Assembly: GCA_021824175.1 (NCBI GenBank)
Contig: JAKALP010000033.1
Location: 1 to 64,000, forward strand
DNA: 64,000 nucleotides
From: Deltaproteobacteria bacterium
GTDB lineage: Bacteria; Desulfobacterota; Desulfobacteria; Desulfobacterales; Desulfosarcinaceae
Direction of reading: 5' to 3'
The notes below the pieces were generated by a model that saw nothing but the letters and a program-made list of their open reading frames with translations, had not been told where the DNA came from and made no database searches. How positions within the stretch are numbered: position 1 is the first letter of the stretch; every line of letters starts with the position of its first letter. Shown piece by piece: positions 1-64,000 of this stretch. Position numbers and translations under genes: made by a program.

Positions 1-24
1 ACCCTTGTTTTTCCAAATAAAAAA

Positions 25-48
25 GCCTCCCAGCAGGAGGCCCATTTA
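25..48 (-). terminator. Rho-independent terminator, leftward
   Basis: A 6-bp GC stem (GCCTCC at 25-30, GGAGGC at 36-41) closes a 5-base loop. Read on the minus strand it is followed by a run of T. No recognisable gene lies between it and the higBA module, so it may end a transcript coming from further right or serve a gene left of the window through weak bidirectional activity. Confidence 0.5.
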
Positions 49-251
49 ATTCGAAAACCGCATATCGTTTGTCAATTATTGTGAAAATTACGCCGGATTT
101 GGTTCCGTTGTTTTTGGGGATCTACACCTGGCCCAGGCCGTAGTGGGATCGCCCATTGACGCCGGTCCGGACCTGAGCCATGAATAAAAAATAGACCAAC
201 ACTGCCCAAGGCCGGCATTGCCGGCCCCGGCGCTATCAAATCCTTGCCTTG

Positions 252-276
252 CAATAGCATGGAAGCCGTGCTATTG
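252..276. promoter_or_regulatory. Probable HigBA operator (inverted repeat)
   Basis: CAATAGCA (252-259) and TGCTATTG (269-276) are perfect 8-bp inverted arms around a 9-bp centre. The site ends 7 bases before the higB start codon. Antitoxins of the HigA type repress their own operon by binding such palindromes; the link to this HigA is inferred from position. Confidence 0.5.
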
Positions 277-283
277 TGCTATC

Positions 284-577
284 ATGATACAGTCGTTCAA
301 GAATCAGGCAACCGAGGATTTGTTTAACGGGGCCGCTACAAAAGCGGCGTTGAAGCTATGCCCCAGAAACTTATGGAATATCGTGTCCCGCAAGCTCGAT
401 CAGATGGACTCCATTGTATCTCTGAATGAACTTCGAGTTCCGCCTGGTAATCATTTAGAAGGGCTCAAAGGAGATCGCAAGGGTCAACACAGCATTCGCG
501 TCAATGATCAATATCGAATCTGTTTCAAGTGGACCGAATCGGGGCCCAGCGATGTTGAGGTAACGGATTATCATTAA
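284..577 (+). CDS. higB: HigB-like mRNA interferase toxin
   Basis: A 97-residue protein of the RelE/HigB toxin superfamily. It shows the family pattern of an N-terminal helix pair (SFKNQATEDLFNG), the LNELRVPPGNHLEGLKGDR segment, and a C-terminal sheet ending QYRICFKW...VEVTDYH. HigB proteins cut ribosome-bound mRNA. The ATG at 284 is chosen because the protein then starts at MIQSF, as relatives do; an upstream ATG at 218 would add an unlike N-terminus and cross the operator. No clear Shine-Dalgarno site is visible. It is followed 23 bases later by the HigA antitoxin, toxin first, as usual for this family. Confidence 0.85.
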   Translation: MIQSFKNQATEDLFNGAATKAALKLCPRNLWNIVSRKLDQMDSIVSLNELRVPPGNHLEGLKGDRKGQHSIRVNDQYRICFKWTESGPSDVEVTDYH

Positions 578-600
578 AGATATATATTCAGGAGATGGTT

Positions 601-903
601 ATGATTAGAATCCCGACCCATAGAGCGCCAACCCATCCCGGCGAAATGCTGTGGGAAGAATTTTTAAAACCCATGGGTCTTACGCAGCGCCAGTTGGCTG
701 ATTCGATCCATGTCCCTTATCAAAGAATCAATGAAATCATTAATGGCCGCCGGGGAATTACTCCCAGCACCGCATTGCGACTGTCGAAGTATTTTGACGT
801 TTCGCCCGATTTTTGGCTGAATCTTCAACTCCGGTGGGATCTGTACTTCGCCCAACAAGCGGAAGCTGACCAGTTAAGTTTAATCAGCCCCGCGATTTCA
901 TAA
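601..903 (+). CDS. higA: HigA-like XRE-family antitoxin
   Basis: A 100-residue DNA-binding antitoxin with an HTH_3/XRE domain: LTQRQLADSIHVPYQRINEI is the helix-turn-helix, followed by ITPSTALRLSKYFDVSPDFW. It should neutralise the HigB encoded just upstream and repress the operon at the palindrome 252-276. The ATG at 601 is preferred over 595 because the GGAG at 591-594 then sits 6 bases upstream. The N-terminal HPGEMLWEEFLKP segment is typical of the HigA family. Confidence 0.88.
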   Translation: MIRIPTHRAPTHPGEMLWEEFLKPMGLTQRQLADSIHVPYQRINEIINGRRGITPSTALRLSKYFDVSPDFWLNLQLRWDLYFAQQAEADQLSLISPAIS

Positions 904-948
904 ATGCTTCGAAGATAGCAATATCGCCCTCAGCCGGCCCTCTGCCTT

Positions 949-1296
949 TCAGGCCGCCTGCAACAGAAATTCTACTTTGACTGCTTCAAAGGGAAAGACA
1001 ATGCGGCCGTCGTCAACGCGATCGAGAATACCGGCGTTGAGCAGCGCGGTCACATCGCCGTGCACGGCCTTCACATCCCGCCCCATGCGCCGCGCGGCTT
1101 CGCGGATGGACACCGGCCCCGCGCCGCACAGCACCTTCAGCAGCTCCCAGCGTTTGGCGGTCAATACCCGCCAAAGCAATTCAGGGGTCGCAAAGCTGAT
1201 GCGCGCTGATTTTTGAGCCCTGCCCGATCTCCACGCCCGCGAAAAATCCGCCAAGGCGTCGGCGGGCGCCCGCACTTCAAGCGTTACGGTTTTCAT
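949..1296 (-). CDS. TumA-like HTH antitoxin / transcriptional regulator
   Basis: A 115-residue winged-helix protein of the COG4190 type. Residues about 45-105 (LLWRVLTAKRWELLKVL...SIREAARRMGRDVKAVHGDV...) form a MarR-like helix-turn-helix with the recognition helix around MGRDVKAVHGDV. The N-terminus begins MKTVTLEV. Its start overlaps the 3' end of the upstream toxin-like gene by 20 bases, implying translational coupling. Proteins of this kind pair with DUF6516/TumE toxins and repress the operon; the palindrome at 1599-1613 is the likely binding site. The name is assigned by family and context. Confidence 0.7.
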   Translation of the reverse strand: MKTVTLEVRAPADALADFSRAWRSGRAQKSARISFATPELLWRVLTAKRWELLKVLCGAGPVSIREAARRMGRDVKAVHGDVTALLNAGILDRVDDGRIVFPFEAVKVEFLLQAA

Positions 1297-1573
1297 GATG
1301 CCACCTCGCGATATCTTTCTGAAAGTCGGCGACCAAACGCTCCGGAGTAGTAAACCCATAGGCGCTTTGCCTGCCGCCGTAATGCCGGTGATCGCCCTTG
1401 CCGGCCTCATTATCATAGCGCAAAACGCACTCGCCCCCCACGACATACGCCAGCCTGTACTTGAACAGGTGGGTCGACCCTTCGAGCGGCTTTGGAAGGC
1501 GCCATAACACCAACTCCGCAAATGCCGATTCAGTATAGACGACACGCGTGCAAATGAGCTCAACGGCTTTCAT
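1277..1573 (-). CDS. TumE-family (DUF6516) toxin
   Basis: A 98-residue protein resembling the TumE toxin family. It begins MKAVELICTRVVYTESAFAE and carries LWRLPKPLEGSTHLFKYRLAYV, then YDNEAGKGDHRHYGG, a block that recurs in this family as Y-D-N-x-x-G-K-G-x-H-x-H. Its mechanism is not established here. The ATG at 1573 is chosen because residues upstream do not resemble the family and would run into the operator. It is the first gene of a leftward two-gene module; the HTH antitoxin gene starts inside its last codons. Confidence 0.7.
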   Translation of the reverse strand: MKAVELICTRVVYTESAFAELVLWRLPKPLEGSTHLFKYRLAYVVGGECVLRYDNEAGKGDHRHYGGRQSAYGFTTPERLVADFQKDIARWHHENRNA

Positions 1574-1598
1574 GTTGGAAAAGATACCAACAATAGCT

Positions 1599-1613
1599 GT
1601 TGTTGTCAACAAC
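1599..1613. promoter_or_regulatory. Palindromic operator of the TumE/TumA module
   Basis: GTTGTTG and CAACAAC form a perfect 7-bp inverted repeat around one central base, 26 bases upstream of the toxin start codon at 1573. A looser copy of the same half-site (CCAACA) lies on each side. The position suits autoregulation by the HTH antitoxin; this is inferred. Confidence 0.5.
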
Positions 1614-1817
1614 TCCAACACAACATCTTGCTCTGCGCTCTATGTGTCCTCAGTGGATAGCAATTCTGGGCTATTCGCAATTCTGTAGGCCCGGTCCTGG
1701 CTCCAGGCGCCTAATTCCTTCGTCAAAAAATTACCATGGATGGCACGATTTACATGGCTGTGCAGGTTTGTCTGCTGCATGCTAAATAAATTCTGTTAAG
1801 GTAACAAAAAGTTGCAG

Positions 1818-2060
1818 TCAATATAGTCTGTATCGTATTGTACGTTCACTGCCTCGTCTGTTTAGTCTAATTATAAACCCACCGCTACTAAGCTGTATTA
1901 AAATTTGTTCAATAAAGTCTGCTTCTTTTGTTAGCGTAACATCTCCGACGGCAATCAAAATGTCGTTGTTCCTCAATCCCATTCGTCTGAATATAGAATT
2001 TGGCATAAGTCGTTTTATGCTTAAGCCAATTTCTTCAAATAGAAGTGCAAATATAATAGT
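1818..2060 (-). pseudogene. PDZ-domain remnant, GspC-like
   Basis: About 80 codons read in one frame end with the C-terminal part of a PDZ domain: PNSIFRRMGLRNNDILIAVG, then about 20 residues, then a closing GGFIIRLNRRGSERTIRY. This order is typical of the PDZ module of type II secretion protein GspC and related proteins. A TGA stops the frame just upstream (near 2063), and no membrane anchor, signal peptide or HR domain is present. The remaining sequence from 1620 to 2193 is AT-rich with nothing recognisable. It is best read as the 3' stub of a lost gene. Confidence 0.4.
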
Positions 2061-2193
2061 TCAGTTTGTTTACGCGCGAATCCTTAACTTTAATAGACCC
2101 ATCCTCTCAGCTTAGCTGGCTTATTCACTGCCTGAGCACCAAAAGCATATCCCTTTACCTTTCCAAGTTGGAAATTTTTATCTCGTGGGCAGG

Positions 2194-2820
2194 TTACCCC
2201 ACCCTGCAAAAAGGATTGTACCGCTTTTCGCGGCCGATGGTGGTGGCTTCCATGTGGCCGGTGTAGACGGCGGTGTCGTCGGGCAGGGTGAAGAGTTTGG
2301 TGTGGATGCTGTTGATCAGGGTGTTGAAGTCGCCGCCGGCGAAATCGGTGCGGCCAATGGAGCCGGCAAACAGGGTGTCGCCCACGAAGACGGCTTTGCC
2401 GGAATAGAGCGAGATGCCGCCGGGCGTGTGGCCGGGCGTGTGAAGTACTTTGAATTGGAGTTGCCCCACCTGAACCGTATCGCCGTCATTGAGCAGGCGG
2501 TCGGCGTCGGGCGAATCTTCGGAGCGCAGGCCCCACATGGCGGCGCCGCGGGCCAGTTGGCTGAGCATGGGCGCATCCAGGGGGTGGATCATCAGTTCGG
2601 CGCCGGAGGCTTTTTTCAAGGCCTTATTGCCGCTGACATGATCAAAATGGCCGTGGGTGTTGATGATGACTTTGAGCGTCAGTTTATCCTTGGCCAGGGC
2701 CAGCAGTATTTTGTCGGCATCGCCGCCCGGATCAATGACCGCGGCGTGCTGCGTGGCCGGGCAACCGACGATGAAGCAATTGGCCTGCAAGGGTCCCACG
2801 GGCATGGTCCGGATGATCAT
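2194..2820 (-). CDS. MBL-fold metallo-hydrolase (glyoxalase II-like)
   Basis: A 208-residue single-domain metallo-beta-lactamase fold hydrolase. The metal-binding signature is NTHGHFDHVSG (H-x-H-x-D-H), followed by LHTPGHTPGG, VFVGDTLFAGSIGRTD and the final GHMEATTIGREKRYNPF. These match the YcbL/GloB2 group, which hydrolyse thioesters such as S-lactoylglutathione in some bacteria; the true substrate is unknown here. In most relatives the late histidine sits in GHGPATT, here GHMEATT. It lies alone between the PDZ remnant and a palindromic repeat, transcribed leftward. Confidence 0.85.
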   Translation of the reverse strand: MIIRTMPVGPLQANCFIVGCPATQHAAVIDPGGDADKILLALAKDKLTLKVIINTHGHFDHVSGNKALKKASGAELMIHPLDAPMLSQLARGAAMWGLRSEDSPDADRLLNDGDTVQVGQLQFKVLHTPGHTPGGISLYSGKAVFVGDTLFAGSIGRTDFAGGDFNTLINSIHTKLFTLPDDTAVYTGHMEATTIGREKRYNPFCRVG

Positions 2821-2840
2821 GTTGTTTCGTCCTTTCTATT

Positions 2841-2985
2841 TAGTGCATGAACGAAAACCCCCTATTTTCCCAATTTCTGCGTTGGGGCAAAATTTTAATC
2901 CTCGAAATACTACGTGTATGTCTGCGGTTAAAATTTTGCCTCCGCCTTGAACTTGGAAAAATATGGGCTTTTCGTTCATGCACTA
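2841..2985. repeat. 145-bp imperfect palindromic element
   Basis: TAGTGCATGAACGAAAA (2841-2857) has its inverted partner TTTTCGTTCATGCACTA (2969-2985). The similarity continues inward for about 58 bp per arm to CAAAATTTTAA / TTAAAATTTTG, leaving a loop of about 28 bp. The arms differ at scattered bases. No ORF of substance lies inside. It resembles a dispersed palindromic (MITE-like) repeat, but one copy alone cannot show that. Confidence 0.6.
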
Positions 2986-2997
2986 TTTATTTAATCC

Positions 2998-3060
2998 ATC
3001 CGTGCCATCCGTGTAATCCGTGGTCAATTTTTTACCACGGATTACACGGATGGCACGGAT
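2998..3060. repeat. Hairpin repeat family copy 1 (26-bp perfect arms)
   Basis: The arms 2998-3023 and 3035-3060 are perfect 26-bp inverted repeats built from the short word ATCCGTG; the loop is TCAATTTTTTA. Degenerate copies recur at 5608-5663 and 37768-37824. All three share CCGTGGTCAA followed by a T-run. It sits downstream of nusB and can act as a bidirectional terminator. Confidence 0.8.
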
Positions 3061-3116
3061 AGGTGGAGCATTTAATAGATATCGATAAGCCTTGCCGAAT
3101 TACTTCCCCAACGCCC

Positions 3117-3593
3117 TCAATCGCCATTGATTTCTTCCGGTTTTTCTTCCATGGCGGGCATGGGAAGAGATACGGGTTGCAATTCGCCCGCTTCGATGCC
3201 CTTGCGCACGCTGTCCAGAATGCCGTTGATAAAGGCGCCCGATTCGGGCGAGCCGAAGCGTTTGCCGATGTCGATGGCCTCATTGATGGAGACTTTGGCC
3301 GGGATATCGGCGCAGTAAAGCAGTTCGAACACGGCGATGCGCAAAATGTTGCGGTCCACGCAGGCCATGCGCCGGATCTTCCAGTTGCTGGAGTAGCGCT
3401 CAACGATGGCATCAATGTCCATGCGATGGTCGAGCACGCCCTGTACAAGGTGCTCGAAAAAGGCCTGATAGCGCTTGGCGGGCGCGAAACAGCGGCAGTA
3501 ATCGGTGAGCGCCTCCGCGCTAAAGGCGTTGTTCATGTCCATGCTGAATAGCGCTTGCATGGCCAGTTCTCTGGCTTGTCTTCGGGTACCCAT
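3117..3593 (-). CDS. nusB: Transcription antitermination factor NusB
   Basis: A 158-residue all-helical NusB protein. It starts MGTRRQARELAMQALFSMDM, the usual N-terminal RNA-binding helix, and carries WKIRRMACVDRNILRIAVFELLYCADIPAKVSINEAIDIGKRFG, the signature of the family, plus FINGILDSVRK. NusB with NusE (S10) binds boxA in rRNA leaders and supports antitermination. The ATG at 3593 lies 2 bases after the ribH stop, the usual ribH-nusB coupling. The C-terminus is somewhat long (PMPAMEEKPEEINGD), as often seen in Desulfobacterota. Confidence 0.95.
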   Translation of the reverse strand: MGTRRQARELAMQALFSMDMNNAFSAEALTDYCRCFAPAKRYQAFFEHLVQGVLDHRMDIDAIVERYSSNWKIRRMACVDRNILRIAVFELLYCADIPAKVSINEAIDIGKRFGSPESGAFINGILDSVRKGIEAGELQPVSLPMPAMEEKPEEINGD

Positions 3594-3595
3594 AG

Positions 3596-4069
3596 CTAAA
3601 TCTTTTCCACCACGCCCATGAGGTTGGCCATCTCCACGGCCGCCAGGGCCGCATCCCACCCCTTGTTGCCCGACTTGGAGCCGGCGCGCTCGATGGCTTG
3701 TTCCAGCGAGTCGGTGGTCAGCACGCCGAAGATGATGGGCCGGCCGGTCTCCATGCTGGCGGCGGCGATGCCTTTGGAGACTTCAGCGCTCACGTAGTCA
3801 AAGTGGGGTGTGGCGCCCCGGATCACGGCGCCCAGGCAGATCACGGCATCGTGGTGTTTTTTCTCCGCCAGCTTTTTGGCCACCAGTGGGATTTCAAAAG
3901 CGCCGGGCACTTTGACGATGTCGATGTCCTTGGCTTTGGTGCCGCTGCGGGTCAGGGCGTCAATGGCGCCGCCCACCAGTTTGTCGGTGATGAAGTCATT
4001 GAAGCGGCTCACCACGATAGCGAATTTTTTGCCTTCGGCCACCAGATTGGCTTCGATGATATTGGGCAT
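3596..4069 (-). CDS. ribH: 6,7-dimethyl-8-ribityllumazine synthase
   Basis: A 157-residue lumazine synthase that condenses 5-amino-6-ribitylamino-uracil with 3,4-dihydroxy-2-butanone 4-phosphate. Family motifs are [55 protein letters not shown] and [22 protein letters not shown] with NKGWDAA. The histidine in TPHFDYV is the usual catalytic residue. The ATG at 4069 has a GAGG Shine-Dalgarno sequence about 8 bases upstream. It is part of a leftward rib cluster with ribBA upstream and nusB downstream. Confidence 0.96.
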
Positions 4070-4155
4070 GGAATTTCCTCCGCTTGAATTCAACGTAGAA
4101 GATTTTGGGGATGTTTTCTTTTGCATAATTACGGTTCTAAGAGGCTCTGCGTTTC

Positions 4156-4225
4156 GTCACTCCCGCGAAGGCGGGAGTCCAGGAACTATTGAAATACTGG
4201 TTCCCCGCTTTCGCGGGGAAGACTA
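4156..4225. repeat. Dual-hairpin intergenic repeat
   Basis: Two short stems follow each other: ACTCCCGC/GCGGGAGT (4159-4166 and 4171-4178) and TTCCCCGC/GCGGGGAA (4201-4208 and 4213-4220). The layout, a CCCGCGAAGGCGGG hairpin followed by its mirror with CGCTTTCGCGGGG, is the common intergenic repeat of many proteobacterial genomes. It sits between ribBA and ribH. Confidence 0.6.
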
Positions 4226-4245
4226 TATCGAACATAGAATCCATT

Positions 4246-4288
4246 AAATTTGTACTACCCCCTTCTTTTTAGGAGGTAGTACAAATTT
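4246..4288 (-). terminator. Hairpin at the ribBA 3' end
   Basis: Arms AAATTTGTACTACC (4246-4259) and GGTAGTACAAATTT (4275-4288) are perfect 14-bp inverted repeats with a pyrimidine-rich loop. The element overlaps the last bases of the ribBA stop codon. It could attenuate transcription into ribH or stabilise the upstream mRNA end. Confidence 0.5.
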
Positions 4289-5507
4289 ATTGCTCCTGCG
4301 TATCCAGGTGCAGCAAATGCCCCATCTTCAACTTCTTGCACTCCAGGTAGCAGCGGTTGTGCTCATTGGGCGCCACTTCAATGGGAATCTGCTCCACGAT
4401 GCTCAGGCCGTAGCCGTCCAAACCCACCATCTTCTTGGGATTGTTGGTGAGCAGGCGCATCTGGCGCACGCCGATGTTGCGCAGCATCTGGGCGCCGATG
4501 CCGTAATCGCGCAGGTCGTCTTTAAAGCCCAGTTTGCGGTTGGCCTCTACCGTGTCCAGGCCGTGCTTTTGCTGCAACTCATAGGCTTTGAGCTTGTTGA
4601 CCAGGCCAATGCCGCGGCCCTCCTGGCGCAGGTAGACAATTACGCCCGAGCCCTCTTTTGCAATCATGCCCATGGCTCTGTGAAGCTGGTCGCCGCAGTC
4701 GCAGCGCTGGGAACCGAAGATGTCGCCGGTCATACACTCGGAGTGCACCCGCACCAAGACGGGTTGGTTGGGGTCGATCTCGCCTTTGACCAGGGCCACA
4801 TGCAGTTGATCATCCACTTCATTTTCAAAGGCGATGATTTTGAACTCGCCGCCATATGCGGTGGGAATAGTGGTTTCCGCGGCCCGGCGCACGAACAGCT
4901 CGTTGCGCATGCGGTACTCCACCAGATCGGCGATGGTAACGATGCCCAGGCCGTGCTCTTCGCTGAAGCGTTCCAGGGTAGGCATGCGCGCCATGGTGCC
5001 GTCGTCGTCCATGATTTCGCAGATCACACCGGCCGGCCGAAGCCCGGCCAAACGGGCCAGGTCCACCGAGCCCTCGGTCTGGCCCACGCGCACCATGACG
5101 CCGCCGTTGCGGGCCCGCAGCGGGAAGATGTGGCCCGGCCGCACCAGGTCGCTGGACTTAGCGTTGTCGGCCACGGCGGTCTGAATGGTGGTGGCCCGGT
5201 CCGCGGCCGAAATGCCGGTGGTGACGCCGTGTTTGGCCTCGATGGAAACCGTAAAACCGGTTTGAAAGGGGGAAGTATTGTTGCGCACCATCAGCGGTAG
5301 TTCAAGCTGGTCGCACTTATCGCTGGTCAGGGAGAGGCAGATCAATCCCCGCCCGTATTTGGCCATGAAGTTGATGGCCTGGGGCGTCACTTTCTCCGCG
5401 GCCATGGTCAGGTCGCCTTCATTCTCCCGGTCTTCGTCATCCACCAGGATGACCATTTTGCCGGTTTTGATATCTTCAATGGCTTGTTCAACCGTTATGC
5501 GTGACAT
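4287..5507 (-). CDS. ribBA: Bifunctional DHBP synthase / GTP cyclohydrolase II
   Basis: A 406-residue fusion that supplies both starting branches of riboflavin synthesis. Residues 1-200 are 3,4-dihydroxy-2-butanone 4-phosphate synthase, with the acidic loop [17 protein letters not shown] and the later [15 protein letters not shown] and [14 protein letters not shown]. Residues 205-406 are GTP cyclohydrolase II, with the zinc motif [18 protein letters not shown], the arginine loop [11 protein letters not shown] and LLTNNPKKM. Both active sites look complete. It is expressed leftward with ribE and ribD upstream and ribH and nusB downstream; hairpins occupy both intergenic gaps. Confidence 0.96.
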
Positions 5508-5607
5508 GACTTCTTTTTACACTCCATTTACTAAAATTTATTTTACACCACATAGGGTTTGGCGCGGCGGCGCCGCAACCCCTGCGGCTGAATACGGCTT
5601 TTAACTC

Positions 5608-5663
5608 ATCCGTGCCATCCGTGGTCAATTTTTTTTACCACGGATTACACGGATGGCACGGAT
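5608..5663. repeat. Hairpin repeat family copy 2
   Basis: The right arm (CCACGGATTACACGGATGG and onward, to 5663) matches copy 1 at 3035-3060. The left arm lacks about nine bases (the TGTAATCCG part), so the hairpin is asymmetric. The loop is again a long T-run. It lies between ribBA and ribE. Confidence 0.75.
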
Positions 5664-5687
5664 GGGGTGGACCAGGCAATGGAGCGC

Positions 5688-6350
5688 CTACCGATCCAAA
5701 AACCCCGAACGCGCCAGAAACTCCATATCGATGCCGCTGGCCTTGGCCGGGGCTGGTTTTTGACCGCGCTGCAAGAACCGCTCAACATACTTGCCGATGA
5801 GATCGGTTTCAATATTAAATCTGGCGCCCACGCCCTTGAGCCCGATGGTCGTCAGCTTGGCCGTGTGCGGGATGATGCTCACCGTAAATCCCTCATCGTC
5901 GCACCCGTTGATGGTCAGGCTGATGCCATCCACGGCCACCGACCCCTTGGTGATCATATAGCGGGTCAGTTCCGGCGGCGCGCTGAAACGCAAAATGATT
6001 GCATTTGCCGCCCGTTCGCTGCTCTTAAGTTCAGCCAGGCCGTCGACATGGCCTGAAACCAGGTGGCCGTCCAGGCGGTCCGACAACCGCAAGGCCCGCT
6101 CCAGATTGACCCGCTCGCCGGTTTTGACCGCCGCGAAAGTGGTCCTGGACAAGGTTTCGGGCGACACATCGGCTGTGAAGCGACGACCTTCCAGGGCAGT
6201 GACCGTCAAGCAGGCGCCGTTGACGGCGATGCTGTCACCGATGCGGGTGGCCTCCAGCTCGAAATCGGCGGTCACGGCAATGGCCTTGGCCTCGCCGGCC
6301 GGCCGTACGCCCGTGATGGTGCCCATTCCTTCGATGATGCCGGTAAACAT
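5688..6350 (-). CDS. ribE: Riboflavin synthase
   Basis: A 220-residue riboflavin synthase (alpha subunit type) that dismutates two lumazine molecules into riboflavin. Two lumazine-binding repeats are visible. The first begins MFTGIIEGMGTI and includes DSIAVNGACLTVTAL and FTADVSPETLSRTTF. The second includes HLVSGHVDGLAEL, SVAVDGISLTINGCDDEGFTVSIIPHTAKLTTIG. The start at 6350 gives the invariant MFTGIIE N-terminus; an in-frame codon 8 residues earlier would spoil it. Downstream is ribBA, upstream ribD. The gap 6351-6523 shows no FMN riboswitch. Confidence 0.95.
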   Translation of the reverse strand: MFTGIIEGMGTITGVRPAGEAKAIAVTADFELEATRIGDSIAVNGACLTVTALEGRRFTADVSPETLSRTTFAAVKTGERVNLERALRLSDRLDGHLVSGHVDGLAELKSSERAANAIILRFSAPPELTRYMITKGSVAVDGISLTINGCDDEGFTVSIIPHTAKLTTIGLKGVGARFNIETDLIGKYVERFLQRGQKPAPAKASGIDMEFLARSGFLDR

Positions 6351-6523
6351 AGGGACTCTGTGCCTGGTTGTCATTCTTTCATGGTCTATCGGTTTCGCTC
6401 TGTGCCGATGTAGTGCGTTGATATGGTTTTAAGAGGAAAGCTTAAAGTATGAAAGTTGAAGTATTCTATCTATTTAAAATGTCAAAATTCCATAACTTAA
6501 AACTTTTCACTTAAGACTTTAAA

Positions 6524-7621
6524 CTACCTCTTCCTATACCCCTGCACCATAATATCTTCGCCCACCATGGCCACGGTCACATCGCGCAGTGGCAGCGCTT
6601 CGGCCATTTTAAACGGGCCGACGCCGCGGCACATGGGTATGCCATCATCACCGCCCAGCAGTTTGGGCGCGTAGAAGAATACAATCTTGTCCACGATGTC
6701 GGCTGCCAAGGCGCTGGCCGCCACATTGGCGCCGCCCTCGATCAGGATGCTGGTGATGCCCATTTTGCCCAGCAGCGGCATGAGCAGGGTCAAATCGATG
6801 CGCCCCTTTTTCAGCGGTGCTTCCAGGATTTTGGCGCCGGCCGCGGTCAGGCGCCGGCGGTCTACATCCGAGGCTTCGGCCCCGCAGATCACGTAGGTCG
6901 GCGCGGACGATTGCTGGGACAACATCTGGGCCCTCTTGGGCATGGAGGCTTTGGTATCGAGCACCAGGCGGATGGGGTCGGCCCCCGGTCCATCGGCCAG
7001 GCGGGTGGTCAATTTGGGATCATCGGCTTTGACCGTGCCCACGCCCACCAGGATGGCATCCATATGCTGGCGCAGCCAGTGAACCTGTTCGCGGGCCGCT
7101 TCGCCCGTCACCCAGCGGGCATCGCCGCTGCGGGTGGCGATGCGACCGTCCAGGGTTGCGGCCATCTTGAGCACCACAAAGGGCCGCTTGGTCTGACAAA
7201 ATTTGATAAAGATTTCGTTAAGCCGCCGGGCCTCTGCCTCCATCACGCCGCAAACCACTTCAATGCCATGGGCCTGCAAAAAGGCATGCCCGCCGCCCTG
7301 GACATCGGGGTTGGGATCGGCCATGGCCGACACGACCCGTTGGATGCCGCTGGTTATTATCCTTCCGGTGCACGGCGGGGTGCGGCCAGTGTGATTGCAC
7401 GGCTCCAGGGTCACATAAAGGGTGGCGCCGACCGCCAGATCGCCGGCGGCATCCAGAGCATGGACTTCGGCATGGGGGCCGCCCACGGCCTGGTGATAGC
7501 CTTGGCCCACCACTTGGCCATCTCGGACCACCACGGCCCCCACCATGGGATTGGGCGATACCCGCCCGGCCCCCTTGGCGGCCAGTTCCAGGGCCATGGC
7601 CATATATGCGTGGTCATCCAT
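6524..7621 (-). CDS. ribD: Bifunctional pyrimidine deaminase/reductase RibD
   Basis: A 365-residue two-domain riboflavin enzyme. The N-terminal cytidine-deaminase-like domain holds the zinc site HAEVHAL and EPCNHTGRTPPCT. The C-terminal reductase domain (from about residue 146) holds KMAATLDGRIATRSGDARWVTG, ILVGVGTVKADDPKLT and ILIEGGANVAASAL. It converts diaminohydroxy-phosphoribosylamino-pyrimidine to the ribitylamino form. It reads leftward as the first rib gene of the block; upstream lies nrdR after a gap with 8-bp tandem repeats. No RFN (FMN) riboswitch pattern is visible upstream. Confidence 0.96.
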   Translation of the reverse strand: MDDHAYMAMALELAAKGAGRVSPNPMVGAVVVRDGQVVGQGYHQAVGGPHAEVHALDAAGDLAVGATLYVTLEPCNHTGRTPPCTGRIITSGIQRVVSAMADPNPDVQGGGHAFLQAHGIEVVCGVMEAEARRLNEIFIKFCQTKRPFVVLKMAATLDGRIATRSGDARWVTGEAAREQVHWLRQHMDAILVGVGTVKADDPKLTTRLADGPGADPIRLVLDTKASMPKRAQMLSQQSSAPTYVICGAEASDVDRRRLTAAGAKILEAPLKKGRIDLTLLMPLLGKMGITSILIEGGANVAASALAADIVDKIVFFYAPKLLGGDDGIPMCRGVGPFKMAEALPLRDVTVAMVGEDIMVQGYRKR

Positions 7622-7756
7622 CCGTTCGATGCCCGTAATCCTTGAATCGTATTTTGCAAAAAACGTTGCCTGGTCGATCAGGCCGCGGGAGTACTTCTTA
7701 ACCCGCTATCTGTCCATTGTTACAAGACTCATAGTGAACGGTTCCACCCATAAACA

Positions 7757-7804
7757 AATCAACGAATCAACCAATCAACGAATCAACGAATCAACTAATC
7801 AACT
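7757..7804. repeat. 8-bp tandem repeat AATCAACN, six copies
   Basis: Six consecutive copies of AATCAAC followed by G, C, G, G, T and T run from 7757 to 7804, in the gap between nrdR and ribD. Slippage at such a tract could vary spacing between the two genes. No known regulatory motif is apparent. Confidence 0.85.
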
Positions 7805-7808
7805 AAAA

Positions 7809-8264
7809 CTATTTCTGGCTGAGCAACGATTTGAGCTCAGCCACGAAATCGTTGACATCCTTGAATTCCCGGTAGACCGAGGCAAACCTCACATAGGCGA
7901 TATCGTTCAGCGAGTGCAGCTGGGCCATGATCTTTTCGCCCACCACCCGCGAGGGGATCTCCTTTTCGCCGGTCTCGCGCAGATCCCGTTCCAGGTCATC
8001 GATGAAGTCTTCGATGACATTCATGCTGATGTCCAATTTCTGGCAGGCCTTGCGCATGCCTGAACGCACCTTCTCGCGATTGAACACTTCCCGGCGCCCA
8101 TCCTTTTTGACGATCATGATGGGAATCTCTTCAATGTGCTCATAGGTGGTAAAGCGCCGGCTGCAATCGATGCACTCCCGGCGCCGCCGGATTACATCGC
8201 CATCCTTGCTGACCCTGGAATCGATTACCTTGTTGTCCATTTCGCCGCAAAAAGGGCACTTCAT
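7809..8264 (-). CDS. nrdR: Ribonucleotide reductase regulator NrdR
   Basis: A 151-residue NrdR repressor. The N-terminal zinc ribbon has Cys pairs in [17 protein letters not shown] and [16 protein letters not shown]. The ATP-cone domain follows from about residue 49 ([27 protein letters not shown]...) to about 139. NrdR senses ATP/dATP and represses nrd operons at NrdR boxes. Its start overlaps the dCMP deaminase stop by 4 bases (ATGA-type coupling), so both genes for nucleotide supply are expressed together. Confidence 0.96.
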
Positions 8265-8734
8265 TCAGGCACCTCCGTCTCGCTGATAGAGAGTTTTTCA
8301 AGCTCCACTCCTGCTTCGGCCAACATCTCAATAGCTAACGGATCCGCATACCCGTCCTGGTATACGATCCGGACAATCCCCGCGTTGATGATCATTTTGG
8401 CGCAAATGGAACAGGGCTGGGTGGTGCAGAACAGCGTGCCCCCTTTGATGGAGACCCCGTGATAGGCGGCCTGGATAATGGCGTTTTGCTCGGCATGAAT
8501 GCCCCGGCACAGCTCATGGCGTTCGCCCGAAGGCACCTTGAGCTGCTGGCGCAGACACCCGACTTCAGCGCAGTGGCGCACATTGCTGGGCGCGCCGTTA
8601 TAGCCCGTGGACAACAGACGGCGGTCCTTGACGATCACCGCGCCCACGGCCCGGCGCAGACAGGTGGTGCGCTTGGCCACCAGACAGGTGATGTCCATGA
8701 AGTAGGTGTCCCAGGAGGGGCGTTCTCTCTCCAT
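8261..8734 (-). CDS. dCMP deaminase (ComEB-like)
   Basis: A 157-residue zinc deaminase of the dCMP/ComEB family, converting dCMP to dUMP for dTTP synthesis. It shows [21 protein letters not shown] at the N-terminus, the zinc signature [11 protein letters not shown] and [17 protein letters not shown], and an additional [10 protein letters not shown] segment typical of the group. It lies between glyA and nrdR on the minus strand, 9 bases after the glyA-side gap and overlapping nrdR by 4 bases. The context (serine hydroxymethyltransferase for one-carbon units, NrdR) fits a DNA-precursor cluster. Confidence 0.93.
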
Positions 8735-8743
8735 TTTTTTCCC

Positions 8744-9985
8744 TTAGGCATACAGCGGAAACGCATGGCACAACTCCGCCACTTCCAGGCGGGTGCGCTC
8801 CAGGATTCTTTTGTCGTCGCGGTTTTTCAGCACTTCGATGATCAAGGCCGCGATCTGGCGCATTTCAGTAATGCCCATGCCGCGGCTGGTGACATACGGC
8901 GTGCCGATGCGCACACCGCTGGTGATGGCCGGGCTGCGCTGGTCGAAAGGCACGGCGTTTTTATTGACGGTGATGCCGGCTTGGCCCAGGGCCGCCTCAG
9001 CCTCTTTGCCGGTGATGTTCCAGGAGCTCAAATCCACCAGCATCAGGTGGTTGTCCGTGCCGCCCGATACCAGGTTCAATCCGGCCGATTGCAAGCCTTC
9101 TGCTAAGGCCTGGGCATTGGCCAGAACGCACTCTTGGTAAGTCTTGAATTGGGGGCTCAGGGCTTCCTGGAACGCCACGGCCTTGGCCGCGATCACGTGC
9201 ATCAGCGGTCCGCCCTGGATGCCTGGAAATACTTCGCTGCGCAGCTTATCCCCATGGGCCGACTTGGCCAGAATCAACCCACCGCGTGGGCCGCGCAAGG
9301 TTTTATGGGTAGTCGAGGTTACCACGTCCGAATATGGCACCGGTGATGGATGCAGTCCCACGGCCACCAAACCGGCGATATGGGCCATGTCCACCATCAA
9401 AAAGGCGCCCACTTCCTTGGCAATCTGGCTAAAGGCCTCAAAATCAAGGATGCGCGGATAGGCGCTGGCGCCGGCCACGATCATTTTGGGGCGGTGCTCC
9501 TTGGCCAGACGGCGCAGTTCGGCATAGTCGATGGTACCGGTCTTCTGGCTGACCCCGTAATGAATGAAATGGTAGAATTGACCCGAAAAGCTCACCTTGG
9601 CCCCGTGGGTCAGATGGCCGCCGTGGGCCAGATTCATGCCCAGCACTGTGTCACCCGGTTTGAGCAGGGCAAAATAGGCCGCCATGTTGGCCTGGGAGCC
9701 AGAGTGGGGCTGGACATTGGTGTATTCAGCTCCGAATAAGCGTGTGGCGCGGGCCACGGCCAGTTCTTCAGCCACATCCACGAAGTCGCAACCACCGTAA
9801 TAGCGCTTGCCGGGATATCCTTCGGCATATTTGTTGGTCAGCAAACTGCCCTGGGCCGCCATGACGGCGCGGCTGGCGATATTTTCCGATGCAATCAGCT
9901 CCAGATGGTTGGTTTGGCGCTCAAGTTCATTTTCCAGAACCCGCGCAATTTCCGGGTCAACGTCGGTGATGCAATGATTATTCAA
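8744..9985 (-). CDS. glyA: Serine hydroxymethyltransferase
   Basis: A 413-residue PLP enzyme that interconverts serine and glycine with tetrahydrofolate. Hallmarks are [61 protein letters not shown] and the Schiff-base lysine in [16 protein letters not shown]. The C-terminal [21 protein letters not shown] and [15 protein letters not shown] segments are also complete. Length matches the usual 415-420. It lies in the leftward block between rpiB and the dCMP deaminase gene. Confidence 0.97.
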
Positions 9986-10053
9986 TGTCTGCGGTCCCCT
10001 CTATCTGAAATCTTCGACGAATTCGCTCCGTCGATACTCTATACAGGATCATC

Positions 10054-10500
10054 TTAACGCTTATCGTCCGGCGCACCATCGAACTGGTCCAGGCGGCGTT
10101 GGTGGCGGCCGCCTTCAAAAGCGGTTTCCATCCAGGTTTTTACGATCTCCTTGGCCAGCACATCGCCGATGACCCGGCCGCCCATCACCAGAATATTGGC
10201 GTCATTGTGGCGGCGGCTCATGCCGGCGGAGAAAAGATCGTTGCACAAGGCGGCCCGCACGTGAGGAAAGCGGTTGGCTACCATGGACATTCCCAGGCCA
10301 GTGCCGCACAGCAAAATGCCGCGGCCAAAGCGGCCCTGGGAAACAGCCGAGGCCACCTGGCGGCCGATGTCGGGATAATCCACCGAGGCTTCGCTAAAAG
10401 CTCCCATGTCCTCGACCTCATGCCCTTGTTCAACCAAGTGACGTTTGATGGTCTCCTTGAGTCCAAAGGCGGCATGGTCACAGCCGATTACCAGTTTCAT
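10054..10500 (-). CDS. rpiB: Ribose 5-phosphate isomerase B
   Basis: A 148-residue RpiB/LacAB-type isomerase that interconverts ribose 5-phosphate and ribulose 5-phosphate, the latter a substrate of RibBA. Motifs: KLVIGCDHAAFGLKE, SVDYPDIG, GILLCGTGLGMSM (active-site Cys in LLCGTGLG), and the RHNDANILVMGGR segment. The start at 10500 is chosen for the MKLVIGCDHAA N-terminus and the GAAGAAGGGG purine-rich stretch upstream; a longer frame to 10611 is not conserved in character. It is the first gene of the leftward block. Confidence 0.94.
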   Translation of the reverse strand: MKLVIGCDHAAFGLKETIKRHLVEQGHEVEDMGAFSEASVDYPDIGRQVASAVSQGRFGRGILLCGTGLGMSMVANRFPHVRAALCNDLFSAGMSRRHNDANILVMGGRVIGDVLAKEIVKTWMETAFEGGRHQRRLDQFDGAPDDKR

Positions 10501-10800
10501 GATCTCTACCCCTTCTTCTTTCGCAAATCCATTCAGCCACGGAACAAAAGGGCCGGACTTTAGGTCCTCGTTTTCCCAATGGAAGCCACACGAAAAATCC
10601 AAGTCTACCATATCATGTGGTGTAACAGCAGTTCATAGCTTTATATGATGACAACCGCAAGAAAAAACCCCGGCTTTTTTGGCCTTTACCCAGATAAGAA
10701 TCATCGCTATTGCCAGGTTGATCAGGTCGGGAGGGATCAATGTCCTTGGGATGGAAACCTGGGATCGCGGCAAAGGCCTGGTGATCCCGCAGCCCGGTTA

Positions 10801-10829
10801 TTGACACGGCATGGCATCAATTGCATACT
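10801..10829 (+). promoter_or_regulatory. Candidate promoter of the AraC-type gene
   Basis: TTGACA at 10801-10806 is followed after 17 bases by CATACT at 10824-10829, a 4/6 match to the -10 consensus. The predicted transcript would start about 40 bases before the ATG at 10877. The rest of the 376-base gap 10501-10876 shows no other convincing element. Confidence 0.35.
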
Positions 10830-10876
10830 TGGATCGCATATCAATCTATTATCGTTAAATATTTTTAGATCAGAGC

Positions 10877-11854
10877 ATGGACCCTACCGTCAAAGACCAC
10901 CGCGTGAACGAATATCTGCTGCGCCTCAACCGCTGCATCGATTATATTCAGAAGCACTATGCCGATTCCTTGAATCTGTCTAAGCTGGCCGAAGTGGCCT
11001 GCTTTTCACGCTTTCATTTTCATCGTTTGTTCCGAGCTTTGATTGGCGAAACCGTGAATGATTTCGTTCAGCGGGTGCGTCTGGAAAAAGCCACCCAACG
11101 GCTTATCCTGTATAAAGATCAGCCCATCACCGACATTGCGCTCTCCTGCGGCTTTTCCAGTTCGCAGAATTTTGCCCGGTGTTTTAAATCGTACTTCGGT
11201 GTAACGCCTTCGCACGTGCGGGCCGAGTACAATTGGAGCACCTGGGCAGCCAGCTTGAATCTGATGAAAGAAGAAAACGGGGCCCAACGCCATCCCGAGC
11301 AGGCCGAGCGCCTCCGGAATTATCTTCGCCAGCACAATATTGCCGCTGATGACCTCATCTCTTCTTCCACGCCCATGCCAGTGACCATTCAACAGTTGCC
11401 CGCCTTGCGCGTGGCCTATGTGCGCACCCGAGGCCCCTACCAGGTGGAAGCCATCCGTTCGGCGTTTGACAGCGTGTTGCGGTGGGCCAGACCCAAGGGA
11501 TTGCTGGATGGCAATCCCATCGTGTTGGGAGTGTTATGGAGTACTCCCAGCATTACGCCCAGGGAAAAATTGATCTATGATGCCGGCATCGCCATGCCCG
11601 ATACGATTAAGGCCGATAAATGGGTCAATATCCAAACCCTGAAGGGCGGTCGTTTTGCGGTGTGCCACTGCGAAGTCGAAGACCGGCGCCATGAAGAGGC
11701 CTGGATGCAGCTGATCCTCAACTGGCTCGTAGCCAGCGATTACCAGCCCGATGATCGTCCCGGCTATGAAATTTACTACTCTGATTCAACCTCCAACGAC
11801 CAAAGGCGCACCCTCTTAGACTTGTGTCTACCCATCAAGCCCCTCAAGGGTTGA
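10877..11854 (+). CDS. AraC-family regulator with GyrI-like domain
   Basis: A 325-residue regulator. Residues 12-118 carry the double helix-turn-helix of AraC/XylS proteins: HYADSLNLSKLAEVACFSRFHFHRLFRALIGETVNDFVQRVRLEKA and ITDIALSCGFSSSQNFARCFKSYFGVTPSHVRAE. Residues about 165-325 (MPVTIQQLPALRVAYVRTRGPY ... GGRFAVCHCEV ... YEIYYSD) are a GyrI-like/effector-binding domain, as in Rob- and SoxS-like multidrug regulators. The HTH is at the N-terminus, as in the Rob class. It lies 172 bases upstream of the acetoacetate decarboxylase cluster on the same strand and may control it; that link is inferred. Confidence 0.9.
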   Translation: MDPTVKDHRVNEYLLRLNRCIDYIQKHYADSLNLSKLAEVACFSRFHFHRLFRALIGETVNDFVQRVRLEKATQRLILYKDQPITDIALSCGFSSSQNFARCFKSYFGVTPSHVRAEYNWSTWAASLNLMKEENGAQRHPEQAERLRNYLRQHNIAADDLISSSTPMPVTIQQLPALRVAYVRTRGPYQVEAIRSAFDSVLRWARPKGLLDGNPIVLGVLWSTPSITPREKLIYDAGIAMPDTIKADKWVNIQTLKGGRFAVCHCEVEDRRHEEAWMQLILNWLVASDYQPDDRPGYEIYYSDSTSNDQRRTLLDLCLPIKPLKG

Positions 11855-12026
11855 TCCTCTGGCCGCAATGCCTGATATGATGGATCTGACTTTGGTTGAG
11901 CAAGATTTGAAACCACAACCGCAATTTTAGGCAAGTCGAGCCAGGGCCTCGCACGTATATTGAGGACAATCCAAACGGTTCTTATGGCACCACTGTGTCA
12001 GCCATTTCAAAAAAGGAGGTCACCCC

Positions 12027-12818
12027 ATGGGCTTTGTCAAATCATTGGAACAAATTATGGCCAACCGCCGCGTTACGGCGGACTTTTATGATGCGGAAAT
12101 GCTCACGGTCTTCTGGGAGACCAAGCCGGCGATCGTGGCCCGGCTCCTGCCGCCGCCCTTGAAACCAGCGGACTATCCATTGGCCATGGCCTTTGTGGCC
12201 AACTACCCCAAGACCAACTTCGACGTCACTTATAGCGAGGCGGCCCTGTTTTTAAGGGCGACGTATGAGGGCCAGGAAGGCAACTACTGTCTGGCCATGC
12301 CCGTGACCAACGACATGGCCATGGTGGGCGGCCGGGAGTTTTTCGGTTATCCCAAGAAAATGGCGGCCATCGAGTTAAAACGCCAGGGCGATACGGCGGT
12401 AGGCTGGGCCGAACGGCGCGGCAGCCGCTTTTTCGAGCTGCGGGTCAAACTCAGCGGCCGCCTCAACCAGCCCGGCGCTGAAAAAATGAGCTCCCCCCAG
12501 GTGGATGCGTCGGGCGCCATCCACGGCTTTGCCTACACCTATCGCTTCTTCCCCACACCCCAGGCCACGCCGCTGGAGTACAACCCCTGGCTGATGCGCC
12601 AAGAGACCCTGCTGCGTCCAAAAAGCATTGAGATGGGTGAAGCTGAAGTCATTTTCAACGATTCTGCTTACGATCCCTGGGCCGAAGTGGAGATCGTGAA
12701 AATGCTGGGCGCGATCTACATGGTGGGCGACAACTCCATGCTCTCCGGCAAGGCCCTGACAGCCGTGGACCCCATCCAGTTTGCACCCTATGCGTTTAAT
12801 CGGGTGGATATGAAGTAG
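12027..12818 (+). CDS. Acetoacetate decarboxylase family protein
   Basis: A 263-residue ADC-fold protein. The region GGREFFGYPKKMAAIEL matches the signature around the Schiff-base lysine of acetoacetate decarboxylase (G-R-E-x-x-G-x-P-K-K). The N-terminus carries VFWETKPAIVARLLPPPLKPADYP, typical of the family. True acetoacetate decarboxylases release acetone and CO2, but several ADC-fold enzymes work on other keto acids, so substrate is open. AAGGAGG sits about 7 bases before the ATG. It leads a three-gene set with an acyl-CoA dehydrogenase and an SDR, suggesting a shared catabolic route for a short acid or ketone. Confidence 0.85.
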   Translation: MGFVKSLEQIMANRRVTADFYDAEMLTVFWETKPAIVARLLPPPLKPADYPLAMAFVANYPKTNFDVTYSEAALFLRATYEGQEGNYCLAMPVTNDMAMVGGREFFGYPKKMAAIELKRQGDTAVGWAERRGSRFFELRVKLSGRLNQPGAEKMSSPQVDASGAIHGFAYTYRFFPTPQATPLEYNPWLMRQETLLRPKSIEMGEAEVIFNDSAYDPWAEVEIVKMLGAIYMVGDNSMLSGKALTAVDPIQFAPYAFNRVDMK

Positions 12819-12845
12819 ATCACTGATTAGCTGACCAACCAAGAA

Positions 12846-14084
12846 ATGGATGCGACCATGAATCACCGCAACATCGACATCAATATCAGCAAAGAGACTG
12901 CCGCCATGCTCAAGGAGGTGACCCAGTTCAGCCTGCAGGTGGTGCGGCCCGCCGGCATCGAGCTGGATAAACTGCCCGACCCCGAGCAGGTCATCGCGCC
13001 CGGCTCCCGGTTGTGGGAGGTGATCCAGGGGCACCGGGAAATGGGGCTGCACACCCTTTATCTGCCCAAACATGTGGGCGGCCTGGCCGATGGGCTTGAT
13101 CCCATGGCCACGCTCCTGCTGAACGAGCAGCTGGGGTACGCGGATGCCGGTCTGGCCATCAGCCTGAGCGTGGCTTGCATGCCCTTTGCTTTGGCTGCCT
13201 TGATTCCTGATCCCGAGCTGCAGCAGTTGGCGCGGGATTTTTGTGAAGATAAAAAAGGGCAGCTCATCGGCTGCTGGGCCATCACCGAGCCGGATCACGG
13301 CACGGATTGGTTCCTGGGCGGCGCCAATCCCAAGTGCGCGCCGGGGCTGACTGCCGAACTCAAGGGCGACGAGTACATCATCAATGGTGAAAAATCCTCC
13401 TGGGTGTCCAACGGCACCATCGCCACCCATGCGGTGCTGCACGTGGCTTTGGACCCCTCCCGCGGCATGCACGGTCAAGGAGTGGCGGTTCTGCCCTTAA
13501 ATCTGCCCGGCATCTCCAAAGGCAAACCCCTGGACAAGATGGGCCAGCGGGCCTTGAACCAGGGATCGATCATCTTCCAGGACGCCAGGGTGCCCAAGAA
13601 GTACATGGTGATTGCCCACCCCGATCTTCTCAACGAGGCGGCCAAGCGGGGCACAGGGCTGGCCACGGTTAACGGCGGCACGGCCATCATCATGGCGGGT
13701 TTGGCGCGAGCTGCTTTTGACGAAGCTCTTGAGTATGCCAAAAAAAGAATCCAGGGCGGCACAACCCTGTTTGAACACGCCCCCATCAAGTTGAAGCTGC
13801 TGCGCATGTTCAGCCAGGTGGAAGCGGTGCGGGCCGCGGTGCGGCGCATGAATTTGTACAACCGTCAAAACCCCATGGCCCCGGCCGTGGCCCATGCCGT
13901 GGCCGCCAAAATTCTGGCCACCGAAACCGCCACGGATGTGGCCAGCGATGCCATGCAGATCTTCGGCGGCTACGGCCTGGCCAGGGAGTTTTCCATTGAG
14001 AAGATGTTTCGCGACGCCCGGGCCAGCATGATCGAAGATGGGGTCAATGATGCTTTGGCCATCAAGGCGGCGGATTTTTTATGA
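12846..14084 (+). CDS. Acyl-CoA dehydrogenase family protein
   Basis: A 412-residue flavoprotein of the acyl-CoA dehydrogenase superfamily. The N-terminal helical domain includes GLHTLYLPKHVGGLADGLDPM. The middle domain includes GCWAITEPDHGTDW and NGEKSSWVSNGTIATHAVLH. The C-terminal domain includes DAMQIFGGYGLAREFSIEKMFRDARASMIEDG. The last segment has EDG where classical enzymes have YEG(T), so the catalytic base should be checked. An alternative ATG lies at 12858. It follows the ADC gene by 27 bases and precedes an SDR gene by 13 bases. Confidence 0.88.
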   Translation: MDATMNHRNIDINISKETAAMLKEVTQFSLQVVRPAGIELDKLPDPEQVIAPGSRLWEVIQGHREMGLHTLYLPKHVGGLADGLDPMATLLLNEQLGYADAGLAISLSVACMPFALAALIPDPELQQLARDFCEDKKGQLIGCWAITEPDHGTDWFLGGANPKCAPGLTAELKGDEYIINGEKSSWVSNGTIATHAVLHVALDPSRGMHGQGVAVLPLNLPGISKGKPLDKMGQRALNQGSIIFQDARVPKKYMVIAHPDLLNEAAKRGTGLATVNGGTAIIMAGLARAAFDEALEYAKKRIQGGTTLFEHAPIKLKLLRMFSQVEAVRAAVRRMNLYNRQNPMAPAVAHAVAAKILATETATDVASDAMQIFGGYGLAREFSIEKMFRDARASMIEDGVNDALAIKAADFL

Positions 14085-14097
14085 CGAGGCGGATTCT

Positions 14098-14979
14098 ATG
14101 GAAGCAAAGAGTGGCTTGCGGATATTCAATGGCGCGATAGCAATCATCACCGGCGGAGCTTCGGGCATTGGCCGGGCCATGGCCGAAGATCTGGCCCGGC
14201 GCGGCGCTCAAGTTGTAATTGCCGATTTGCAGGAGGAGCTGGCCCAATCCGTGGCGTCAGGAATAACGGCCGCCGGGGGCAAGGCCACGGCCATGAAGGT
14301 GGATGTCACCGATGGACCGGCGTTGCACCACCTGATCGGCAAAACCGCCAGCCAATTCGGCCGCCTGGATTATCTCTTCAACAACGCCGGCATTGTGATC
14401 AACGGCACGATCCAGCAACTGGTCGGCGAAGACTGGGACCGCATTCTCAACATCAACCTGCGCAGCGTGGTTCATGGCGTAAACGCAGCCTTGCCCATCA
14501 TGCTCTCCCAGGGATTCGGACACATCGTCAACACCGGCTCCCTCTCCGGACTCCTTCCGTTTCCATCCATGATCGCCTATGCCACCACCAAACATGCCGT
14601 GGTGGGACTCTCCAAATCACTGCGGGTGGAAGTGGGCTTTATGGGCGTGCGCGTCAGCGTGCTCTGCCCTGGTTTTATCAAGACGCCGCTGCTGCAAGGC
14701 GGTGGTAAATTCGGCAAGAGTTACTCGCAGCTTTCCCCTGAAACCGCCGAACGCCTGCGGGCCAAACTCAACCCCATGCCCCCCGAGCAATTTGCCCAAA
14801 AAGCCCTGGACGGCGTGGCCAAAAACAAAGCTATCATCGTGGGCCGCCGGGATTGGCAAATGGCCTGGCGCCTGCACGGCCTGCTGCCCGTCTGGAGCAT
14901 GAAACTCATGGGCCGGGTCTACAAGAGAAGATTGATCCGTCTGGGGCTCTGGTCCAAGGGAAATGGAATAAGCAGGTAG
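14098..14979 (+). CDS. Short-chain dehydrogenase/reductase
   Basis: A 293-residue classical SDR. The nucleotide site is ITGGASGIGRAMAEDLARRG, then NNAG, and the catalytic set is S-(13)-Y-x-x-x-K in NTGSLSGLLPFPSMIAYATTK. The acidic residue in VVIADLQEE suggests NAD(H) preference. A C-terminal extension of about 60 residues (AIIVGRRDWQMAWRLHGLLP...) is common in SDRs of lipid-related clusters. The ATG at 14098 is chosen because GAGGCGGA precedes it; the frame is open upstream but overlaps the acyl-CoA dehydrogenase end. Substrate is unknown. Confidence 0.9.
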   Translation: MEAKSGLRIFNGAIAIITGGASGIGRAMAEDLARRGAQVVIADLQEELAQSVASGITAAGGKATAMKVDVTDGPALHHLIGKTASQFGRLDYLFNNAGIVINGTIQQLVGEDWDRILNINLRSVVHGVNAALPIMLSQGFGHIVNTGSLSGLLPFPSMIAYATTKHAVVGLSKSLRVEVGFMGVRVSVLCPGFIKTPLLQGGGKFGKSYSQLSPETAERLRAKLNPMPPEQFAQKALDGVAKNKAIIVGRRDWQMAWRLHGLLPVWSMKLMGRVYKRRLIRLGLWSKGNGISR

Positions 14980-15356
14980 GGGCATTGGCCTGCTCGTAAG
15001 CCCTGACGGGCGAGGAGGGGGGGCGGCGTTTATAACAAATTATTCGGTAGTATACCGAGTTTGGCGAATAAAGGCGTATAATGGGGTATAAAGGGGTACA
15101 AATTCATAAGAAACAACTCCCCTGAATATATGGCTTCACGGTTCTGCCTTTCGATGTCTTCATGCGGCGCACCATGCCCGACTTCAAAGTAGAGCAATAA
15201 GAACAGCAGCCCCCAAAAGAATTGTTGAAGGCTGGGAAGAGAAGAAAATAGCACTTTCGCACTCTCCTGGATTTCGACCAATTCTTCTGTGGCAATTTCC
15301 AATTCAAGCTTTTGTGACCCCTTTGCTTTTGCCAAGCGCGTTTTAATTTTTATTTA
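14980..15356. other. Gap with one doubtful minus-strand ORF
   Basis: Between the SDR and the restriction locus there is no recognisable gene. A minus-strand frame of 101 codons (15030-15335) starts with TTG, has a hydrophobic stretch (FFWGLLFLLLYF) and resembles nothing I know. GAGGAGGGGGGG at 15011-15022 is a G-rich tract. I do not support a functional gene here. Confidence 0.4.
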
Positions 15357-15414
15357 CTCGCACAAAGCCACCAAGCCACGAAGATGCCGCGGTGACTTGG
15401 TGGCTTTGTGCGAG
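15357..15414. terminator. Long hairpin, 19-bp perfect arms
   Basis: Arms 15357-15375 (CTCGCACAAAGCCACCAAG) and 15396-15414 are perfect inverted repeats with a 20-base GC-rich loop. It lies downstream of the leftward res gene and could end its transcript or be one copy of a dispersed hairpin repeat. Confidence 0.6.
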
Positions 15415-15490
15415 AATCAAATAGATCTTCTTCCGCATTTAACTTCTATTAATTCATAGAACAAGTTGTGACTACGCCTTGTGCTCCCCG

Positions 15491-18118
15491 CTAATTTACC
15501 GCTTTTGAAATTTCAGCGAAACGCCTTTCGGTGGGCATCACAAAAAGGCATTTGCCGCCGCTTCTTTTGGCCCAGAGTTCGCCCAAAGCTTTCTTTTCCT
15601 TTGATTCATCATCCCAAAGGTGTTCGCCCTTGTACTCAACCACCAATATGCGCCCGTCCTTGAGCTTGCATACAAAATCCGGATAGAATTTGTCGGTCGA
15701 GGTTTGCAGCCAAAAAGAGTAGCCCGGCCGTCGCACGGGATTTCTAACCCAAAATTCAATCTCATCCATTTGATCGATATATTGGGCGCATTCAAACTCC
15801 TCGCCTTGGGGCTTTAAATCGCCGATCTGGGGGTAGTAATGCTTTTGGAAAACATATCTGCCTTTATATACCAATGAATAGGCATATCTTTTAGGATCGG
15901 CCGCAAAGGAGAAACAGATATCGGTAGATACACATATGGATGATTCGTCATCAAACAGGAGTTTTTGATAAACCCTGTTTTTCATTGCGCGCCGGTATGA
16001 ATCTATTTTGTTCTCAACAGCCTTTTTTAGCCGGTACTTATCTACCAAAAGCTGCTCCAAGGTAATTTTCCTCTGTGCCATCAGGATTTGGACAACCCGG
16101 TTTATAAAAATGCCGCTGTCCTGGGCGGATATGTCCTGGTGCGCAATGGATCGGTCCAGCCAATAGACCAAATCCGCCACGCCCCATTTTGAATCATTCG
16201 CGAATAATTCCATCTGACTGTGAAGCTTGGTATGAAATCTTGCGGCGATATGTCCGTTTTCCATGACATCGATTTCTCCGGCCTGCGCCGCTGGTCGTTT
16301 CGTTGAAAACTCCCCTTCGGTCAAAAAAGCATCGCATTTAGCCAACTCCCAAGGGTGGTCAAGAAAATGGGTCTCCTCGAACTGCTCAAAAAGGCCGCCC
16401 TGCCTGAGCGCCAAAACCGGAATCTTGAACGGTATTTGCTTTTCCGAAGGGGCGGTTTTTTCTTTTTTGGAACGTCCGTCTGATGAAACATAAAACGCCT
16501 GATCAATAACCTCCTTGCCGGCATATGTAGCGCAACACCCTTTAATCTCTTCCCTTTCCAACTCGGACATTTCACCTGTAAAATAAAGCTCCTTCGTGTC
16601 CGGGTTGAAAGTCACCTTTTTTCCGGTTTCAAGGGAGAGCGCCTCTAATCTGGGCGTTTCCTGAAGGGTAACCTTGGTTACCCCTCCAAAAAGCGCATCA
16701 TCAAATAACGGAATCTCCACGGGAGCATTCTCGCTGTGAACAATAAGATCCTTGGCCTCTTGCCGCTCAAAACCGTTTTGAACAAGCGCATCCGTCAGGG
16801 TGTTGGCAACCTCCGCGAAACTCGCCGAAGCAGCAAAAGCATAGGCCATGTTCAGCTCGTCGTGTTGTTTCCAATGCGCGCCCGGCAGCCGCAACACCCT
16901 GCCCAATATCTGCTCCACGGCCGTGGCCGAACGCGATTCCGCCAAGGAGCACAACACGTAGGCGAATGGATAATCCCAACCCTCTCTAAGGGCCTGGATG
17001 GTGATGACATATCGAATGGGAGTATCCGGGCTTGCAATATCCACCCCTTCAAGCTCTTTGGTTGCGCCGGTTGCCACGGCGATTTGCTCTTCGGGAATGT
17101 TGAAATCCGTGACCAGGCATTGCTTGACCACATCCACGGTCAGTGTCTCCTGCTCCTTGCGCTGGGGCTGGGCCTGAATGAGCATGATGGGCCGGATATA
17201 CTCGCCGCTATACTGCCGCTCCATGTTCGCCGTCTTTTCCAGGCGGTTGAGGCAATGAACCACATCCGAAAGCAGCTCTTTCCAATCCGGCCGGGTTTGC
17301 AGGCGGATCGGAAGCTTGATCATCTGGGCTGTCTTCAGGTCAGCGGCCGATGCGCTGAACAACACATTGCTGGAATGATCGTCGCGCGTCGGGATGGCCG
17401 TGAATTCGATGATGCAGGAGGGATAAAACCTGGCCAGGGTCTCGAAGGACAAAGAGGTGCGCGCATTATGCGCCTCATCCACAACCAAGATAGGCCGCCT
17501 CACCCTCAATACATTGGCCAGGGAATGGATCAGGTTCCCGCTTTGGCCCTTTTCCAGACCATCCAGCACATGGGGCGCAAGCCCGGCAAAATGGTCCATT
17601 AAATCGCCCGAATCCTTATAGACCCGCCGGCCCACGGTATCTTCCACCCGAAAAGATTGCATGGTGGTGATAATGATAGTGGTTTCCGCATCCAGATGCG
17701 CGCGTTTCATATAGAGCGCCTGTTCCACGTTAAGAACATTGAAGGCGCCAAAGGAGGCGCCCACGGCCTGATGATAGGGGGGACTTCGATCCCGCAAGGC
17801 ATTGTGGGTCTGTTCCAAAATGGCGTTGGAGGGTACCAGCCACAACACCATCGGCCTATCAACCCGGACGAGCTCCTTGGCGGCCGTGCCGATACTGTGA
17901 CAAGCAACAATCGTCTTGCCGCCGCCCGTGGGGATGCGCAGGCAGACATAGGGCAGGCCCGGCAGTTCAGCCACGTTTTTATAGGGGATATTGGCGCCCA
18001 TGGTTTTGGCCGTAACAGAGTAAAAGGAGACATTGGCGTCTCCGGTGCGGACGCACTCCTGAAAATAACTTTTCAAGGCATCCAAGGCCCATTCCTGGTA
18101 ATCCTTGAGTTCAAGCAT
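15491..18118 (-). CDS. Type III restriction endonuclease Res subunit
   Basis: An 875-residue superfamily 2 helicase-nuclease. The helicase part has Walker A IPTGGGKTIVACHS (Lys about residue 68), LVVDEAHNA as motif II, FTAIPTR as motif III, YVITIQALREGWDYP and the arginine finger segment AVEQILGRVLRLPG. The C-terminus has a PD-(D/E)xK nuclease core: KFYPDFVCKLKDGRILVVEYKG. Res cuts DNA after ATP-driven translocation when two unmodified Mod sites meet, and needs Mod for recognition. Its ATG overlaps the mod stop codon in a TGATG arrangement, so the two were translationally coupled. Res looks intact although its Mod partner is broken. Confidence 0.9.
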   Translation of the reverse strand: MLELKDYQEWALDALKSYFQECVRTGDANVSFYSVTAKTMGANIPYKNVAELPGLPYVCLRIPTGGGKTIVACHSIGTAAKELVRVDRPMVLWLVPSNAILEQTHNALRDRSPPYHQAVGASFGAFNVLNVEQALYMKRAHLDAETTIIITTMQSFRVEDTVGRRVYKDSGDLMDHFAGLAPHVLDGLEKGQSGNLIHSLANVLRVRRPILVVDEAHNARTSLSFETLARFYPSCIIEFTAIPTRDDHSSNVLFSASAADLKTAQMIKLPIRLQTRPDWKELLSDVVHCLNRLEKTANMERQYSGEYIRPIMLIQAQPQRKEQETLTVDVVKQCLVTDFNIPEEQIAVATGATKELEGVDIASPDTPIRYVITIQALREGWDYPFAYVLCSLAESRSATAVEQILGRVLRLPGAHWKQHDELNMAYAFAASASFAEVANTLTDALVQNGFERQEAKDLIVHSENAPVEIPLFDDALFGGVTKVTLQETPRLEALSLETGKKVTFNPDTKELYFTGEMSELEREEIKGCCATYAGKEVIDQAFYVSSDGRSKKEKTAPSEKQIPFKIPVLALRQGGLFEQFEETHFLDHPWELAKCDAFLTEGEFSTKRPAAQAGEIDVMENGHIAARFHTKLHSQMELFANDSKWGVADLVYWLDRSIAHQDISAQDSGIFINRVVQILMAQRKITLEQLLVDKYRLKKAVENKIDSYRRAMKNRVYQKLLFDDESSICVSTDICFSFAADPKRYAYSLVYKGRYVFQKHYYPQIGDLKPQGEEFECAQYIDQMDEIEFWVRNPVRRPGYSFWLQTSTDKFYPDFVCKLKDGRILVVEYKGEHLWDDESKEKKALGELWAKRSGGKCLFVMPTERRFAEISKAVN

Positions 18119-19400
18119 CAATCCACCTTCAGCTCGTAGGGTATCTGGTGAAATACAACCCGCTCCTGCTTTAAGCGGGCCGCGCCGATGCGGCAACTGG
18201 TGCCGTAAACGATCCTTGGGCCGTCATGGGGCGGCAATTCGGCAAGGGTGCCCAGGGTAAGGGCGTTGCCGCCCTGGGGAGATTTGTCCCCTAACACCCC
18301 ATTGTAAAGAAGATAAATGGCGGTTCCGTTATGTGCGCCGATCAGAGGAGACTTGCCGGAAACCTCATCGGGCAGCGGTGAGCTGGTAGCCTTGAAGAAG
18401 ACAAAGCGGGCAAGATCGATGAAGGAGACGCTTTCGGCAATTTGGCCGTTTTGATCAAATAGGGGGTCGCCGAGGGTGCAGTATTGGAAGCCACCGTCGA
18501 GGCCGGGAACTAATTTCGTTTGCTTCTTGTCTTTTTACGAATAGCCATTAATGGCATTCGCAAGTCTTTTTCGGGTTACAGTTTGACAAATGGTACGATC
18601 CATCTCGATTAATACAAATCTGCGATTCCCCTTTAGCTCTTTATTTGCCTGGAGGGTCGCATGGCCGATAGAGCCAGTTCCAGAAAAGGAATCTAAAATA
18701 AGGTCATTAGGACTTGTTATATATTTCATTAAACGCATTAAAACTTCATGGTCCTTGGGATTTTCGAATACCTTCTGGCCACCAAAAATATTTCTGAGGA
18801 ACTTAACGACCACCTGGGACTGTTTATGAATTACGCTTGGCATAACTTGAGCACCCACCAGCTCTTCATCTTCACTATCTCTACCGTTCTCAATTGAAAA
18901 CAGATGTGCTTTGCGGATCGGGGGTTCTGTATGATCTTTTCTAAAAACAACCAACCCTCTATCAATTTCATTTTGCATCACTTCCGGTGTTGCAAAGCCC
19001 CACCCCCTCTCCGGTACATCGCAGGGTTTTCTAGTAATAGGGTGTAAAACATCATACCTTGGACCACCTCCACCAGGCCAAGAAATATCTCTGTCGCGCC
19101 ATACTCCATTTTGGTCTATGTGTTTATATCTACTCAATTTCCTCGCAGGAGACTCTTTTGGGAGTGATTTATACCAGGCCCGTAAATCATTGTCATTTTC
19201 GTAAAATCATCACCATACTGCTCTTTTAGCTCGAAATATTTTGTCTTCACTTCATCGGCACCAGGCTTCGACTCTCTCCATTTTGTCTTATTCTGTTTTA
19301 AAAAGGATTTCAGCCCAATTTTAAACCAGATGAAAAAATCATATGCTTCCCCATCAGGCCCTTCTATTCTGTTTCTGTTGATAGCAGGTTTTGCAGCCAT
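18118..19400 (-). pseudogene. Type III DNA methyltransferase (Mod), decayed
   Basis: Three pieces of one Mod protein can be stitched. Codons from 19400 read AYDFFIWFK...ELKEQYGDDF, then a frameshift at the A-run 19203-19206 (one base short) leads into YENDNDLRAWYKSLPKESPARKLSRYKHID and the conserved WPGGGGPRYDVLHP...LDSFSGTGSIGHATLQANKE (the FxGxG SAM motif). An in-frame TAA at 18535-18537 follows NGYS, after which the same frame resumes KDKKQTKLVPGLDGGFQYCTLG and runs to the stop at 18118. The 5' half with the DPPY motif is absent; the DUF4143 ATPase gene occupies that place. The methylase cannot be made. Confidence 0.8.
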
Positions 19401-20563
19401 TTTGAAAATTCAAACCACGGCAAGGCGGTGCAATTTCCGGGAAGCTTTTTCTTCTGGCTAATGTTGCACACCAGGGTTCCATCACCGGCCTTATTGGGTC
19501 CGACCATCTCTTTGAACCGGTTCATTGAGGTCACGTGATGCACAGAGGGCGTTGCGGTGAGCTTGATCTCCACCGGCCAGAGTTTGGCGCGGGCCTGGAT
19601 GAGCAGATCGATTTCGAGGCCGCTTTGGGAACGCCAAAAATAGAGGGCCGGTTTTAGACCTGCCTGCAGAAAGCATTTCCACGCCTCGCTTACCATCAAG
19701 CCTTCGAAAAGAGCTCCGGCCATGCTGCCCCTGAGTGTTGATTCCGGGGAGGGTTGACGGGTGAGAAAGCAAACCAAGGACGGATCGGTAAGGTAGAATT
19801 TGGGGGCCTTGATGATGCGTTTGCCGAAGTTGTCATAAAATGGCGGCAGTAGATAGCAAAGGTAGCTCACCTCAAGGATTTTGAGCCAAGCTTTGATGGT
19901 GGGCTGACTCACGCCGCAATTTCCCGCTAATCGCGCGGGATGAAACTCCTGGGCGTGATGGGCGCTGCAAAGATTGATAAAAGCTTCAAAGGCGTGAAAG
20001 TTGCGGATGTTCTCCAATTGCCGCACGTCTCTCTCAAGATAGGTTTGGATATAGGATTTAATCCACAAATCCCTTTTGGCGGGTTCACAGGCAGGCTCCG
20101 GGAATAAGCCGGTCCAAACGATTTCTTCCAATGATTTGCCCAATGTTTGGATTTCATTGATGGCAAAAGGCGCCAATTCGAGAATCGCGATCCTGCCAGC
20201 CAGGGTTTCGCCCAGGCTTTTCATCAGATGAAACTGCTGCGAGCCGGTCATGATCCATAAACCGGGGGTGCGATTGCGATCGATTCTCATCTTGATGTAT
20301 TGCAGCAGTTGCGGCACATATTGAACTTCGTCAAATATGACTTGGCCATCTTTGAATTGATCCAAAAAACCATTGGGATCATCCATGGCAAACTGCCGGT
20401 TTAAAGGATCATCAAAAGTAACATAGGGCGCGTCCTTTAGCATGTGTTGGATAAATGTGGATTTGCCGGCCTGACGTGGGCCGGTAATCAATACGGCGGG
20501 AAACGTCGCGATGGCGCTGGTAAATGTTTCGGCAAGATGTCTGGGGATATACATGTTGACCAT
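19364..20563 (-). CDS. AAA ATPase with DUF4143 domain
   Basis: A 399-residue P-loop protein of the AAA_14/DUF4143 type. Walker A is ITGPRQAGKST (residues about 27-37), Walker B is VIFDEVQYVPQLLQYIK, and the sensor region is WIMTGSQQFHLMKSLGETLAGR. The C-terminal DUF4143 part includes LAGNCGVSQPTIKAWLKILEVSYLCYLLPPFY and a nuclease-like FWRSQSGLEIDLLIQ...LWPVEIK. Their biological role is unknown; they are common in mobile and defence regions. Its 3' end overlaps the mod remnant by 37 bases, consistent with an insertion that removed the mod 5' half. A start three codons later (20554) is possible. Confidence 0.85.
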   Translation of the reverse strand: MVNMYIPRHLAETFTSAIATFPAVLITGPRQAGKSTFIQHMLKDAPYVTFDDPLNRQFAMDDPNGFLDQFKDGQVIFDEVQYVPQLLQYIKMRIDRNRTPGLWIMTGSQQFHLMKSLGETLAGRIAILELAPFAINEIQTLGKSLEEIVWTGLFPEPACEPAKRDLWIKSYIQTYLERDVRQLENIRNFHAFEAFINLCSAHHAQEFHPARLAGNCGVSQPTIKAWLKILEVSYLCYLLPPFYDNFGKRIIKAPKFYLTDPSLVCFLTRQPSPESTLRGSMAGALFEGLMVSEAWKCFLQAGLKPALYFWRSQSGLEIDLLIQARAKLWPVEIKLTATPSVHHVTSMNRFKEMVGPNKAGDGTLVCNISQKKKLPGNCTALPWFEFSKWLQNLLSTETE

Positions 20564-20676
20564 ATTAAAGTGTTATTTTAATTTGGTCAATGCTTTATAG
20601 AATCTGTTCAGTGAATGAAGAGCATCGATGGTTGGGTGAGATTTTATCTGAGGCAGAGGTCAAATAGGAAAAAAGT

Positions 20677-20722
20677 AAAAATTGGGGGAGCCGATGTTCT
20701 ATATCGGCCCCCCCAAATTTTT
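20677..20722 (-). terminator. Terminator of the rpmF-fabF cluster
   Basis: AAAATTGGGGG and CCCCCAAATTTT arms enclose a second stem AGCCGAT / ATCGGC, giving a strong GC hairpin flanked by A and T runs just after the fabF stop. Its shape suits bidirectional termination. Confidence 0.8.
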
Positions 20723-20723
20723 A

Positions 20724-21965
20724 TTAGGCAAAATATTTTTTAAGAATCAAAGAGGCATTGGTTCCGCCAAAACCAAAGGAGTTGGTCATGGCGTAGGTGA
20801 TGTCAGCTTTGCGGGCCACGTTGGGGATATAGTCTAAGTCACACTCTTCATCCGGGTTGTCCAGATTGATGGTGGGCGGCAGGATGCCACGGGTCAGGGT
20901 TAGGGCCGTGATCACGGTTTCCACTCCGCCCGCGCCGCCCAGCAGATGCCCGGTCATGGATTTGGTGGAGCTGATGGGAACACTCTTGGCCAGATCGCCG
21001 AACACCATTTTGATAGCTCGGGTTTCGTAAAGATCGTTCAAGGGCGTGGAGGTTCCATGGGCGTTGATGTAGCCGATCTGGTGCTTTTGGATGCCGGCAT
21101 CGTCAATGGCTGCCTGCATGCAGCGGGCCGCGCCTTCGCCGTCGGGTGGCGGTGAGGTCATGTGATAGCCGTCGCCGCTCATGCCGTAACCCACCATCTC
21201 CGCATAGATCTTGGCGCCCCGGGCCAAGGCATGGTCCAAGGATTCCAGGATCACCATGCCGCAGCCTTCCCCCATCACGAATCCATCGCGATCCTTGTCA
21301 AAAGGGCGTGACGCCCGCTGGGGATCGCCGTTGCGGGTGGACAACGCCTTCATGGCGCAGAAGCCGGCAATGCCGGTACGGGTGATCACTGACTCCACGC
21401 CGCCGCTGATCATGGCGTCGGCTTTGCCATATTTGATAATTTCATAAGCATCGCCAATGGCATGGGCCCCGGCCGCGCAGGCCGTGGCCACCGATGAGTT
21501 GGGGCCTTTGGCGCCGAATTGGATGGAGATCATGCCCGGCGCCATGTTGCCGATAATCAATGGAATGAAAAAGGGGCTGACCCGGTTCGGGCCTTTGTGT
21601 TCGACCGTGTGGGCTGTAAGCTCCAACATGCTCAGTCCGCCCAGTCCGCAGCCGGTTAACACGCCCACGCGGTGACCATTGGAAGGATCGATTTTAAGGC
21701 CGGAATCCTCTATGGCCATGCGCGCGGCGGCAATGGCAAAGGCGATAAATGTTTCGGTCCGTTTGGCCTCTTTCTTGGGCATGAAGTCTTCGGCGTTGAA
21801 GCCTTTGACTTCGGCGGCGATTTTGGTGGCATAGTCGGAGGTGTCAAAACGGGTGATTTCGCCCACGCCCGATTTGCCGGCAATAAGTCCCGACCAGCTC
21901 TCCTCCACGCCGATTCCCAAGGGTGTGACTAAACCGACTCCGGTTACCACTACCCGTCGTTCCAA
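20724..21965 (-). CDS. fabF: 3-oxoacyl-[ACP] synthase II
   Basis: A 413-residue KAS II that elongates acyl-ACP with malonyl-ACP. The active-site cysteine lies in SSVATACAAGAHAIGDA, the two histidines in NAHGTSTPLND and STKSMTGHLLGGAGG, and the C-terminal NSFGFGGTNASLI is intact. It begins MERRVVVTGVGLVTPLG. It is the last gene of a leftward cluster after acpP (10-base gap), in the standard acpP-fabF order. Confidence 0.97.
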   Translation of the reverse strand: MERRVVVTGVGLVTPLGIGVEESWSGLIAGKSGVGEITRFDTSDYATKIAAEVKGFNAEDFMPKKEAKRTETFIAFAIAAARMAIEDSGLKIDPSNGHRVGVLTGCGLGGLSMLELTAHTVEHKGPNRVSPFFIPLIIGNMAPGMISIQFGAKGPNSSVATACAAGAHAIGDAYEIIKYGKADAMISGGVESVITRTGIAGFCAMKALSTRNGDPQRASRPFDKDRDGFVMGEGCGMVILESLDHALARGAKIYAEMVGYGMSGDGYHMTSPPPDGEGAARCMQAAIDDAGIQKHQIGYINAHGTSTPLNDLYETRAIKMVFGDLAKSVPISSTKSMTGHLLGGAGGVETVITALTLTRGILPPTINLDNPDEECDLDYIPNVARKADITYAMTNSFGFGGTNASLILKKYFA

Positions 21966-21975
21966 AAGAGCCTCC

Positions 21976-22203
21976 TTAGTGGGCGTTGATGTAGTCGATG
22001 GCGTCCTTTACGGTCACCAGCTTCTCGGCGTCCTCATCGGAAATGTCGATGTCGAACTCTTCTTCCATGGACATGATCAACTCCACCAGGTCCAGGGAGT
22101 CGGCGCCCAGGTCGTCTACAAAAGAGGCTTCCGGAACAACTTCTTCAATATCTACGCTCAATTTTTCGGCAATGATTTTTCTGATTTTGTCTTCAACTGA
22201 CAT
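21976..22203 (-). CDS. acpP: Acyl carrier protein
   Basis: A 75-residue acidic ACP. The phosphopantetheine serine is Ser36 in [15 protein letters not shown]. The protein is rich in Glu and Asp as usual ([16 protein letters not shown]). AAGGAG lies 7-12 bases before the ATG at 22203, which is preferred to a longer frame that lacks similarity. It lies between fabG and fabF and carries growing acyl chains for both. Confidence 0.97.
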
Positions 22204-22360
22204 GGATGTTCTCCTTTCCCTTGCGTCAGCGCCCCATCCATTTTGCGGCGTCCAGGCGCCGGGGGCTGCCAATCCATAAAATAATTGAAATCCGATTCAG
22301 ATAGACTATCGCTATTGCAACCGCCGTCGGCCTAAGGGCATCACGGCGGAATCAACCCAA

Positions 22361-23122
22361 CTACATATACATGCCACCATTGACATGCAGCACCTGGCCA
22401 GTGATATAGGCCGCGGCGTCCGAAGCCAAGAAAGCCACGGCTTCGGCCACATCTTCGGGCGAACCCATGCGGCCCAAAGGAATCGAGGCCAGCATGGCGG
22501 TTTTAACCTTTTCGGGCAACACGGCGGTCATGGCTGTATCGATAAAACCCGGCGCCACGGCATTGACCGTCACATTCCGGCTGGCATACTCCCGGGCCGT
22601 GGTTTTGGTCAGGCCGATGAGACCGGCCTTGGCCGCCACGTAGTTGGCCTGGCCGATGTTGCCCATGGCCCCCACGATGGAAGAGATGTTGATAATGCGG
22701 CCGCCGTGCTGTTTGGCCATGATGCGGGTGGCCACCTGGGAGCAGAGGAACGGCCCCTTGAGGTCCACGCTGAGCACCGCGTCCCAGTCCGCTTCTTTCA
22801 TGCGGGCCAGCAGGGCGTCGCGGGTGATGCCGGCATTGTTGACCAGCACATCCACGCGGCCCACCTCATCCATGATGGCATCGAAAAAAGCGGTCACTTC
22901 AGCCGCCACGGCCACGTTGGCCCACAGCCCCTTGGCTTGCCCGCCTGCCTTGGCCACGATCTCAATGGTCTCAGCCGCGGCCGCCTCTTCAGCGGCGCGG
23001 TCACCCGCGAAATAGTTAAAATAGATCCGGCTTTCCGCTGCTGCCAGTCGCTGGCAGATGGCCCGTCCGATGCCGCGCGAGCCGCCGGTCACTACGATGA
23101 TGCGTTGCGCTTTTTCCGTCAT
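22361..23122 (-). CDS. fabG: 3-oxoacyl-[ACP] reductase
   Basis: A 253-residue SDR reductase that reduces beta-ketoacyl-ACP with NADPH. Motifs: VTGGSRGIGRAICQRL, DVLVNNAGITRDALLARM, ISSIVGAMGNIGQANYVAAK (Ser, Tyr, Lys triad) and the closing YITGQVLHVNGGMYM. The sequence TRD-LL-RM after NNAG is typical of FabG rather than other SDRs. It starts 3 bases after the preceding acyl-CoA dehydrogenase gene and precedes acpP. Confidence 0.95.
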   Translation of the reverse strand: MTEKAQRIIVVTGGSRGIGRAICQRLAAAESRIYFNYFAGDRAAEEAAAAETIEIVAKAGGQAKGLWANVAVAAEVTAFFDAIMDEVGRVDVLVNNAGITRDALLARMKEADWDAVLSVDLKGPFLCSQVATRIMAKQHGGRIINISSIVGAMGNIGQANYVAAKAGLIGLTKTTAREYASRNVTVNAVAPGFIDTAMTAVLPEKVKTAMLASIPLGRMGSPEDVAEAVAFLASDAAAYITGQVLHVNGGMYM

Positions 23123-23124
23123 CT

Positions 23125-24771
23125 CTACCTCTCGAAAACGATGTCCGCGATGCGATCCATGTCCGTGGCCCAGTTGGCTCGGGCCATCAACAGCTCCTGA
23201 TGGGCCGTGGCCTTGAGATGCTCCTGCAGAGCGCCGCCCGTCAGGCCGGCCGCCAAAGCGATCTTGAGTCCATTGTCATTGATCAATTGGGCCACCTCGC
23301 CGGCAAATACCCTGGCCATGGCCTTGAATTTGTCAGCTTCAGCCTCATTGGCGCGCGCCAGCCGTACCGCTTTGCGCGCCAGGGCTGCACCCACTTCCAC
23401 ATAGGTCATCATATCCGCCAGGGCGAACATGACCGCCTGCTGACGGGTCTGCTTGGTTTCATGGGCCAGGTCGATGGAGCGGTTTAGGGCCTGGGCTGCC
23501 AGACCATAGAAATGGCAACCGGCATCCGGGGTCTCCTTGGCCAGGTTTTCCATCTCGGATGTGATGCGGCCGTAGAACTCACCTTTGCTTTTGCGGCTGG
23601 TCTTCCAGCGGAAGGTGCTGATAATGCTCTGCTGGATTTCGCTGGTGCCTTCATAGATGCAGGTGATCTTGACATCGCGTTTGACTTTTTCCACTCCGAA
23701 CTCACGGATGTAGCCATAGCCGCCCAGGGCCTGGATGCAGTCGTTGGCGCAACGGTCGGCCGATTCGGTGGCAAAGAGCTTGCCGATGGCGCCTTCCACT
23801 TGCAGATCCTCTTCGCTGCTGTCCAGCATGTGAGCCACTTCATCGATGTAGGCATCGGCCGCCGCCATGCGCACCACATTGGGCACGATCAGCTTGTGGG
23901 TATAACCCTGTTTTTCCGACAGGGGCGAACCGAATTGAATGCGCTCCTTGGCATAGGGAATGGCAATCTCCAAAGCCGCTTCTCCAGCGCCCAGCCCCAT
24001 GGAGGCCACCATCAGACGGGTATAGCCGAACACCACGTTGGCCTGCTTGAGACCTTTGCCCGGCTCGCCGCCAATGAGATTTTCGATGGGCACGTAAACA
24101 TCATCAAAGGTGAGGGGCGAAGTGTTGGAGGCTCGGATGCCATGCTTTTCCTCGCCCTTGTGCTGCTTGAACCCTGGCGCGCCTTTTTCCACAATAAAGA
24201 AACTGTGGCCTTCGGGCGTTTCGGCCAGAACGGTGACAATGTCGGCATACCCACCGGTGGAGATGAATTGCTTGTTGCCCGTGATTTTGTAGCCGGTCAC
24301 CTTGCCGTTGCCGTCAGTCACCGGTACGGCCTTGGTCTTGAGCGAAGCCAGATTGCTGCCCGCGCCCGGCTCGGTCACGGCATAGGCCACCAGGGAGTTG
24401 CCTTCGGCGATGCGGCCCAGCCATTTGGCTTTCTGCTCTTCGGTGGCGCCGACCAAAATAGGGTCTGAACCCAATTGGATGGCGAAAAAGCCGGTGGCCA
24501 CGCCCAGGCAGATGCGGGCCATCTCCTGGACCACTTTGCAGCAGTCCCGGGCTCCGCCGCCCATGCCGCCGTATTGTTCCGGAATAAAGAGCAGTTGCAG
24601 TCCGATTTCGGGCCCCAACATTTCTCGGATCTGGGCTTCGGGGAAAACCTCTTCCTTGTCCCATTCCAGGATATTTTCTTTTGTCAACAGCCGTTTACGG
24701 AGTTGGCGGACCGTCTCCACCACCATCTCCCGGGACTCAGCATCCAAACCGCGGTATTCAATATCGGCCAT
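23125..24771 (-). CDS. Acyl-CoA dehydrogenase family protein in the fab cluster
   Basis: A 548-residue flavoprotein, longer than the usual 380-400, with the core in residues 1-400 and a C-terminal helical extension of about 150 residues. Core motifs: FIPEQYGGMGGG, AYAVTEPGAGSNLASLKTKA, GNKQFISTGGYADIV, GIRASNTSPLTFDDVYVP and CIQALGGYGYIREFGVEKVKRDVKITCIYEGTSEIQ, the last holding the usual catalytic glutamate in YEGT. It lies between rpmF and fabG with a 3-base gap to fabG, where plsX, fabH and fabD stand in many bacteria. A role in lipid synthesis or remodelling is inferred from position only. Confidence 0.9.
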   Translation of the reverse strand: MADIEYRGLDAESREMVVETVRQLRKRLLTKENILEWDKEEVFPEAQIREMLGPEIGLQLLFIPEQYGGMGGGARDCCKVVQEMARICLGVATGFFAIQLGSDPILVGATEEQKAKWLGRIAEGNSLVAYAVTEPGAGSNLASLKTKAVPVTDGNGKVTGYKITGNKQFISTGGYADIVTVLAETPEGHSFFIVEKGAPGFKQHKGEEKHGIRASNTSPLTFDDVYVPIENLIGGEPGKGLKQANVVFGYTRLMVASMGLGAGEAALEIAIPYAKERIQFGSPLSEKQGYTHKLIVPNVVRMAAADAYIDEVAHMLDSSEEDLQVEGAIGKLFATESADRCANDCIQALGGYGYIREFGVEKVKRDVKITCIYEGTSEIQQSIISTFRWKTSRKSKGEFYGRITSEMENLAKETPDAGCHFYGLAAQALNRSIDLAHETKQTRQQAVMFALADMMTYVEVGAALARKAVRLARANEAEADKFKAMARVFAGEVAQLINDNGLKIALAAGLTGGALQEHLKATAHQELLMARANWATDMDRIADIVFER

Positions 24772-24808
24772 TAATACGTGTCCTTATGTATATTTGGTCT
24801 GTTTGGAA

Positions 24809-24991
24809 TTAATCTTTGTCGGTTTCGATAGCCGTCCGGCCTTTATAGGCGCCGCAATTGGGGCAGGCGTGGTGGGGTAAAATCGGTTCGTTGCACTCGG
24901 CGCAAGTGGCCAAATTGGGGGCCTCGATTTTTTGGTGGGTACGCCGTTTGTCCCGTCTTGACTTGGATATTTTACGCTTTGGTAGTGCCAT
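24809..24991 (-). CDS. rpmF: 50S ribosomal protein L32
   Basis: A 60-residue L32. The basic N-terminus MALPKRKISKSRRDKRRTH is characteristic. It is the zinc-binding form: Cys30, Cys33, Cys43 and Cys46 make two CxxC pairs (CAEC and CPNC). It heads the leftward lipid cluster, the same rpmF-lipid linkage seen across bacteria, although the DUF177 gene usually found upstream is not here and plsX does not follow. Confidence 0.96.
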   Translation of the reverse strand: MALPKRKISKSRRDKRRTHQKIEAPNLATCAECNEPILPHHACPNCGAYKGRTAIETDKD

Positions 24992-25018
24992 GAGTAATCT
25001 CCCAACAATCTGAAATTA

Positions 25019-25402
25019 TGAACAATAATTCAATTTAAAGACCTTTTTGAATGCAAACGCCTCTAGTAATTAAATTCATATGGCTTGTCAAGAAATTTTA
25101 TCCCGCCAATCTCGGAGGCCCTTGTACCATATCGGTTGATGTGCTATGCAAACCATTTTTGAGCCAATACCCCGCCGCGCCATAATCTCTTTATAATCCA
25201 GGTTTTTGGCATGGTTTAGGTCTTTTCCAATAATTGGAGGTTCCCGTTTTGCTCTTGGCGCCGCTTTTTTGTTTGTAATTGATGGAGTCGCCGGCAAGGG
25301 CCGCCCCGTTCAACTGATTGACTAGTTTATCTTTGCTCATATAAAAAGCAATAAGTAAAGTGGGAACCCACCAAATTTTTTAAACTAAAGGATCAATTTT
25401 TC
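25019..25402. other. Divergent intergenic region rpmF/gltX
   Basis: This 384-base gap separates the leftward rpmF cluster from the rightward gltX. It must hold both promoters, but no match is strong enough to call. A 69-codon minus-strand frame (25088-25297) is basic, has no upstream Shine-Dalgarno site and resembles no family; I do not count it as a gene. AAAGGA (25386-25391) precedes the gltX ATG. Confidence 0.5.
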
Positions 25403-26806
25403 ATGACCACTATCCGAACGCGATTTGCGCCCAGCCCCACTGGATATTTGCATGTGGGCGGGGCCCGCACCGCTTTATTTAACTGGCTCTATGCCCGTCA
25501 CACCGGGGGTCGGTTTATATTAAGGATCGAAGACACCGACCAGGTCCGCTCCACCGAACAATCGGTTCAGGCCATTTTCGATGCCCTCCAATGGCTGGAG
25601 ATTGATTGGGATGAAGGCCCTTTTTATCAGAGCCAGCGGTTGCCCATCTACAACAACTACATTGACCGGCTGGTAACAGAGGGTCATGCCTATTACTGCA
25701 CCTGCACCCCGGAACAGATCGAGGCCATGCGCGAAAAAGCCCGTGCCACGGGCGCCAAACCGCGCTACGACGGTACGTGCAGAGAAAAGGGCTTGGCCCC
25801 TTCGCCGGATGCCGTGGTGCGCTTCAAAGCTCCCCTGGACGGCGGCTCCACCGTGGTGCGCGATGTGGTCAAAGGCGACATCGTCTTTGCCAATGAGGAG
25901 TTGGACGACTTCGTGCTGCGTCGCACCGACGGCATGCCCACCTATAATTTTGCCGCCGTAGTGGACGATGTCACCATGACCATCACCACCGTGATCCGGG
26001 GCGATGATCACGTCATGAACACCCCCAAGCAGATTCTGCTCTACCAGGCCTTGGGCGCGCCCCTGCCCACCTTTGCCCATGTGCCCATGGTGCTGGGCAA
26101 TGACCGCACGCGCTTGTCCAAACGCCATGGCGCCACCTCCGTGACCGCTTACCGCGACATGGGGTTGCTGCCGGACGCCTTTATTAATTTCTTGGCGCGG
26201 CTGGGGTGGTCGTTTGGGGATCAGGAGTTTTTCAAGCGCGCCGAGCTAATTGAAAAATTCAGCCTGGAGCGGGTGGGCAAATCAGCCGGGGTCTTTGATC
26301 CGGTCAAGCTCAATGCCTTGAATGCCGACCACATTCAGGCTGCCACGCCCCTGCAATTGGTCCCGCACGTGAGACCCTTTTTGCAGGCCCAAGGCTGGGA
26401 TGCCAGCGACGATGCATACTTACAGGGTGTGATTCACACCTTGCAGGCTCGCAGCAAGACTCTCCAGGAGATGGCCCTGCAAGCCCATTTTTACTATGCC
26501 GCCGACTTGGCTCTGGATGCGCAGGCCGCCCAGAAATTCCTCACGGCCACTGTTTTGGAGCCGCTCAAATATCTAAAGGAGCAATTGGCGGCTTTGCCCA
26601 GCTTCAATGAAAAAGAGCTGGAAACGGTCTTTGTGCAATTGATGGAAAAATTTCAGCTCAAACTGGGCAAGATCGCCCAGCCCGTGCGCGTGGCCCTGAC
26701 CGGCACCACGGTCAGTCCGGGCATTTTTGAGATCATGGCTGTTCTTGGAAAACAAAGAGTGCTGGAGAGACTGGATAGAGCGATTGAGTACATCGGCAAA
26801 CGGTAA
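25403..26806 (+). CDS. gltX: Glutamyl-tRNA synthetase
   Basis: A 467-residue class I synthetase. The HIGH-type motif is in TGYLHVGGARTALFN and the KMSKS-type motif is RLSKRHGA. A zinc site of the E. coli type is visible: CTC in YYCTCTPEQ and Cys in RYDGTCR. The C-terminal helical anticodon-binding domain is complete. No glutaminyl-tRNA synthetase is seen, and a tRNA-Gln gene follows 106 bases downstream on the same strand; in bacteria of this kind GluRS often charges tRNA-Gln with Glu for later amidation by GatCAB, which cannot be judged from this window. Confidence 0.97.
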   Translation: MTTIRTRFAPSPTGYLHVGGARTALFNWLYARHTGGRFILRIEDTDQVRSTEQSVQAIFDALQWLEIDWDEGPFYQSQRLPIYNNYIDRLVTEGHAYYCTCTPEQIEAMREKARATGAKPRYDGTCREKGLAPSPDAVVRFKAPLDGGSTVVRDVVKGDIVFANEELDDFVLRRTDGMPTYNFAAVVDDVTMTITTVIRGDDHVMNTPKQILLYQALGAPLPTFAHVPMVLGNDRTRLSKRHGATSVTAYRDMGLLPDAFINFLARLGWSFGDQEFFKRAELIEKFSLERVGKSAGVFDPVKLNALNADHIQAATPLQLVPHVRPFLQAQGWDASDDAYLQGVIHTLQARSKTLQEMALQAHFYYAADLALDAQAAQKFLTATVLEPLKYLKEQLAALPSFNEKELETVFVQLMEKFQLKLGKIAQPVRVALTGTTVSPGIFEIMAVLGKQRVLERLDRAIEYIGKR

Positions 26807-26912
26807 TTGGCTGAGAGGTCAAGGTTGACCCGGTCAACCTTTAGCCCACTCAACCATCAACGAAACACTTGACTCCCACGCCCATCTTCATTATGTACGG
26901 GGCTGCTTTTAC

Positions 26913-26986
26913 TGGGGGATCGTCTAGCGGTAGGACTACGGACTCTGACTCCGTCTGCCGAGGTTCGAATCCTCGTCCCCCAGCCA
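26913..26986 (+). tRNA. tRNA-Gln (CTG)
   Basis: A full cloverleaf is visible. The acceptor stem TGGGGGA (26913-26919) pairs with TCCCCCA (26976-26982), with discriminator G and encoded CCA at the end. The anticodon stem ACGGA/TCCGT encloses the loop CTCTGAC with anticodon CTG. The T arm CGAGGTTCGAATCCTCG is standard. Confidence 0.97.
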
Positions 26987-26999
26987 ATAGAAGATCAAG

Positions 27000-27030
27000 G
27001 GGCCATGTCTTTGGATGTGGCCCTTTTTCT
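27000..27030 (+). terminator. Terminator after tRNA-Gln
   Basis: GGGCCA (27000-27005) and TGGCCC (27018-27023) form a hairpin followed by TTTTT. It lies 14 bases after the tRNA and probably ends the gltX-tRNA transcript. Confidence 0.8.
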
Positions 27031-27072
27031 TTCCTCTAGAAATTGAGCCCGCGTGTGTGAAAGCCATCCGCG

Positions 27073-30000
27073 CTAATTGCCAAGGCCGCCGGGCATTTCC
27101 GGCAAAACCATTTTGATAAAGAAGGTGACGATCTCCGAGATGCGGTTGCTCAGAATCGCCACAATGGCCGGAATGACCGCGGCTACCAGTGAAGAGCCAT
27201 AAGCGGACAGGGTGGGCAGGTTATGGATCAATTTGAGCTTGTCCAGTCCAAGGCCATTTTTGCGCAAGAGCCGATACTCCATGGAGAGAATGCCCAGCAG
27301 GGTGAAGAAAAGAAATACCTGGGCGATCCACATGCCGAAAGCATGCATCTCCTGCAAGGTGTGCATGGCCAGAAAACGATAAACCGCGAAGGGAATGGCA
27401 ATGGCCGCAAAGAGGTGCAGACCTTTGCTCAGGCCGGTATCCCCTCTTAATGCGACCGCCATGAAACCGAAAAACAGCGCATATAAAATCCACTTGGCGG
27501 CCGAGAGAATCACAAAGACCAAATAAGAAAGCACGGGGTATGGAAAGTGGACTTGGCTGACCGGCAAATATTGATACATGGCGATCAGCAGTGGAACGGC
27601 GGCCAGGAGTGCACCGATTTGGAGAAAAGCAACCGCTTCGGTTGGCGCCAGCTGGCTGAATATCAATGCATGGGAGGGCAACTCCGCGCTTTGGGTTTGG
27701 CTGCCGAAAAAGTGATCGTATTCTACTACCTTGTGCTGGTACTGGCGCGGGGATAATTCTGCCTTTTCCAATTTACTTGAAAGGGCTTTGTGTATGGATT
27801 TGAGCCGCTCGTTGTTTGACCGTCCTTTTAACAACGCATCCAACTGCGCGGCCATGTCTTTGGTGTGGTCGGATAAATTGTTCTCAAGAGCGCTGATCTC
27901 ATCCTGTTTTTTGAAGAGCCAGAAGGTGGCAATGAGCCAGGCGCAGATAAAAGGCACCGGGATAAAGGCCCAGGTGACCGTGACATTGATCAGCAGGAAG
28001 ATAAACAGGTAGCGCCCGACCGATTGCCACGCGGGTTTAAAGACGAATCGCGGTTCGCGGCAAGCCCGTTTCCAGAGGTGGTAGAGCAGGCCGGCCAGGA
28101 CGATATAGATGAATAGTCCGTCAATCTCGGTCACAAAGGCCCGGAATTGCCCGGCGCTCAAGATCTTTTCAGTGCTGCGCCACGGCCAGGAGAGCACGCC
28201 GGCTGCACCCGTGAAGCAGATGATCAAAAACCACTGCTTCCATCGTGGCAGCGGCGATAGTACTTCGCTTTGGCCTTCCCGGCCCACAATCCGCAGCAGC
28301 AGCCACCCCAGACTGAACAGCACACCCATGCCCAAACCGCTCAGCACCCATTGGTAGGAAAGCCTTGGCCCTAGTAAACAGGCGGCGATAAGCGCCAAGG
28401 CGGACAGCCTTTGGTACCACTGCTTGTCAGGAGCAAAAACAACCAGACGTTGGAGCTGTTTGGCCATCAGGGGCCATGCCGCCATTGCCATGAATAGTAC
28501 TACGAGCCAGCGGTCCCATCCGGCGGCCCACCCGGCATCGAACCAAGCCAGATAGGAGAGGGATGCGGCCAGGCCCAGACCGAACATGAGCGAACGCAAT
28601 CCAAACAAAGCGAAAAACGCGATGATAGCGCCGGTTAGAAGAATTCCGCTGATGTCAAAGGCGCTCAACCGATGCGCGCTTGATCCAGCCAAAACGCTGT
28701 TGAGCCAATCGAGCACCTGGGACAAAAGCTCCTGGAACACTCCTCCTTGATCCATCCATTTCACCTGGTGACAAAGAAGGAGGTAGATAATGAGGAGTAT
28801 TATAAAAAGAGTGAATCGGACACTCTTGAGAGTGATGGTCGCCATGCGGCGGAAAAAGCCGTGCCTGGCGGGCGATGGCCTTGCTTCCATCGGTTTGCTC
28901 CACAAGTGCTGAAAATGATGGAAGTAAAACGGAATCAGCGCGGCCATGGCCGCCCACAGTATCCACAAGCTGCTTTCGCTCAGGTCGGCCACATTGAAAT
29001 AAGGATACTCCTTGAATATTTGCCCCTGCATAAAGCGCAGGTTGATCACCAGCGACCAGATGGAAATCACCGGCGTTTCGATCAGGTAACGGCAGAGCCG
29101 CGAGGCCAGCGCCATCCAAAGTTGCCAGCTGCTCAACAGGCCCAGGAGAAGGGCCGCGGCGCAAACATTGGACCAGTGGTCTTCATTGTCAAAGAGGTCT
29201 TTTTTGATGAAAAAGAGCAGCCCCAGAAAGGGCGCCAGCAATAAGAGCGTGCGGTAGAAGTGCAACAGGAGGTTGGCCGGTGCCCGTTCTTCCAGGTGAC
29301 GCATGAAGTCGCGCTGGGACTCTTCCTGTTTGGCTTGGTTAAACGGCGCGGCTCGGTACAGGGACAGTCCCGCCGTCAGGTCCGCGATAGTCTGGCCGGG
29401 CATGGTCAGAATCTGCTGCTTACCAAGGGTCAGGGGCCCTTGCCATACGGCCCGGCCCTCTTCCAACCGGTTGGGCAGCGGCGGGTTGAATTTGGGCGCT
29501 TCCCCCGAACCAAACTCAAAAACGATCTGATCCTGGGCGCTGAGCAAGGGCCGCGTGGCCAGGCTGCCGACCCTGTTTTCATCCACCCCATCCAAACCCG
29601 CGTCCCATAACGGTCTGGGATGAAACGCCACCGCGGGAAAGCCGGTCGCCATTAAAGAGGTTTGGACTTTGCCTACCCGGTCTTGAATGAAAACACGGCT
29701 GGGTGGCAGCAGCGTTGACACAAATTCGTGCTGTTCCCGCAGCTGGTCCATGGCTTGCTTGTTGAGCAGATGTTGAAACTCTCCGAACACGCCTGCGACG
29801 AAATCCTTTTCGTCGATATAACCCTGGGCCAGGGCTTCAAAATATGGGTGATCGGGGTCAATGGTGATCTCCAAGTTCAGCTTGTAGAGGGTATTGTCCA
29901 GGGCTTTGACCGCCTTGGGGTCCGCGGTGTTGTTGGTCAGAGAAGAAAACGGGCGGGAGATGATAACGGCTTTTCTCCCAAAGGCGGGCTGGTTGGGGGC

Positions 30001-30705
30001 CTGGCGCCGTACTTCTTGCGCGGTAGCGCAGTCCGGCTCCGAGGCCCCTTGAAGGCAGACCGTCAGGGTTTGCGGCAGTTGCTTTGGCTCCAGCGGCACC
30101 AGAAGATCAAAGATTCCGTAGTGATCCGCGCGGAAAGAAATGGGGGGATCGAGTCCTTTAAAGGCCAGTTGCAGGGCGGCAAACTTGGGGCCTGTTCCGG
30201 CCACCCAGAGCTGTTTCAATTCGGGTAGAAAAAGCGCGGTAGTAATTTGCGGCGGCCGGCGGGCGGCCCAATCGTCCAGCCGCACTTCAAGGGTGTCGAT
30301 GGGTTGCCCCTGCTGGTCGTAAACCTTGAGAAACACCGCATCAACAAAAGGCGGCGGCGCAATGGAGAGCTCAAAGCCGCCATCCGATCGGCTTTGGGTG
30401 ACGGCCAGCGTCTTTTCTCCGCTGCCCAATCCGACCAAAGAGTGAGACGGCGCCTTGCCCCGCAACACCATTTGATCGTTGTCCAGCGTTGGCGCTATCA
30501 CCTCATCGAGGCTGACGGCGTGGGTCTGACGCAGCGGTGTCAATACTGATAATCTTCCCACCAACTGCAAGTAGTAAATGCAGATAAACAAAAAGACCAA
30601 GGCCATGACCCACGAGACGATTTGCTTCCCATATGCGTTATCGGCCCAGCGAGGTTTTACTGTTGGCGCGGGCGTCTCATTTTTAGCGTCATTGGATTGG
30701 TTCAT
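27073..30705 (-). CDS. Very large polytopic membrane protein, unknown function
   Basis: A 1210-residue protein I do not recognise. One membrane segment (about residues 28-48) is followed by a region of about 430 residues with few hydrophobic runs, beginning with a stretch that looks like an Ig/CNA-type fold (VLRGKAPSHSLVGLGSGEKTLAVTQ). From about residue 485 there are some 20 predicted membrane helices, interrupted by a charged coiled-coil-like segment (KKQDEISALENNLSDHTKDM...SSKLEKAELSPRQYQ). GGAGAG precedes the ATG. It starts 10 bases after the stand-alone LdtD scaffold gene, so the two are probably co-translated and may act together at the cell envelope. Confidence 0.7.
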   Translation of the reverse strand: MNQSNDAKNETPAPTVKPRWADNAYGKQIVSWVMALVFLFICIYYLQLVGRLSVLTPLRQTHAVSLDEVIAPTLDNDQMVLRGKAPSHSLVGLGSGEKTLAVTQSRSDGGFELSIAPPPFVDAVFLKVYDQQGQPIDTLEVRLDDWAARRPPQITTALFLPELKQLWVAGTGPKFAALQLAFKGLDPPISFRADHYGIFDLLVPLEPKQLPQTLTVCLQGASEPDCATAQEVRRQAPNQPAFGRKAVIISRPFSSLTNNTADPKAVKALDNTLYKLNLEITIDPDHPYFEALAQGYIDEKDFVAGVFGEFQHLLNKQAMDQLREQHEFVSTLLPPSRVFIQDRVGKVQTSLMATGFPAVAFHPRPLWDAGLDGVDENRVGSLATRPLLSAQDQIVFEFGSGEAPKFNPPLPNRLEEGRAVWQGPLTLGKQQILTMPGQTIADLTAGLSLYRAAPFNQAKQEESQRDFMRHLEERAPANLLLHFYRTLLLLAPFLGLLFFIKKDLFDNEDHWSNVCAAALLLGLLSSWQLWMALASRLCRYLIETPVISIWSLVINLRFMQGQIFKEYPYFNVADLSESSLWILWAAMAALIPFYFHHFQHLWSKPMEARPSPARHGFFRRMATITLKSVRFTLFIILLIIYLLLCHQVKWMDQGGVFQELLSQVLDWLNSVLAGSSAHRLSAFDISGILLTGAIIAFFALFGLRSLMFGLGLAASLSYLAWFDAGWAAGWDRWLVVLFMAMAAWPLMAKQLQRLVVFAPDKQWYQRLSALALIAACLLGPRLSYQWVLSGLGMGVLFSLGWLLLRIVGREGQSEVLSPLPRWKQWFLIICFTGAAGVLSWPWRSTEKILSAGQFRAFVTEIDGLFIYIVLAGLLYHLWKRACREPRFVFKPAWQSVGRYLFIFLLINVTVTWAFIPVPFICAWLIATFWLFKKQDEISALENNLSDHTKDMAAQLDALLKGRSNNERLKSIHKALSSKLEKAELSPRQYQHKVVEYDHFFGSQTQSAELPSHALIFSQLAPTEAVAFLQIGALLAAVPLLIAMYQYLPVSQVHFPYPVLSYLVFVILSAAKWILYALFFGFMAVALRGDTGLSKGLHLFAAIAIPFAVYRFLAMHTLQEMHAFGMWIAQVFLFFTLLGILSMEYRLLRKNGLGLDKLKLIHNLPTLSAYGSSLVAAVIPAIVAILSNRISEIVTFFIKMVLPEMPGGLGN

Positions 30706-30715
30706 GCCACTCTCC

Positions 30716-31384
30716 TCACATTAAGCTTTCTGCCATGTGTACCGCGGCCATGGCGCGGTGTTGGGCCAGGGCCGCTTTCAGCCGGCCATACATGGGCCGC
30801 TGGGGTTTCAGGCGTTCTAAAGCGCCGGGTAAATCATTTGAAGCCAGAATCTCTTCCATCACTTCCAGCCCTTGGCGATGGTCGATCTCCCGGCTCAGAT
30901 TCCAGTTGGGATCCAGCTTCTGGGGATCGACTTTGCCGAAAACCAGGTGGTAGGCCAGCAGGATCAGACCATCGGTGAGCAGCATGTCCCGGTCGGCCTG
31001 GACGAGAATATCGGCCGAGGTGTTCTTCTCCAGAAATGTTTGCAGACCGACCAGCGCGGAATAGTGGTAGTCTTCCGGCTCCAGGCCCTCGTCAGCGCTG
31101 GCGGCAATGAGTTTGATCATGGTTTCGATCCTGGCCCCGTCGGTCCAAAGCACCTCGAATTGCCGCTTTTCATAAAGCAGCGGCAAAATCATGGTGGAGG
31201 CAAGTTTTTCTTCACCGATGGAAAGTTCTCCCGTGGTGCGCAGGGCATCAATCCGGTAACGAAGGATGGCGCCGGCTGGATCGGACTGGGCCCAGACATT
31301 CGATACAAGGATTAAAAGAGAAACAAGACCGATAAAAATCTGTTTGCGCCAATTCAACGATGGATCCCAGAGTTCGTGTCGCAT
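30716..31384 (-). CDS. Stand-alone LdtD/YcbB scaffold-domain protein
   Basis: A 222-residue exported protein. A signal peptide is likely (KQIFIGLVSLLILVSNVWA, cleavage near residue 32). The rest matches the N-terminal scaffold domain of YcbB-type L,D-transpeptidases: VLWTDGARIETMIKLIAAS, DEGLEPEDYHYSALVGL, RDMLLTDGLILLAYHLVFGKVDPQKLDPNW and ERLKPQRPMYGRLKAALAQHR. In full enzymes this is followed by a peptidoglycan-binding domain and the YkuD catalytic domain with its cysteine; here the frame stops and the next gene starts 10 bases later. It is therefore unlikely to be an enzyme and may be a peptidoglycan-linked partner of the large membrane protein. Confidence 0.7.
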   Translation of the reverse strand: MRHELWDPSLNWRKQIFIGLVSLLILVSNVWAQSDPAGAILRYRIDALRTTGELSIGEEKLASTMILPLLYEKRQFEVLWTDGARIETMIKLIAASADEGLEPEDYHYSALVGLQTFLEKNTSADILVQADRDMLLTDGLILLAYHLVFGKVDPQKLDPNWNLSREIDHRQGLEVMEEILASNDLPGALERLKPQRPMYGRLKAALAQHRAMAAVHMAESLM

Positions 31385-31514
31385 CGAATCGCCTCTTGGA
31401 TGTCATTGGAGGTGAAGAAATTACTTTGAGGATTTGTCTTTTTTACTTCTGCGAGGGACGCAAATCCCTAATGTTTGCTGGAACCGCTATCACAACCAGC
31501 GGTAAAAATAAATA

Positions 31515-31546
31515 AGAAGGGGCTGGTCGAACGACCAGCCCCTTCT
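31515..31546 (-). terminator. Terminator after the Hsp20 gene
   Basis: Perfect 15-bp arms (AGAAGGGGCTGGTCG and its complement) enclose two bases. On the minus strand a TTATTTATTTTT tract follows, so it terminates the leftward hsp20 gene. Confidence 0.85.
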
Positions 31547-31578
31547 GGCTTGGGTTGTGATCTCACGGATAGGCGGTG

Positions 31579-31881
31579 CTACACAACAGTCACATTGAAG
31601 GCATCGTCCATGGGGTCTTTGAAGGGCACGCTGAGCCGCAGCAAGCCATTTTCGTAGCTCGCGGTGGCGGCATCGGCTTTTACAGGGCAGCAAAAGCCCG
31701 AGGTGGTTACATAGTCAAAGTCTTCCCTGGGCGCAACCAATTGAAATGCATCACTATTGACCCGCAATCGGATATCTTCTTTCTTAACGCCTGGAATTGA
31801 GATTTCCAGGTTGAGGGCATTGGTTTCATCATCCACATAGGAACAAAATTGGGCGGGAACCCGTTGTCTTTCATCGCTCAT
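31579..31881 (-). CDS. Hsp20 / alpha-crystallin family protein
   Basis: A 100-residue protein consisting of little more than an alpha-crystallin domain: [29 protein letters not shown], then [13 protein letters not shown]. The G-V-x-K-E-D-I and N-G-x-L-x-x-x-V-P pairs are the strands that define the family. The long N-terminal arm and C-terminal I-x-I tail that drive oligomer assembly in classical small heat-shock proteins are short or absent. GAGGTAACC precedes the ATG. It is monocistronic, with its own terminator. A holdase role is known for the family; this short form may act differently. Confidence 0.8.
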
Positions 31882-32013
31882 GGCGGTTACCTCCTTATGG
31901 GTTGCGGCCTCCCGTCGGGGAGGGGCTGCATTGGCGTCTATACGTGGCGCGCGACGCGCCGTGGCATAAACCTAATGCGCAATCCATATTATTCAAGTAG
32001 GGGTTGGGCGGCT

Positions 32014-33330
32014 TTAGGCCGCGTCGGATATGCTGGTCATCTCGCCGGAATTTTCCATACGCCCTTTGGTCTGCTGGATCAAATCGTTGATTTGGGGATT
32101 GGTCAATTGGAGGTGTTTGGCGGATGGGGTTTCGGCCAGATCCATGATTCCCGATGAATTCATGCCGTCATAACCCGAGAATTTGGCGATCAGGTTGGAT
32201 AGATGAACAATGCAATTTTCTTTGTTCATGGCGTCTGGGGCCAAAATCTTATGGTTTTGGGTGGTCTGGACATAATCAAAGGAGAAATTCCATTTCTGTA
32301 AAAGCTTGCCGCCAAAGGCGATATGGTAGTTGCGCACGGTCTCCGCGATGGCCTGGGGCGTGATTTCGGCCCCGAACTTCCGACGCCTTTCCATTTCCGC
32401 CATGATCTGGATCAGTGCCAGGGCGCCGATGTCATGGAGCAGGCCGGCCACAAAGGGGTCCACGGTCAGGTCGCGGCGCATGGGTTCGGCCAGCAGGTCA
32501 GCCGCATAGGCCGAAGCCAGGGCGTGCTCCCACAGCTTTTGCAGCAAGGATTTGAATTTATGGTTATCGGTGGCATATAGGCGTTGATTGGCGAGCGCCG
32601 TGACGATTTGTTCGGTGGTGCTGATGCCGATGCGGCCGATGGCCTGGGAAGTGGTGATGCTGGTGCCATAACAACGGTAGGCCACGGAGTTGGCCATGCG
32701 AATCACCTTGGAGGCGATCACCATGTCTTTTTGCAGTGCTTTGGCGATCTCTTCGATATCGGCATTGGCGGCTACCAGTTGACGAAATTGAATGCTCACT
32801 TCGGGCTGGGCCGGCAATTCCAGATCCCCTTTGCGCAAGGCCCGGTTGATATCTTCGAAAATGGTGTCAGCGGTCATGGTCTTGGCCGGGGGCGCGGGAG
32901 CGCTGGGGGGATGGGCGGACGCAGCGGGTTTGCCGGCTTTGCTCAAACCGAATTTTTCCATTTTGGCGCGCAGCAACTGGATGTTGAAGGGCTTGGCAAT
33001 GTAGTCATCGCATCCGCCTTGGATGCAGGCCATGACCTTATTCCGGTCCGCCTGGCCGGTGACCATGATGATCTTGGCCCGTTTTTCCTTGGGCAGAGCA
33101 TGATCCGCTTCGCATTGTCGGATTTTTAAAAGAACCTCGACGCCATCCAGGTCGGGCATCTCAATGTCCAGGGTGATCATTTGGAAAGGCTGCTTTTCTT
33201 CCAGGGCCTTTTCCACGGCCGTGATGGCCTCCTGGCCATTGTTCACCCCGTGGCAGACCCCGAAAGTGCCCATGAGGGTTTGCATTTTCACGCGGCTGGC
33301 CGCTTCATCGTCTACTACCAGAATCTTCAT
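32014..33330 (-). CDS. Response regulator with HDOD output domain
   Basis: A 438-residue regulator. Residues 1-125 are a receiver domain (ILVVDDEAASR, phospho-acceptor Asp in MITLDIEMPDLDG, VTGQAD, and Lys in YIAKPF). A Pro/Ala linker (AASAHPPSAPAPPAKT) leads to an HDOD domain from about residue 165 to 400 (LELPAQPEVSIQFRQLVAA, VIRMANSVAYRCYG, QAIGRIGISTTEQIV, DPFVAGLLHDIGALAL). HDOD proteins are non-catalytic relatives of HD phosphohydrolases used in chemotaxis, biofilm or c-di-GMP control. It starts 43 bases after the end of the hybrid kinase gene and is probably its partner. Confidence 0.9.
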   Translation of the reverse strand: MKILVVDDEAASRVKMQTLMGTFGVCHGVNNGQEAITAVEKALEEKQPFQMITLDIEMPDLDGVEVLLKIRQCEADHALPKEKRAKIIMVTGQADRNKVMACIQGGCDDYIAKPFNIQLLRAKMEKFGLSKAGKPAASAHPPSAPAPPAKTMTADTIFEDINRALRKGDLELPAQPEVSIQFRQLVAANADIEEIAKALQKDMVIASKVIRMANSVAYRCYGTSITTSQAIGRIGISTTEQIVTALANQRLYATDNHKFKSLLQKLWEHALASAYAADLLAEPMRRDLTVDPFVAGLLHDIGALALIQIMAEMERRRKFGAEITPQAIAETVRNYHIAFGGKLLQKWNFSFDYVQTTQNHKILAPDAMNKENCIVHLSNLIAKFSGYDGMNSSGIMDLAETPSAKHLQLTNPQINDLIQQTKGRMENSGEMTSISDAA

Positions 33331-33372
33331 TGTGTCTGTAAGCGTTAGCTTCCTAATTTCACGGGATGAGTC

Positions 33373-35697
33373 CTAATACCCCTGCGGTTGGGGTCGGGAC
33401 TCAATTCCCATTGGTTTCAATTCACCTGGCGCTACCTTATCGATACGATCCCCTGGTGCTGTGTTCGGTCCGCCGATTCCCTTTTCGCTCAAATAGCGCT
33501 TCAGACGGGCCAATTCCTGATCCAGCCGCTGCAATGTGACCGGGCCTTGGCCCAATTCGCCGCCGCGCCCAATGTTTTCCAGATCCAGGGCCACGGCCGC
33601 CAGCGTCTCGGCCGTCAGGTTGGCGGCGCCGCCTTTGATGGCGTGGGCTTGCTTGCGCACCGTTTCGGCATCATTGGCAGCCAGGGCTTGGGCGATCAGT
33701 CCAATTTGACTCTGGGCGGTTTTGACGAACTCCTCCAGCACGCCGCTGAGGACTTCTGTTTGCCCCAGGAACTCCTCCAGAGCGCGCTCCCAATCCATGG
33801 GCTGCGCCGCTGAAGCTGGAGCGGCGCCGGGGGCGTCGGCTTCCAAAGGTTCGGCCGCGGCCTGCTCCTGGCGCGGCAGCCAGCGCTGGACGGTCGCCAG
33901 CAAGGATTTGCGGCGCAGGGGTTTGGTGATGAAATCATCCATGCCAGCCTGGCGCGCTTTTTCCTCATACCCTTTGAGAGCATGGGCCGTGACCGCCACG
34001 ATGGGGGTGGCCCGGAGAGCGCCTCCCTGTATTTCCTGCTCGATGCGGCGAATGGCGCGGGCCGCCTCGTAGCCATCCATGATGGGCATCTCCAGGTCCA
34101 TCAGCACCAGGTCGTAGGCGTGGCGCTCAAAAAGCTCCACCGCGGCCTGGCCGTTATTGGCCACATCCACCTCATAGCCAGCCGAAGTCAGGTGCATCAC
34201 CGCCACCTGCTGATTGGTCAGATAGTCATCGGCCAGCAGCAACCGTCTTTTCGGGCCTTGGGCTGGTTCCTGTTCCACGCAGCGCGGCAGGCCTTCGATG
34301 GTGCACTGGTTGCTGGGACGGCACACCTCGGCGATGGCGCTTTTGAGATCATCAAACTTCAGCGGCTTGGCCAGGCAGCGGTCAAATCCCAGGCTGCGGA
34401 AATCTTCACCCGAGGCAATCTCCTGCAAGCCGGTGACGGCGATGACCGGTGTCTGCTGGTAGCTCTCCATCTTGCGGGCCTGCTGGGCCAGCTCAAAGCC
34501 GCTCATGGTGGGCATGCGGAAATCGGTGATGATCAGATTAAAACTTTCATCGGCCGCGGCCGCCGCGCGCAGGGCTTCCAATGCCTCGGGGCCGTCCTTG
34601 GCCGCCTGGGCCCGGCACCCCAGCACATCCAGATATTTCAGCGCGAACTGCCGGCTGGTGGCGCAATCGTCCACGATCAACACGTGCAAGGCGGTTTGGG
34701 GCGCGGCATCCGGCGCTTCGGCTTCCATCGCTGTTTCCGGCGGCAGCTCAAAGGTCAAGTCAAACCACATGGTGGTGCCCTGACCCGGCCGGCTCTCCAA
34801 TTGCAGCCGGCCGCCCATGAGATCCACCAGGGATTTGCTGATGGTGGCGCCCAGGCCCGTGCCCCCGAATTTGCGGGTGGTGCTCACATCGGCCTGGGTG
34901 AAGCTGTCAAAGATGGAGCTGTGACGGTCAGCGGCAATGCCGATGCCCGTATCATCCACGCTGAAGCGTACCGTTACTTGATTGGAAGTCTGGGAGATCC
35001 ATTCGGCCTTGATGCGGATTTCTCCTTTGGGGGTGAACTTCACGGCATTGTGAGCCAGATTGAGCAACACCTGCTTGAGCCGGGTGGGGTCCCCCTTCAC
35101 GCGCCGCGGCACCTGGGGGGAGAGAAACAGGTTGAGCTCCAGCCCTTGGCGGTCGGCCTGCACGGCCATGGTTTCGCCCACCGCGTGGAGCACGGCCTGG
35201 GGATCGAAGAGCGTGTTTTCGATCAACAGCTTGCCCGCTTCGATTTTGGAAAAGTCCAAAATTTCATTGATCAACTCCAGCAGGTGGTGTGATTCGCGCT
35301 CGATAATGCCGATGATCCGGCGCTGGTTGTCATCCAGGCGCGTGGTCAGGGCCACCTCGGTCATGCCGATAATGCCATTCAGCGGTGTGCGGATCTCATG
35401 GCTCATGCGGGCCAGAAAGTCGCTTTTGGCCCGGCTGGCATTCTCGGCCTCCTGCTTGGCCTGGCGCAATTCCGCGGCCTGGCGCCAGACTTCATCGTTT
35501 TCGGCCGGACGGTGCTTGAATCGCTCCCAGGACAGATGCGCGATGCCTAAAAGGCCGAACAGCAGCAAGGCCGCGGTGAAAAGATCGGCATGGCCGCTGT
35601 GCTGATAGGCCCATAACGCGAAAAGGATCAGCACGCCCAAATAGGCCATGGGCCATTTGAGGTGAGCCATCCGTTGATGCAGTTTTTTGTTGAACAT
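33373..35697 (-). CDS. Membrane hybrid histidine kinase (HisKA-HATPase-REC-REC-Hpt)
   Basis: A kinase of about 774 residues. Two membrane segments lie close together near the N-terminus ([14 protein letters not shown] and [19 protein letters not shown]) with almost no periplasmic loop, so the signal is probably sensed in the membrane or cytoplasm. The HisKA box is [20 protein letters not shown]; HATPase motifs include [26 protein letters not shown] and [12 protein letters not shown]. Two receiver domains follow (Asp in [13 protein letters not shown] and [13 protein letters not shown]), then an Hpt domain with [13 protein letters not shown]. The start may be 12 codons earlier (35733). It sits directly upstream of the REC-HDOD gene, a plausible final phospho-acceptor. 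Confidence 0.93.
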
Positions 35698-35881
35698 TTT
35701 CAAGCACGACCTGTTTTGGGGCGTCAAATGCAACTGGGCCTGTGGAATACCACCTTAAAAAAGGGATTAATAATCTATATAGGTATCGTCAGAATGACTT
35801 GCGTACTTTAGCTTTAAACAACCTCCGGACCAGCTTGATTTCAAGCATTGAATCTCCTATGCTGCGCCCATGGAAAAAAGC

Positions 35882-35902
35882 GGGGCGGATAAGGTCCGCC
35901 CC
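35882..35902. terminator. Short GC hairpin upstream of the MobA-like gene
   Basis: GGGGCGGA (35882-35889) and TCCGCCCC (35895-35902) are perfect 8-bp arms with a 5-base loop, followed by CTCAATATTTT on the plus strand. It lies between the leftward kinase gene and the rightward gene at 35935, so it may be a leader structure or attenuator. Confidence 0.4.
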
Positions 35903-35934
35903 TCAATATTTTGCCCTGGCAACCCAGGAGGACC

Positions 35935-36537
35935 ATGGCCGGCCTGAACATCAGCGCAGCGATTATTGCGGACCAGCGTTTGCTTCAGCCGGAGCGCGGC
36001 TCGTCGGATATGCCGGGCCAGACCGGACCAGCCATCGAGCCCTGGATCAAGATCTGCGCGGCGGAATTGGACGAGATCATTTTGGTGGGCGCTGATCCGG
36101 TGGCCTTGCTGGCCTGGGACCGGCTGATCGTGAGCGACCATTTTGAAACCCCCGGCCTCCTGAGCGGCATTCACGCTGGCGTATTTGCCGCGCGCCGCGA
36201 CCATGTGTTTGTCACCGCGGGGACCCTGCCGGTTCCTTCGGCGCTCCTGCTGGCTTTGATGTGGCACAGCCTAGACCCGCGCTGCGATGCCTTGGTGCTG
36301 GAAACCGAGTTCGGCGTCCAACCGCTGCCCGCGATTTTTGCCAGGCGCAGCTTAAAAGTATTAAGCAAACAATTGGCCAAAGGGGAGGTTGATCCCCGTC
36401 GATTCCTGCGGCAACTGCGCATTCAACCCATCCTGGAAAAACAGTGGCGGGCCTGCGACCCGGCCTGGGCGCCATATTTCCAAGAAAAGGCCGAGAACCG
36501 ATGGTCTTTAAAAGCAAATGGTACATCACATGACTAG
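35935..36537 (+). CDS. Degenerate MobA-like nucleotidyltransferase
   Basis: A 200-residue protein with the order of MobA (molybdenum cofactor guanylyltransferase): AAIIAD at the start, DEIILVGAD, then VSDHFETPGLLSGIHAGVFAARRDHVFVTAG, and EFGVQPLPAIFARRSLKVLSKQLAKGE. Two catalytic parts are missing. The N-terminal LAGGxSxRMGxDK loop is replaced by ADQRLLQPERGSSD, and the metal-binding aspartate of the usual CDMP is absent (AGTLPVPS). Catalysis is therefore unlikely. AGGAGG sits just before the ATG at 35935. Its 3' end overlaps the start of the methylase gene by a few bases, suggesting coupling. Confidence 0.65.
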   Translation: MAGLNISAAIIADQRLLQPERGSSDMPGQTGPAIEPWIKICAAELDEIILVGADPVALLAWDRLIVSDHFETPGLLSGIHAGVFAARRDHVFVTAGTLPVPSALLLALMWHSLDPRCDALVLETEFGVQPLPAIFARRSLKVLSKQLAKGEVDPRRFLRQLRIQPILEKQWRACDPAWAPYFQEKAENRWSLKANGTSHD

Positions 36538-37732
36538 GCCGCATCCAACCCTCATGGTCTCGGCCAAGGCCCAAAAATCCTTGGCCCGGCGTCACCCCTG
36601 GATTTTTTCCGGCGCCGTCCAGAAGCAAGATCCGGCCATTGAAGCCGGCGCCACGGTGGCGGTGCGCGCGGCGGACGGCCGTTTTCTGGCCTGGGGCGCT
36701 TATTCGCCCCAATCCCAGATCCGGGCGCGGGTCTGGTCGTTTGATGAAGACAAAGATATCGGGCCCGCTTTTTTCCAGGACCGCATCCGGTCCGCCCTCC
36801 AGGTCCGCCGAACCTTGCCTTTGCTGTCGCCATGCACGGCCCTGCGGCTGATCAACGCCGAGTCGGACAGCCTGCCCGGACTGATCGTGGATCGCTACGC
36901 TGATTTTCTGGTGTGCCAGTTTCTGAGCGCCGGGGCCCACTTTTGGAAAGCGGACATTCTGCAACAGCTTCGTGAGCTGGTGCCGGTCAAAGGTGTCTAT
37001 GAGCGTTCGGACGCCGAGGTGCGGACCAAAGAGGGCCTGGGCCTGGAAAGCGGTCTGCTTTGGGGCGAGATGCCGCCGGAGCGGATCGAAGTGCAATGGG
37101 GCCAAATCCGATTGTGGGCCGATGTGATCCACGGCCACAAAACCGGCTTGTACCTGGATCAACGCGAAAACCAGGCCCAGGTCACTGACTTTGCCAAAGA
37201 CGCCGAAGTGCTCAACTGCTTCAGCTATACGGGCGGTTTCGGGCTCTGGGCCTTGCGGGGCGGGGCGGCCCATGTCACCCAGATCGATGCTTCAGCCGAA
37301 GTGGTATCCCTGGCCCGCGAAAACGCGACGCTCAATGGACTTGAAAACCAGCCGGTGGAGTATGTGGTCGGCAATGTGTTCGATCAGTTGCGCGCCTATC
37401 GCGACCGCCGCCGTCAATTTGATCTGATCATCCTCGACCCGCCCAAATTCGTGGCCTCGGCCGCGCAGATGAACAAAGGTTGCCGGGGTTACAAGGACAT
37501 CAATCTGCTGGCCTTTAAACTTCTGCGGCCCGGCGGCATATTGATGACCTTCTCCTGCTCGGGCTTGGTGGAGCCAGCTCTCTTTCAGAAGATCGTGGCC
37601 GACGCGGCCATCGATGCCGGACGCCATGCGCGCCTCATCGCACCGCTCTCCCAAGGCGCGGACCATCCCGTGGCCCTCAACTTCCCCGAAGGGCATTATC
37701 TCAAAGGGCATATTTGCTTGGTGGATGGGTAA
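36530..37732 (+). CDS. RlmI-like 23S rRNA m5C methyltransferase
   Basis: A 400-residue SAM enzyme of the RlmI/YccW class. The N-terminal PUA-like domain begins with KSLARRHPWIFSGAV; the middle includes LRLINAESDSLPGLIVDRYADFLVCQ; the catalytic domain has HKTGLYLDQRENQ, VLNCFSYTGGFGLWALRGGAAHVTQID, the LIILDPPKFVASAAQM motif and the cysteine loop FSCSGLVE. The ATG at 36530 overlaps the upstream gene's end; 36518 is an alternative in the same frame. RlmI methylates C1962 of E. coli 23S rRNA; the exact target here is inferred. Confidence 0.92.
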   Translation: MTRPHPTLMVSAKAQKSLARRHPWIFSGAVQKQDPAIEAGATVAVRAADGRFLAWGAYSPQSQIRARVWSFDEDKDIGPAFFQDRIRSALQVRRTLPLLSPCTALRLINAESDSLPGLIVDRYADFLVCQFLSAGAHFWKADILQQLRELVPVKGVYERSDAEVRTKEGLGLESGLLWGEMPPERIEVQWGQIRLWADVIHGHKTGLYLDQRENQAQVTDFAKDAEVLNCFSYTGGFGLWALRGGAAHVTQIDASAEVVSLARENATLNGLENQPVEYVVGNVFDQLRAYRDRRRQFDLIILDPPKFVASAAQMNKGCRGYKDINLLAFKLLRPGGILMTFSCSGLVEPALFQKIVADAAIDAGRHARLIAPLSQGADHPVALNFPEGHYLKGHICLVDG

Positions 37733-37767
37733 GCTGAGGCGCACCGCAATAAGTACGAACCCAAATC

Positions 37768-37824
37768 ATCCGTGTGATCCGTGGTCAATATTTTTACCAT
37801 GGATAGTACGGATCTCATGGATGG
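37768..37824. repeat. Hairpin repeat family copy 3 (degenerate)
   Basis: ATCCGTGTGATCCGTGGTCAA followed by a T-run and CCATGGATAGTACGGATCTCATGGAT resembles the copies at 2998-3060 and 5608-5663, with several mismatches between arms. It lies between the rlmI-like gene and murJ. Confidence 0.65.
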
Positions 37825-37921
37825 GCGGAGTCGCTCAATGGGTGCTGCCCGCAAGCTGGGAAGATAGAGAGCGGTTCCCCACGGCTATATTTTCAAGAGA
37901 GCTTGTAGTATGGTGCCGCAC

Positions 37922-39514
37922 ATGAACAAAAGCGTGTATCAAAAAATCGGGGCCGCCACGCTGATCATGATGGCCACTATCTTTTTGAGCCGGGTGCTGG
38001 GCGTGTTAAGGGAGTCGGTGTTGGCGGCCCTGGGCGGCGCGGGCACTTCCGTGGATGCGTACAAGGCGGCGTTTGTGTTGCCTGAAATCCTCAACCACAT
38101 CATGGCCAGCGGATACTTTTCCGTAGCTTTTATTCCCATCTTTTCGAGTTATCTGGCCAAGCGGGACGATGCCGGCGGCTGGCGCGTTTTTTCTACCATC
38201 ATGACGGTATTTGGCCTGGTGCTGGTCGTGTTAATCGCGGCCGCCATGTTGCTGGCGCCCCAATTGATGCAACTGCTGGCCCCCGGACGCGCCAATCCGG
38301 AGTTTTTCTCCATGGCCGTTCGCATGACCCGCATTTTACTTCCGGCCCAGCTCTTCTTCTTTGCCGGCGGCATGTTCATGGCCGTGCAATTCGCCAAGGA
38401 ACGCTTTTTACTGCCGGCCTTGTCCGGGGTGCTTTACAACCTGGGCATCATCGCGGCCGGTCTTGGTCTGAACGCCTGGTTGGGGGTGGAAGGATTTGCC
38501 TGGGGCGCTTTGGGCGGTGCTTTTGTCGGCAATTTCTGGCTTCAGGTGGTGGGCGCGCGACGGCTGGGGATGCGGTTTACGCCCAATCTGGATTGGCGCC
38601 ATCCCGACCTGAAACGTTACATCCTGCTGACCCTGCCGTTGATGCTGGGACTGACCATGACCTTTTCCACGGAGATCTTCTCCAAGTTCTTCGGCAGTTT
38701 TCTACCCACCGGCGCCATTGCCCAGATCGATTACGCCTGGCGCATCGTCCTTATGCTGGTGGCCTTTTTCGGCCAGGCCGTGGGCGTGGCCTCTTATCCG
38801 TTTCTGGCCCGCCTGGCGGCCGAACAGCGTCTGGATGAGATGAACCAATTGTTTAACAACACCTTGCGCTATCTGGCGCTGGTGATCCCGGTATCCGTCT
38901 TGATCTTCGTGGTGCGCCACGAAGTGATTCGAATTCTCTTTGAACGGCACGCCTTCTCGTCTGCGGACACCCGGGCCACGGCCCTGGCCCTGGCTGGCAT
39001 GCTGCTGGGAGCGGTGGCCATCGCGGCCCAGACCGTGGTCAACCGCGGATTCTACGCCCTGCAAAACACAATGCTGCCGGCGATTTTCGGCTCGGTGGCC
39101 GTGGCCTTGAGTTTGCCGATTTACTGGATCGGGCTCAACACCATGGGCGTCTTGGGCATCGGCCTGGCCATCTCCTGTTCAGCCCTGATTCAAGTGCAGA
39201 TTCTCTTTGGCCTCTGGAATCGCAAAAGCCATAACACCCAAAGCCGGGGCGTCTATCGATTCTATGCCAAGATCTTTGCGCTTTGCGTGCCGGTGGCCGC
39301 GGTATTACTGCTGGCGCAGCAATTCCTGCTCCAATGGATCAACCGCGCGACCTTCATCGGAAGCATTTCGATCATCGCGGTTCAAGGTATTCTATTTTTA
39401 CTTCTCATGGCCTTGGCAACCTGGCTGTTCAAGATCGAGGAAGCTCAACAGCTTTGGCGCAAGGCGGCTAAACGGCTGCCGCTGCCGGGGCTACGGCGGG
39501 GGGTTCAAGCCTGA
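37922..39514 (+). CDS. murJ: Lipid II flippase MurJ
   Basis: A 530-residue MVF-family membrane protein with about 14 helices. Family marks: ATLIMMATIFLSRVLGVLRESVLAALGG, DAYKAAFVLPEILNHIMASGYFSVAFIPIFS, and GQAVGVASYPFLARLAAE. The arginines in SRVLGVLRE correspond to the residues lining the lipid II cavity. MurJ moves undecaprenyl-linked peptidoglycan precursor across the inner membrane. The ATG at 37922 gives MNKSVYQKIGAAT; an in-frame GTG at 37913 region is not needed. Confidence 0.95.
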   Translation: MNKSVYQKIGAATLIMMATIFLSRVLGVLRESVLAALGGAGTSVDAYKAAFVLPEILNHIMASGYFSVAFIPIFSSYLAKRDDAGGWRVFSTIMTVFGLVLVVLIAAAMLLAPQLMQLLAPGRANPEFFSMAVRMTRILLPAQLFFFAGGMFMAVQFAKERFLLPALSGVLYNLGIIAAGLGLNAWLGVEGFAWGALGGAFVGNFWLQVVGARRLGMRFTPNLDWRHPDLKRYILLTLPLMLGLTMTFSTEIFSKFFGSFLPTGAIAQIDYAWRIVLMLVAFFGQAVGVASYPFLARLAAEQRLDEMNQLFNNTLRYLALVIPVSVLIFVVRHEVIRILFERHAFSSADTRATALALAGMLLGAVAIAAQTVVNRGFYALQNTMLPAIFGSVAVALSLPIYWIGLNTMGVLGIGLAISCSALIQVQILFGLWNRKSHNTQSRGVYRFYAKIFALCVPVAAVLLLAQQFLLQWINRATFIGSISIIAVQGILFLLLMALATWLFKIEEAQQLWRKAAKRLPLPGLRRGVQA

Positions 39515-39540
39515 TGTCGGTGGCAGCACAAGAGGTCGGC

Positions 39541-39986
39541 TTACTGCAAGGTAATTGCTTTTTCCGGACAGATCTCCTGGCAGCAAAAGCAGGCAATGCA
39601 GATATCAGCATCCACGATGGGCAGATCTTCCGGCAAAGATAGCGCCTGCACCGGGCACTGCGCCACGCAGGTGCCGCAAGCGGTACAGCGGGACGGATCA
39701 GCCTTAGGGCGCAGGATGGCTTTGCTGTGGAGAAAGGCCCGGATAGCCTCGCTGCCCGCTCGCGCCTGGTCGCCCATGGGCGGCAGTTTGAAATTCGGGA
39801 TCTGAATCAACTCGCCGTCAATTTCGATTTTTTCCAAATCAAAATCGCCCAGTCCCAGGGCCTTGGCCCTTTGCAGAAAGGGCAGTCGCTGGGCCGGACA
39901 CCCCATCATGTGGGCCACCACGCTGTCCAGGGCCACGGCATTGTCCGCCGCCAGGACGCGGCCGGTTGGATCATGACTTTGGGCAT
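39541..39986 (-). pseudogene. DUF362 Fe-S protein with internal deletion
   Basis: The 3' part encodes the end of a DUF362 protein: VLAADNAVALDSVVAHMMG, then IPNFKLPP, then two [4Fe-4S] ferredoxin motifs (CTACGTCVAQCPVQAL and CIACFCCQEICPEKAI). At the 5' end an ATG at 39986 with AGGAGG just upstream reads MPKVMIQPA, which is a typical start for the same family, but in another frame. Around 39955-39970 the two pieces meet, with about 200 codons missing. It looks like an internal deletion that fused start and tail out of frame. No other start with a ribosome site serves the tail. Confidence 0.6.
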
Positions 39987-40265
39987 GGGAGCCTCCTCTG
40001 TTTGTCCGTAATCGTGCGGTCAAAATCGAACTATGTGAAGTCTATCTGATTTTTTCCGTAAGGTTGATCCATTGACAGATGTGACTGATATTTTTTAGAA
40101 TATGCATCTATGGCGCGTGGCATTCGGCAACCTGCGCCTGAGCAATTGGTTCCACCCCAAGATCTTCCGTCCGAATTACTTCTATCGAGAGTTCGCTTCG
40201 ATGGGGACAGACGCTGTGTTGGAGCACGGCAAAAGTGCTTTGTCAATGGAAGCAAAGGGGACAGT

Positions 40266-40646
40266 ATGCCACATGTGCTTGAAAGCGAATTGAGCGGGCC
40301 GGGCGTAATCATCAGGTTCAGCGGTCAAGTGAACGGTGATGAGATCTATCGTTTGAATGAGCAGCTCATGGCGGACCCTGCCTTCATCCGCTGGCGCTAT
40401 CAAATTTGGGATTTTTCGGAAGTGGCACAACTCCAGGCCACATTGGACCAGTTAAGGCTTTTTGCCTTGCAGGACGCTGCCGCGGCCAAGCTGAATCCAA
40501 GCCAGAAAATCGCCATCATTCCTCGCCAGCAACCGGCCAGCGGCCTGGACCGGACATTCCACACCCTGGAGAAGGTCTGGGGCGCCTATGAATCCCGGTC
40601 TTTCTCTGATCTCGATGCGGCCCACAAATGGTGTACCCAACCGTAA
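40266..40646 (+). CDS. STAS/SpoIIAA-like protein
   Basis: A 126-residue soluble protein. Its pattern, GVIIRFSGQVNGDEIYRLNEQLMADPAFIRWRYQIWDFSEV followed by LDQLRLFALQDAAAAKLNPSQKIAIIP, is that of SpoIIAA-like (STAS-fold) proteins of unknown role found in many proteobacteria. AAAGGGGA lies 6-13 bases before the ATG at 40266; an upstream frame from 40110 has no such site. There is no phosphorylatable serine motif clear enough to claim an anti-sigma antagonist. It stands alone between the DUF362 relic and the zinc transporter. Confidence 0.65.
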   Translation: MPHVLESELSGPGVIIRFSGQVNGDEIYRLNEQLMADPAFIRWRYQIWDFSEVAQLQATLDQLRLFALQDAAAAKLNPSQKIAIIPRQQPASGLDRTFHTLEKVWGAYESRSFSDLDAAHKWCTQP

Positions 40647-40843
40647 TGCGGCAAAATGATTCTTTTATAAAAGCCTTCCAGTGGAGCGTGCGGCTGAATA
40701 TGCCTTGATTTTGCCCTTTGGATTGGGATACGGAACGCTGACGCTTGACGCGGCAGACCCTTGGCCCATCTCAACCGGGTCCAATTCCAAAGGATCACGC
40801 CTTATATGGCAGCCAATCAGCGCAAATATCAAAAGAGGCTCAA

Positions 40844-41737
40844 ATGCTAAGGGCATTGTGCAAAGCGACAATGGTGGGATTGGCACTGCTGTGTTGGACC
40901 CTGCCGGCATTGGCTGGGGATGTGCTGCCGGTCATGGTGAGCATCGCCCCCCAACGCTATTTCGTCGAGCAAATCGGCAAACAACATGTTGCGGTGGAAG
41001 TACTGGTGCCGCCCGGCCTGGACCCGCACACCTATGAGCCCAAACCCGGTCAGATGGCGGCCCTGGCCAAGGCCAAAATCTATTTCGCGGTGGGTGTGCC
41101 GTTTGAAAAGGCGTGGCTGCCCAAATTCAGTGCAGCCAATCCATTGATGCGCGTCGTGCATACGGATCAGGGCATTGTCAAAATTCCCATGGTTGACCAC
41201 GACCATCTCGAGAAGCCGCGGGCCGGCGAGGTCCAGGAGCATGATTCAGATGGTTTTGATCCCCATATTTGGCTTTCGCCGCCCCTGGTTAAACTTCAGG
41301 CCCAATCCATACTGAATGCGTTGCAGGCTATCGATCCGGACCATGGTGATGAATATGCGGCCAACGGCCGGCGCTTCATGGCCGAAATAGATCAATTGGA
41401 CGCGGACTTAAGAAGCATCTTCGCGGGTAAAACCGGTTTGCGGTTCATGGTGTTTCACCCGGCCTGGGGTTATTTTGCCCAAGCCTATGGCCTGGAGCAG
41501 GTGCCCATCGAAATGGCGGGCAAGGAACCCAAGCCAGCCCAGCTTGAAGCTTTGATCATCCGAGCCAAACAGCGGGGCATCCAGGTGGTTTTCGCGCAAC
41601 CCCAGTATTCCGCCAAAAGCGCTCAGATTGTCGCCCAAGAGATCCATGGCCAGGTGGTCTTGGCTGATCCCATGGCGGCGGATTGGGCCTCCAACTTGCG
41701 CGCGGTGGCCGAGAAATTTAAAGCGGCTTTAAAATAG
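40844..41737 (+). CDS. znuA: Zinc ABC transporter, substrate-binding protein
   Basis: A 297-residue periplasmic cluster A-I binding protein. The signal peptide is MLRALCKATMVGLALLCWTLPALAG. The first ligand motif is GLDPHTYEPKPGQM, the charged loop DHDHLEKPRAGEVQEHDSDGFDPHIWLSP contains several histidines as in ZnuA, a third ligand is likely FMVFHPAWGYFAQAYGL, and QPQYSAKSAQ and VLADPMAADW close the site. AAGAGG precedes the ATG. It starts an operon with the ATPase and permease genes. No Zur box is obvious in 40647-40843. Confidence 0.9.
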   Translation: MLRALCKATMVGLALLCWTLPALAGDVLPVMVSIAPQRYFVEQIGKQHVAVEVLVPPGLDPHTYEPKPGQMAALAKAKIYFAVGVPFEKAWLPKFSAANPLMRVVHTDQGIVKIPMVDHDHLEKPRAGEVQEHDSDGFDPHIWLSPPLVKLQAQSILNALQAIDPDHGDEYAANGRRFMAEIDQLDADLRSIFAGKTGLRFMVFHPAWGYFAQAYGLEQVPIEMAGKEPKPAQLEALIIRAKQRGIQVVFAQPQYSAKSAQIVAQEIHGQVVLADPMAADWASNLRAVAEKFKAALK

Positions 41738-41758
41738 CATCCGCATAGGAATTACTCC

Positions 41759-42553
41759 ATGAGCACCCCGACGGTTCAAATCAACAATGTAAGCTTTGCT
41801 TATAACGGCGATGCGGTGCTGCAAAGTGTGAATCTGACCATTCAACCCGGCGATTTTACGGCGGTCATCGGCCCTAACGGCGGCGGTAAAACCACCTTGT
41901 TGAAATTGATCCTGGGGCTGCTCACCCCGGCTGAGGGCAGCATTGCAGTGTTGGGCCGCACGCCGCAAAAAGCATCGCCCTCCATTGGATACGTCCCTCA
42001 GAATGCCCATATCAACAGCAATTTTCCAATTACGGCCCTGGACGTGGTCCTGATGGGCAAGCTTGATCCGCGCAAACGCTGGGCGCGCGGAACAGTAGCG
42101 GACGATCGGCGGCAGGCTCTGGCCGCGCTGGAGCAAATCGAGATGGGAACCTATGCCGATACGCGCATTGGTGAGCTCTCCGGTGGCCAGCGCCAGCGGG
42201 TCTTTATCGCCCGGGCCCTGGTGACCCGCCCGGCTCTGCTGCTGCTGGATGAGCCCACCTCCGGCATTGATACCAAAGGCCAAGCGGATTTTTTCCGGCT
42301 GCTCAAGGAACTCAACCGCGACATCACCATTCTGGCGGTGAGCCACGATCTGCTGGTGATCTCGCGCTATGTCAAGTCCGTGACTTGCGTGAACCGCCGG
42401 CTGCATTATCACGGCCAGGCCGAAATCACTTCTGAGATGCTGGAAACCATGTATCCCTGCACGGCTCAGGAGGTGTGCCCCGTGGAGCTCGTGGCTCACG
42501 GCCTGCCGCACCGGGTGCTGATGGATCACCAGGACCGGGAGCCGCGCAAATGA
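41759..42553 (+). CDS. znuC: Zinc ABC transporter, ATP-binding protein
   Basis: A 264-residue ABC ATPase. Walker A is IGPNGGGKTTLLKLILG, the Q-loop is in IGYVPQNAHINSNFP, the signature is IGELSGGQRQRVFIARAL, Walker B is PALLLLDEPTSGID and the switch histidine is in AVSHDL. The N-S-N-F-P-I-T-A-L-D-V-V segment is typical of zinc/manganese importers. The stop overlaps the permease start by 4 bases (ATGA). Confidence 0.93.
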   Translation: MSTPTVQINNVSFAYNGDAVLQSVNLTIQPGDFTAVIGPNGGGKTTLLKLILGLLTPAEGSIAVLGRTPQKASPSIGYVPQNAHINSNFPITALDVVLMGKLDPRKRWARGTVADDRRQALAALEQIEMGTYADTRIGELSGGQRQRVFIARALVTRPALLLLDEPTSGIDTKGQADFFRLLKELNRDITILAVSHDLLVISRYVKSVTCVNRRLHYHGQAEITSEMLETMYPCTAQEVCPVELVAHGLPHRVLMDHQDREPRK

Positions 42554-43380
42554 TCGATGCCCTGCAGTTTGAATTCATGCGCCACGCCCTGCTGGCCGGC
42601 CTGTTGGCCAGCATCATCTGCGGTATCATGGGAACTCTGGTGGTGGTCAATCGCATCGTGTTCCTATCCGGCGGTATCGCCCATGCGGCCTATGGCGGCA
42701 TTGGTCTGGCCCTTTACTTTGGCTGGCCCTACCTGGCGGGGACGCTCGGGTTTTCCCTGGCGTCGGCCCTGGTGATGGCGGCCGTCAGCATGCGGGTCAA
42801 ACATCGCGCCGATACCATCATCGGCGTCATCTGGGCCCTGGGCATGGCCCTGGGCATCATCCTGATCGATTTGTCGCCGGGCTACAATGTGGATCTGATG
42901 AGCTATCTGTTCGGCAGCATTCTTACCGTGCCTGGGTCGGATTTGCTGATCATGGCCGGCCTGGGCGTGCTGATTATCCTGGCGGCGTTCTATTACTACA
43001 AGGACCTTCTGGCCCTCTCCTACGATGAAGAGTTCGCCCAGATCCGCGGTGTGCCAGTCAAGGGGCTGTATATCGGGATGATCGCGTTGCTGGCCGTGAC
43101 CATCGTGATGGTCATTCAGGTGGTGGGTCTGATCCTGGTCATTGCCCTGCTGACCATTCCGCCGTTCATCATGGAGAAATATGCCCGCTCCCTGGCGCAA
43201 ATGATGATCGGCGCCATTTTGCTGGGAGCCCTGTTCACCCTCGGGGGCCTTTGGTTTTCCTACCGGTATAATGTCTCGTCGGGGGCCGCGATCATCATGG
43301 TGGCCGGCCTGGCCTTTTTGTTGACCCTGTTGATCGAACGCCTGCGCCGTTTGATTGACAAAAAAGCGGTTTTTTTCTAA
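42550..43380 (+). CDS. znuB: Zinc ABC transporter, permease
   Basis: A 276-residue ABC-3 family permease with about eight helices. Family marks: GLLASIICGIMGTLVVVNRIVFLSGGIAHAAYGGIGLALYF and SYDEEFAQIRGVPVKGLYIGMIALLAVTIVMVIQVVGLILVIALLTIPP. The ATG at 42550 is chosen because it overlaps the znuC stop; the longer frame is out of character. It completes a znuABC set. Confidence 0.93.
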   Translation: MIDALQFEFMRHALLAGLLASIICGIMGTLVVVNRIVFLSGGIAHAAYGGIGLALYFGWPYLAGTLGFSLASALVMAAVSMRVKHRADTIIGVIWALGMALGIILIDLSPGYNVDLMSYLFGSILTVPGSDLLIMAGLGVLIILAAFYYYKDLLALSYDEEFAQIRGVPVKGLYIGMIALLAVTIVMVIQVVGLILVIALLTIPPFIMEKYARSLAQMMIGAILLGALFTLGGLWFSYRYNVSSGAAIIMVAGLAFLLTLLIERLRRLIDKKAVFF

Positions 43381-43443
43381 GTGTACTCGACTTGCCGGAC
43401 TCTCCCGGAGCAAGCGCAAAACCTCGAAGGAGCAAACGCGGGT

Positions 43444-46209
43444 ATGAACGCACAGCAAACCCTTGTCATGAACGGCCGTGAATTGAGCTTTGAAAACGGC
43501 CAAACCTTACTGGAAGTGGCCCGGCGCCATCATATCGATATCCCGACGCTCTGCCACCTCAAAGGTACCATGCCCACCGGCTCTTGCCGCATCTGCGTGG
43601 TGGAAGTAGAAGGCGCCCAAACACTGCTGGCCGCCTGCGCCACGCGCGCGGTGGCGGGCATGAAGGTGCAGACCGAATCCGCCGAAGTGGTCAAAGCCCG
43701 GCGGATGATCTTGCAGTTGATGCTCAGCTCGGGCAATCACAATTGCGCCATACGCGGCAGCAATGATCAGGAGTGGACCGATTTTCAGCTCAAGGTTCAC
43801 GGGGAAGACGGCAGCGCCGAGCTGTGCCCGGTGTGGGGCGACTGCCGGCTGCAGGATCTGGCTTACCGCTATCAGGTCAGCGGCCAGCACTTTGCCGCCA
43901 CCCCGGCCCGCTATCCCATCGAGGATGTCAATCCCTTTATCGTCAGGGATTTTTCGCGCTGCATCCAGTGCGGCCGCTGTGTGCAGGCCTGTAACGAAGT
44001 GCAGGTCAATAACGCCATCCAGTTCGGCTACCGGGGCGTGGAGACCAAAATCATCGCCGCCGGTGACCGGCCTTTAAAAGATTCCGATTGCGTGTTCTGC
44101 GGCGAATGCGTCCAGGCCTGCCCCGTGGGCGCCCTGGTGGAAAAAGATGGCCGTTACAGCGTGCGGCCCTGGGAAACCCAGAAGGTGCGTACCACCTGCA
44201 GCTATTGCGGCGTGGGCTGCCAGATCTATCTGCATGTCAAAGACAATCAGGTCGTGAAGGTCACCGGCGCTGATCTGCCACCCAACAACGGCAGCTTGTG
44301 CGTCAAGGGCCGCTTCGGCTATCACTTCATCGGCTCGCCCGAACGGCTCACCGATCCCCTGATCAAAGAGAACGGCACCTTTCGCAAAGCCTCCTGGGAC
44401 GAGGCTCTGAACCTGGTGGCCAAGCGCTTCAAAGAGATCCGCGACACCCACGGCGGCGATCGCATGGGCGTGCTCACCTCGGCGCGCATGACCAACGAAG
44501 ACAACTACGTGGCCCAGAAGTTCACCAGGGCCGTGCTCAAGACCAACAATATCGACCATTGCGCCCGGCTTTGACATAGCTCCACCGTGGCCGGTCTGGC
44601 CGCAGCATTCGGTTCCGGCGCAATGACCAACACCATCGCCGATATCGAAACCGCCGACGTTATTTTAATCACGGGTTCAAATACTACCGAAAATCACCCC
44701 GTGCTTTCTGCTTTTGTCAAACGGGCCGCCAAATTCCGGGGCGCCAAGCTGATCGTGGTGGACCCGCGCCGCATCAAGCTCACCGAGTTCGCCACCCATT
44801 GGTTGCGGCCCAATCTTGGCACCGACGTGGCCTGGATCAACGGCATGCTGCATGTGATCCTCAAAGAGAAGATGCAGAATGCGGAATTTATCAAGAATCG
44901 CACCGAAGGATTTGATGCGCTGCAAAAAGTAGTAGAAAAATATACTCCCGAATTCGTGGAAGGCATCACCGGCATACCGGCTGAAAGCCTGGTCGCGGCG
45001 GCCAAACTCTTCGCCGGCGCCAGGACGGGAAGTATTTTATACTGCATGGGCATCACCCAGCACATCAGCGGTACGGACAACGTGAAGTCCCTGGCCAATC
45101 TGGCCATGCTGACCGGCCACCTGGGCAAAGCCGGCACCGGGGTCAATCCCCTGCGCGGCCAGAACAATGTACAGGGCGCCTGCGACATGGGCGGTCTGCC
45201 CAATGTCTACACCGCTTATCAGCCCGTGGCCGATCTGGCCATTGCCAAGAAGATGGAAGACGCCTGGGGCGTCACCGGGCTTTCCACCAAAATCGGCCTC
45301 AAGGCCACTGAAATGATTCCCAAGGCCCACAGCGGAGAATTGAAAGCGCTTTACATCATCGGCGAAAACCCTCTGGTGTCGGACGCGGATTTGGGCCACG
45401 TGCAGAAGAGTCTGAAGCATTTGGACTTCCTGGTCGTCCAAGACATCTTCCTCACTGAAACCGCCCAAATGGCCGACGTCGTACTTCCATCGGCCTGTTT
45501 CGCGGAAAAAGAAGGCACCTTCTCCAACACCGAACGCCGGGTGCAGCGCGTGCGCCGGGCCGTCTCCCCGCCGGGCCAAAGCAAAGACGACTGGTGGATC
45601 ACGGCTGAAATCGCCACCCACATGGGCTACCCCATGAAATACGAGAGCAGCCAGGCCATCTTCGAAGAGATCGCCAAGGTAACGCCATCCTATGGCGGCA
45701 TCACTTACGCGCGCATTGAAGGCGTCGGGCTGCATTGGCCCTGCCCCACCCAAGAACATCCAGGCACACCCATTTTGCACGGCCAGCAGTTTACCCGCGG
45801 CAAGGGTCTGTTCCACGCCATTGAGTGGATTCCGCCCGCCGAGCAGGTGGACGATGAGTACCCACTCTTTTTGACTACCGGGCGCCTGCTTTACCAGTAC
45901 CACACCGGCACCATGACCATGAAGAGCGCCGATTTGAACGAACGCGCGCCGGAATCCTTCGCCGAACTCTCCAGTACCGATGCGCGCAAGTACGGCCTGC
46001 GGGACGGTGATCAAATCACCGTCGCCTCCCGCCGCGGCGCGATCAAAGTCAAAGTGAAAATACTGCCCAAGGCCGTGGACGGCACCCTCTTCATCCCCTT
46101 CCACTTCGCCCAGGGCGCGGCCAACGTTTTGACCAACGCGGCCCTAGACCCGATTTCGGGCATCCCCGAATTCAAAGTGTGCGCGGTGAAGATCAACAAG
46201 GCTGCTTAA
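43444..46209 (+). CDS. fdhA: Formate dehydrogenase alpha subunit, selenocysteine-containing
   Basis: A 921-residue molybdenum/tungsten enzyme read through a UGA. The N-terminal part is NuoG-like: a [2Fe-2S] domain (CHLKGTMPTGSCRICVVEVEG), a Cys/His cluster region, and two [4Fe-4S] motifs (CIQCGRCVQACNEV and CVFCGECVQACPVGA). The catalytic part starts with CSYCGVGC (Cys252). The UGA at 44572-44574 is codon 377, in the setting [29 protein letters not shown], the classical Sec site of FdhA, and the frame continues to 46209. AAGGAG precedes the ATG. Formate is oxidised to CO2, with electrons passing through the Fe-S chain to a partner not in this window. Confidence 0.93.
44575..44612 (+). promoter_or_regulatory. 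Bacterial SECIS element in fdhA
   Basis: Fourteen bases after the UGA a stem GGCC (44589-44592) / GGCC (44598-44601), extendable by a G-T and a G-C pair, closes the loop GGTCT (44593-44597). The same GGUCU loop occurs in E. coli fdhF. This places SelB and Sec-tRNA at the right distance. Confidence 0.75.
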
Positions 46210-46242
46210 GCCGCTTTACTATGCTTGGCTTGTAGCATTTTC

Positions 46243-46304
46243 GCGGTGCGCAAAGCGCGCCCTACGCTCCGCCCATATGCCGTAGGGTGCGCTTTGCGCA
46301 CCGC
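46243..46304. repeat. REP-like hairpin, 24-bp arms
   Basis: GCGGTGCGCAAAGCGCGCCC (46243 onward) mirrors the sequence ending CTTTGCGCACCGC at 46304, one mismatch in 24 bp, with a 14-base loop. It follows fdhA and resembles dispersed REP-type repeats. Confidence 0.7.
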
Positions 46305-46357
46305 ATCGTTAGCAAATCAAGACTAAGTTAACGGCATTGGCTTGTAGATAGAAAACA

Positions 46358-46390
46358 ACGAGGGCCGCTACACCATGGAGCGGCCCTCGT
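46358..46390. terminator. Bidirectional terminator after fdhA
   Basis: Perfect 12-bp arms ACGAGGGCCGCT (46358-46369) and AGCGGCCCTCGT (46379-46390) enclose a 9-base loop. A T-rich stretch follows on the plus strand and AAAACAA precedes it. Confidence 0.7.
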
Positions 46391-46590
46391 GCATGTTTTA
46401 AACTGCCTCTTTGTCTGCCCACAAATCAGAATCGTGAAAAAGCGGTCTCGGCAATGAGTAATGGATATGAACCAGTCAGCATAATTCCGCCGTCCGCTGG
46501 CATTTTTTCTGTTGATCGATCCACTCAACTATTTGTCCACTATCAGAATCTTAAAAAGTAGATTGGGATTATTTCTCCTCATTCCGCTGT

Positions 46591-46815
46591 TTATCCGATA
46601 AAACTGTTTTTGCCGGCATTTTCAGCAAGCATACTGGAGAAGGAATGCTTCTTTGCATTAATCCATAAGCCTTTGTCTTCGCTCCTGGATAGAAAACCGA
46701 TCAGCTTAATCGCCACAAAGGCTAACGCAATCACAAATAGCATGGCGCCTACTCGGAGGTAGTCGCGGACAGGATACTTTCGGGTGATCGCGTGTTGCAT
46801 CATCATACGGCTCAT
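46591..46815 (-). CDS. Hypothetical small membrane protein
   Basis: A possible 74-residue protein with one strong membrane helix (VGAMLFVIALAFVAIKLIGFL), a basic N-terminus and a charged C-terminus. A GGGGGG tract lies 4-9 bases before the ATG at 46815 and could serve as a ribosome site. No family is recognised, and nothing around it suggests a role. It lies in a lower-GC gap between fdhA and the WYL gene. Confidence 0.35.
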   Translation of the reverse strand: MSRMMMQHAITRKYPVRDYLRVGAMLFVIALAFVAIKLIGFLSRSEDKGLWINAKKHSFSSMLAENAGKNSFIG

Positions 46816-47415
46816 AACCCCCCCAGCGCACGAGTAAGAATTCGCAATGGTCTAAATCTTTTCGCGATACCTGCCGACCGTTGTAATCTAATCCGTATAT
46901 TACTTTTTTAGCCCCCTCTTTTTGCTTCTGTTAAGTGAGCAGCAATAGCTATGCCATTTTGATAGATACAAATAATTGTCAACATTTCAAGGGGGTTGAG
47001 CTTTTCTTGGAAGAAAATATATAAACTGAATTTGCGCTAAAAGTATGAAGAAAATTCCACATTCAGGGTAATCAAAGACTCAAACAATAGGTAATCGCGC
47101 AGCGTCTGATCCCCCTGCTTTTGAATTGTCTGCGGGGTCGGGGAGTTTCTCAAACAAAGTTCCGTCATGCCCGTCCCGCATAAATACGGGACGGGCATGA
47201 CGAAAGAAACACCCCGAGTCCTGAAGTACCTTTGGCCCAACAAAAGAATTGGAAAGCCTATCGAAGGCCCCGAGCCCATATTCGGGAAGAGAAGGTTTTA
47301 AAGCCTTTCTGAATAAATCCTTTATTCATTTCAAAATCATGCTATGCTGTTCCCAGCTTAGACGAATACATCTAATACTTACCGACAAATTGCTCTAAAG
47401 TACTGAGGTGACGCC
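46816..47415. other. Gene-free, AT-richer stretch before the CRISPR locus
   Basis: I see no gene in these 600 bases. A strong hairpin with perfect 16-bp arms (47163-47178 and 47187-47202, core TCATGCCCGTCCCG) is the only clear structure. The lower GC content sets the boundary between the housekeeping side and the CRISPR region. Confidence 0.5.
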
Positions 47416-48441
47416 ATGCCGAACTTCCCTCAGTTGGAGCGCCTTTTCTGGCTCCACGCCCAGGCCAAGAATAACCGGCGGCCCAATGCCGCGCGACTGG
47501 CCGCCCACTTCGAGATTTCCACCAAGACCGCCCAGCGGGATATCAACCACCTGCGCGACCGCTTCCATGCCCCTCTTGAATACGACCCGGCGCGCAAAGG
47601 CTATTACTACACCGATGACCTCTACGAATTGCCCTGCCTGCCGGCCAGTCAACAGGAAGTGCTTTGCCTGCTGGCGGCCCGCCGCCTGCTGGAGAAATCC
47701 GCCGGCGGCTACATCAGCCGCGAATTGGAATGCCTGGGGGAGAAGATCTTTGCCGGCGCGCATCCCTCCATGTTGAGCGGCGCTTGCGCGGACCAAGCCT
47801 TTTCCGCTGTCTGGAGCGGCTATTCGCCGGCCCAGGAAGAGATCTTCCGCCGCGCCGCCTGGGCCTTGCTGCGCCATCGGCTGATTTGCTTTGATTACCG
47901 CTCGCCCCAAACCGATGCGAGCACCCACCGCCAGGCCGAACCCCATCACCTGCTGCATTACAATGCCTCCTGGGTGCTCATTGCCTGGTGCCGTCAAAGG
48001 CAAGCCTTCCGCAACTTCTACCTGGCCCGCATGACCGTCTTGACGACCAGCGACGAAACCTTCGAACCCCGGCCCGAAAGTGCCTGGCGGCCTTTGCTGC
48101 AAAGCGCCTTCGGTCTTTTTTTCGGCGATGAAACCGTTGCCGTCACGCTGCGCTTTTCACCCTTTCGCGCCCGCTGGATACGCGAACAACATTGGCATCC
48201 CGCCCAGACCCTGAAAGAACTGGCCAACGGCGGACTGGAACTAACCCTGCCCGCCGCTGATTTTCGTGAAATCAAAATGAAAATCCTGCAATTCGGCGCC
48301 GACTGCGAAGTAATCGCGCCCCTGGCCCTGCGGGAGGAAATCGAAAACGAAATCGCTAAAATGGCCGGCTTGTATAAAGGTAACACAACCAATTCAAAAG
48401 TTGACGAACCAGGGTCCGCCGCTACCGTCCTCCGAGACTGA
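47416..48441 (+). CDS. WYL-domain transcriptional regulator
   Basis: A 341-residue regulator. The N-terminal winged helix is ARLAAHFEISTKTAQRDINHLRDRF. The WYL domain lies around residues 140-220, with LICFDYRSPQ...AEPHHLLHYNASWVLIAWCRQRQAFRNFYLARM; the usual WYL triad is replaced by WVL at that site. A WCX-type C-terminal part follows (VTLRFSPFRARWIREQHWHP). WYL proteins often stand beside CRISPR and other defence genes and respond to nucleic-acid or nucleotide ligands. GAGGTGA precedes the ATG. It is followed by the HIRAN protein and the cas operon on the same strand. Confidence 0.88.
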   Translation: MPNFPQLERLFWLHAQAKNNRRPNAARLAAHFEISTKTAQRDINHLRDRFHAPLEYDPARKGYYYTDDLYELPCLPASQQEVLCLLAARRLLEKSAGGYISRELECLGEKIFAGAHPSMLSGACADQAFSAVWSGYSPAQEEIFRRAAWALLRHRLICFDYRSPQTDASTHRQAEPHHLLHYNASWVLIAWCRQRQAFRNFYLARMTVLTTSDETFEPRPESAWRPLLQSAFGLFFGDETVAVTLRFSPFRARWIREQHWHPAQTLKELANGGLELTLPAADFREIKMKILQFGADCEVIAPLALREEIENEIAKMAGLYKGNTTNSKVDEPGSAATVLRD

Positions 48442-48638
48442 ACACGTATGGAAGCATGTTGCTTAATAGACTTAACGGGAAGCACGGACGGACTCCCTCT
48501 CCCCGGCGGGGAGAGGGCTGGGGTGAGGGGAAAATTTTTTTTAGACCTAGGAACCTGAATGTCCCACCAGCCTTGATATGAGAGATGCTGCATCCATGCC
48601 CATTACAATTTGAACCAGAAATCAAGGAGCGCTGATTT

Positions 48639-49145
48639 ATGCCCCCAACCCGCCGCGATTTTATCAAATGTATTGGTGTCCTGCCGCTGGCGGCGGCCCT
48701 GGCCCGCGCGGCCCCGGCCAAACCGCCGGCCGCAACACCCCAAAGGCGCCTGCTGCTCAACCGCTTCTCCATCGCCGGGTTCCAGTACTATAACGGCCCG
48801 GCCCTGGCGCGCGGCCTGCGACCGGGCGATGAGCTGGACCATATCGTTGAATTTGAGGACGGCCGGCGCCACCAGATGACCTATAAAGGCGTCAAGGGCA
48901 TCGATCCCCGCCGCTTCAAAATTGGCGCCAGCTTAAAACTGACCCCCGAGCCGCGCAACCCCCACGACCCCTTTGCCGTGGAAATCCACCTGGGCCGCGC
49001 CAAGCTCGGCTACGTGCCCCGCTCGGACAACAAACACATCAGCCGCCTGCTGGAACAGGGAGCCGGCCTGGAGTGCCGCGTGATCGAAATAGATACGCAA
49101 AGCGAAGTTTGGGACCGGGTAAGGGTGAAAGTGTGGCTGGCATGA
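48639..49145 (+). CDS. HIRAN-domain protein with twin-arginine signal
   Basis: A 168-residue protein. Residues 1-25 look like a Tat signal: TRRDFIKCIGVLPLAAALARA. Residues about 40-168 are a HIRAN domain: RFSIAGFQYYNGPALARGLRPGDELDH, SLKLTPEPRNPHDPFAVEIHLGRAKLGYVPRSDNKHISRLLEQG. HIRAN domains bind single-stranded DNA 3' ends in repair helicases and sit beside defence genes, so export of one is unexpected. AAGGAG precedes the ATG. It lies between the WYL regulator and cas3, 95 bases before cas3. Confidence 0.75.
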   Translation: MPPTRRDFIKCIGVLPLAAALARAAPAKPPAATPQRRLLLNRFSIAGFQYYNGPALARGLRPGDELDHIVEFEDGRRHQMTYKGVKGIDPRRFKIGASLKLTPEPRNPHDPFAVEIHLGRAKLGYVPRSDNKHISRLLEQGAGLECRVIEIDTQSEVWDRVRVKVWLA

Positions 49146-49240
49146 AATCACTTTTGATGCCTGGGAATTGGTGGCCTCACGACATTAGGATGGTGCAAGT
49201 TTTTTACTGATTCAATTCCAATATTGGAGGACTGACGTCC

Positions 49241-52200
49241 ATGTCTTTTGCTAATTTCTTTCACACCGCTACTGGCAACCAACCGTTTCCGTGGCAGATC
49301 GCGCTTTACGAAAAATTCGCCAACGGCCAAATTCCGACAGCCGCCAACATTCCCACCGGTCTTGGCAAGACATCCATCGTTGCGATCTGGCTTATCGCGC
49401 TTGCGTTCTATCCGGACAAGGTGCCGCGCCGCTTAGTTTATGTCGTCAACCGACGTACGGTGGTTGACCAGACGACCGACGAAGTCGAAAAGCTGCGCAT
49501 GGCTCTTTCAGAAAAACCGGGGCTCAGAGAGATCGCGGAAAAACTTCGCTCGCTTTGTGCCCTGCCGATGCCCACGCCTGAGTGCCCTCCGCTGGCCGTC
49601 AGCACCTTGCGCGGTCAATTCGCGGACAACCGCGAATGGTCGGCCGACCCAGCCCGCCCTGCCGTCATTATCGGCACGGTGGACATGATTGGTAGTGGCC
49701 TGCTGTTCAGCCGCTACACGGTCGGCTTCAAACTCCGTCCGCACCACGCCGCCTTTCTCGCGCAAGATGTATTGCTCGTGCATGATGAGGCGCACCTTGA
49801 ACCCGCATTTCAGCATTTGCTCAGCAGTATTGTTGCTGAACAAACCCGTTCCAGGGAATGGCGCAAGTTCCGCGTTATGGAACTTTCGGCGACCACGCGC
49901 TCAATGGCATCGAACCAATCATTGGAACTATCCAAGGACGATGAAAACAATGAGTTCGTCAAAAAGCGCTTGAACGCCGTCAAGAAACTCGCATGTGTCG
50001 CGCCCGCCGAAAAAGAAAAAGCAGCGGATAAAATCTTTACACTGGCGCTTGAAAAAAAGGATTCCAGTCGCGCCATTCTGATTTTTGTCCGTTCGGTTGA
50101 CGATGCCACTAAAATCGCCGCCGCCCTGGACAAAGGCGCGTTGAAAGACAAAGTCGTGACGCTCACCGGAACCATGCGCGGCAAAGAGCGCGACGAATTG
50201 GTGCAACAACCCATTTTTCAACGTTTTCTGCCGGATTCTTCCCGTATGGATAATATCGTGTCGGCCGATGGCACGGTCTTTCTTGTCGCCACCAGCGCCG
50301 GAGAGGTCGGCGTAAACATTTCCGCCGATGACCTTGTCTGCGATCTATCGACCTACGAAAGCATGGCGCAACGATTTGGCCGCGTGAACCGTTTCGGCAT
50401 GAACGACGACAGCACAGTTACTGTGGTCTATCCGAATGAGTTCCCACACACCAAAAAAATCAGTGATGCGAAGCATGAGGTTGCAGAAGGAAAAAAAGAC
50501 GCTGAAAAAAAACTGCAAGAAGCCAAAGAGAAATTCTCCCTTGATATCGCCATCGAAAACACGCTCGGCCTTTTGCACAAACTGGCTGGAGACGCCAGCC
50601 CCGCCGCGCTCGACCGACTCCCGGCCGACGAACGCGCCGCAGCATTCAGCCCGCCGCCGAAAATGCGCACCGCCACGGATGTACAATTCGATGCCTGGGC
50701 GCTCACTTCCATCCGCGAAACCATCGCCGCCCGTCCGCCGGTCGCGCCTTACTTGCATGGAGAGGCGGAATGGGAACCGGCCGAAACCCATGTTGCCTGG
50801 CGCGAAGAGGTTGAAGTCGTCATGGACGAACTGCTCGACCTCTATCCGCCGGAAGAATTGCTATCGGATTATCCTCTTAAACCGCATGAGCTTTTATGCG
50901 ATGTAAGCAATCGTGTATTAGAGAAAATCGCCTCGTTGGCCGCCGCCGCATCAAACCCCAAATTATCCATATGGCTCGTTTCTGAATCAGGAGAGATCAA
51001 AATTCTACCTATTTCATGTTTTGCAGACCTTTCCGCCACTTATTCCAAGGGCGCCTCGAAACAAACGCCCCAGGAAAAAAGAGCCATTGAGCGGCTCAAA
51101 ACAGAAATTGCCGACGCCACCATTATTCTGCCGCCATCTCTTGGCGGAATAAAAAACGGCCTGCTTTCGGCCGACCACGCCGGAAATAACGATGTCGCAG
51201 ATGTTTCCGAAATCCAAAATACAAGGCTCCGAATCTATTCCGCCACACCCGAACTTCCCGAACGCTACGCCGCAAACTATCGGCTCACCCATTTCATCGA
51301 CACAAAGCCGGAGGGCAAAGACGATGAAATCGAGCTGCCAAGGCGATATTGGCTTTGGCTTGAAGTGAAAAATGCCTTGCATATGGAACGACGAACCGCT
51401 TCGCAACCGGAGAGGCTTGCAGAACACACCGCGAAAACGATGGCCAATGCGGCCGCCATCGCCGAAACGCTCTTGCCTGCAGCGGCCGATAGGGAACCCG
51501 ATCTGCGGCGCTGCCTCGTCGTCGCCGCTCAACTACACGACCCTGGTAAAAACCGCCGCCAGTGGCAACTCAGCATCGGAAACAACGCATATGATCCGTC
51601 CAAACCCGAGACCATCCTGGCAAAGTCTGGCGGCGCCATGCGTTCGCGCAACCTGGCAGAGAACTACCGTCACGAGTTCGGTTCGCTCGCGGATGCCTTA
51701 ACCTCGGCCGACTTCACCGATTTATCTTCCATGGAGCGAGACATTGTGCTTCACCTCGTAGCCGCGCATCACGGACGAGCGCGGCCGCATTATCCGGTAG
51801 AAGAAGTCTTCGATTACAACTCACTGCCCGATGCTTGCGCCGCATTGGCCGCTGAAGTTCCGCCACGTTTCGCCCGGCTCCAGCGAGTTTTCGGACGGTG
51901 GGGGCTCACCTGGCTCGAATCGCTGCTTCGCTCCGCCGACTATGCCGCCAGTGCGGGAACCGTCGCCAAAAACGCCGCACTACCCGTCCACCGCAACGAC
52001 GGCAAGCTCAAGCAATACGAGCAAACGGCCATCCAAAAGGACGACGAATTGAGGATTACGCTTCACGTGGATGTCGCCAACCCCGGACAATACTTCGCCT
52101 GCTGTGGATTGTTTGAACTTACCGCTCGCCTTGCGCCGCAGGCAATGGCGCATTTCGAACAGGATGGCGCCGCCAAACAGTGGCGGTTCATCATCGTGAA

Positions 52201-52858
52201 TGCCATTAAGCATGACGGCCAGCCGCTTACCCTTGAAGCGCTTTTCGATCAAATCAGCGTAGTTGAAACTATTGCGACCGATCCGAATGACACGCCGCAA
52301 ACTCCGCTGAGATTCGGCGAACCCTTTAATCTGCTGATCGATTGGTGGCGCCATGAAGGTGGACGGCTCGGTAAGCTTAAAACTTGGGCGGGTCAAATGG
52401 GTGTCCTGTCAATCGCCGAAGACATGAAAAAGACACTCAGAAAAATACTTTTGGGCACAGGGACAGGCATCGAAAATATTCTATTTACTCGGAGCGTCGA
52501 GAATGCAGGGCAACCCTTCTATTTCGATGCAAACTATGCAGTCAATGCGCAAGCGCAGGATGTCGGTTTTTCCGTGGACAAACTTAAAAAAGGTGGCATC
52601 AAGGTTAGGACCGCCATCGTTCCCGCCGCGGAACTGCTGTGCCTCATCGGTCTTCAACGCTGCCGTCCCATGTGGATGGCCAACAAATCTGGCCAAGAAC
52701 GCTTGTACGATTACTACGTGTGGAACCAAAAGCTTCCTGTGTCGCTCGTTTCAGCGGCCGTTGCGGGTTATTTGCCTACTGGCTGTCAACGACTTCGTTT
52801 CGCAAACCCATCAAGAGCAAAAGATTATCGGGCATTTCTGCCAGCTGTTTTTATGTGA
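49241..52858 (+). CDS. cas3: Type I-G Cas3 helicase-nuclease fused to Csb3 (Cas8)
   Basis: A 1205-residue protein. The superfamily 2 helicase comes first: Walker A NIPTGLGKTS (Lys43), DEAH at residues 182-185, LSATTR as motif III, and YESMAQRFGRVNRFG as motif VI. The HD nuclease follows at about 755-905: LHDPGK (His766, Asp767), YRHEFGS, AAHHGRARP (His843, His844) and RSADYAAS (Asp900). This helicase-then-HD order is that of GSU0051-type Cas3. Residues about 932-1205 match Csb3/GSU0052: LHVDVANPGQYFACCGLFEL, FNLLIDWW, PFYFDANYAVN, DVGFSVDKL, ELLCLIGLQRCRP. The two are usually separate genes; no stop or start lies between them here. Confidence 0.88.
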   Translation: MSFANFFHTATGNQPFPWQIALYEKFANGQIPTAANIPTGLGKTSIVAIWLIALAFYPDKVPRRLVYVVNRRTVVDQTTDEVEKLRMALSEKPGLREIAEKLRSLCALPMPTPECPPLAVSTLRGQFADNREWSADPARPAVIIGTVDMIGSGLLFSRYTVGFKLRPHHAAFLAQDVLLVHDEAHLEPAFQHLLSSIVAEQTRSREWRKFRVMELSATTRSMASNQSLELSKDDENNEFVKKRLNAVKKLACVAPAEKEKAADKIFTLALEKKDSSRAILIFVRSVDDATKIAAALDKGALKDKVVTLTGTMRGKERDELVQQPIFQRFLPDSSRMDNIVSADGTVFLVATSAGEVGVNISADDLVCDLSTYESMAQRFGRVNRFGMNDDSTVTVVYPNEFPHTKKISDAKHEVAEGKKDAEKKLQEAKEKFSLDIAIENTLGLLHKLAGDASPAALDRLPADERAAAFSPPPKMRTATDVQFDAWALTSIRETIAARPPVAPYLHGEAEWEPAETHVAWREEVEVVMDELLDLYPPEELLSDYPLKPHELLCDVSNRVLEKIASLAAAASNPKLSIWLVSESGEIKILPISCFADLSATYSKGASKQTPQEKRAIERLKTEIADATIILPPSLGGIKNGLLSADHAGNNDVADVSEIQNTRLRIYSATPELPERYAANYRLTHFIDTKPEGKDDEIELPRRYWLWLEVKNALHMERRTASQPERLAEHTAKTMANAAAIAETLLPAAADREPDLRRCLVVAAQLHDPGKNRRQWQLSIGNNAYDPSKPETILAKSGGAMRSRNLAENYRHEFGSLADALTSADFTDLSSMERDIVLHLVAAHHGRARPHYPVEEVFDYNSLPDACAALAAEVPPRFARLQRVFGRWGLTWLESLLRSADYAASAGTVAKNAALPVHRNDGKLKQYEQTAIQKDDELRITLHVDVANPGQYFACCGLFELTARLAPQAMAHFEQDGAAKQWRFIIVNAIKHDGQPLTLEALFDQISVVETIATDPNDTPQTPLRFGEPFNLLIDWWRHEGGRLGKLKTWAGQMGVLSIAEDMKKTLRKILLGTGTGIENILFTRSVENAGQPFYFDANYAVNAQAQDVGFSVDKLKKGGIKVRTAIVPAAELLCLIGLQRCRPMWMANKSGQERLYDYYVWNQKLPVSLVSAAVAGYLPTGCQRLRFANPSRAKDYRAFLPAVFM

Positions 52859-52900
52859 TTTTTTTAACGAACAACTTAATGCAAAGAAAAGGAGAAACCA

Positions 52901-53989
52901 ATGGACAACGCAATTCTTCAAAAGTTCGACCATTACCTCACTACCGATGGTCCCGCCGCCCTCGTCATTCGCGAGCATCTTATCCCGGTTGAAGGCGCTG
53001 ACGGCGTCTGCTTCCCTTCAACATACGCGAATATCGGTTACAATATCGACGGCGAAGACCGGGCAAGAAACCCTGACGCAAAGAATGTTGCCATAGTCGA
53101 CAGCGTCGGTTCTCAGGCCAACCGCATTGAACCGATGTTTACTGAAGATCCATACAAAGCATTGGTTCCGCAGATCATTATCACGGCCGGCAATCAATCC
53201 ATCAACCTGCTCAATGCCGGACACCGGGCAGGAGATGCTATTGTTCGCTATTCCGAGATAGGCGGCGACTTGCGGTCAGCGTTTAGGGAAACCCTTAAGG
53301 GCAACGCGCTGCCGCTCGCCAAGATCGCCCCCACATCGCTGGTTTTTGGAGTCTGGGATTCCCGCGATACCCAAGCCAAGCTCCCACGACTCGTCGCGTC
53401 AACCATCCGAGCATTCAATGTCCGCAAGCTCAAACGTTCGGCCACTTATCTTGCTCCCGTGGATTATGTTAGCGAAGGCGTCATCTCAGCGGAGGATGCC
53501 CAAAAAGCCGATGGTAGTTCAAAGAACCCACTTTCAAGTACTGGCTTTGTCAACGCACTTGCCAATGAGACGCACGGTGGTGTTATCGCCGAAGGCGGAA
53601 TCCGCCGCGATGCGGTTTTGGCCCTTTCGGCACTGAAATTGCTGAAAGCGGAGAATAAAGAGGGTCAAAATGCCACGGAAAAACTACAGCGCTACATACT
53701 TGGTCTTGCCCTTGTTGCTTTTACAAAACTACCGCTCGGTTATTACCGCCAGGGCACTATTCTTGTCCTTGACCCCCACCAGCCGCGAGAGTTTACTGAG
53801 GTGACGCTGGACGGAAAGAGACAGCCTTGCGCCATCAGCCATGAAGACGTCCTTACTTTCGCGAAAGCCGCCGCAAAGGAATTCGGAGTCAGCGAAAAAA
53901 GAAATCTGAATTTTAATAAAGACGCCGCCAAGGATAAAATCAAGGAAGTCAAAAGCAAGGAGGCCAAAAGTAAGAAGGGTAAGGAGTAA
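52901..53989 (+). CDS. csb1: Type I-G Cas7 (Csb1)
   Basis: A 362-residue Csb1/GSU0053-family backbone subunit. Family marks: PVEGADGVCFPSTYA, VAIVDSVGSQANRIEPMF, HRAGDAIVRYSEIG, LPLAKIAPTSLVFGVWDSRDTQAKLPRLVASTIRAFNV. It binds the crRNA spacer part in repeated copies. The C-terminus ends in a lysine-rich tail (KEVKSKEAKSKKGKE) likely to help RNA binding. AAAGGAG precedes the ATG. It follows cas3-csb3 by 42 bases and precedes csb2 by 3 bases. Confidence 0.92.
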   Translation: MDNAILQKFDHYLTTDGPAALVIREHLIPVEGADGVCFPSTYANIGYNIDGEDRARNPDAKNVAIVDSVGSQANRIEPMFTEDPYKALVPQIIITAGNQSINLLNAGHRAGDAIVRYSEIGGDLRSAFRETLKGNALPLAKIAPTSLVFGVWDSRDTQAKLPRLVASTIRAFNVRKLKRSATYLAPVDYVSEGVISAEDAQKADGSSKNPLSSTGFVNALANETHGGVIAEGGIRRDAVLALSALKLLKAENKEGQNATEKLQRYILGLALVAFTKLPLGYYRQGTILVLDPHQPREFTEVTLDGKRQPCAISHEDVLTFAKAAAKEFGVSEKRNLNFNKDAAKDKIKEVKSKEAKSKKGKE

Positions 53990-53992
53990 TCA

Positions 53993-55591
53993 ATGGTCGA
54001 ATATTTCCGCATCAGCATTCATTTTCTTGGCGGCGAATTCCACGGCCGTGGCGACCACGGCGAACCCGAATGGCCGCCGTCTCCGTTACGTCTGTATCAG
54101 GCGATGGTGGCTGCCAGCGCGCGCCTTCTCAGAAATTCGGATGAAGCGCTCCACTGGCTTGAACAACAACCGCCACCGGTTATCGCCGCGCCAAAACGCG
54201 CCGCGATTCAACCACATGGTTACAAAATCTACGTTCCCGATAATGTCGGCGACATCGTAGCGAAATCATGGTCGAGCGGCAAAGAAGACGACATCGCCAG
54301 CTACCGTACGGAGAAGCTCATCCGTCCGACGTTTTTGGCCGATGATGAGGGGCTTCCTGTCGCGCATTACCTGTGGCCGATTGCTGTATCGCAACGAGAC
54401 TTTCCGGCGGCTGCCCTTATTCCCGCCGTACGCGCCATCTCCCAATTCGGCTGGGGAGTCGATCTGGTCGTGGCCGACGCCTCCGTCATTTCGGAAGCGG
54501 AAGCAGACGCGATTACTGGTGAGCGCTGGCTGCCGGCCAAGGCGGCCGGCGGTGTTTCCCTTCGCGTGCCTGTTGACGGCACGCTTGCGGATTTGAAGGA
54601 ACGCCACCAAGCGTTTCTCGACCGGATCAGCCTATCAAAGAATGCGACGTTCAAACCGGTTCCACCACTTTCACAGTTTAAGGTCGTCACTTATAGGCGC
54701 GAATCGGAGATGTCGCGTCCGCCCTATGCTGTATTTGCCCTGCGCAAACCTGATGACAGCGGCTTTGCCACTTTCTCACTCACCCGGCGCGCTTTGCATC
54801 TTAGCGGCATGCTGCGACACGCGGCCAAGCAGGAGGATTTTGCCAAGCCTCTTGGCTGGGACAACCAAAAAATCAACGAGTTCGTCCTGGGGCACGGCGA
54901 ACAAAAAGGTGACAAACACGCTCCCGTTGACGGCCCACGCCTCGTCTTCATACCTTTACCTTCAATCGAATGGCGGGGTTCGGAAAAGGGTCGAACAGTC
55001 GGAGCGGCTCGTCGCGTGCTCGTTACGGTTAAAGGCGAGGTGGCGGACAACGAGTTTCGCCGCATTGTTAGCGGTTTCGAAGGCCGTGAACTAGTCGATG
55101 AAAAGACCGGTCAAACGGTTGCGTTTCTCCGCCGCCAGTCCGACAGAGACGGTGCTGTAGCGCAATACTTCGCGGAGTCGACCACCTGGGCGACGGTCAC
55201 CCCGGTGATTCTGCCCGGCTATGATGACCCCTGCAAACTGCGCCAATGCCTTGATGATGACACGATCACGCCTGAGAAGAAAAAGAGCGTCGTTCACAAT
55301 CTGGAAAAGCGCATACTTAATTTGCTACGCAAGGCGCTCCGGCAAGATGATTACCCTGAAGACCTCATTCAAAACGCCCAGTTCCAATGGCGGGGTGCAG
55401 GATTCCTTTCTGGAACGGATATGGCGACCAATTATGCGGTTCCTGATCAGCATCGCCGTTTTCGCCGCCTGCATGTCCGCGTCGTATTTGACCGTCCAAT
55501 CTCGGGGCCGCTCTGCATCGGCGGAGGTCGGTTTACCGGTCTGGGCCTTTTTACCAGTTGCGCCCCGTTTCTACCGGTATCGAAGGGATGA
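53993..55591 (+). CDS. csb2: Type I-G Cas5-Cas6 fusion (Csb2)
   Basis: A 532-residue Csb2/GSU0054-family protein combining a Cas5-like part that holds the crRNA 5' handle and a Cas6-like part that should process the precursor. The N-terminus is FRISIHFLGGEFHGRGDHGEPEWPPSPLRLYQAMVAA. The C-terminus ends with the glycine-rich RAMP loop: HVRVVFDRPISGPLCIGGGRFTGLGLF. No separate cas6 gene is seen in the locus, so this protein must do that work. AAGGAG overlaps the csb1 stop. Confidence 0.92.
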   Translation: MVEYFRISIHFLGGEFHGRGDHGEPEWPPSPLRLYQAMVAASARLLRNSDEALHWLEQQPPPVIAAPKRAAIQPHGYKIYVPDNVGDIVAKSWSSGKEDDIASYRTEKLIRPTFLADDEGLPVAHYLWPIAVSQRDFPAAALIPAVRAISQFGWGVDLVVADASVISEAEADAITGERWLPAKAAGGVSLRVPVDGTLADLKERHQAFLDRISLSKNATFKPVPPLSQFKVVTYRRESEMSRPPYAVFALRKPDDSGFATFSLTRRALHLSGMLRHAAKQEDFAKPLGWDNQKINEFVLGHGEQKGDKHAPVDGPRLVFIPLPSIEWRGSEKGRTVGAARRVLVTVKGEVADNEFRRIVSGFEGRELVDEKTGQTVAFLRRQSDRDGAVAQYFAESTTWATVTPVILPGYDDPCKLRQCLDDDTITPEKKKSVVHNLEKRILNLLRKALRQDDYPEDLIQNAQFQWRGAGFLSGTDMATNYAVPDQHRRFRRLHVRVVFDRPISGPLCIGGGRFTGLGLFTSCAPFLPVSKG

Positions 55592-55598
55592 AAACAAG

Positions 55599-56084
55599 AT
55601 GACGAAAGAAATAGATAGCCCAAGAGAAACTGGCATACAGGCCACCGCCCTGCTCGAAAAAGCCCTCGCCATCGCCCTCCACGCCCACCAAGGCCAGAAG
55701 GACAAAGCCGGGGCCCCGTATATTCTCCATCCCCTGCGCGTGATGCTGCGCATGGAGACGGAGCTGGAGATGATCGCGGCGGTGTTGCATGATGTGGTGG
55801 AGGATTCGGGGTTGACTATCGAGGATCTTCGCCGGGAAGGTATGCCGGAGGCGGCGCTGGCGGCTGTGGCGCATCTAACGCGGGCAGAAGAAGAGTCGTA
55901 TGAAGAATTCATCGAGCGGGTGAAGCAAAACGATATCGCCCGCAAGGTCAAGCTGGCGGATCTGGAAGACAATATGAATATCAAGCGCATGGCGCGGCCC
56001 ACGGAAAAGGATTTGGCGCGCTTGAAAAAATACCGGCGGGCTTGGTTTGCTTTGAAGGGCGATCAAGTGGAACCGCCCATTTAA
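55599..56084 (+). CDS. MESH1/SpoT-like HD hydrolase inside the cas operon
   Basis: A 161-residue single-domain HD protein of the HD_4 group, to which the hydrolase domains of RelA/SpoT and the small alarmone hydrolase MESH1 belong. Metal and substrate motifs: ALHAHQGQKDKAGAPYILHPLRV, AAVLHDVVEDSGLTIEDL, VAHLTRAEEESYEEFIERV and VKLADLEDNMN. There is no synthetase domain. Known members remove the 3' pyrophosphate of (p)ppGpp, or in MESH1 act on NADPH. It starts 8 bases after the csb2 stop, so it is translated within the cas transcript, but no role in CRISPR is known to me. Confidence 0.85.
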   Translation: MTKEIDSPRETGIQATALLEKALAIALHAHQGQKDKAGAPYILHPLRVMLRMETELEMIAAVLHDVVEDSGLTIEDLRREGMPEAALAAVAHLTRAEEESYEEFIERVKQNDIARKVKLADLEDNMNIKRMARPTEKDLARLKKYRRAWFALKGDQVEPPI

Positions 56085-56148
56085 AAAGATCAGTAATTGG
56101 CTACCCAGGCATGGAATAGGCTACTCAATGGCTACTGGAGGAAAACAC

Positions 56149-56712
56149 GTGAAAAAGGACGCGCAACCGGATGCGCTTGTTCCCATGGAGCACATCACCG
56201 GCAGGATCTATACCATCCGTGGCATACGGGTGATACTCGACCGCGATTTGGCGGCGCTTTATCAAGTGGAAACCAAAGTGCTCAAGCAGGCGGTCAAACG
56301 CAACATAGAGCGATTCCCGGAAGACTTTATGTTCGAACTGACCAGCGAGGAACTTAAAAATTGGAGGTCACAAATTGTGACCTCCAATGCGGACAAAATG
56401 GGCTTGAGATATCCGCCCATGGCCTTCACCGAGCAGGGCGTGGCCATGCTCTCCAGCGTATTGCGCAGCCCGCGCGCCATTCAGGTCAACATCCAGATCA
56501 TGCGGGCCTTTACCCAATTGCGGCGCATGCTGGGCGGCTACAAGGAGCTGAAGCGCAAGATCGAAGATATGGAGCAGAAATACGATCAGAACTTCCAGAT
56601 TGTGTTCGAGGCGATCAAGCAATTGCTGGAGGTTGAAGCAAGGCCTAAAAAGAGGATCGGCTTCACCGGCGAAAAATCTCAGGATATTTCGAGCACGGCG
56701 CGGAGAAGGTGA
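56149..56712 (+). CDS. ORF6N-domain DNA-binding protein
   Basis: A 187-residue protein. Residues about 12-110 are an ORF6N domain: MEHITGRIYTIRGIRVILDRDLAALYQVETKVLKQAVKRNIERFPEDFMFEL, then MAFTEQGVAMLSSVLRSPRAIQVNIQIMRAFTQLR. A helical tail with coiled-coil character follows (YKELKRKIEDMEQKYDQNFQIV). The domain is frequent in phages and chromosomal islands and is presumed to bind DNA. The GTG at 56149 is preferred to the ATG at 56128 because GGAGG lies 7 bases before it. It stands between the HD hydrolase and cas4-cas1 genes, 10 bases before the latter. Confidence 0.85.
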   Translation: MKKDAQPDALVPMEHITGRIYTIRGIRVILDRDLAALYQVETKVLKQAVKRNIERFPEDFMFELTSEELKNWRSQIVTSNADKMGLRYPPMAFTEQGVAMLSSVLRSPRAIQVNIQIMRAFTQLRRMLGGYKELKRKIEDMEQKYDQNFQIVFEAIKQLLEVEARPKKRIGFTGEKSQDISSTARRR

Positions 56713-56722
56713 GGGGTAAGCG

Positions 56723-58423
56723 ATGGGACCGGAAGTAAATAATGATGCCCTGGCCGCGGATGCCATCATCCCGGCCCGCATGCTCAATGAGTATGTCTAC
56801 TGCCCGCGGCTGGCTTATCTGATGTGGGTGCAGGGCGAATTCGCCCACAACGCCGACACGGTGGAGGGCGCCATCCGCCACCGGCGCGTGGATCAGGCCG
56901 CGGGAATTCTTCCGGAAGAAAAAGAAGAAGAGAAGATCCACGCCCGCTCGGTGCATTTGACTTCCGAGCGCTTGGGCTTGACGGCCAGGATCGATCTGGT
57001 GGAGGGCGACGGCGAGGGCGTGCGGCCCGTGGATTACAAGAAGGGCAAGCGGCCCCATGTGGCGGCCGGCGCCTATGACCCGGAGCGGGTGCAGGTCTGC
57101 GCGCAGGGATTGCTGCTGCGGGAGCATGCCTTTGCCTGCGATTCGGGCTTTCTTTACTTCGCCGGATCGCGCGAGCGGGTGCCGGTCCAGTTCGATGAAG
57201 ACTTGATCGCGTTGACCCTGCGCGCCATCGAGGGTTTGCGCGGCCTGTCCGGTTTGGACAAGCCGCCGGCGCCGCTGGCCGACAGCCCCAAGTGCGGCCG
57301 CTGCTCGCTGGCCGGCATCTGTCTGCCTGATGAGGTGAGTTTCATCAATCACGCCACGGCCGACGTTCGGCCGATCTTTGCCCAAAGAACAACAGGATTG
57401 CCGCTGTATGTCCAATCGGCCGGCAGCTATTTGAAGAAGGACGGCGACCAGATCATAGTCGAAGAGAAGAAGGAACGCGTGGCCGAGGCGCGGTATAACG
57501 ATGTTTCCCAGTTGGTATTGTTCGGGCCTGCCGGCATCAGCACCCCCGCGCTGCACGAATGCTTCCGGCGTGAGATCCCGGTCACCTTCATGAGCTACGG
57601 CGGCTGGTTCATCGGCCACACCGTGGGCACGGGCCATCGCAATGTCATGACCCGCACGCTGCAATACCAGGCCAGCTTTGATCCCCAAGCCTGCCTGCGG
57701 CTGGCGCGGCGGCTGGTGGTGGGCAAAATCCACAACAGCCGGACCCTGCTGCGCCGCAACTGGAAGGCCTTGAGCGAGGAAGAAGAGGCCAAGGCTCCGC
57801 CGGACCTGCTTCAGGCCCTGAAGAACGATATGGCCCAGGCCGCCCGCGCCGACTCGATCCCCGTGCTGCTGGGCGTGGAGGGCAACGCGGCCCGGCGCTA
57901 TTTCGAAAACTTGCTCGGCATGGTATCGCCCGGCTGTCGCCAAGGCGCGGAAGGTTTCGACTTCAATGCCCGCAACCGTCGGCCGCCCAAGGACCCGGTC
58001 AATGCTCTGCTCTCCTTTGCCTATGCCATGCTGACCCGTGAATGGACCATGACGTTGTCCGCCGTGGGGCTGGACCCCTATCGCGGATTTTATCACCAGT
58101 TGCGCCACGGCCGGCCCGCCTTGGCTCTGGATTTGATGGAGCCGTTCCGGCCCCTGGTGGCCGATTCGGCCGTGCTCATGGCGATCAACAATGGAGAGAT
58201 CAAGGCCGATGATTTTATCCGCGGCGCGGCCGGATGCGCGCTGAAACCGGCGGGCCGCAAGCGGTTTATCGCGGCCTTTGAGCGCCGCATGGCTCAGGAG
58301 GTGACCCACCCTATTTTCAAATACCGGATCGACTACCGCCGCCTGTTCGAAGTCCAGGCCCGGCTGCTGGTCCGGTATCTGGCGGGTGAAATTCCGCGGT
58401 ACCCCAATTTTCTGACACGCTGA
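56723..58423 (+). CDS. cas4-cas1: Cas4-Cas1 fusion, spacer integrase
   Basis: A 566-residue fusion of the type I-G adaptation module. Residues 1-205 are Cas4: first cysteine in LNEYVYCPRLAYLMWVQ, RecB-type VRPVDYKKGKRP, and the remaining Fe-S cysteines in KCGRCSLAGICLP. Residues about 215-566 are Cas1: ARYNDVSQLVLFG, Glu386 in LLGVEGNAARRYFENLL, His458 in RGFYHQLRHGRPALALDLMEPFRPL, with Asp470 and Glu473 downstream. Cas4 trims and orients prespacers by PAM; Cas1 joins them to the leader-proximal repeat. GAGGGG precedes the ATG. The stop shares one base with the cas2 start (TGATG). Confidence 0.95.
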   Translation: MGPEVNNDALAADAIIPARMLNEYVYCPRLAYLMWVQGEFAHNADTVEGAIRHRRVDQAAGILPEEKEEEKIHARSVHLTSERLGLTARIDLVEGDGEGVRPVDYKKGKRPHVAAGAYDPERVQVCAQGLLLREHAFACDSGFLYFAGSRERVPVQFDEDLIALTLRAIEGLRGLSGLDKPPAPLADSPKCGRCSLAGICLPDEVSFINHATADVRPIFAQRTTGLPLYVQSAGSYLKKDGDQIIVEEKKERVAEARYNDVSQLVLFGPAGISTPALHECFRREIPVTFMSYGGWFIGHTVGTGHRNVMTRTLQYQASFDPQACLRLARRLVVGKIHNSRTLLRRNWKALSEEEEAKAPPDLLQALKNDMAQAARADSIPVLLGVEGNAARRYFENLLGMVSPGCRQGAEGFDFNARNRRPPKDPVNALLSFAYAMLTREWTMTLSAVGLDPYRGFYHQLRHGRPALALDLMEPFRPLVADSAVLMAINNGEIKADDFIRGAAGCALKPAGRKRFIAAFERRMAQEVTHPIFKYRIDYRRLFEVQARLLVRYLAGEIPRYPNFLTR

Positions 58424-58716
58424 TGCTCATGGAACACACCTACCTGGTCTGTTATGATATTCGCGAACCTCGGCGCTGGCGCAAGGTGTATAAGACCATG
58501 AAAGGCTATGGTGACTGGTTGCAGCTTTCGGTTTTTCAGTGCCGGCTCAGCAAGGAAAAGGTATTGCACATGAGCGCTGATCTTGCCGAGCTGGTCGATC
58601 GGGAACAGGACAATATAATGATCATCGATTTGGGACCGGCGGACACCGTCAAACTGCGGGTTGAAGTGATCGGCAAGCCTTTTGAGCCGATTGAGCGCAA
58701 ACCTCTGATTATCTGA
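58423..58716 (+). CDS. cas2: Cas2
   Basis: A 97-residue Cas2 with the ferredoxin-like fold: YLVCYDIREPRRWRKVYKTMKGYGDWLQLSVFQC carries the conserved Asp after the first strand and the R-R-W-R-K-V-x-K-x-x-x-G-x-G segment. It bridges two Cas1 dimers in the integrase. Start at 58423 overlaps the Cas1 stop; an ATG two codons later (58429) is equally possible. Confidence 0.95.
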   Translation: MLMEHTYLVCYDIREPRRWRKVYKTMKGYGDWLQLSVFQCRLSKEKVLHMSADLAELVDREQDNIMIIDLGPADTVKLRVEVIGKPFEPIERKPLII

Positions 58717-58919
58717 TTTTTATGCCGTGGCGGTTCGAGCGCTCCAATGATGAAGAAAAAGCTGTCAGCGCTCGCAATGAATAAGTTCTTTGAAAAATTG
58801 GAAATGCAAATGAATCGGACCTTAACTATCGAAAGCTGGGGCCGCGGTGCGGCCCAATTTGCCAGGCGCTCGCAACTAAGCTATATAATCCGCCACTGTA
58901 AAGGCTTTGCAAGGGCGGA
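58717..58919 (+). promoter_or_regulatory. CRISPR leader with candidate promoter
   Basis: A 203-base non-coding leader. TATAAT at 58884-58889 is a perfect -10 box; TTGCCA at 58859-58864 lies 19 bases upstream as a -35. Transcription would start near 58896, about 24 bases before the first repeat. A GC hairpin (GGGGCCGC / GCGGCCC, about 58839-58855) lies just upstream of the -35 and may be an integration or IHF-type landmark. Confidence 0.6.
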
Positions 58920-61305
58920 CTTTTCCGGAGCATCACTGCTCCGGCCTCATTGAAGCACAAGGTTGGCCGGCGATGGGAAGCAAACTCCAAAGCCTTTTCC
59001 GGAGCATCACTGCTCCGGCCTCATTGAAGCGGGTATTTATTTTATACTTTAAAGCGGTAATAACAGCTTTTCCGGAGCATCACTGCTCCGGCCTCATTGA
59101 AGCCGCCACTAAAGATGATTGTTGAAAACGGAAGCGCTGCTTTTCCGGAGCATCACTGCTCCGGCCTCATTGAAGCTGTCCAGTTCGCACGGGTCCACGT
59201 CGAAGATGTTGGCTTTTCCGGAGCATCACTGCTCCGGCCTCATTGAAGCTGATTTCCAAGTTATACCCATCCCCATCTACATACAGGCTTTTCCGGAGCA
59301 TCACTGCTCCGGCCTCATTGAAGCTCCCGTAGGAGTTGACAATTTACGGCAATCGTCTGCTTTTCCGGAGCATCACTGCTCCGGCCTCATTGAAGCGATG
59401 AAAACAAAACCAACTGGTCAAGTACTGGGGACCTTTTCCGGAGCATCACTGCTCCGGCCTCATTGAAGCCTTGAAAGGGCGGAATGCATCCTGGTGGCCC
59501 TTGACCTTTTCCGGAGCATCACTGCTCCGGCCTCATTGAAGCCACCGTCGTTCCGAACCCATGTTAGGGCCAAGAACGGACTTTTCCGGAGCATCACTGC
59601 TCCGGCCTCATTGAAGCTTCTTCCAGGGTGGCAAGCAAGGATAGAGTACGCAAGCTTTTCCGGAGCATCACTGCTCCGGCCTCATTGAAGCTTTGCTTTT
59701 TATTTACCCTAACCGTTCCCCTGGCGGAACTTTTCCGGAGCATCACTGCTCCGGCCTCATTGAAGCGTTGCCGCGAACTGGATCTCGCTCAAAGATGTCG
59801 GCCCTTTTCCGGAGCATCACTGCTCCGGCCTCATTGAAGCGGGATTAGCGGTTTTGGACTTCGATTTTGTCGGCACTTTTCCGGAGCATCACTGCTCCGG
59901 CCTCATTGAAGCCCTGTATAGAACATTGCAACACCCGGACAGGTAGATGCTTTTCCGGAGCATCACTGCTCCGGCCTCATTGAAGCTTGGGCATATAATA
60001 AAAATATCTTATAATATCAAATACTTTTCCGGAGCATCACTGCTCCGGCCTCATTGAAGCTTATAAGCCCATGCCAGTAATTCGCATTCTCGGCAGACTT
60101 TTCCGGAGCATCACTGCTCCGGCCTCATTGAAGCAAGCGCTTGTTCCTTCACATAAAGTATATTGCGAAACCTTTTCCGGAGCATCACTGCTCCGGCCTC
60201 ATTGAAGCTGACCGCTGTATTGTGGATACTATCGCCTATTCGACTTTTCCGGAGCATCACTGCTCCGGCCTCATTGAAGCGGCCGCTCACGGGAAGAAAA
60301 GGGGCGAATGCAGGCCTTTTCCGGAGCATCACTGCTCCGGCCTCATTGAAGCATTGTTTCGGTTCGCTTGTGATCCGTATAGATGGCCCTTTTCCGGAGC
60401 ATCACTGCTCCGGCCTCATTGAAGCTTGGCAACTCAAGGCTTGCTGGACTGAAGCCGGGGCGCTTTTCCGGAGCATCACTGCTCCGGCCTCATTGAAGCA
60501 AGTTCAACTCTTGCTATCGAATCCGCGAAATAGGGCCTTTTCCGGAGCATCACTGCTCCGGCCTCATTGAAGCATCTGCGTGTGACGCACGGGCGAGTTT
60601 TTATCAAACCTTTTCCGGAGCATCACTGCTCCGGCCTCATTGAAGCATGGAAGCAGTGGGGGAGAAGGCAGTCCGGGAAGGACTTTTCCGGAGCATCACT
60701 GCTCCGGCCTCATTGAAGCCTTCGGGTTCCTGGAGTATTTCTCCAGGCAGTAGCCTTTTCCGGAGCATCACTGCTCCGGCCTCATTGAAGCAGAGCATAG
60801 CATGCCTTGCCTACTTTACAGAGCCCTCTTTTCCGGAGCATCACTGCTCCGGCCTCATTGAAGCACTACCGCCTGGAAGGATTTGAAGGCCGAAGTGGCC
60901 TTTTCCGGAGCAACACTGCTCCGGCCTCATTGAAGCAATTTAAATCGCAAAAAATTGTGCGCGCTGAGGCGCTTTTCCGGAGCATCACTGCTCCGGCCTC
61001 ATTGAAGCTTCGAAGTGGGATGACGCGGCCCGCGATGCGGCCGTGCTTTTCCGGAGCATCACTGCTCCGGCCTCATTGAAGCTTGGACCGCCTGCGAGTG
61101 GCAGCCGCCCGGCATGGAGTCTTTTCCGGAGCATCACTGCTTCGGCCTCATTGAAGCTGAGTATGGCTGATTTGGCTGCAACCGATGTAACGATCTTTTC
61201 CGGAGCATCACTGCTCCGGCCTCATTGAAGCTCCGATAACTCGCCTTTATCGCCCCAGGCCGAGCAGACTTTTCCGGAGCATCACTGCTCCGGCCTCATT
61301 GAAGC
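58920..61305 (+). CRISPR. Type I-G CRISPR array, 33 repeats, 32 spacers
   Basis: I count 33 direct repeats of 37 bp, the first at 58920-58956 and the last at 61269-61305, with 32 spacers of 35-38 bp. Each repeat begins CTTTTCCGGAGCA and ends CCTCATTGAAGC. Within it CCGGAGCA and TGCTCCGG form a perfect 8-bp stem with the loop TCAC. Thirty-one repeats are identical; the two variants (60900-60936, one T to A; 61121-61157, one C to T) lie at the far end. This polarity, with cas2 and leader on the left, means new spacers enter at the left and transcription runs rightward. Confidence 0.99.
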
Positions 61306-61509
61306 GCTGAATGCCGTTCGTTGACTTGCAATCCTCGTTTGCCTATACTGCCTTCAGTCTGCGCTCGGAGCGCGGAACGCCGGTCGCGAGGGGGCCACCC
61401 TGCCTAGCAGCGTCCGGCGAGCCGGATCGTGCGCCGGTCCGGTCGGGCTCACTTCCGCAGTAGTACTCCGAGCCGTTGCCTCTTCACATACGGCAGGACC
61501 CACCGGCCG

Positions 61510-61546
61510 CTTTTCTGGAGCAATATGGCTTCAGCCTTATTGAAGC
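61510..61546 (+). repeat. Decayed CRISPR repeat 1
   Basis: A 37-base block beginning CTTTTCTGGAGCA and ending TTATTGAAGC aligns with the array repeat without gaps, with about nine mismatches. It lies 204 bases beyond the last intact repeat. The stem is partly lost (TGGAGCA against TGGCTTCA). Confidence 0.7.
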
Positions 61547-61671
61547 AGTTGAATTACTTCATTTGACATCGCCCAATTCTCGGAATAGATTCCAAAAGAA
61601 TCCATCGTCCGGCTGTGTGGGGGCCACCCTGTCAGAAGCCGTCGGCGGGTCGGACAGTGGCCGGTCCGGCC

Positions 61672-61708
61672 CATTTTCGGAGAAAAACGGTTCCGGTCTC
61701 ATTGAAGC
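61672..61708 (+). repeat. Decayed CRISPR repeat 2
   Basis: A 37-base block ending TTCCGGTCTCATTGAAGC aligns with the repeat without gaps; the left part (CATTTTCGGAGAAAAACGG) has lost most of the stem. It directly follows the second GC-rich direct repeat, 125 bases after the first decayed repeat. Confidence 0.65.
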
Positions 61709-62084
61709 ATCAGATTTAGATCATTCAGCCACGGAACGTTTCGGACGTTAGAGCGGGGGACTTCCCTTGGGAAGGTGCATCTGGCGCCGTGGTTGGATGT
61801 CCAAACAGGGTCGGGATTTCAGAGCTATAATTACTACTGCCGCGTTGAGGCGTGTTGCCGTTCGTTACCCCGTGGCGCCCGCCGATAGCCGCGCCATTTT
61901 CGCGGAGGCCGCCTTTCGCGCCGGGATCACGCGCGAGTTCATCGCGCATGCCCCGGCTCGAAAGGAAAGATGCTGACAAGCCTGGCGTCGATGGACGGGC
62001 TTTCGGCGATGATCGGGCCGCGCGACCATGAGTCGGCCCTCGGTTTGGGCCGTGTAAACGTGAAGTTCAATGGCGCCGCTTGGG

Positions 62085-62483
62085 TTATTGGGGGAGTTTT
62101 AACTGGGGGCATTGCAGGGCGTCGAACTCTGGATCTTTATGGACCAGGGTGCCGTTTTCAAGCAAGGCGGCCGCGCCGATCCAGGCGTCGGCCAGGGAAA
62201 GGTGATGGGTGGCTTTGATTTGAGCCGCGCGCTCCAGCAGGGCTTCACTTTCATGGATGATTTCGAGCGGTAAGGAACGGCATTGTTCATAGGCCAGTCG
62301 CCCGGAGGATTCGTTTTCATCCTTCCATACGCGATAGAACAGCTCCATCAGGGATATAAAGCATATTTTGCAGACAACCGTCCCCCTTTGAGCCTGATAG
62401 AGCAAGTCGGCCACCTGATCCGCGCCCGATTCATTATCGCGTAATGATAATAGCGCCGATGTATCCAGAAGATATCGTTTCAT
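62085..62483 (-). CDS. vapC: VapC-like PIN-domain toxin
   Basis: A 132-residue PIN-domain ribonuclease. The acidic residues of the active site are visible: Asp in YLLDTSALLSLRD, Glu in ISLMELFYRV, and Asp in HHLSLADAWIGAAALLENGTLVHKDPEF. VapC toxins cut tRNA or rRNA. Its start overlaps the VapB stop by 4 bases (ATGA), antitoxin first, the usual order. Oriented leftward, it ends about 800 bases from the CRISPR array. Confidence 0.9.
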   Translation of the reverse strand: MKRYLLDTSALLSLRDNESGADQVADLLYQAQRGTVVCKICFISLMELFYRVWKDENESSGRLAYEQCRSLPLEIIHESEALLERAAQIKATHHLSLADAWIGAAALLENGTLVHKDPEFDALQCPQLKLPQ

Positions 62484-62704
62484 TCTGTTTTTCTATCTTT
62501 TCTTCTTTCCTTGAGCAGCCGCCGGACGGCGCCTCCGGCGCCCTGGCCTCGAAATGCTTCGATGGGGTTGGCCCGCACGGGCACGACCCGAATGTGGTTG
62601 TCCTCGACTATCCATTCAATCCGATCGGCCGCCGTCAGTTGAAACTTGCGCCTGATTTCGGCGGGGATAACGGTTTGGCCTCTGGTGGTAATGGTGCTGC
62701 GCAT
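62480..62704 (-). CDS. vapB: VapB-like AbrB-fold antitoxin
   Basis: A 74-residue antitoxin. Residues 1-45 form an AbrB/SpoVT swapped-hairpin DNA-binding domain (TITTRGQTVIPAEIRRKFQL, DRIEWIVEDNHIRVVPV). The C-terminal part (GQGAGGAVRRLLKERRKDRK) should fold over the toxin. AGGAGG lies 6 bases before the ATG. Confidence 0.9.
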   Translation of the reverse strand: MRSTITTRGQTVIPAEIRRKFQLTAADRIEWIVEDNHIRVVPVRANPIEAFRGQGAGGAVRRLLKERRKDRKTE

Positions 62705-62737
62705 GACAGCCTCCTCTTGAATTATCTATTTTAGAAA

Positions 62738-62767
62738 AATGTAATTCGGACCGGCGGGCTTTGTCAA
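62738..62767 (-). promoter_or_regulatory. Candidate vapBC promoter
   Basis: Read leftward, TTGACA (62767-62762) is followed after 18 bases by TACATT (62743-62738). It lies 34 bases before the vapB start. GC-rich half-sites (CCGCCGG, CCGGT) lie between the boxes and could take part in autoregulation. Confidence 0.5.
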
Positions 62768-62795
62768 TACCGGTGATGCGGGCATGAAAACAAGA

Positions 62796-62825
62796 AGGGC
62801 CGGCGGCCTACCGGCTGCCGGCCCT
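62796..62825 (-). terminator. Terminator of the Fe-S protein gene
   Basis: AGGGCCGGC (62796-62804) and GCCGGCCCT (62817-62825) form a perfect 9-bp stem. On the minus strand CTTCTTGTTTTC follows. It lies 33 bases after the stop of the gene to its right. Confidence 0.8.
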
Positions 62826-62857
62826 GAGAATAAGCCGTTTGAGGGCCCGAGCGTCGA

Positions 62858-64000
62858 CTAATGTTCGCTTTCAGGATGGAACACGTCCACATCCTTGAGA
62901 TCATCGCCCAGGTAGGCGCGCTCGTTGGGGCCCAGAATGCCTAGGGAGAGGCACAGCAGGGTCCACAGGTGCACGGTTTGCCAGGCATGGTGGCGCACTT
63001 CGCTCAGGTCGTGAACTTGAGCATGGCAGTTGTGGCAAGGGGTGATGCAGTACTGGGCGCCGGTGGCCAGGATCTGGTTGGCCTTCATTTCGCCGTACTT
63101 GCGGCGCTGCTCGGTAAAGCCTGATTGCAGATACCCGCCGCCGCCGCCGCAGCAGAAGTTGTTGGAGCGGTTGGGGTACATGTCGATGAAGTTTTCTTCA
63201 CCCACCACGGCTTTCACTACATAGCGCAGGTCCTCGGCGACCGGATCACCAAAGCTTTTACGCACCAACTGGCAGGGATCCTGAACCGTGAATTTGATTT
63301 TGCGCTCCTTGTTCCACTCGGAGCTGGGCTTGAGTTTGCCCTCGCGAATCCACTGGGCATAGAGTTGAATGATGCTTTTGATTTCGAAGTTGTAGGGAAT
63401 CTTGAACTTTTGCAGTCCGAACCGGACCGCGAAGAGTTCGTGCCCTCACTCCGTGTTGAGCCACACTTTGCAGCCCAAATCTTCTACGGCCTTGACCTTG
63501 GTGCGGACGATCTTCTCCCAGTTCTCGTCATCGGCCATAAACAGGCAGTAGTTTTCCGCGGCCCACCCTTTGCTGCCGTAGGTCCAGTCGGCGCCGGCCA
63601 GGTTCAGGATCTTCCACAGGGGCACCATTTCATCGGGCTCGGTCACGGGTTCGCGAGAGTTCTGATTCAGGAAGTAGTAAGCACCTTCCCTGTTCACATC
63701 CGCGGTCATTTCGGCGAATTCGGGCTGGGCCTCCTGATATTCGCCCAACACATCTTCCACCACGAACTGGAAATCTTCTTCCGTGGCGCCCATGGCGCTG
63801 CAGGTATCGTTGCGCAGAGCCATGTCGCAGGAGCCCAAAATGCCCTTGGGTCGCTTATCTCTGGGCCAGGTTTGCCGCGCGTAGAACACCAGTTGCGGAA
63901 TGTTGATTTTCATGGGGCAGACATAGACGCAGCGGGTGCACATGCTGCACATCCAGACCCAGGGGGTCGTGGTGATCTCCTCGTCCATTCCCAGGGCTGC
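62858..64000 (-). CDS. Heterodisulfide-reductase-like Fe-S protein, selenocysteine-containing (partial)
   Basis: At least 380 residues, cut by the window edge at its 5' side. A [4Fe-4S] motif CSMCTRCVYVCPMKINIPQ is near the visible start. The C-terminal CCG domain is complete: VQDPCQLVRKSFGDPVAEDL, NNFCCGGGGGYLQSG, CITPCHNCHAQV. Between them a UGA at 63448-63446 stands in LNTE-U-GHELFAVRFGLQKFKIPY, where relatives have Cys before GH, and the frame runs on for about 60 codons into the CCG domain. A stem CGAAC/GTTCG (63436-63440 with 63418-63422) with GGT in its loop could be the SECIS. Such proteins link low-potential Fe-S electrons with thiol or quinone redox in sulfate reducers. Confidence 0.85.

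Follow-up and report, generated by a model that had tools for sequence, protein, structure and literature searches.

A UGA codon almost certainly read as selenocysteine in a heterodisulfide-reductase-like Fe-S protein of a Desulfosarcinaceae genome that also encodes an opal tRNA-Cys system

The HdrD-like gene at the end of the window, the whole stretch of 64,000 nucleotides that was analysed, carries at residue 244 a UGA codon that, judged from sequence comparison, is almost certainly recoded. This conclusion was drawn because TGA and Cys codons alternate at the site among homologues, conservation of a hairpin behind the codon is confined to the genes with UGA, and the genome encodes selA, selB, selC and selD. 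The explanation as a whole, a HdrD-like selenoprotein with selenocysteine (Sec) at residue 244 together with the mechanism proposed for it below, is considered very probable. A gene that standard annotation would break is then whole, and in this phylum selenium often takes the place of the invariant Cys of the HdrD/TmcB/DsrK-type active site. The window belongs to contig C54 (64,692 bases) of a draft genome of 6.07 Mb in 61 contigs, which is 99.5% complete. The features of the gene are as follows.

62858-64000 in the window, minus strand: HdrD-like (CCG) selenoprotein gene of 439 codons, ATG at 64177 beyond the window and TAG at 62858-62860; Pfam CCG domain.
63446-63448, minus strand: in-frame UGA, residue 244 (predicted Sec); TGA in 43 and a Cys codon in 13 of 56 homologues of the phylum sample.
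63412-63430, minus strand: bSECIS hairpin with a stem of 8 bp and a GUU loop, starting 15 nt after the UGA; recognised by pairing, covariation and fold.
63917-63949, minus strand: second [4Fe-4S] ferredoxin-like motif, C77-C80-C83-C87, without variation in an alignment of 33 sequences.
63026-63274, minus strand: complete C-terminal CCG cluster motif, C302, C342, C343, C381 and C384, from alignments and the HdrB-like fold.

The TGA is the sole stop in the frame between the ATG and the terminal TAG, and the sequence around it reads LNTE-U-GHELFAVR, as had been stated in the original prediction made from the letters of the window. The frame had also been said to run on into an intact CCG domain, and this domain was recovered with Pfam (PF02754, 47.3 bits). 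With the standard code the gene falls apart, as had been anticipated for automatic annotation, into a piece of 243 codons (180 codons from the in-window ATG) and an open reading frame of 136 aa starting with TTG. The GC content at third codon positions is similar on either side of the TGA, 0.79 in the 184 in-window codons upstream and 0.75 in the 195 codons downstream. A first ferredoxin-like motif (C33-C36-C39-C43) lies beyond the window end. The best NCBIfam relatives are HmcF, TmcB and DsrK, and with the 380 in-window residues all equivalog cut-offs were missed (HmcF 154 of 750 bits, TmcB 147 of 735, DsrK 95 of 400, GlpC 25 of 279.9). Among loci of more than 9 kb from named genomes (n=69, from the best 80 of 526 relatives), HdrA-type genes were found in the context of 29 and MvhD1-type genes in that of 26; the naming of a redox partner from the neighbours was dropped, the context of the window gene being too weakly conserved. 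Directly downstream of the gene, at 62085-62704 on the minus strand, a pair of genes for a VapC-like PIN toxin and an AbrB-like antitoxin was recognised by eye.

For the comparison of codon 244, 326 genomes sampled evenly from the phylum were searched with a homologue cut of E <= 1e-130, up to five candidates being scored per genome, so that copies may have been missed. This yielded 56 genes from 40 genomes, and the site could be read in all of them: beside the 43 TGA codons there are 12 TGC, one TGT and no other residue. When the four genes of the own genome are left out, TGA still occupies 40 of 52 sites. The own genome holds three further paralogues with TGA (L002, 72% identical; L004, 61%; L005, 35%) and one with Cys (L003, TGC, 64% identical). 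The expectation that relatives carry Cys-Gly-His agrees with 11 of the 13 Cys homologues, the other two (L090 and L093) having Cys-Ala-His, and homologues free of Cys at the site, named as evidence to the contrary in the original prediction, did not turn up among the 13 Cys and 43 TGA sequences. A scan of named genomes listed 526 relatives; in the best 80, to which the analysis was confined, TGA stands at 82 of 82 sites; these loci are the nearest relatives and therefore offer no fair count of TGA against Cys. Among the same best 80 of 526, TGA also occurs in records not titled as MAGs, namely Desulfatitalea alkaliphila M08but, Desulfospira joergensenii DSM 10085 and Desulfamplus magnetovallimortis, and the six closest loci, 91-97% identical, come from Desulfatitalea (4), a Desulfobacterales bacterium (1) and a Deltaproteobacteria bacterium (1). 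In a tree of 60 proteins (44 Sec and 16 Cys, three of the latter being TmcB-, HmcF- and DsrK-like paralogues) eight Sec/Cys changes are needed, six of which are forced by well-supported branches, and the site is for this reason a good natural experiment on the benefit of selenium near a noncubane cluster. A search of plasmids gave remote matches only (2 of 72,556 records). Sec at UAG was also considered and dropped, since the TAG codons reported inside the homologues of two genomes (G252 and G277) are ordinary terminal stops.

The stretch at about 63400-63446, for which a bSECIS search had been recommended, contains a hairpin that is, as far as sequence comparison goes, a bacterial SECIS element. 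Counting the T of the TGA as 0, bases 18-25 pair with bases 29-36 and enclose a loop of three bases with G first. Of the 44 TGA genes (the 43 of the phylum sample and the remote paralogue L005), 42 can form all of the inner seven pairs, as against none of the 13 Cys genes (Fisher p 4e-11, uncorrected for relatedness). The two misses are L081, in which only the top pair forms, and L005, the loop of which is one base longer. All eight pairs are present in 30 of the 44 genes, the outermost pair in only 32, and the loop columns start with G in all 44. Covariation was analysed in the 43 aligned TGA genes (41 distinct), L005 being left out of this alignment on account of its longer loop. Here 96.0% of the cells are paired, and five of the eight pairs have changed on both sides, in 53 cells in total. 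None of 500 shuffles equalled the hairpin in cells paired, in changed cells or in covariation score; two further measures were weak, the number of changed pairs being as high in 13 and the pair types in 254 of 500 shuffles. Slid versions of the hairpin pair at 19-45%. At the named sites (best 80 of 526 loci) all inner seven pairs form in 77 of 82 cases and one pair is broken in the other five. The window copy by itself folds with -18.2 kcal/mol (z -2.70; 6 of 200 shuffles equally good). With Rfam at gathering scores no SECIS family was matched in the window, the matches being one tRNA and 32 CRISPR repeats. The hairpin stretch is coding and is also constrained by amino-acid conservation, yet the stem is absent from the Cys homologues.

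The machinery for Sec insertion, for which a search for selA, selB and selC had been advised, is present in the own genome with selA at 620 bits, selB at 379 bits and a tRNA-Sec (selC) with UCA anticodon at 73 bits; selD scores over the cut-off twice, each copy with an in-frame TGA. The lack of such machinery, raised as a possible objection in the original prediction, is thereby removed. Among the 40 genomes carrying the HdrD-like gene, selA was found in all 40 and tRNA-Sec above the family cut-off in 38, G232 having one match below it and G057 no match in this search. SelB above the family cut-off is absent from G033 and G275 (290 and 740 contigs) despite their TGA genes, selA, selC and selD, probably owing to assembly gaps in these fragmented drafts; the two genomes were not taken as support for Sec insertion.

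A second system that reads UGA is encoded in the same genome. On contig C22 an odd tRNA with UCA anticodon lies directly before a second selB, which is followed by a CysRS gene.

C22 about 173695-176984 (L029 1695-4984): selC*-selB*-cysS* operon, with an opal tRNA-Cys, a second SelB and CysRS*.

CysRS* has 418 aa and its anticodon-binding end is absent. In the selC* tRNA, U73, 8/4 arms and an A bulging out of the T stem were read by hand. A selC* tRNA-Cys with SelB* and CysRS* is described from Desulfobacterales (PMC7609411, PMC9437257), and the charged SelC* tRNA is stated to insert Cys at Sec UGA codons, with a posited role when selenium is scarce (PMC9437257). The operon on C22 shares with the system described in PMC7609411 the tRNA features, the selB copy downstream and the CysRS without anticodon domain, but its tRNA, read by hand, has A1.C72 in place of the A1:U72 pair that is read in L235, L242 and L247, and the operon is unlinked to the window gene. 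In its surroundings are Cys-type HdrD-like, MvhD, HdrA and FdhA genes, and then come a selD with TGA and a gene resembling yedF (by eye). The Hdr, Mvh and Fdh neighbours are Cys forms: the HdrD-like protein has CGH, FdhA has Cys, and HdrA and two MvhD are without TGA.

In order to survey SelB*, the three best candidates per genome of the phylum sample were scored with a threshold of over 430 bits. It was found in 12 genomes and is likely in two more (G212 and G078), and of these 14 only the own genome and G132 hold the family of the window gene (E <= 1e-130). The last winged-helix domain of SelB is the SECIS-binding domain. In this domain the motif RK[YF]xIP is present in none of the 12 SelB* as against 13 of 18 other SelBs (the next-best matches and the own genome's, one of which, L055, sits behind selC*), and its absence, seen at the sequence level, suggests that SelB* has another RNA target. 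Hdr/Mvh genes are near SelB* in 10 of 15 loci as compared with 0 of 20 control regions, and Hdr/Mvh or FdhA genes in 12 of 15 as compared with 3 of 20. The controls were chosen by hand, at round coordinates, from seven of the 14 genomes with an island (G132, G161, G211, G316, G162, G187 and G276). The island loci span 4 to 20 kb (30 kb for the own one), no selC* was called in one of the 15 (L240), and some of the genomes are closely related to each other; the significance of these two comparisons is for these reasons only a guide. A TGA-containing selD is near selB* in G000, G072 and G222. We read the selC*-selB*-cysS* region as a selenium-economy island. Two other arrangements were observed in the same survey. 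In family f77 (L243-L246) mvhD lies between a selC* with GCA (Cys) anticodon and selB*, with no obvious recoded codon seen; this SelB paralogue is apparently paired with an ordinary Cys anticodon. A further divergent type of SelB, the last winged helix of which contains GRTQ, occurs in L056, L057 and L059 (G245, G045 and G319), and each of these genomes has a second SelB match besides.

The coexistence of this opal tRNA-Cys system with the Sec machinery makes it testable, on one peptide of the window protein, whether a Sec codon is read as Sec or as Cys once selenium is exhausted. Under selenium shortage, SelC* tRNA-Cys(UCA), CysRS* and SelB* might put Cys at UGA-244, so that Sec and Cys forms of the protein would both be made; such facultative decoding would add to the Sec explanation and is compatible with it. 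The operon is complete in the genome, and Cys insertion at Sec UGA by the charged SelC* tRNA is stated in PMC9437257. SelB*, with three best candidates scored in each, is however unseen in 38 of the 40 carrier genomes, the missing RK[YF]xIP in 12 of 12 SelB* points to a different RNA target, and a Cys isozyme of the same protein is already present in the genome (L003), and facultative decoding is accordingly held to be possible but rather unlikely. A wider version, in which selenium supply sets residue 244, with canonical SelB giving Sec and the island giving Cys at UGA-244 and at other Sec codons while Cys isozymes encoded in this island are switched on, appears doubtful; if true, one gene would give two redox variants. 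Two stronger proposals were dropped, namely that SelB* is required for the window gene (38 of 40 carriers are without it) and that every Cys copy is paired with selC* (Cys copies occur in G036, G254 and G295, where SelB* was unseen).

Other readings of the codon fare much worse than Sec. That UGA stands for another amino acid through a general code change or ordinary suppression is very improbable, since UGA still terminates genes in this genome (SelB* and fdhA on C22, for example), the recoding is tied to a local hairpin, and Cys alone occupies the site in the 13 homologues without UGA. Equally slight is the chance that the gene is a pseudogene with a nonsense mutation, the protein ending at residue 243 and the remainder being dead: standard annotation would indeed stop there, but dozens of genomes share the TGA at this position, the downstream half is conserved and the hairpin covaries. 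A sequencing or assembly error for TGC or TGT, to which the original prediction had pointed as a way for Sec to fail, is the least credible of all, for although Cys is one base change away and the genome is a draft, TGA is found at all 82 named sites of the best 80 of 526 loci and in three other paralogues of the genome, none of the 13 Cys genes has the hairpin, and the recurrence of TGA in many genomes excludes a miscalled base.

The place of Sec in the protein was derived from alignments and a predicted structure. When the HdrD-like copies are aligned with the genome's own TmcB-, HmcF- and DsrK-like proteins, six Cys are invariant in the C-terminal part, namely the five of the CCG motif and Sec/Cys 244, and the same six stand out in an alignment of 33 sequences (without L073, L080, L108, L161, L199 and L087); in the N-terminal half residue 244 is the only invariant Cys/Sec. 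An AlphaFold model was computed from the 33-sequence alignment with a pLDDT of 88.4, whereas a single-sequence prediction (pLDDT 34) was rejected. The best fold match of the model is EtfD of M. smegmatis (9ojn; residues 14-437, Z 24.3, rmsd 2.8, 368 aligned). Five HdrB entries match with Z 19.3-20.1, rmsd 2.8-3.0 and 244-255 aligned residues, among them 8rvy_B (Z 20.1, rmsd 2.8, 250 aligned) and 5odc_B (Z 19.3, rmsd 3.0, 254 aligned), and cover model residues from 166-422 to 166-431. The initial description of the protein as heterodisulfide-reductase-like is thus right for the fold. Similar scores were obtained with the Helicobacter pylori protein 3kwl of unknown function (Z 19.7, rmsd 4.5) and the LutA model 9a6l (Z 18.9, rmsd 2.7). 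With the single protein as query, phmmer found two HdrC sequences only, while profiles reached HdrB and 9ojn and aligned the ferredoxin part with HdrC (62 bits).

HdrB is built as a pseudo-repeat, with two CCG halves and two complete cluster motifs. In the model, the strand 238-241, residue 244 and the helix 246-257 repeat the strand 376-379, C381 and the helix 382-395, and the profile lays ECGHAFF on TCPHCFN of 9ojn, which puts the site at the first Cys of a CxxC. Residue 244 is, according to the EtfD alignment and the modelled repeat for HdrB, at the position where a cluster-binding CxxC begins; Sec 244 is on the same model one ligand position of a cluster otherwise lost from the HdrD-like protein. 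This position, together with the fold correspondence and symmetry, makes it most likely that the selenol of the modelled protein faces the remaining C-terminal cluster. By analogy with HdrB chemistry we infer that it could serve as nucleophile or ligand at the cluster. As had been proposed in the original prediction, Sec 244 may alter the redox behaviour. In the proposed mechanism, canonical SelB, held by the hairpin, would bring Sec-tRNA(Sec) to UGA-244. The product combines an HdrB-type double domain with two [4Fe-4S] motifs at its N-terminus. All five Cys of a CCG (noncubane [4Fe-4S]) cluster are kept in the C-terminal half of the double domain, and in the N-terminal half the cluster motif is gone save for residue 244. 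The selenol of this residue would take part in two-electron chemistry on disulfides or persulfides, with coupling to the ferredoxin clusters.

In earlier reports, an Fe-S oxidoreductase-like protein with UGH (GlpC, COG0247, PTHR43551) is among the predicted selenoproteins, and a UGH selenoprotein with Cys homologues and SECIS is reported from Deltaproteobacteria (PMC1794560, PMC13188914, PMC9312934). An Fe-S oxidoreductase is also named as a selenoprotein in PMC8318568. The window gene joins a family that, according to PMC1794560 and PMC13188914, has been listed as a selenoprotein since at least 2006. In common are an Fe-S protein in which Sec forms part of UGH, homologues with Cys, a SECIS with G in the apical loop, and selA, selB, selC and selD, and the assignment to the UGH family (PTHR43551, WP_174406253.1) was made via the motif and the COG name alone. 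The family is called GlpC by COG in these papers, whereas the window protein reaches only 25 bits against the GlpC cut-off of 279.9. The operon given there for the family, glpC-hdrA-frhD-frhG-frhA, was not seen downstream of the window gene; upstream, only 515 bases of contig remain beyond the start codon. The protein resembles HmcF, TmcB and DsrK of sulfate reducers in its ferredoxin motifs, in having the complete CCG motif and in the invariant [C/U]-[G/A] site, but it misses all three equivalog cut-offs (750, 735 and 400). As compared with methanogen HdrB and HdrC (5odc, 7bkb, 8rvy), the ferredoxin part resembles HdrC and the double CCG domain HdrB, with the difference from HdrB that the N-terminal cluster motif is cut down to the single Sec/Cys 244 while the C-terminal one is complete. 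EtfD of M. smegmatis (9ojn) is the best match in fold but is much longer (1042 residues) and has Cys at the site (TCPHC). What the present study adds is a clean test of the SECIS, a position for Sec in the structure, and a connection with the question of Sec or Cys, which is open to experiment.

A second selenoprotein of the window is likely encoded by the following gene.

43381-46209, plus strand: formate dehydrogenase alpha subunit (by eye), with an in-frame TGA at 44572-44574 in ARLUHSSTVAGL.

The fold of the 54 bases from this TGA is no more stable than that of shuffled sequences (z 0.31), and standard annotation would split the gene at the codon. Elsewhere in the genome (L036, C1:12401-13771), a fused protein consists of a cysteine synthase (CysK-like, by eye) and, behind it, a CysRS-like domain with changed catalytic motifs. 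The window also holds, at 56723-61305 on the plus strand, genes recognised by eye for a Cas1 of 566 aa with a probable Cas4 fused in front and for a Cas2 of 97 aa, and the latter is followed by a CRISPR array with 37-base repeats (Rfam CRISPR-DR16).
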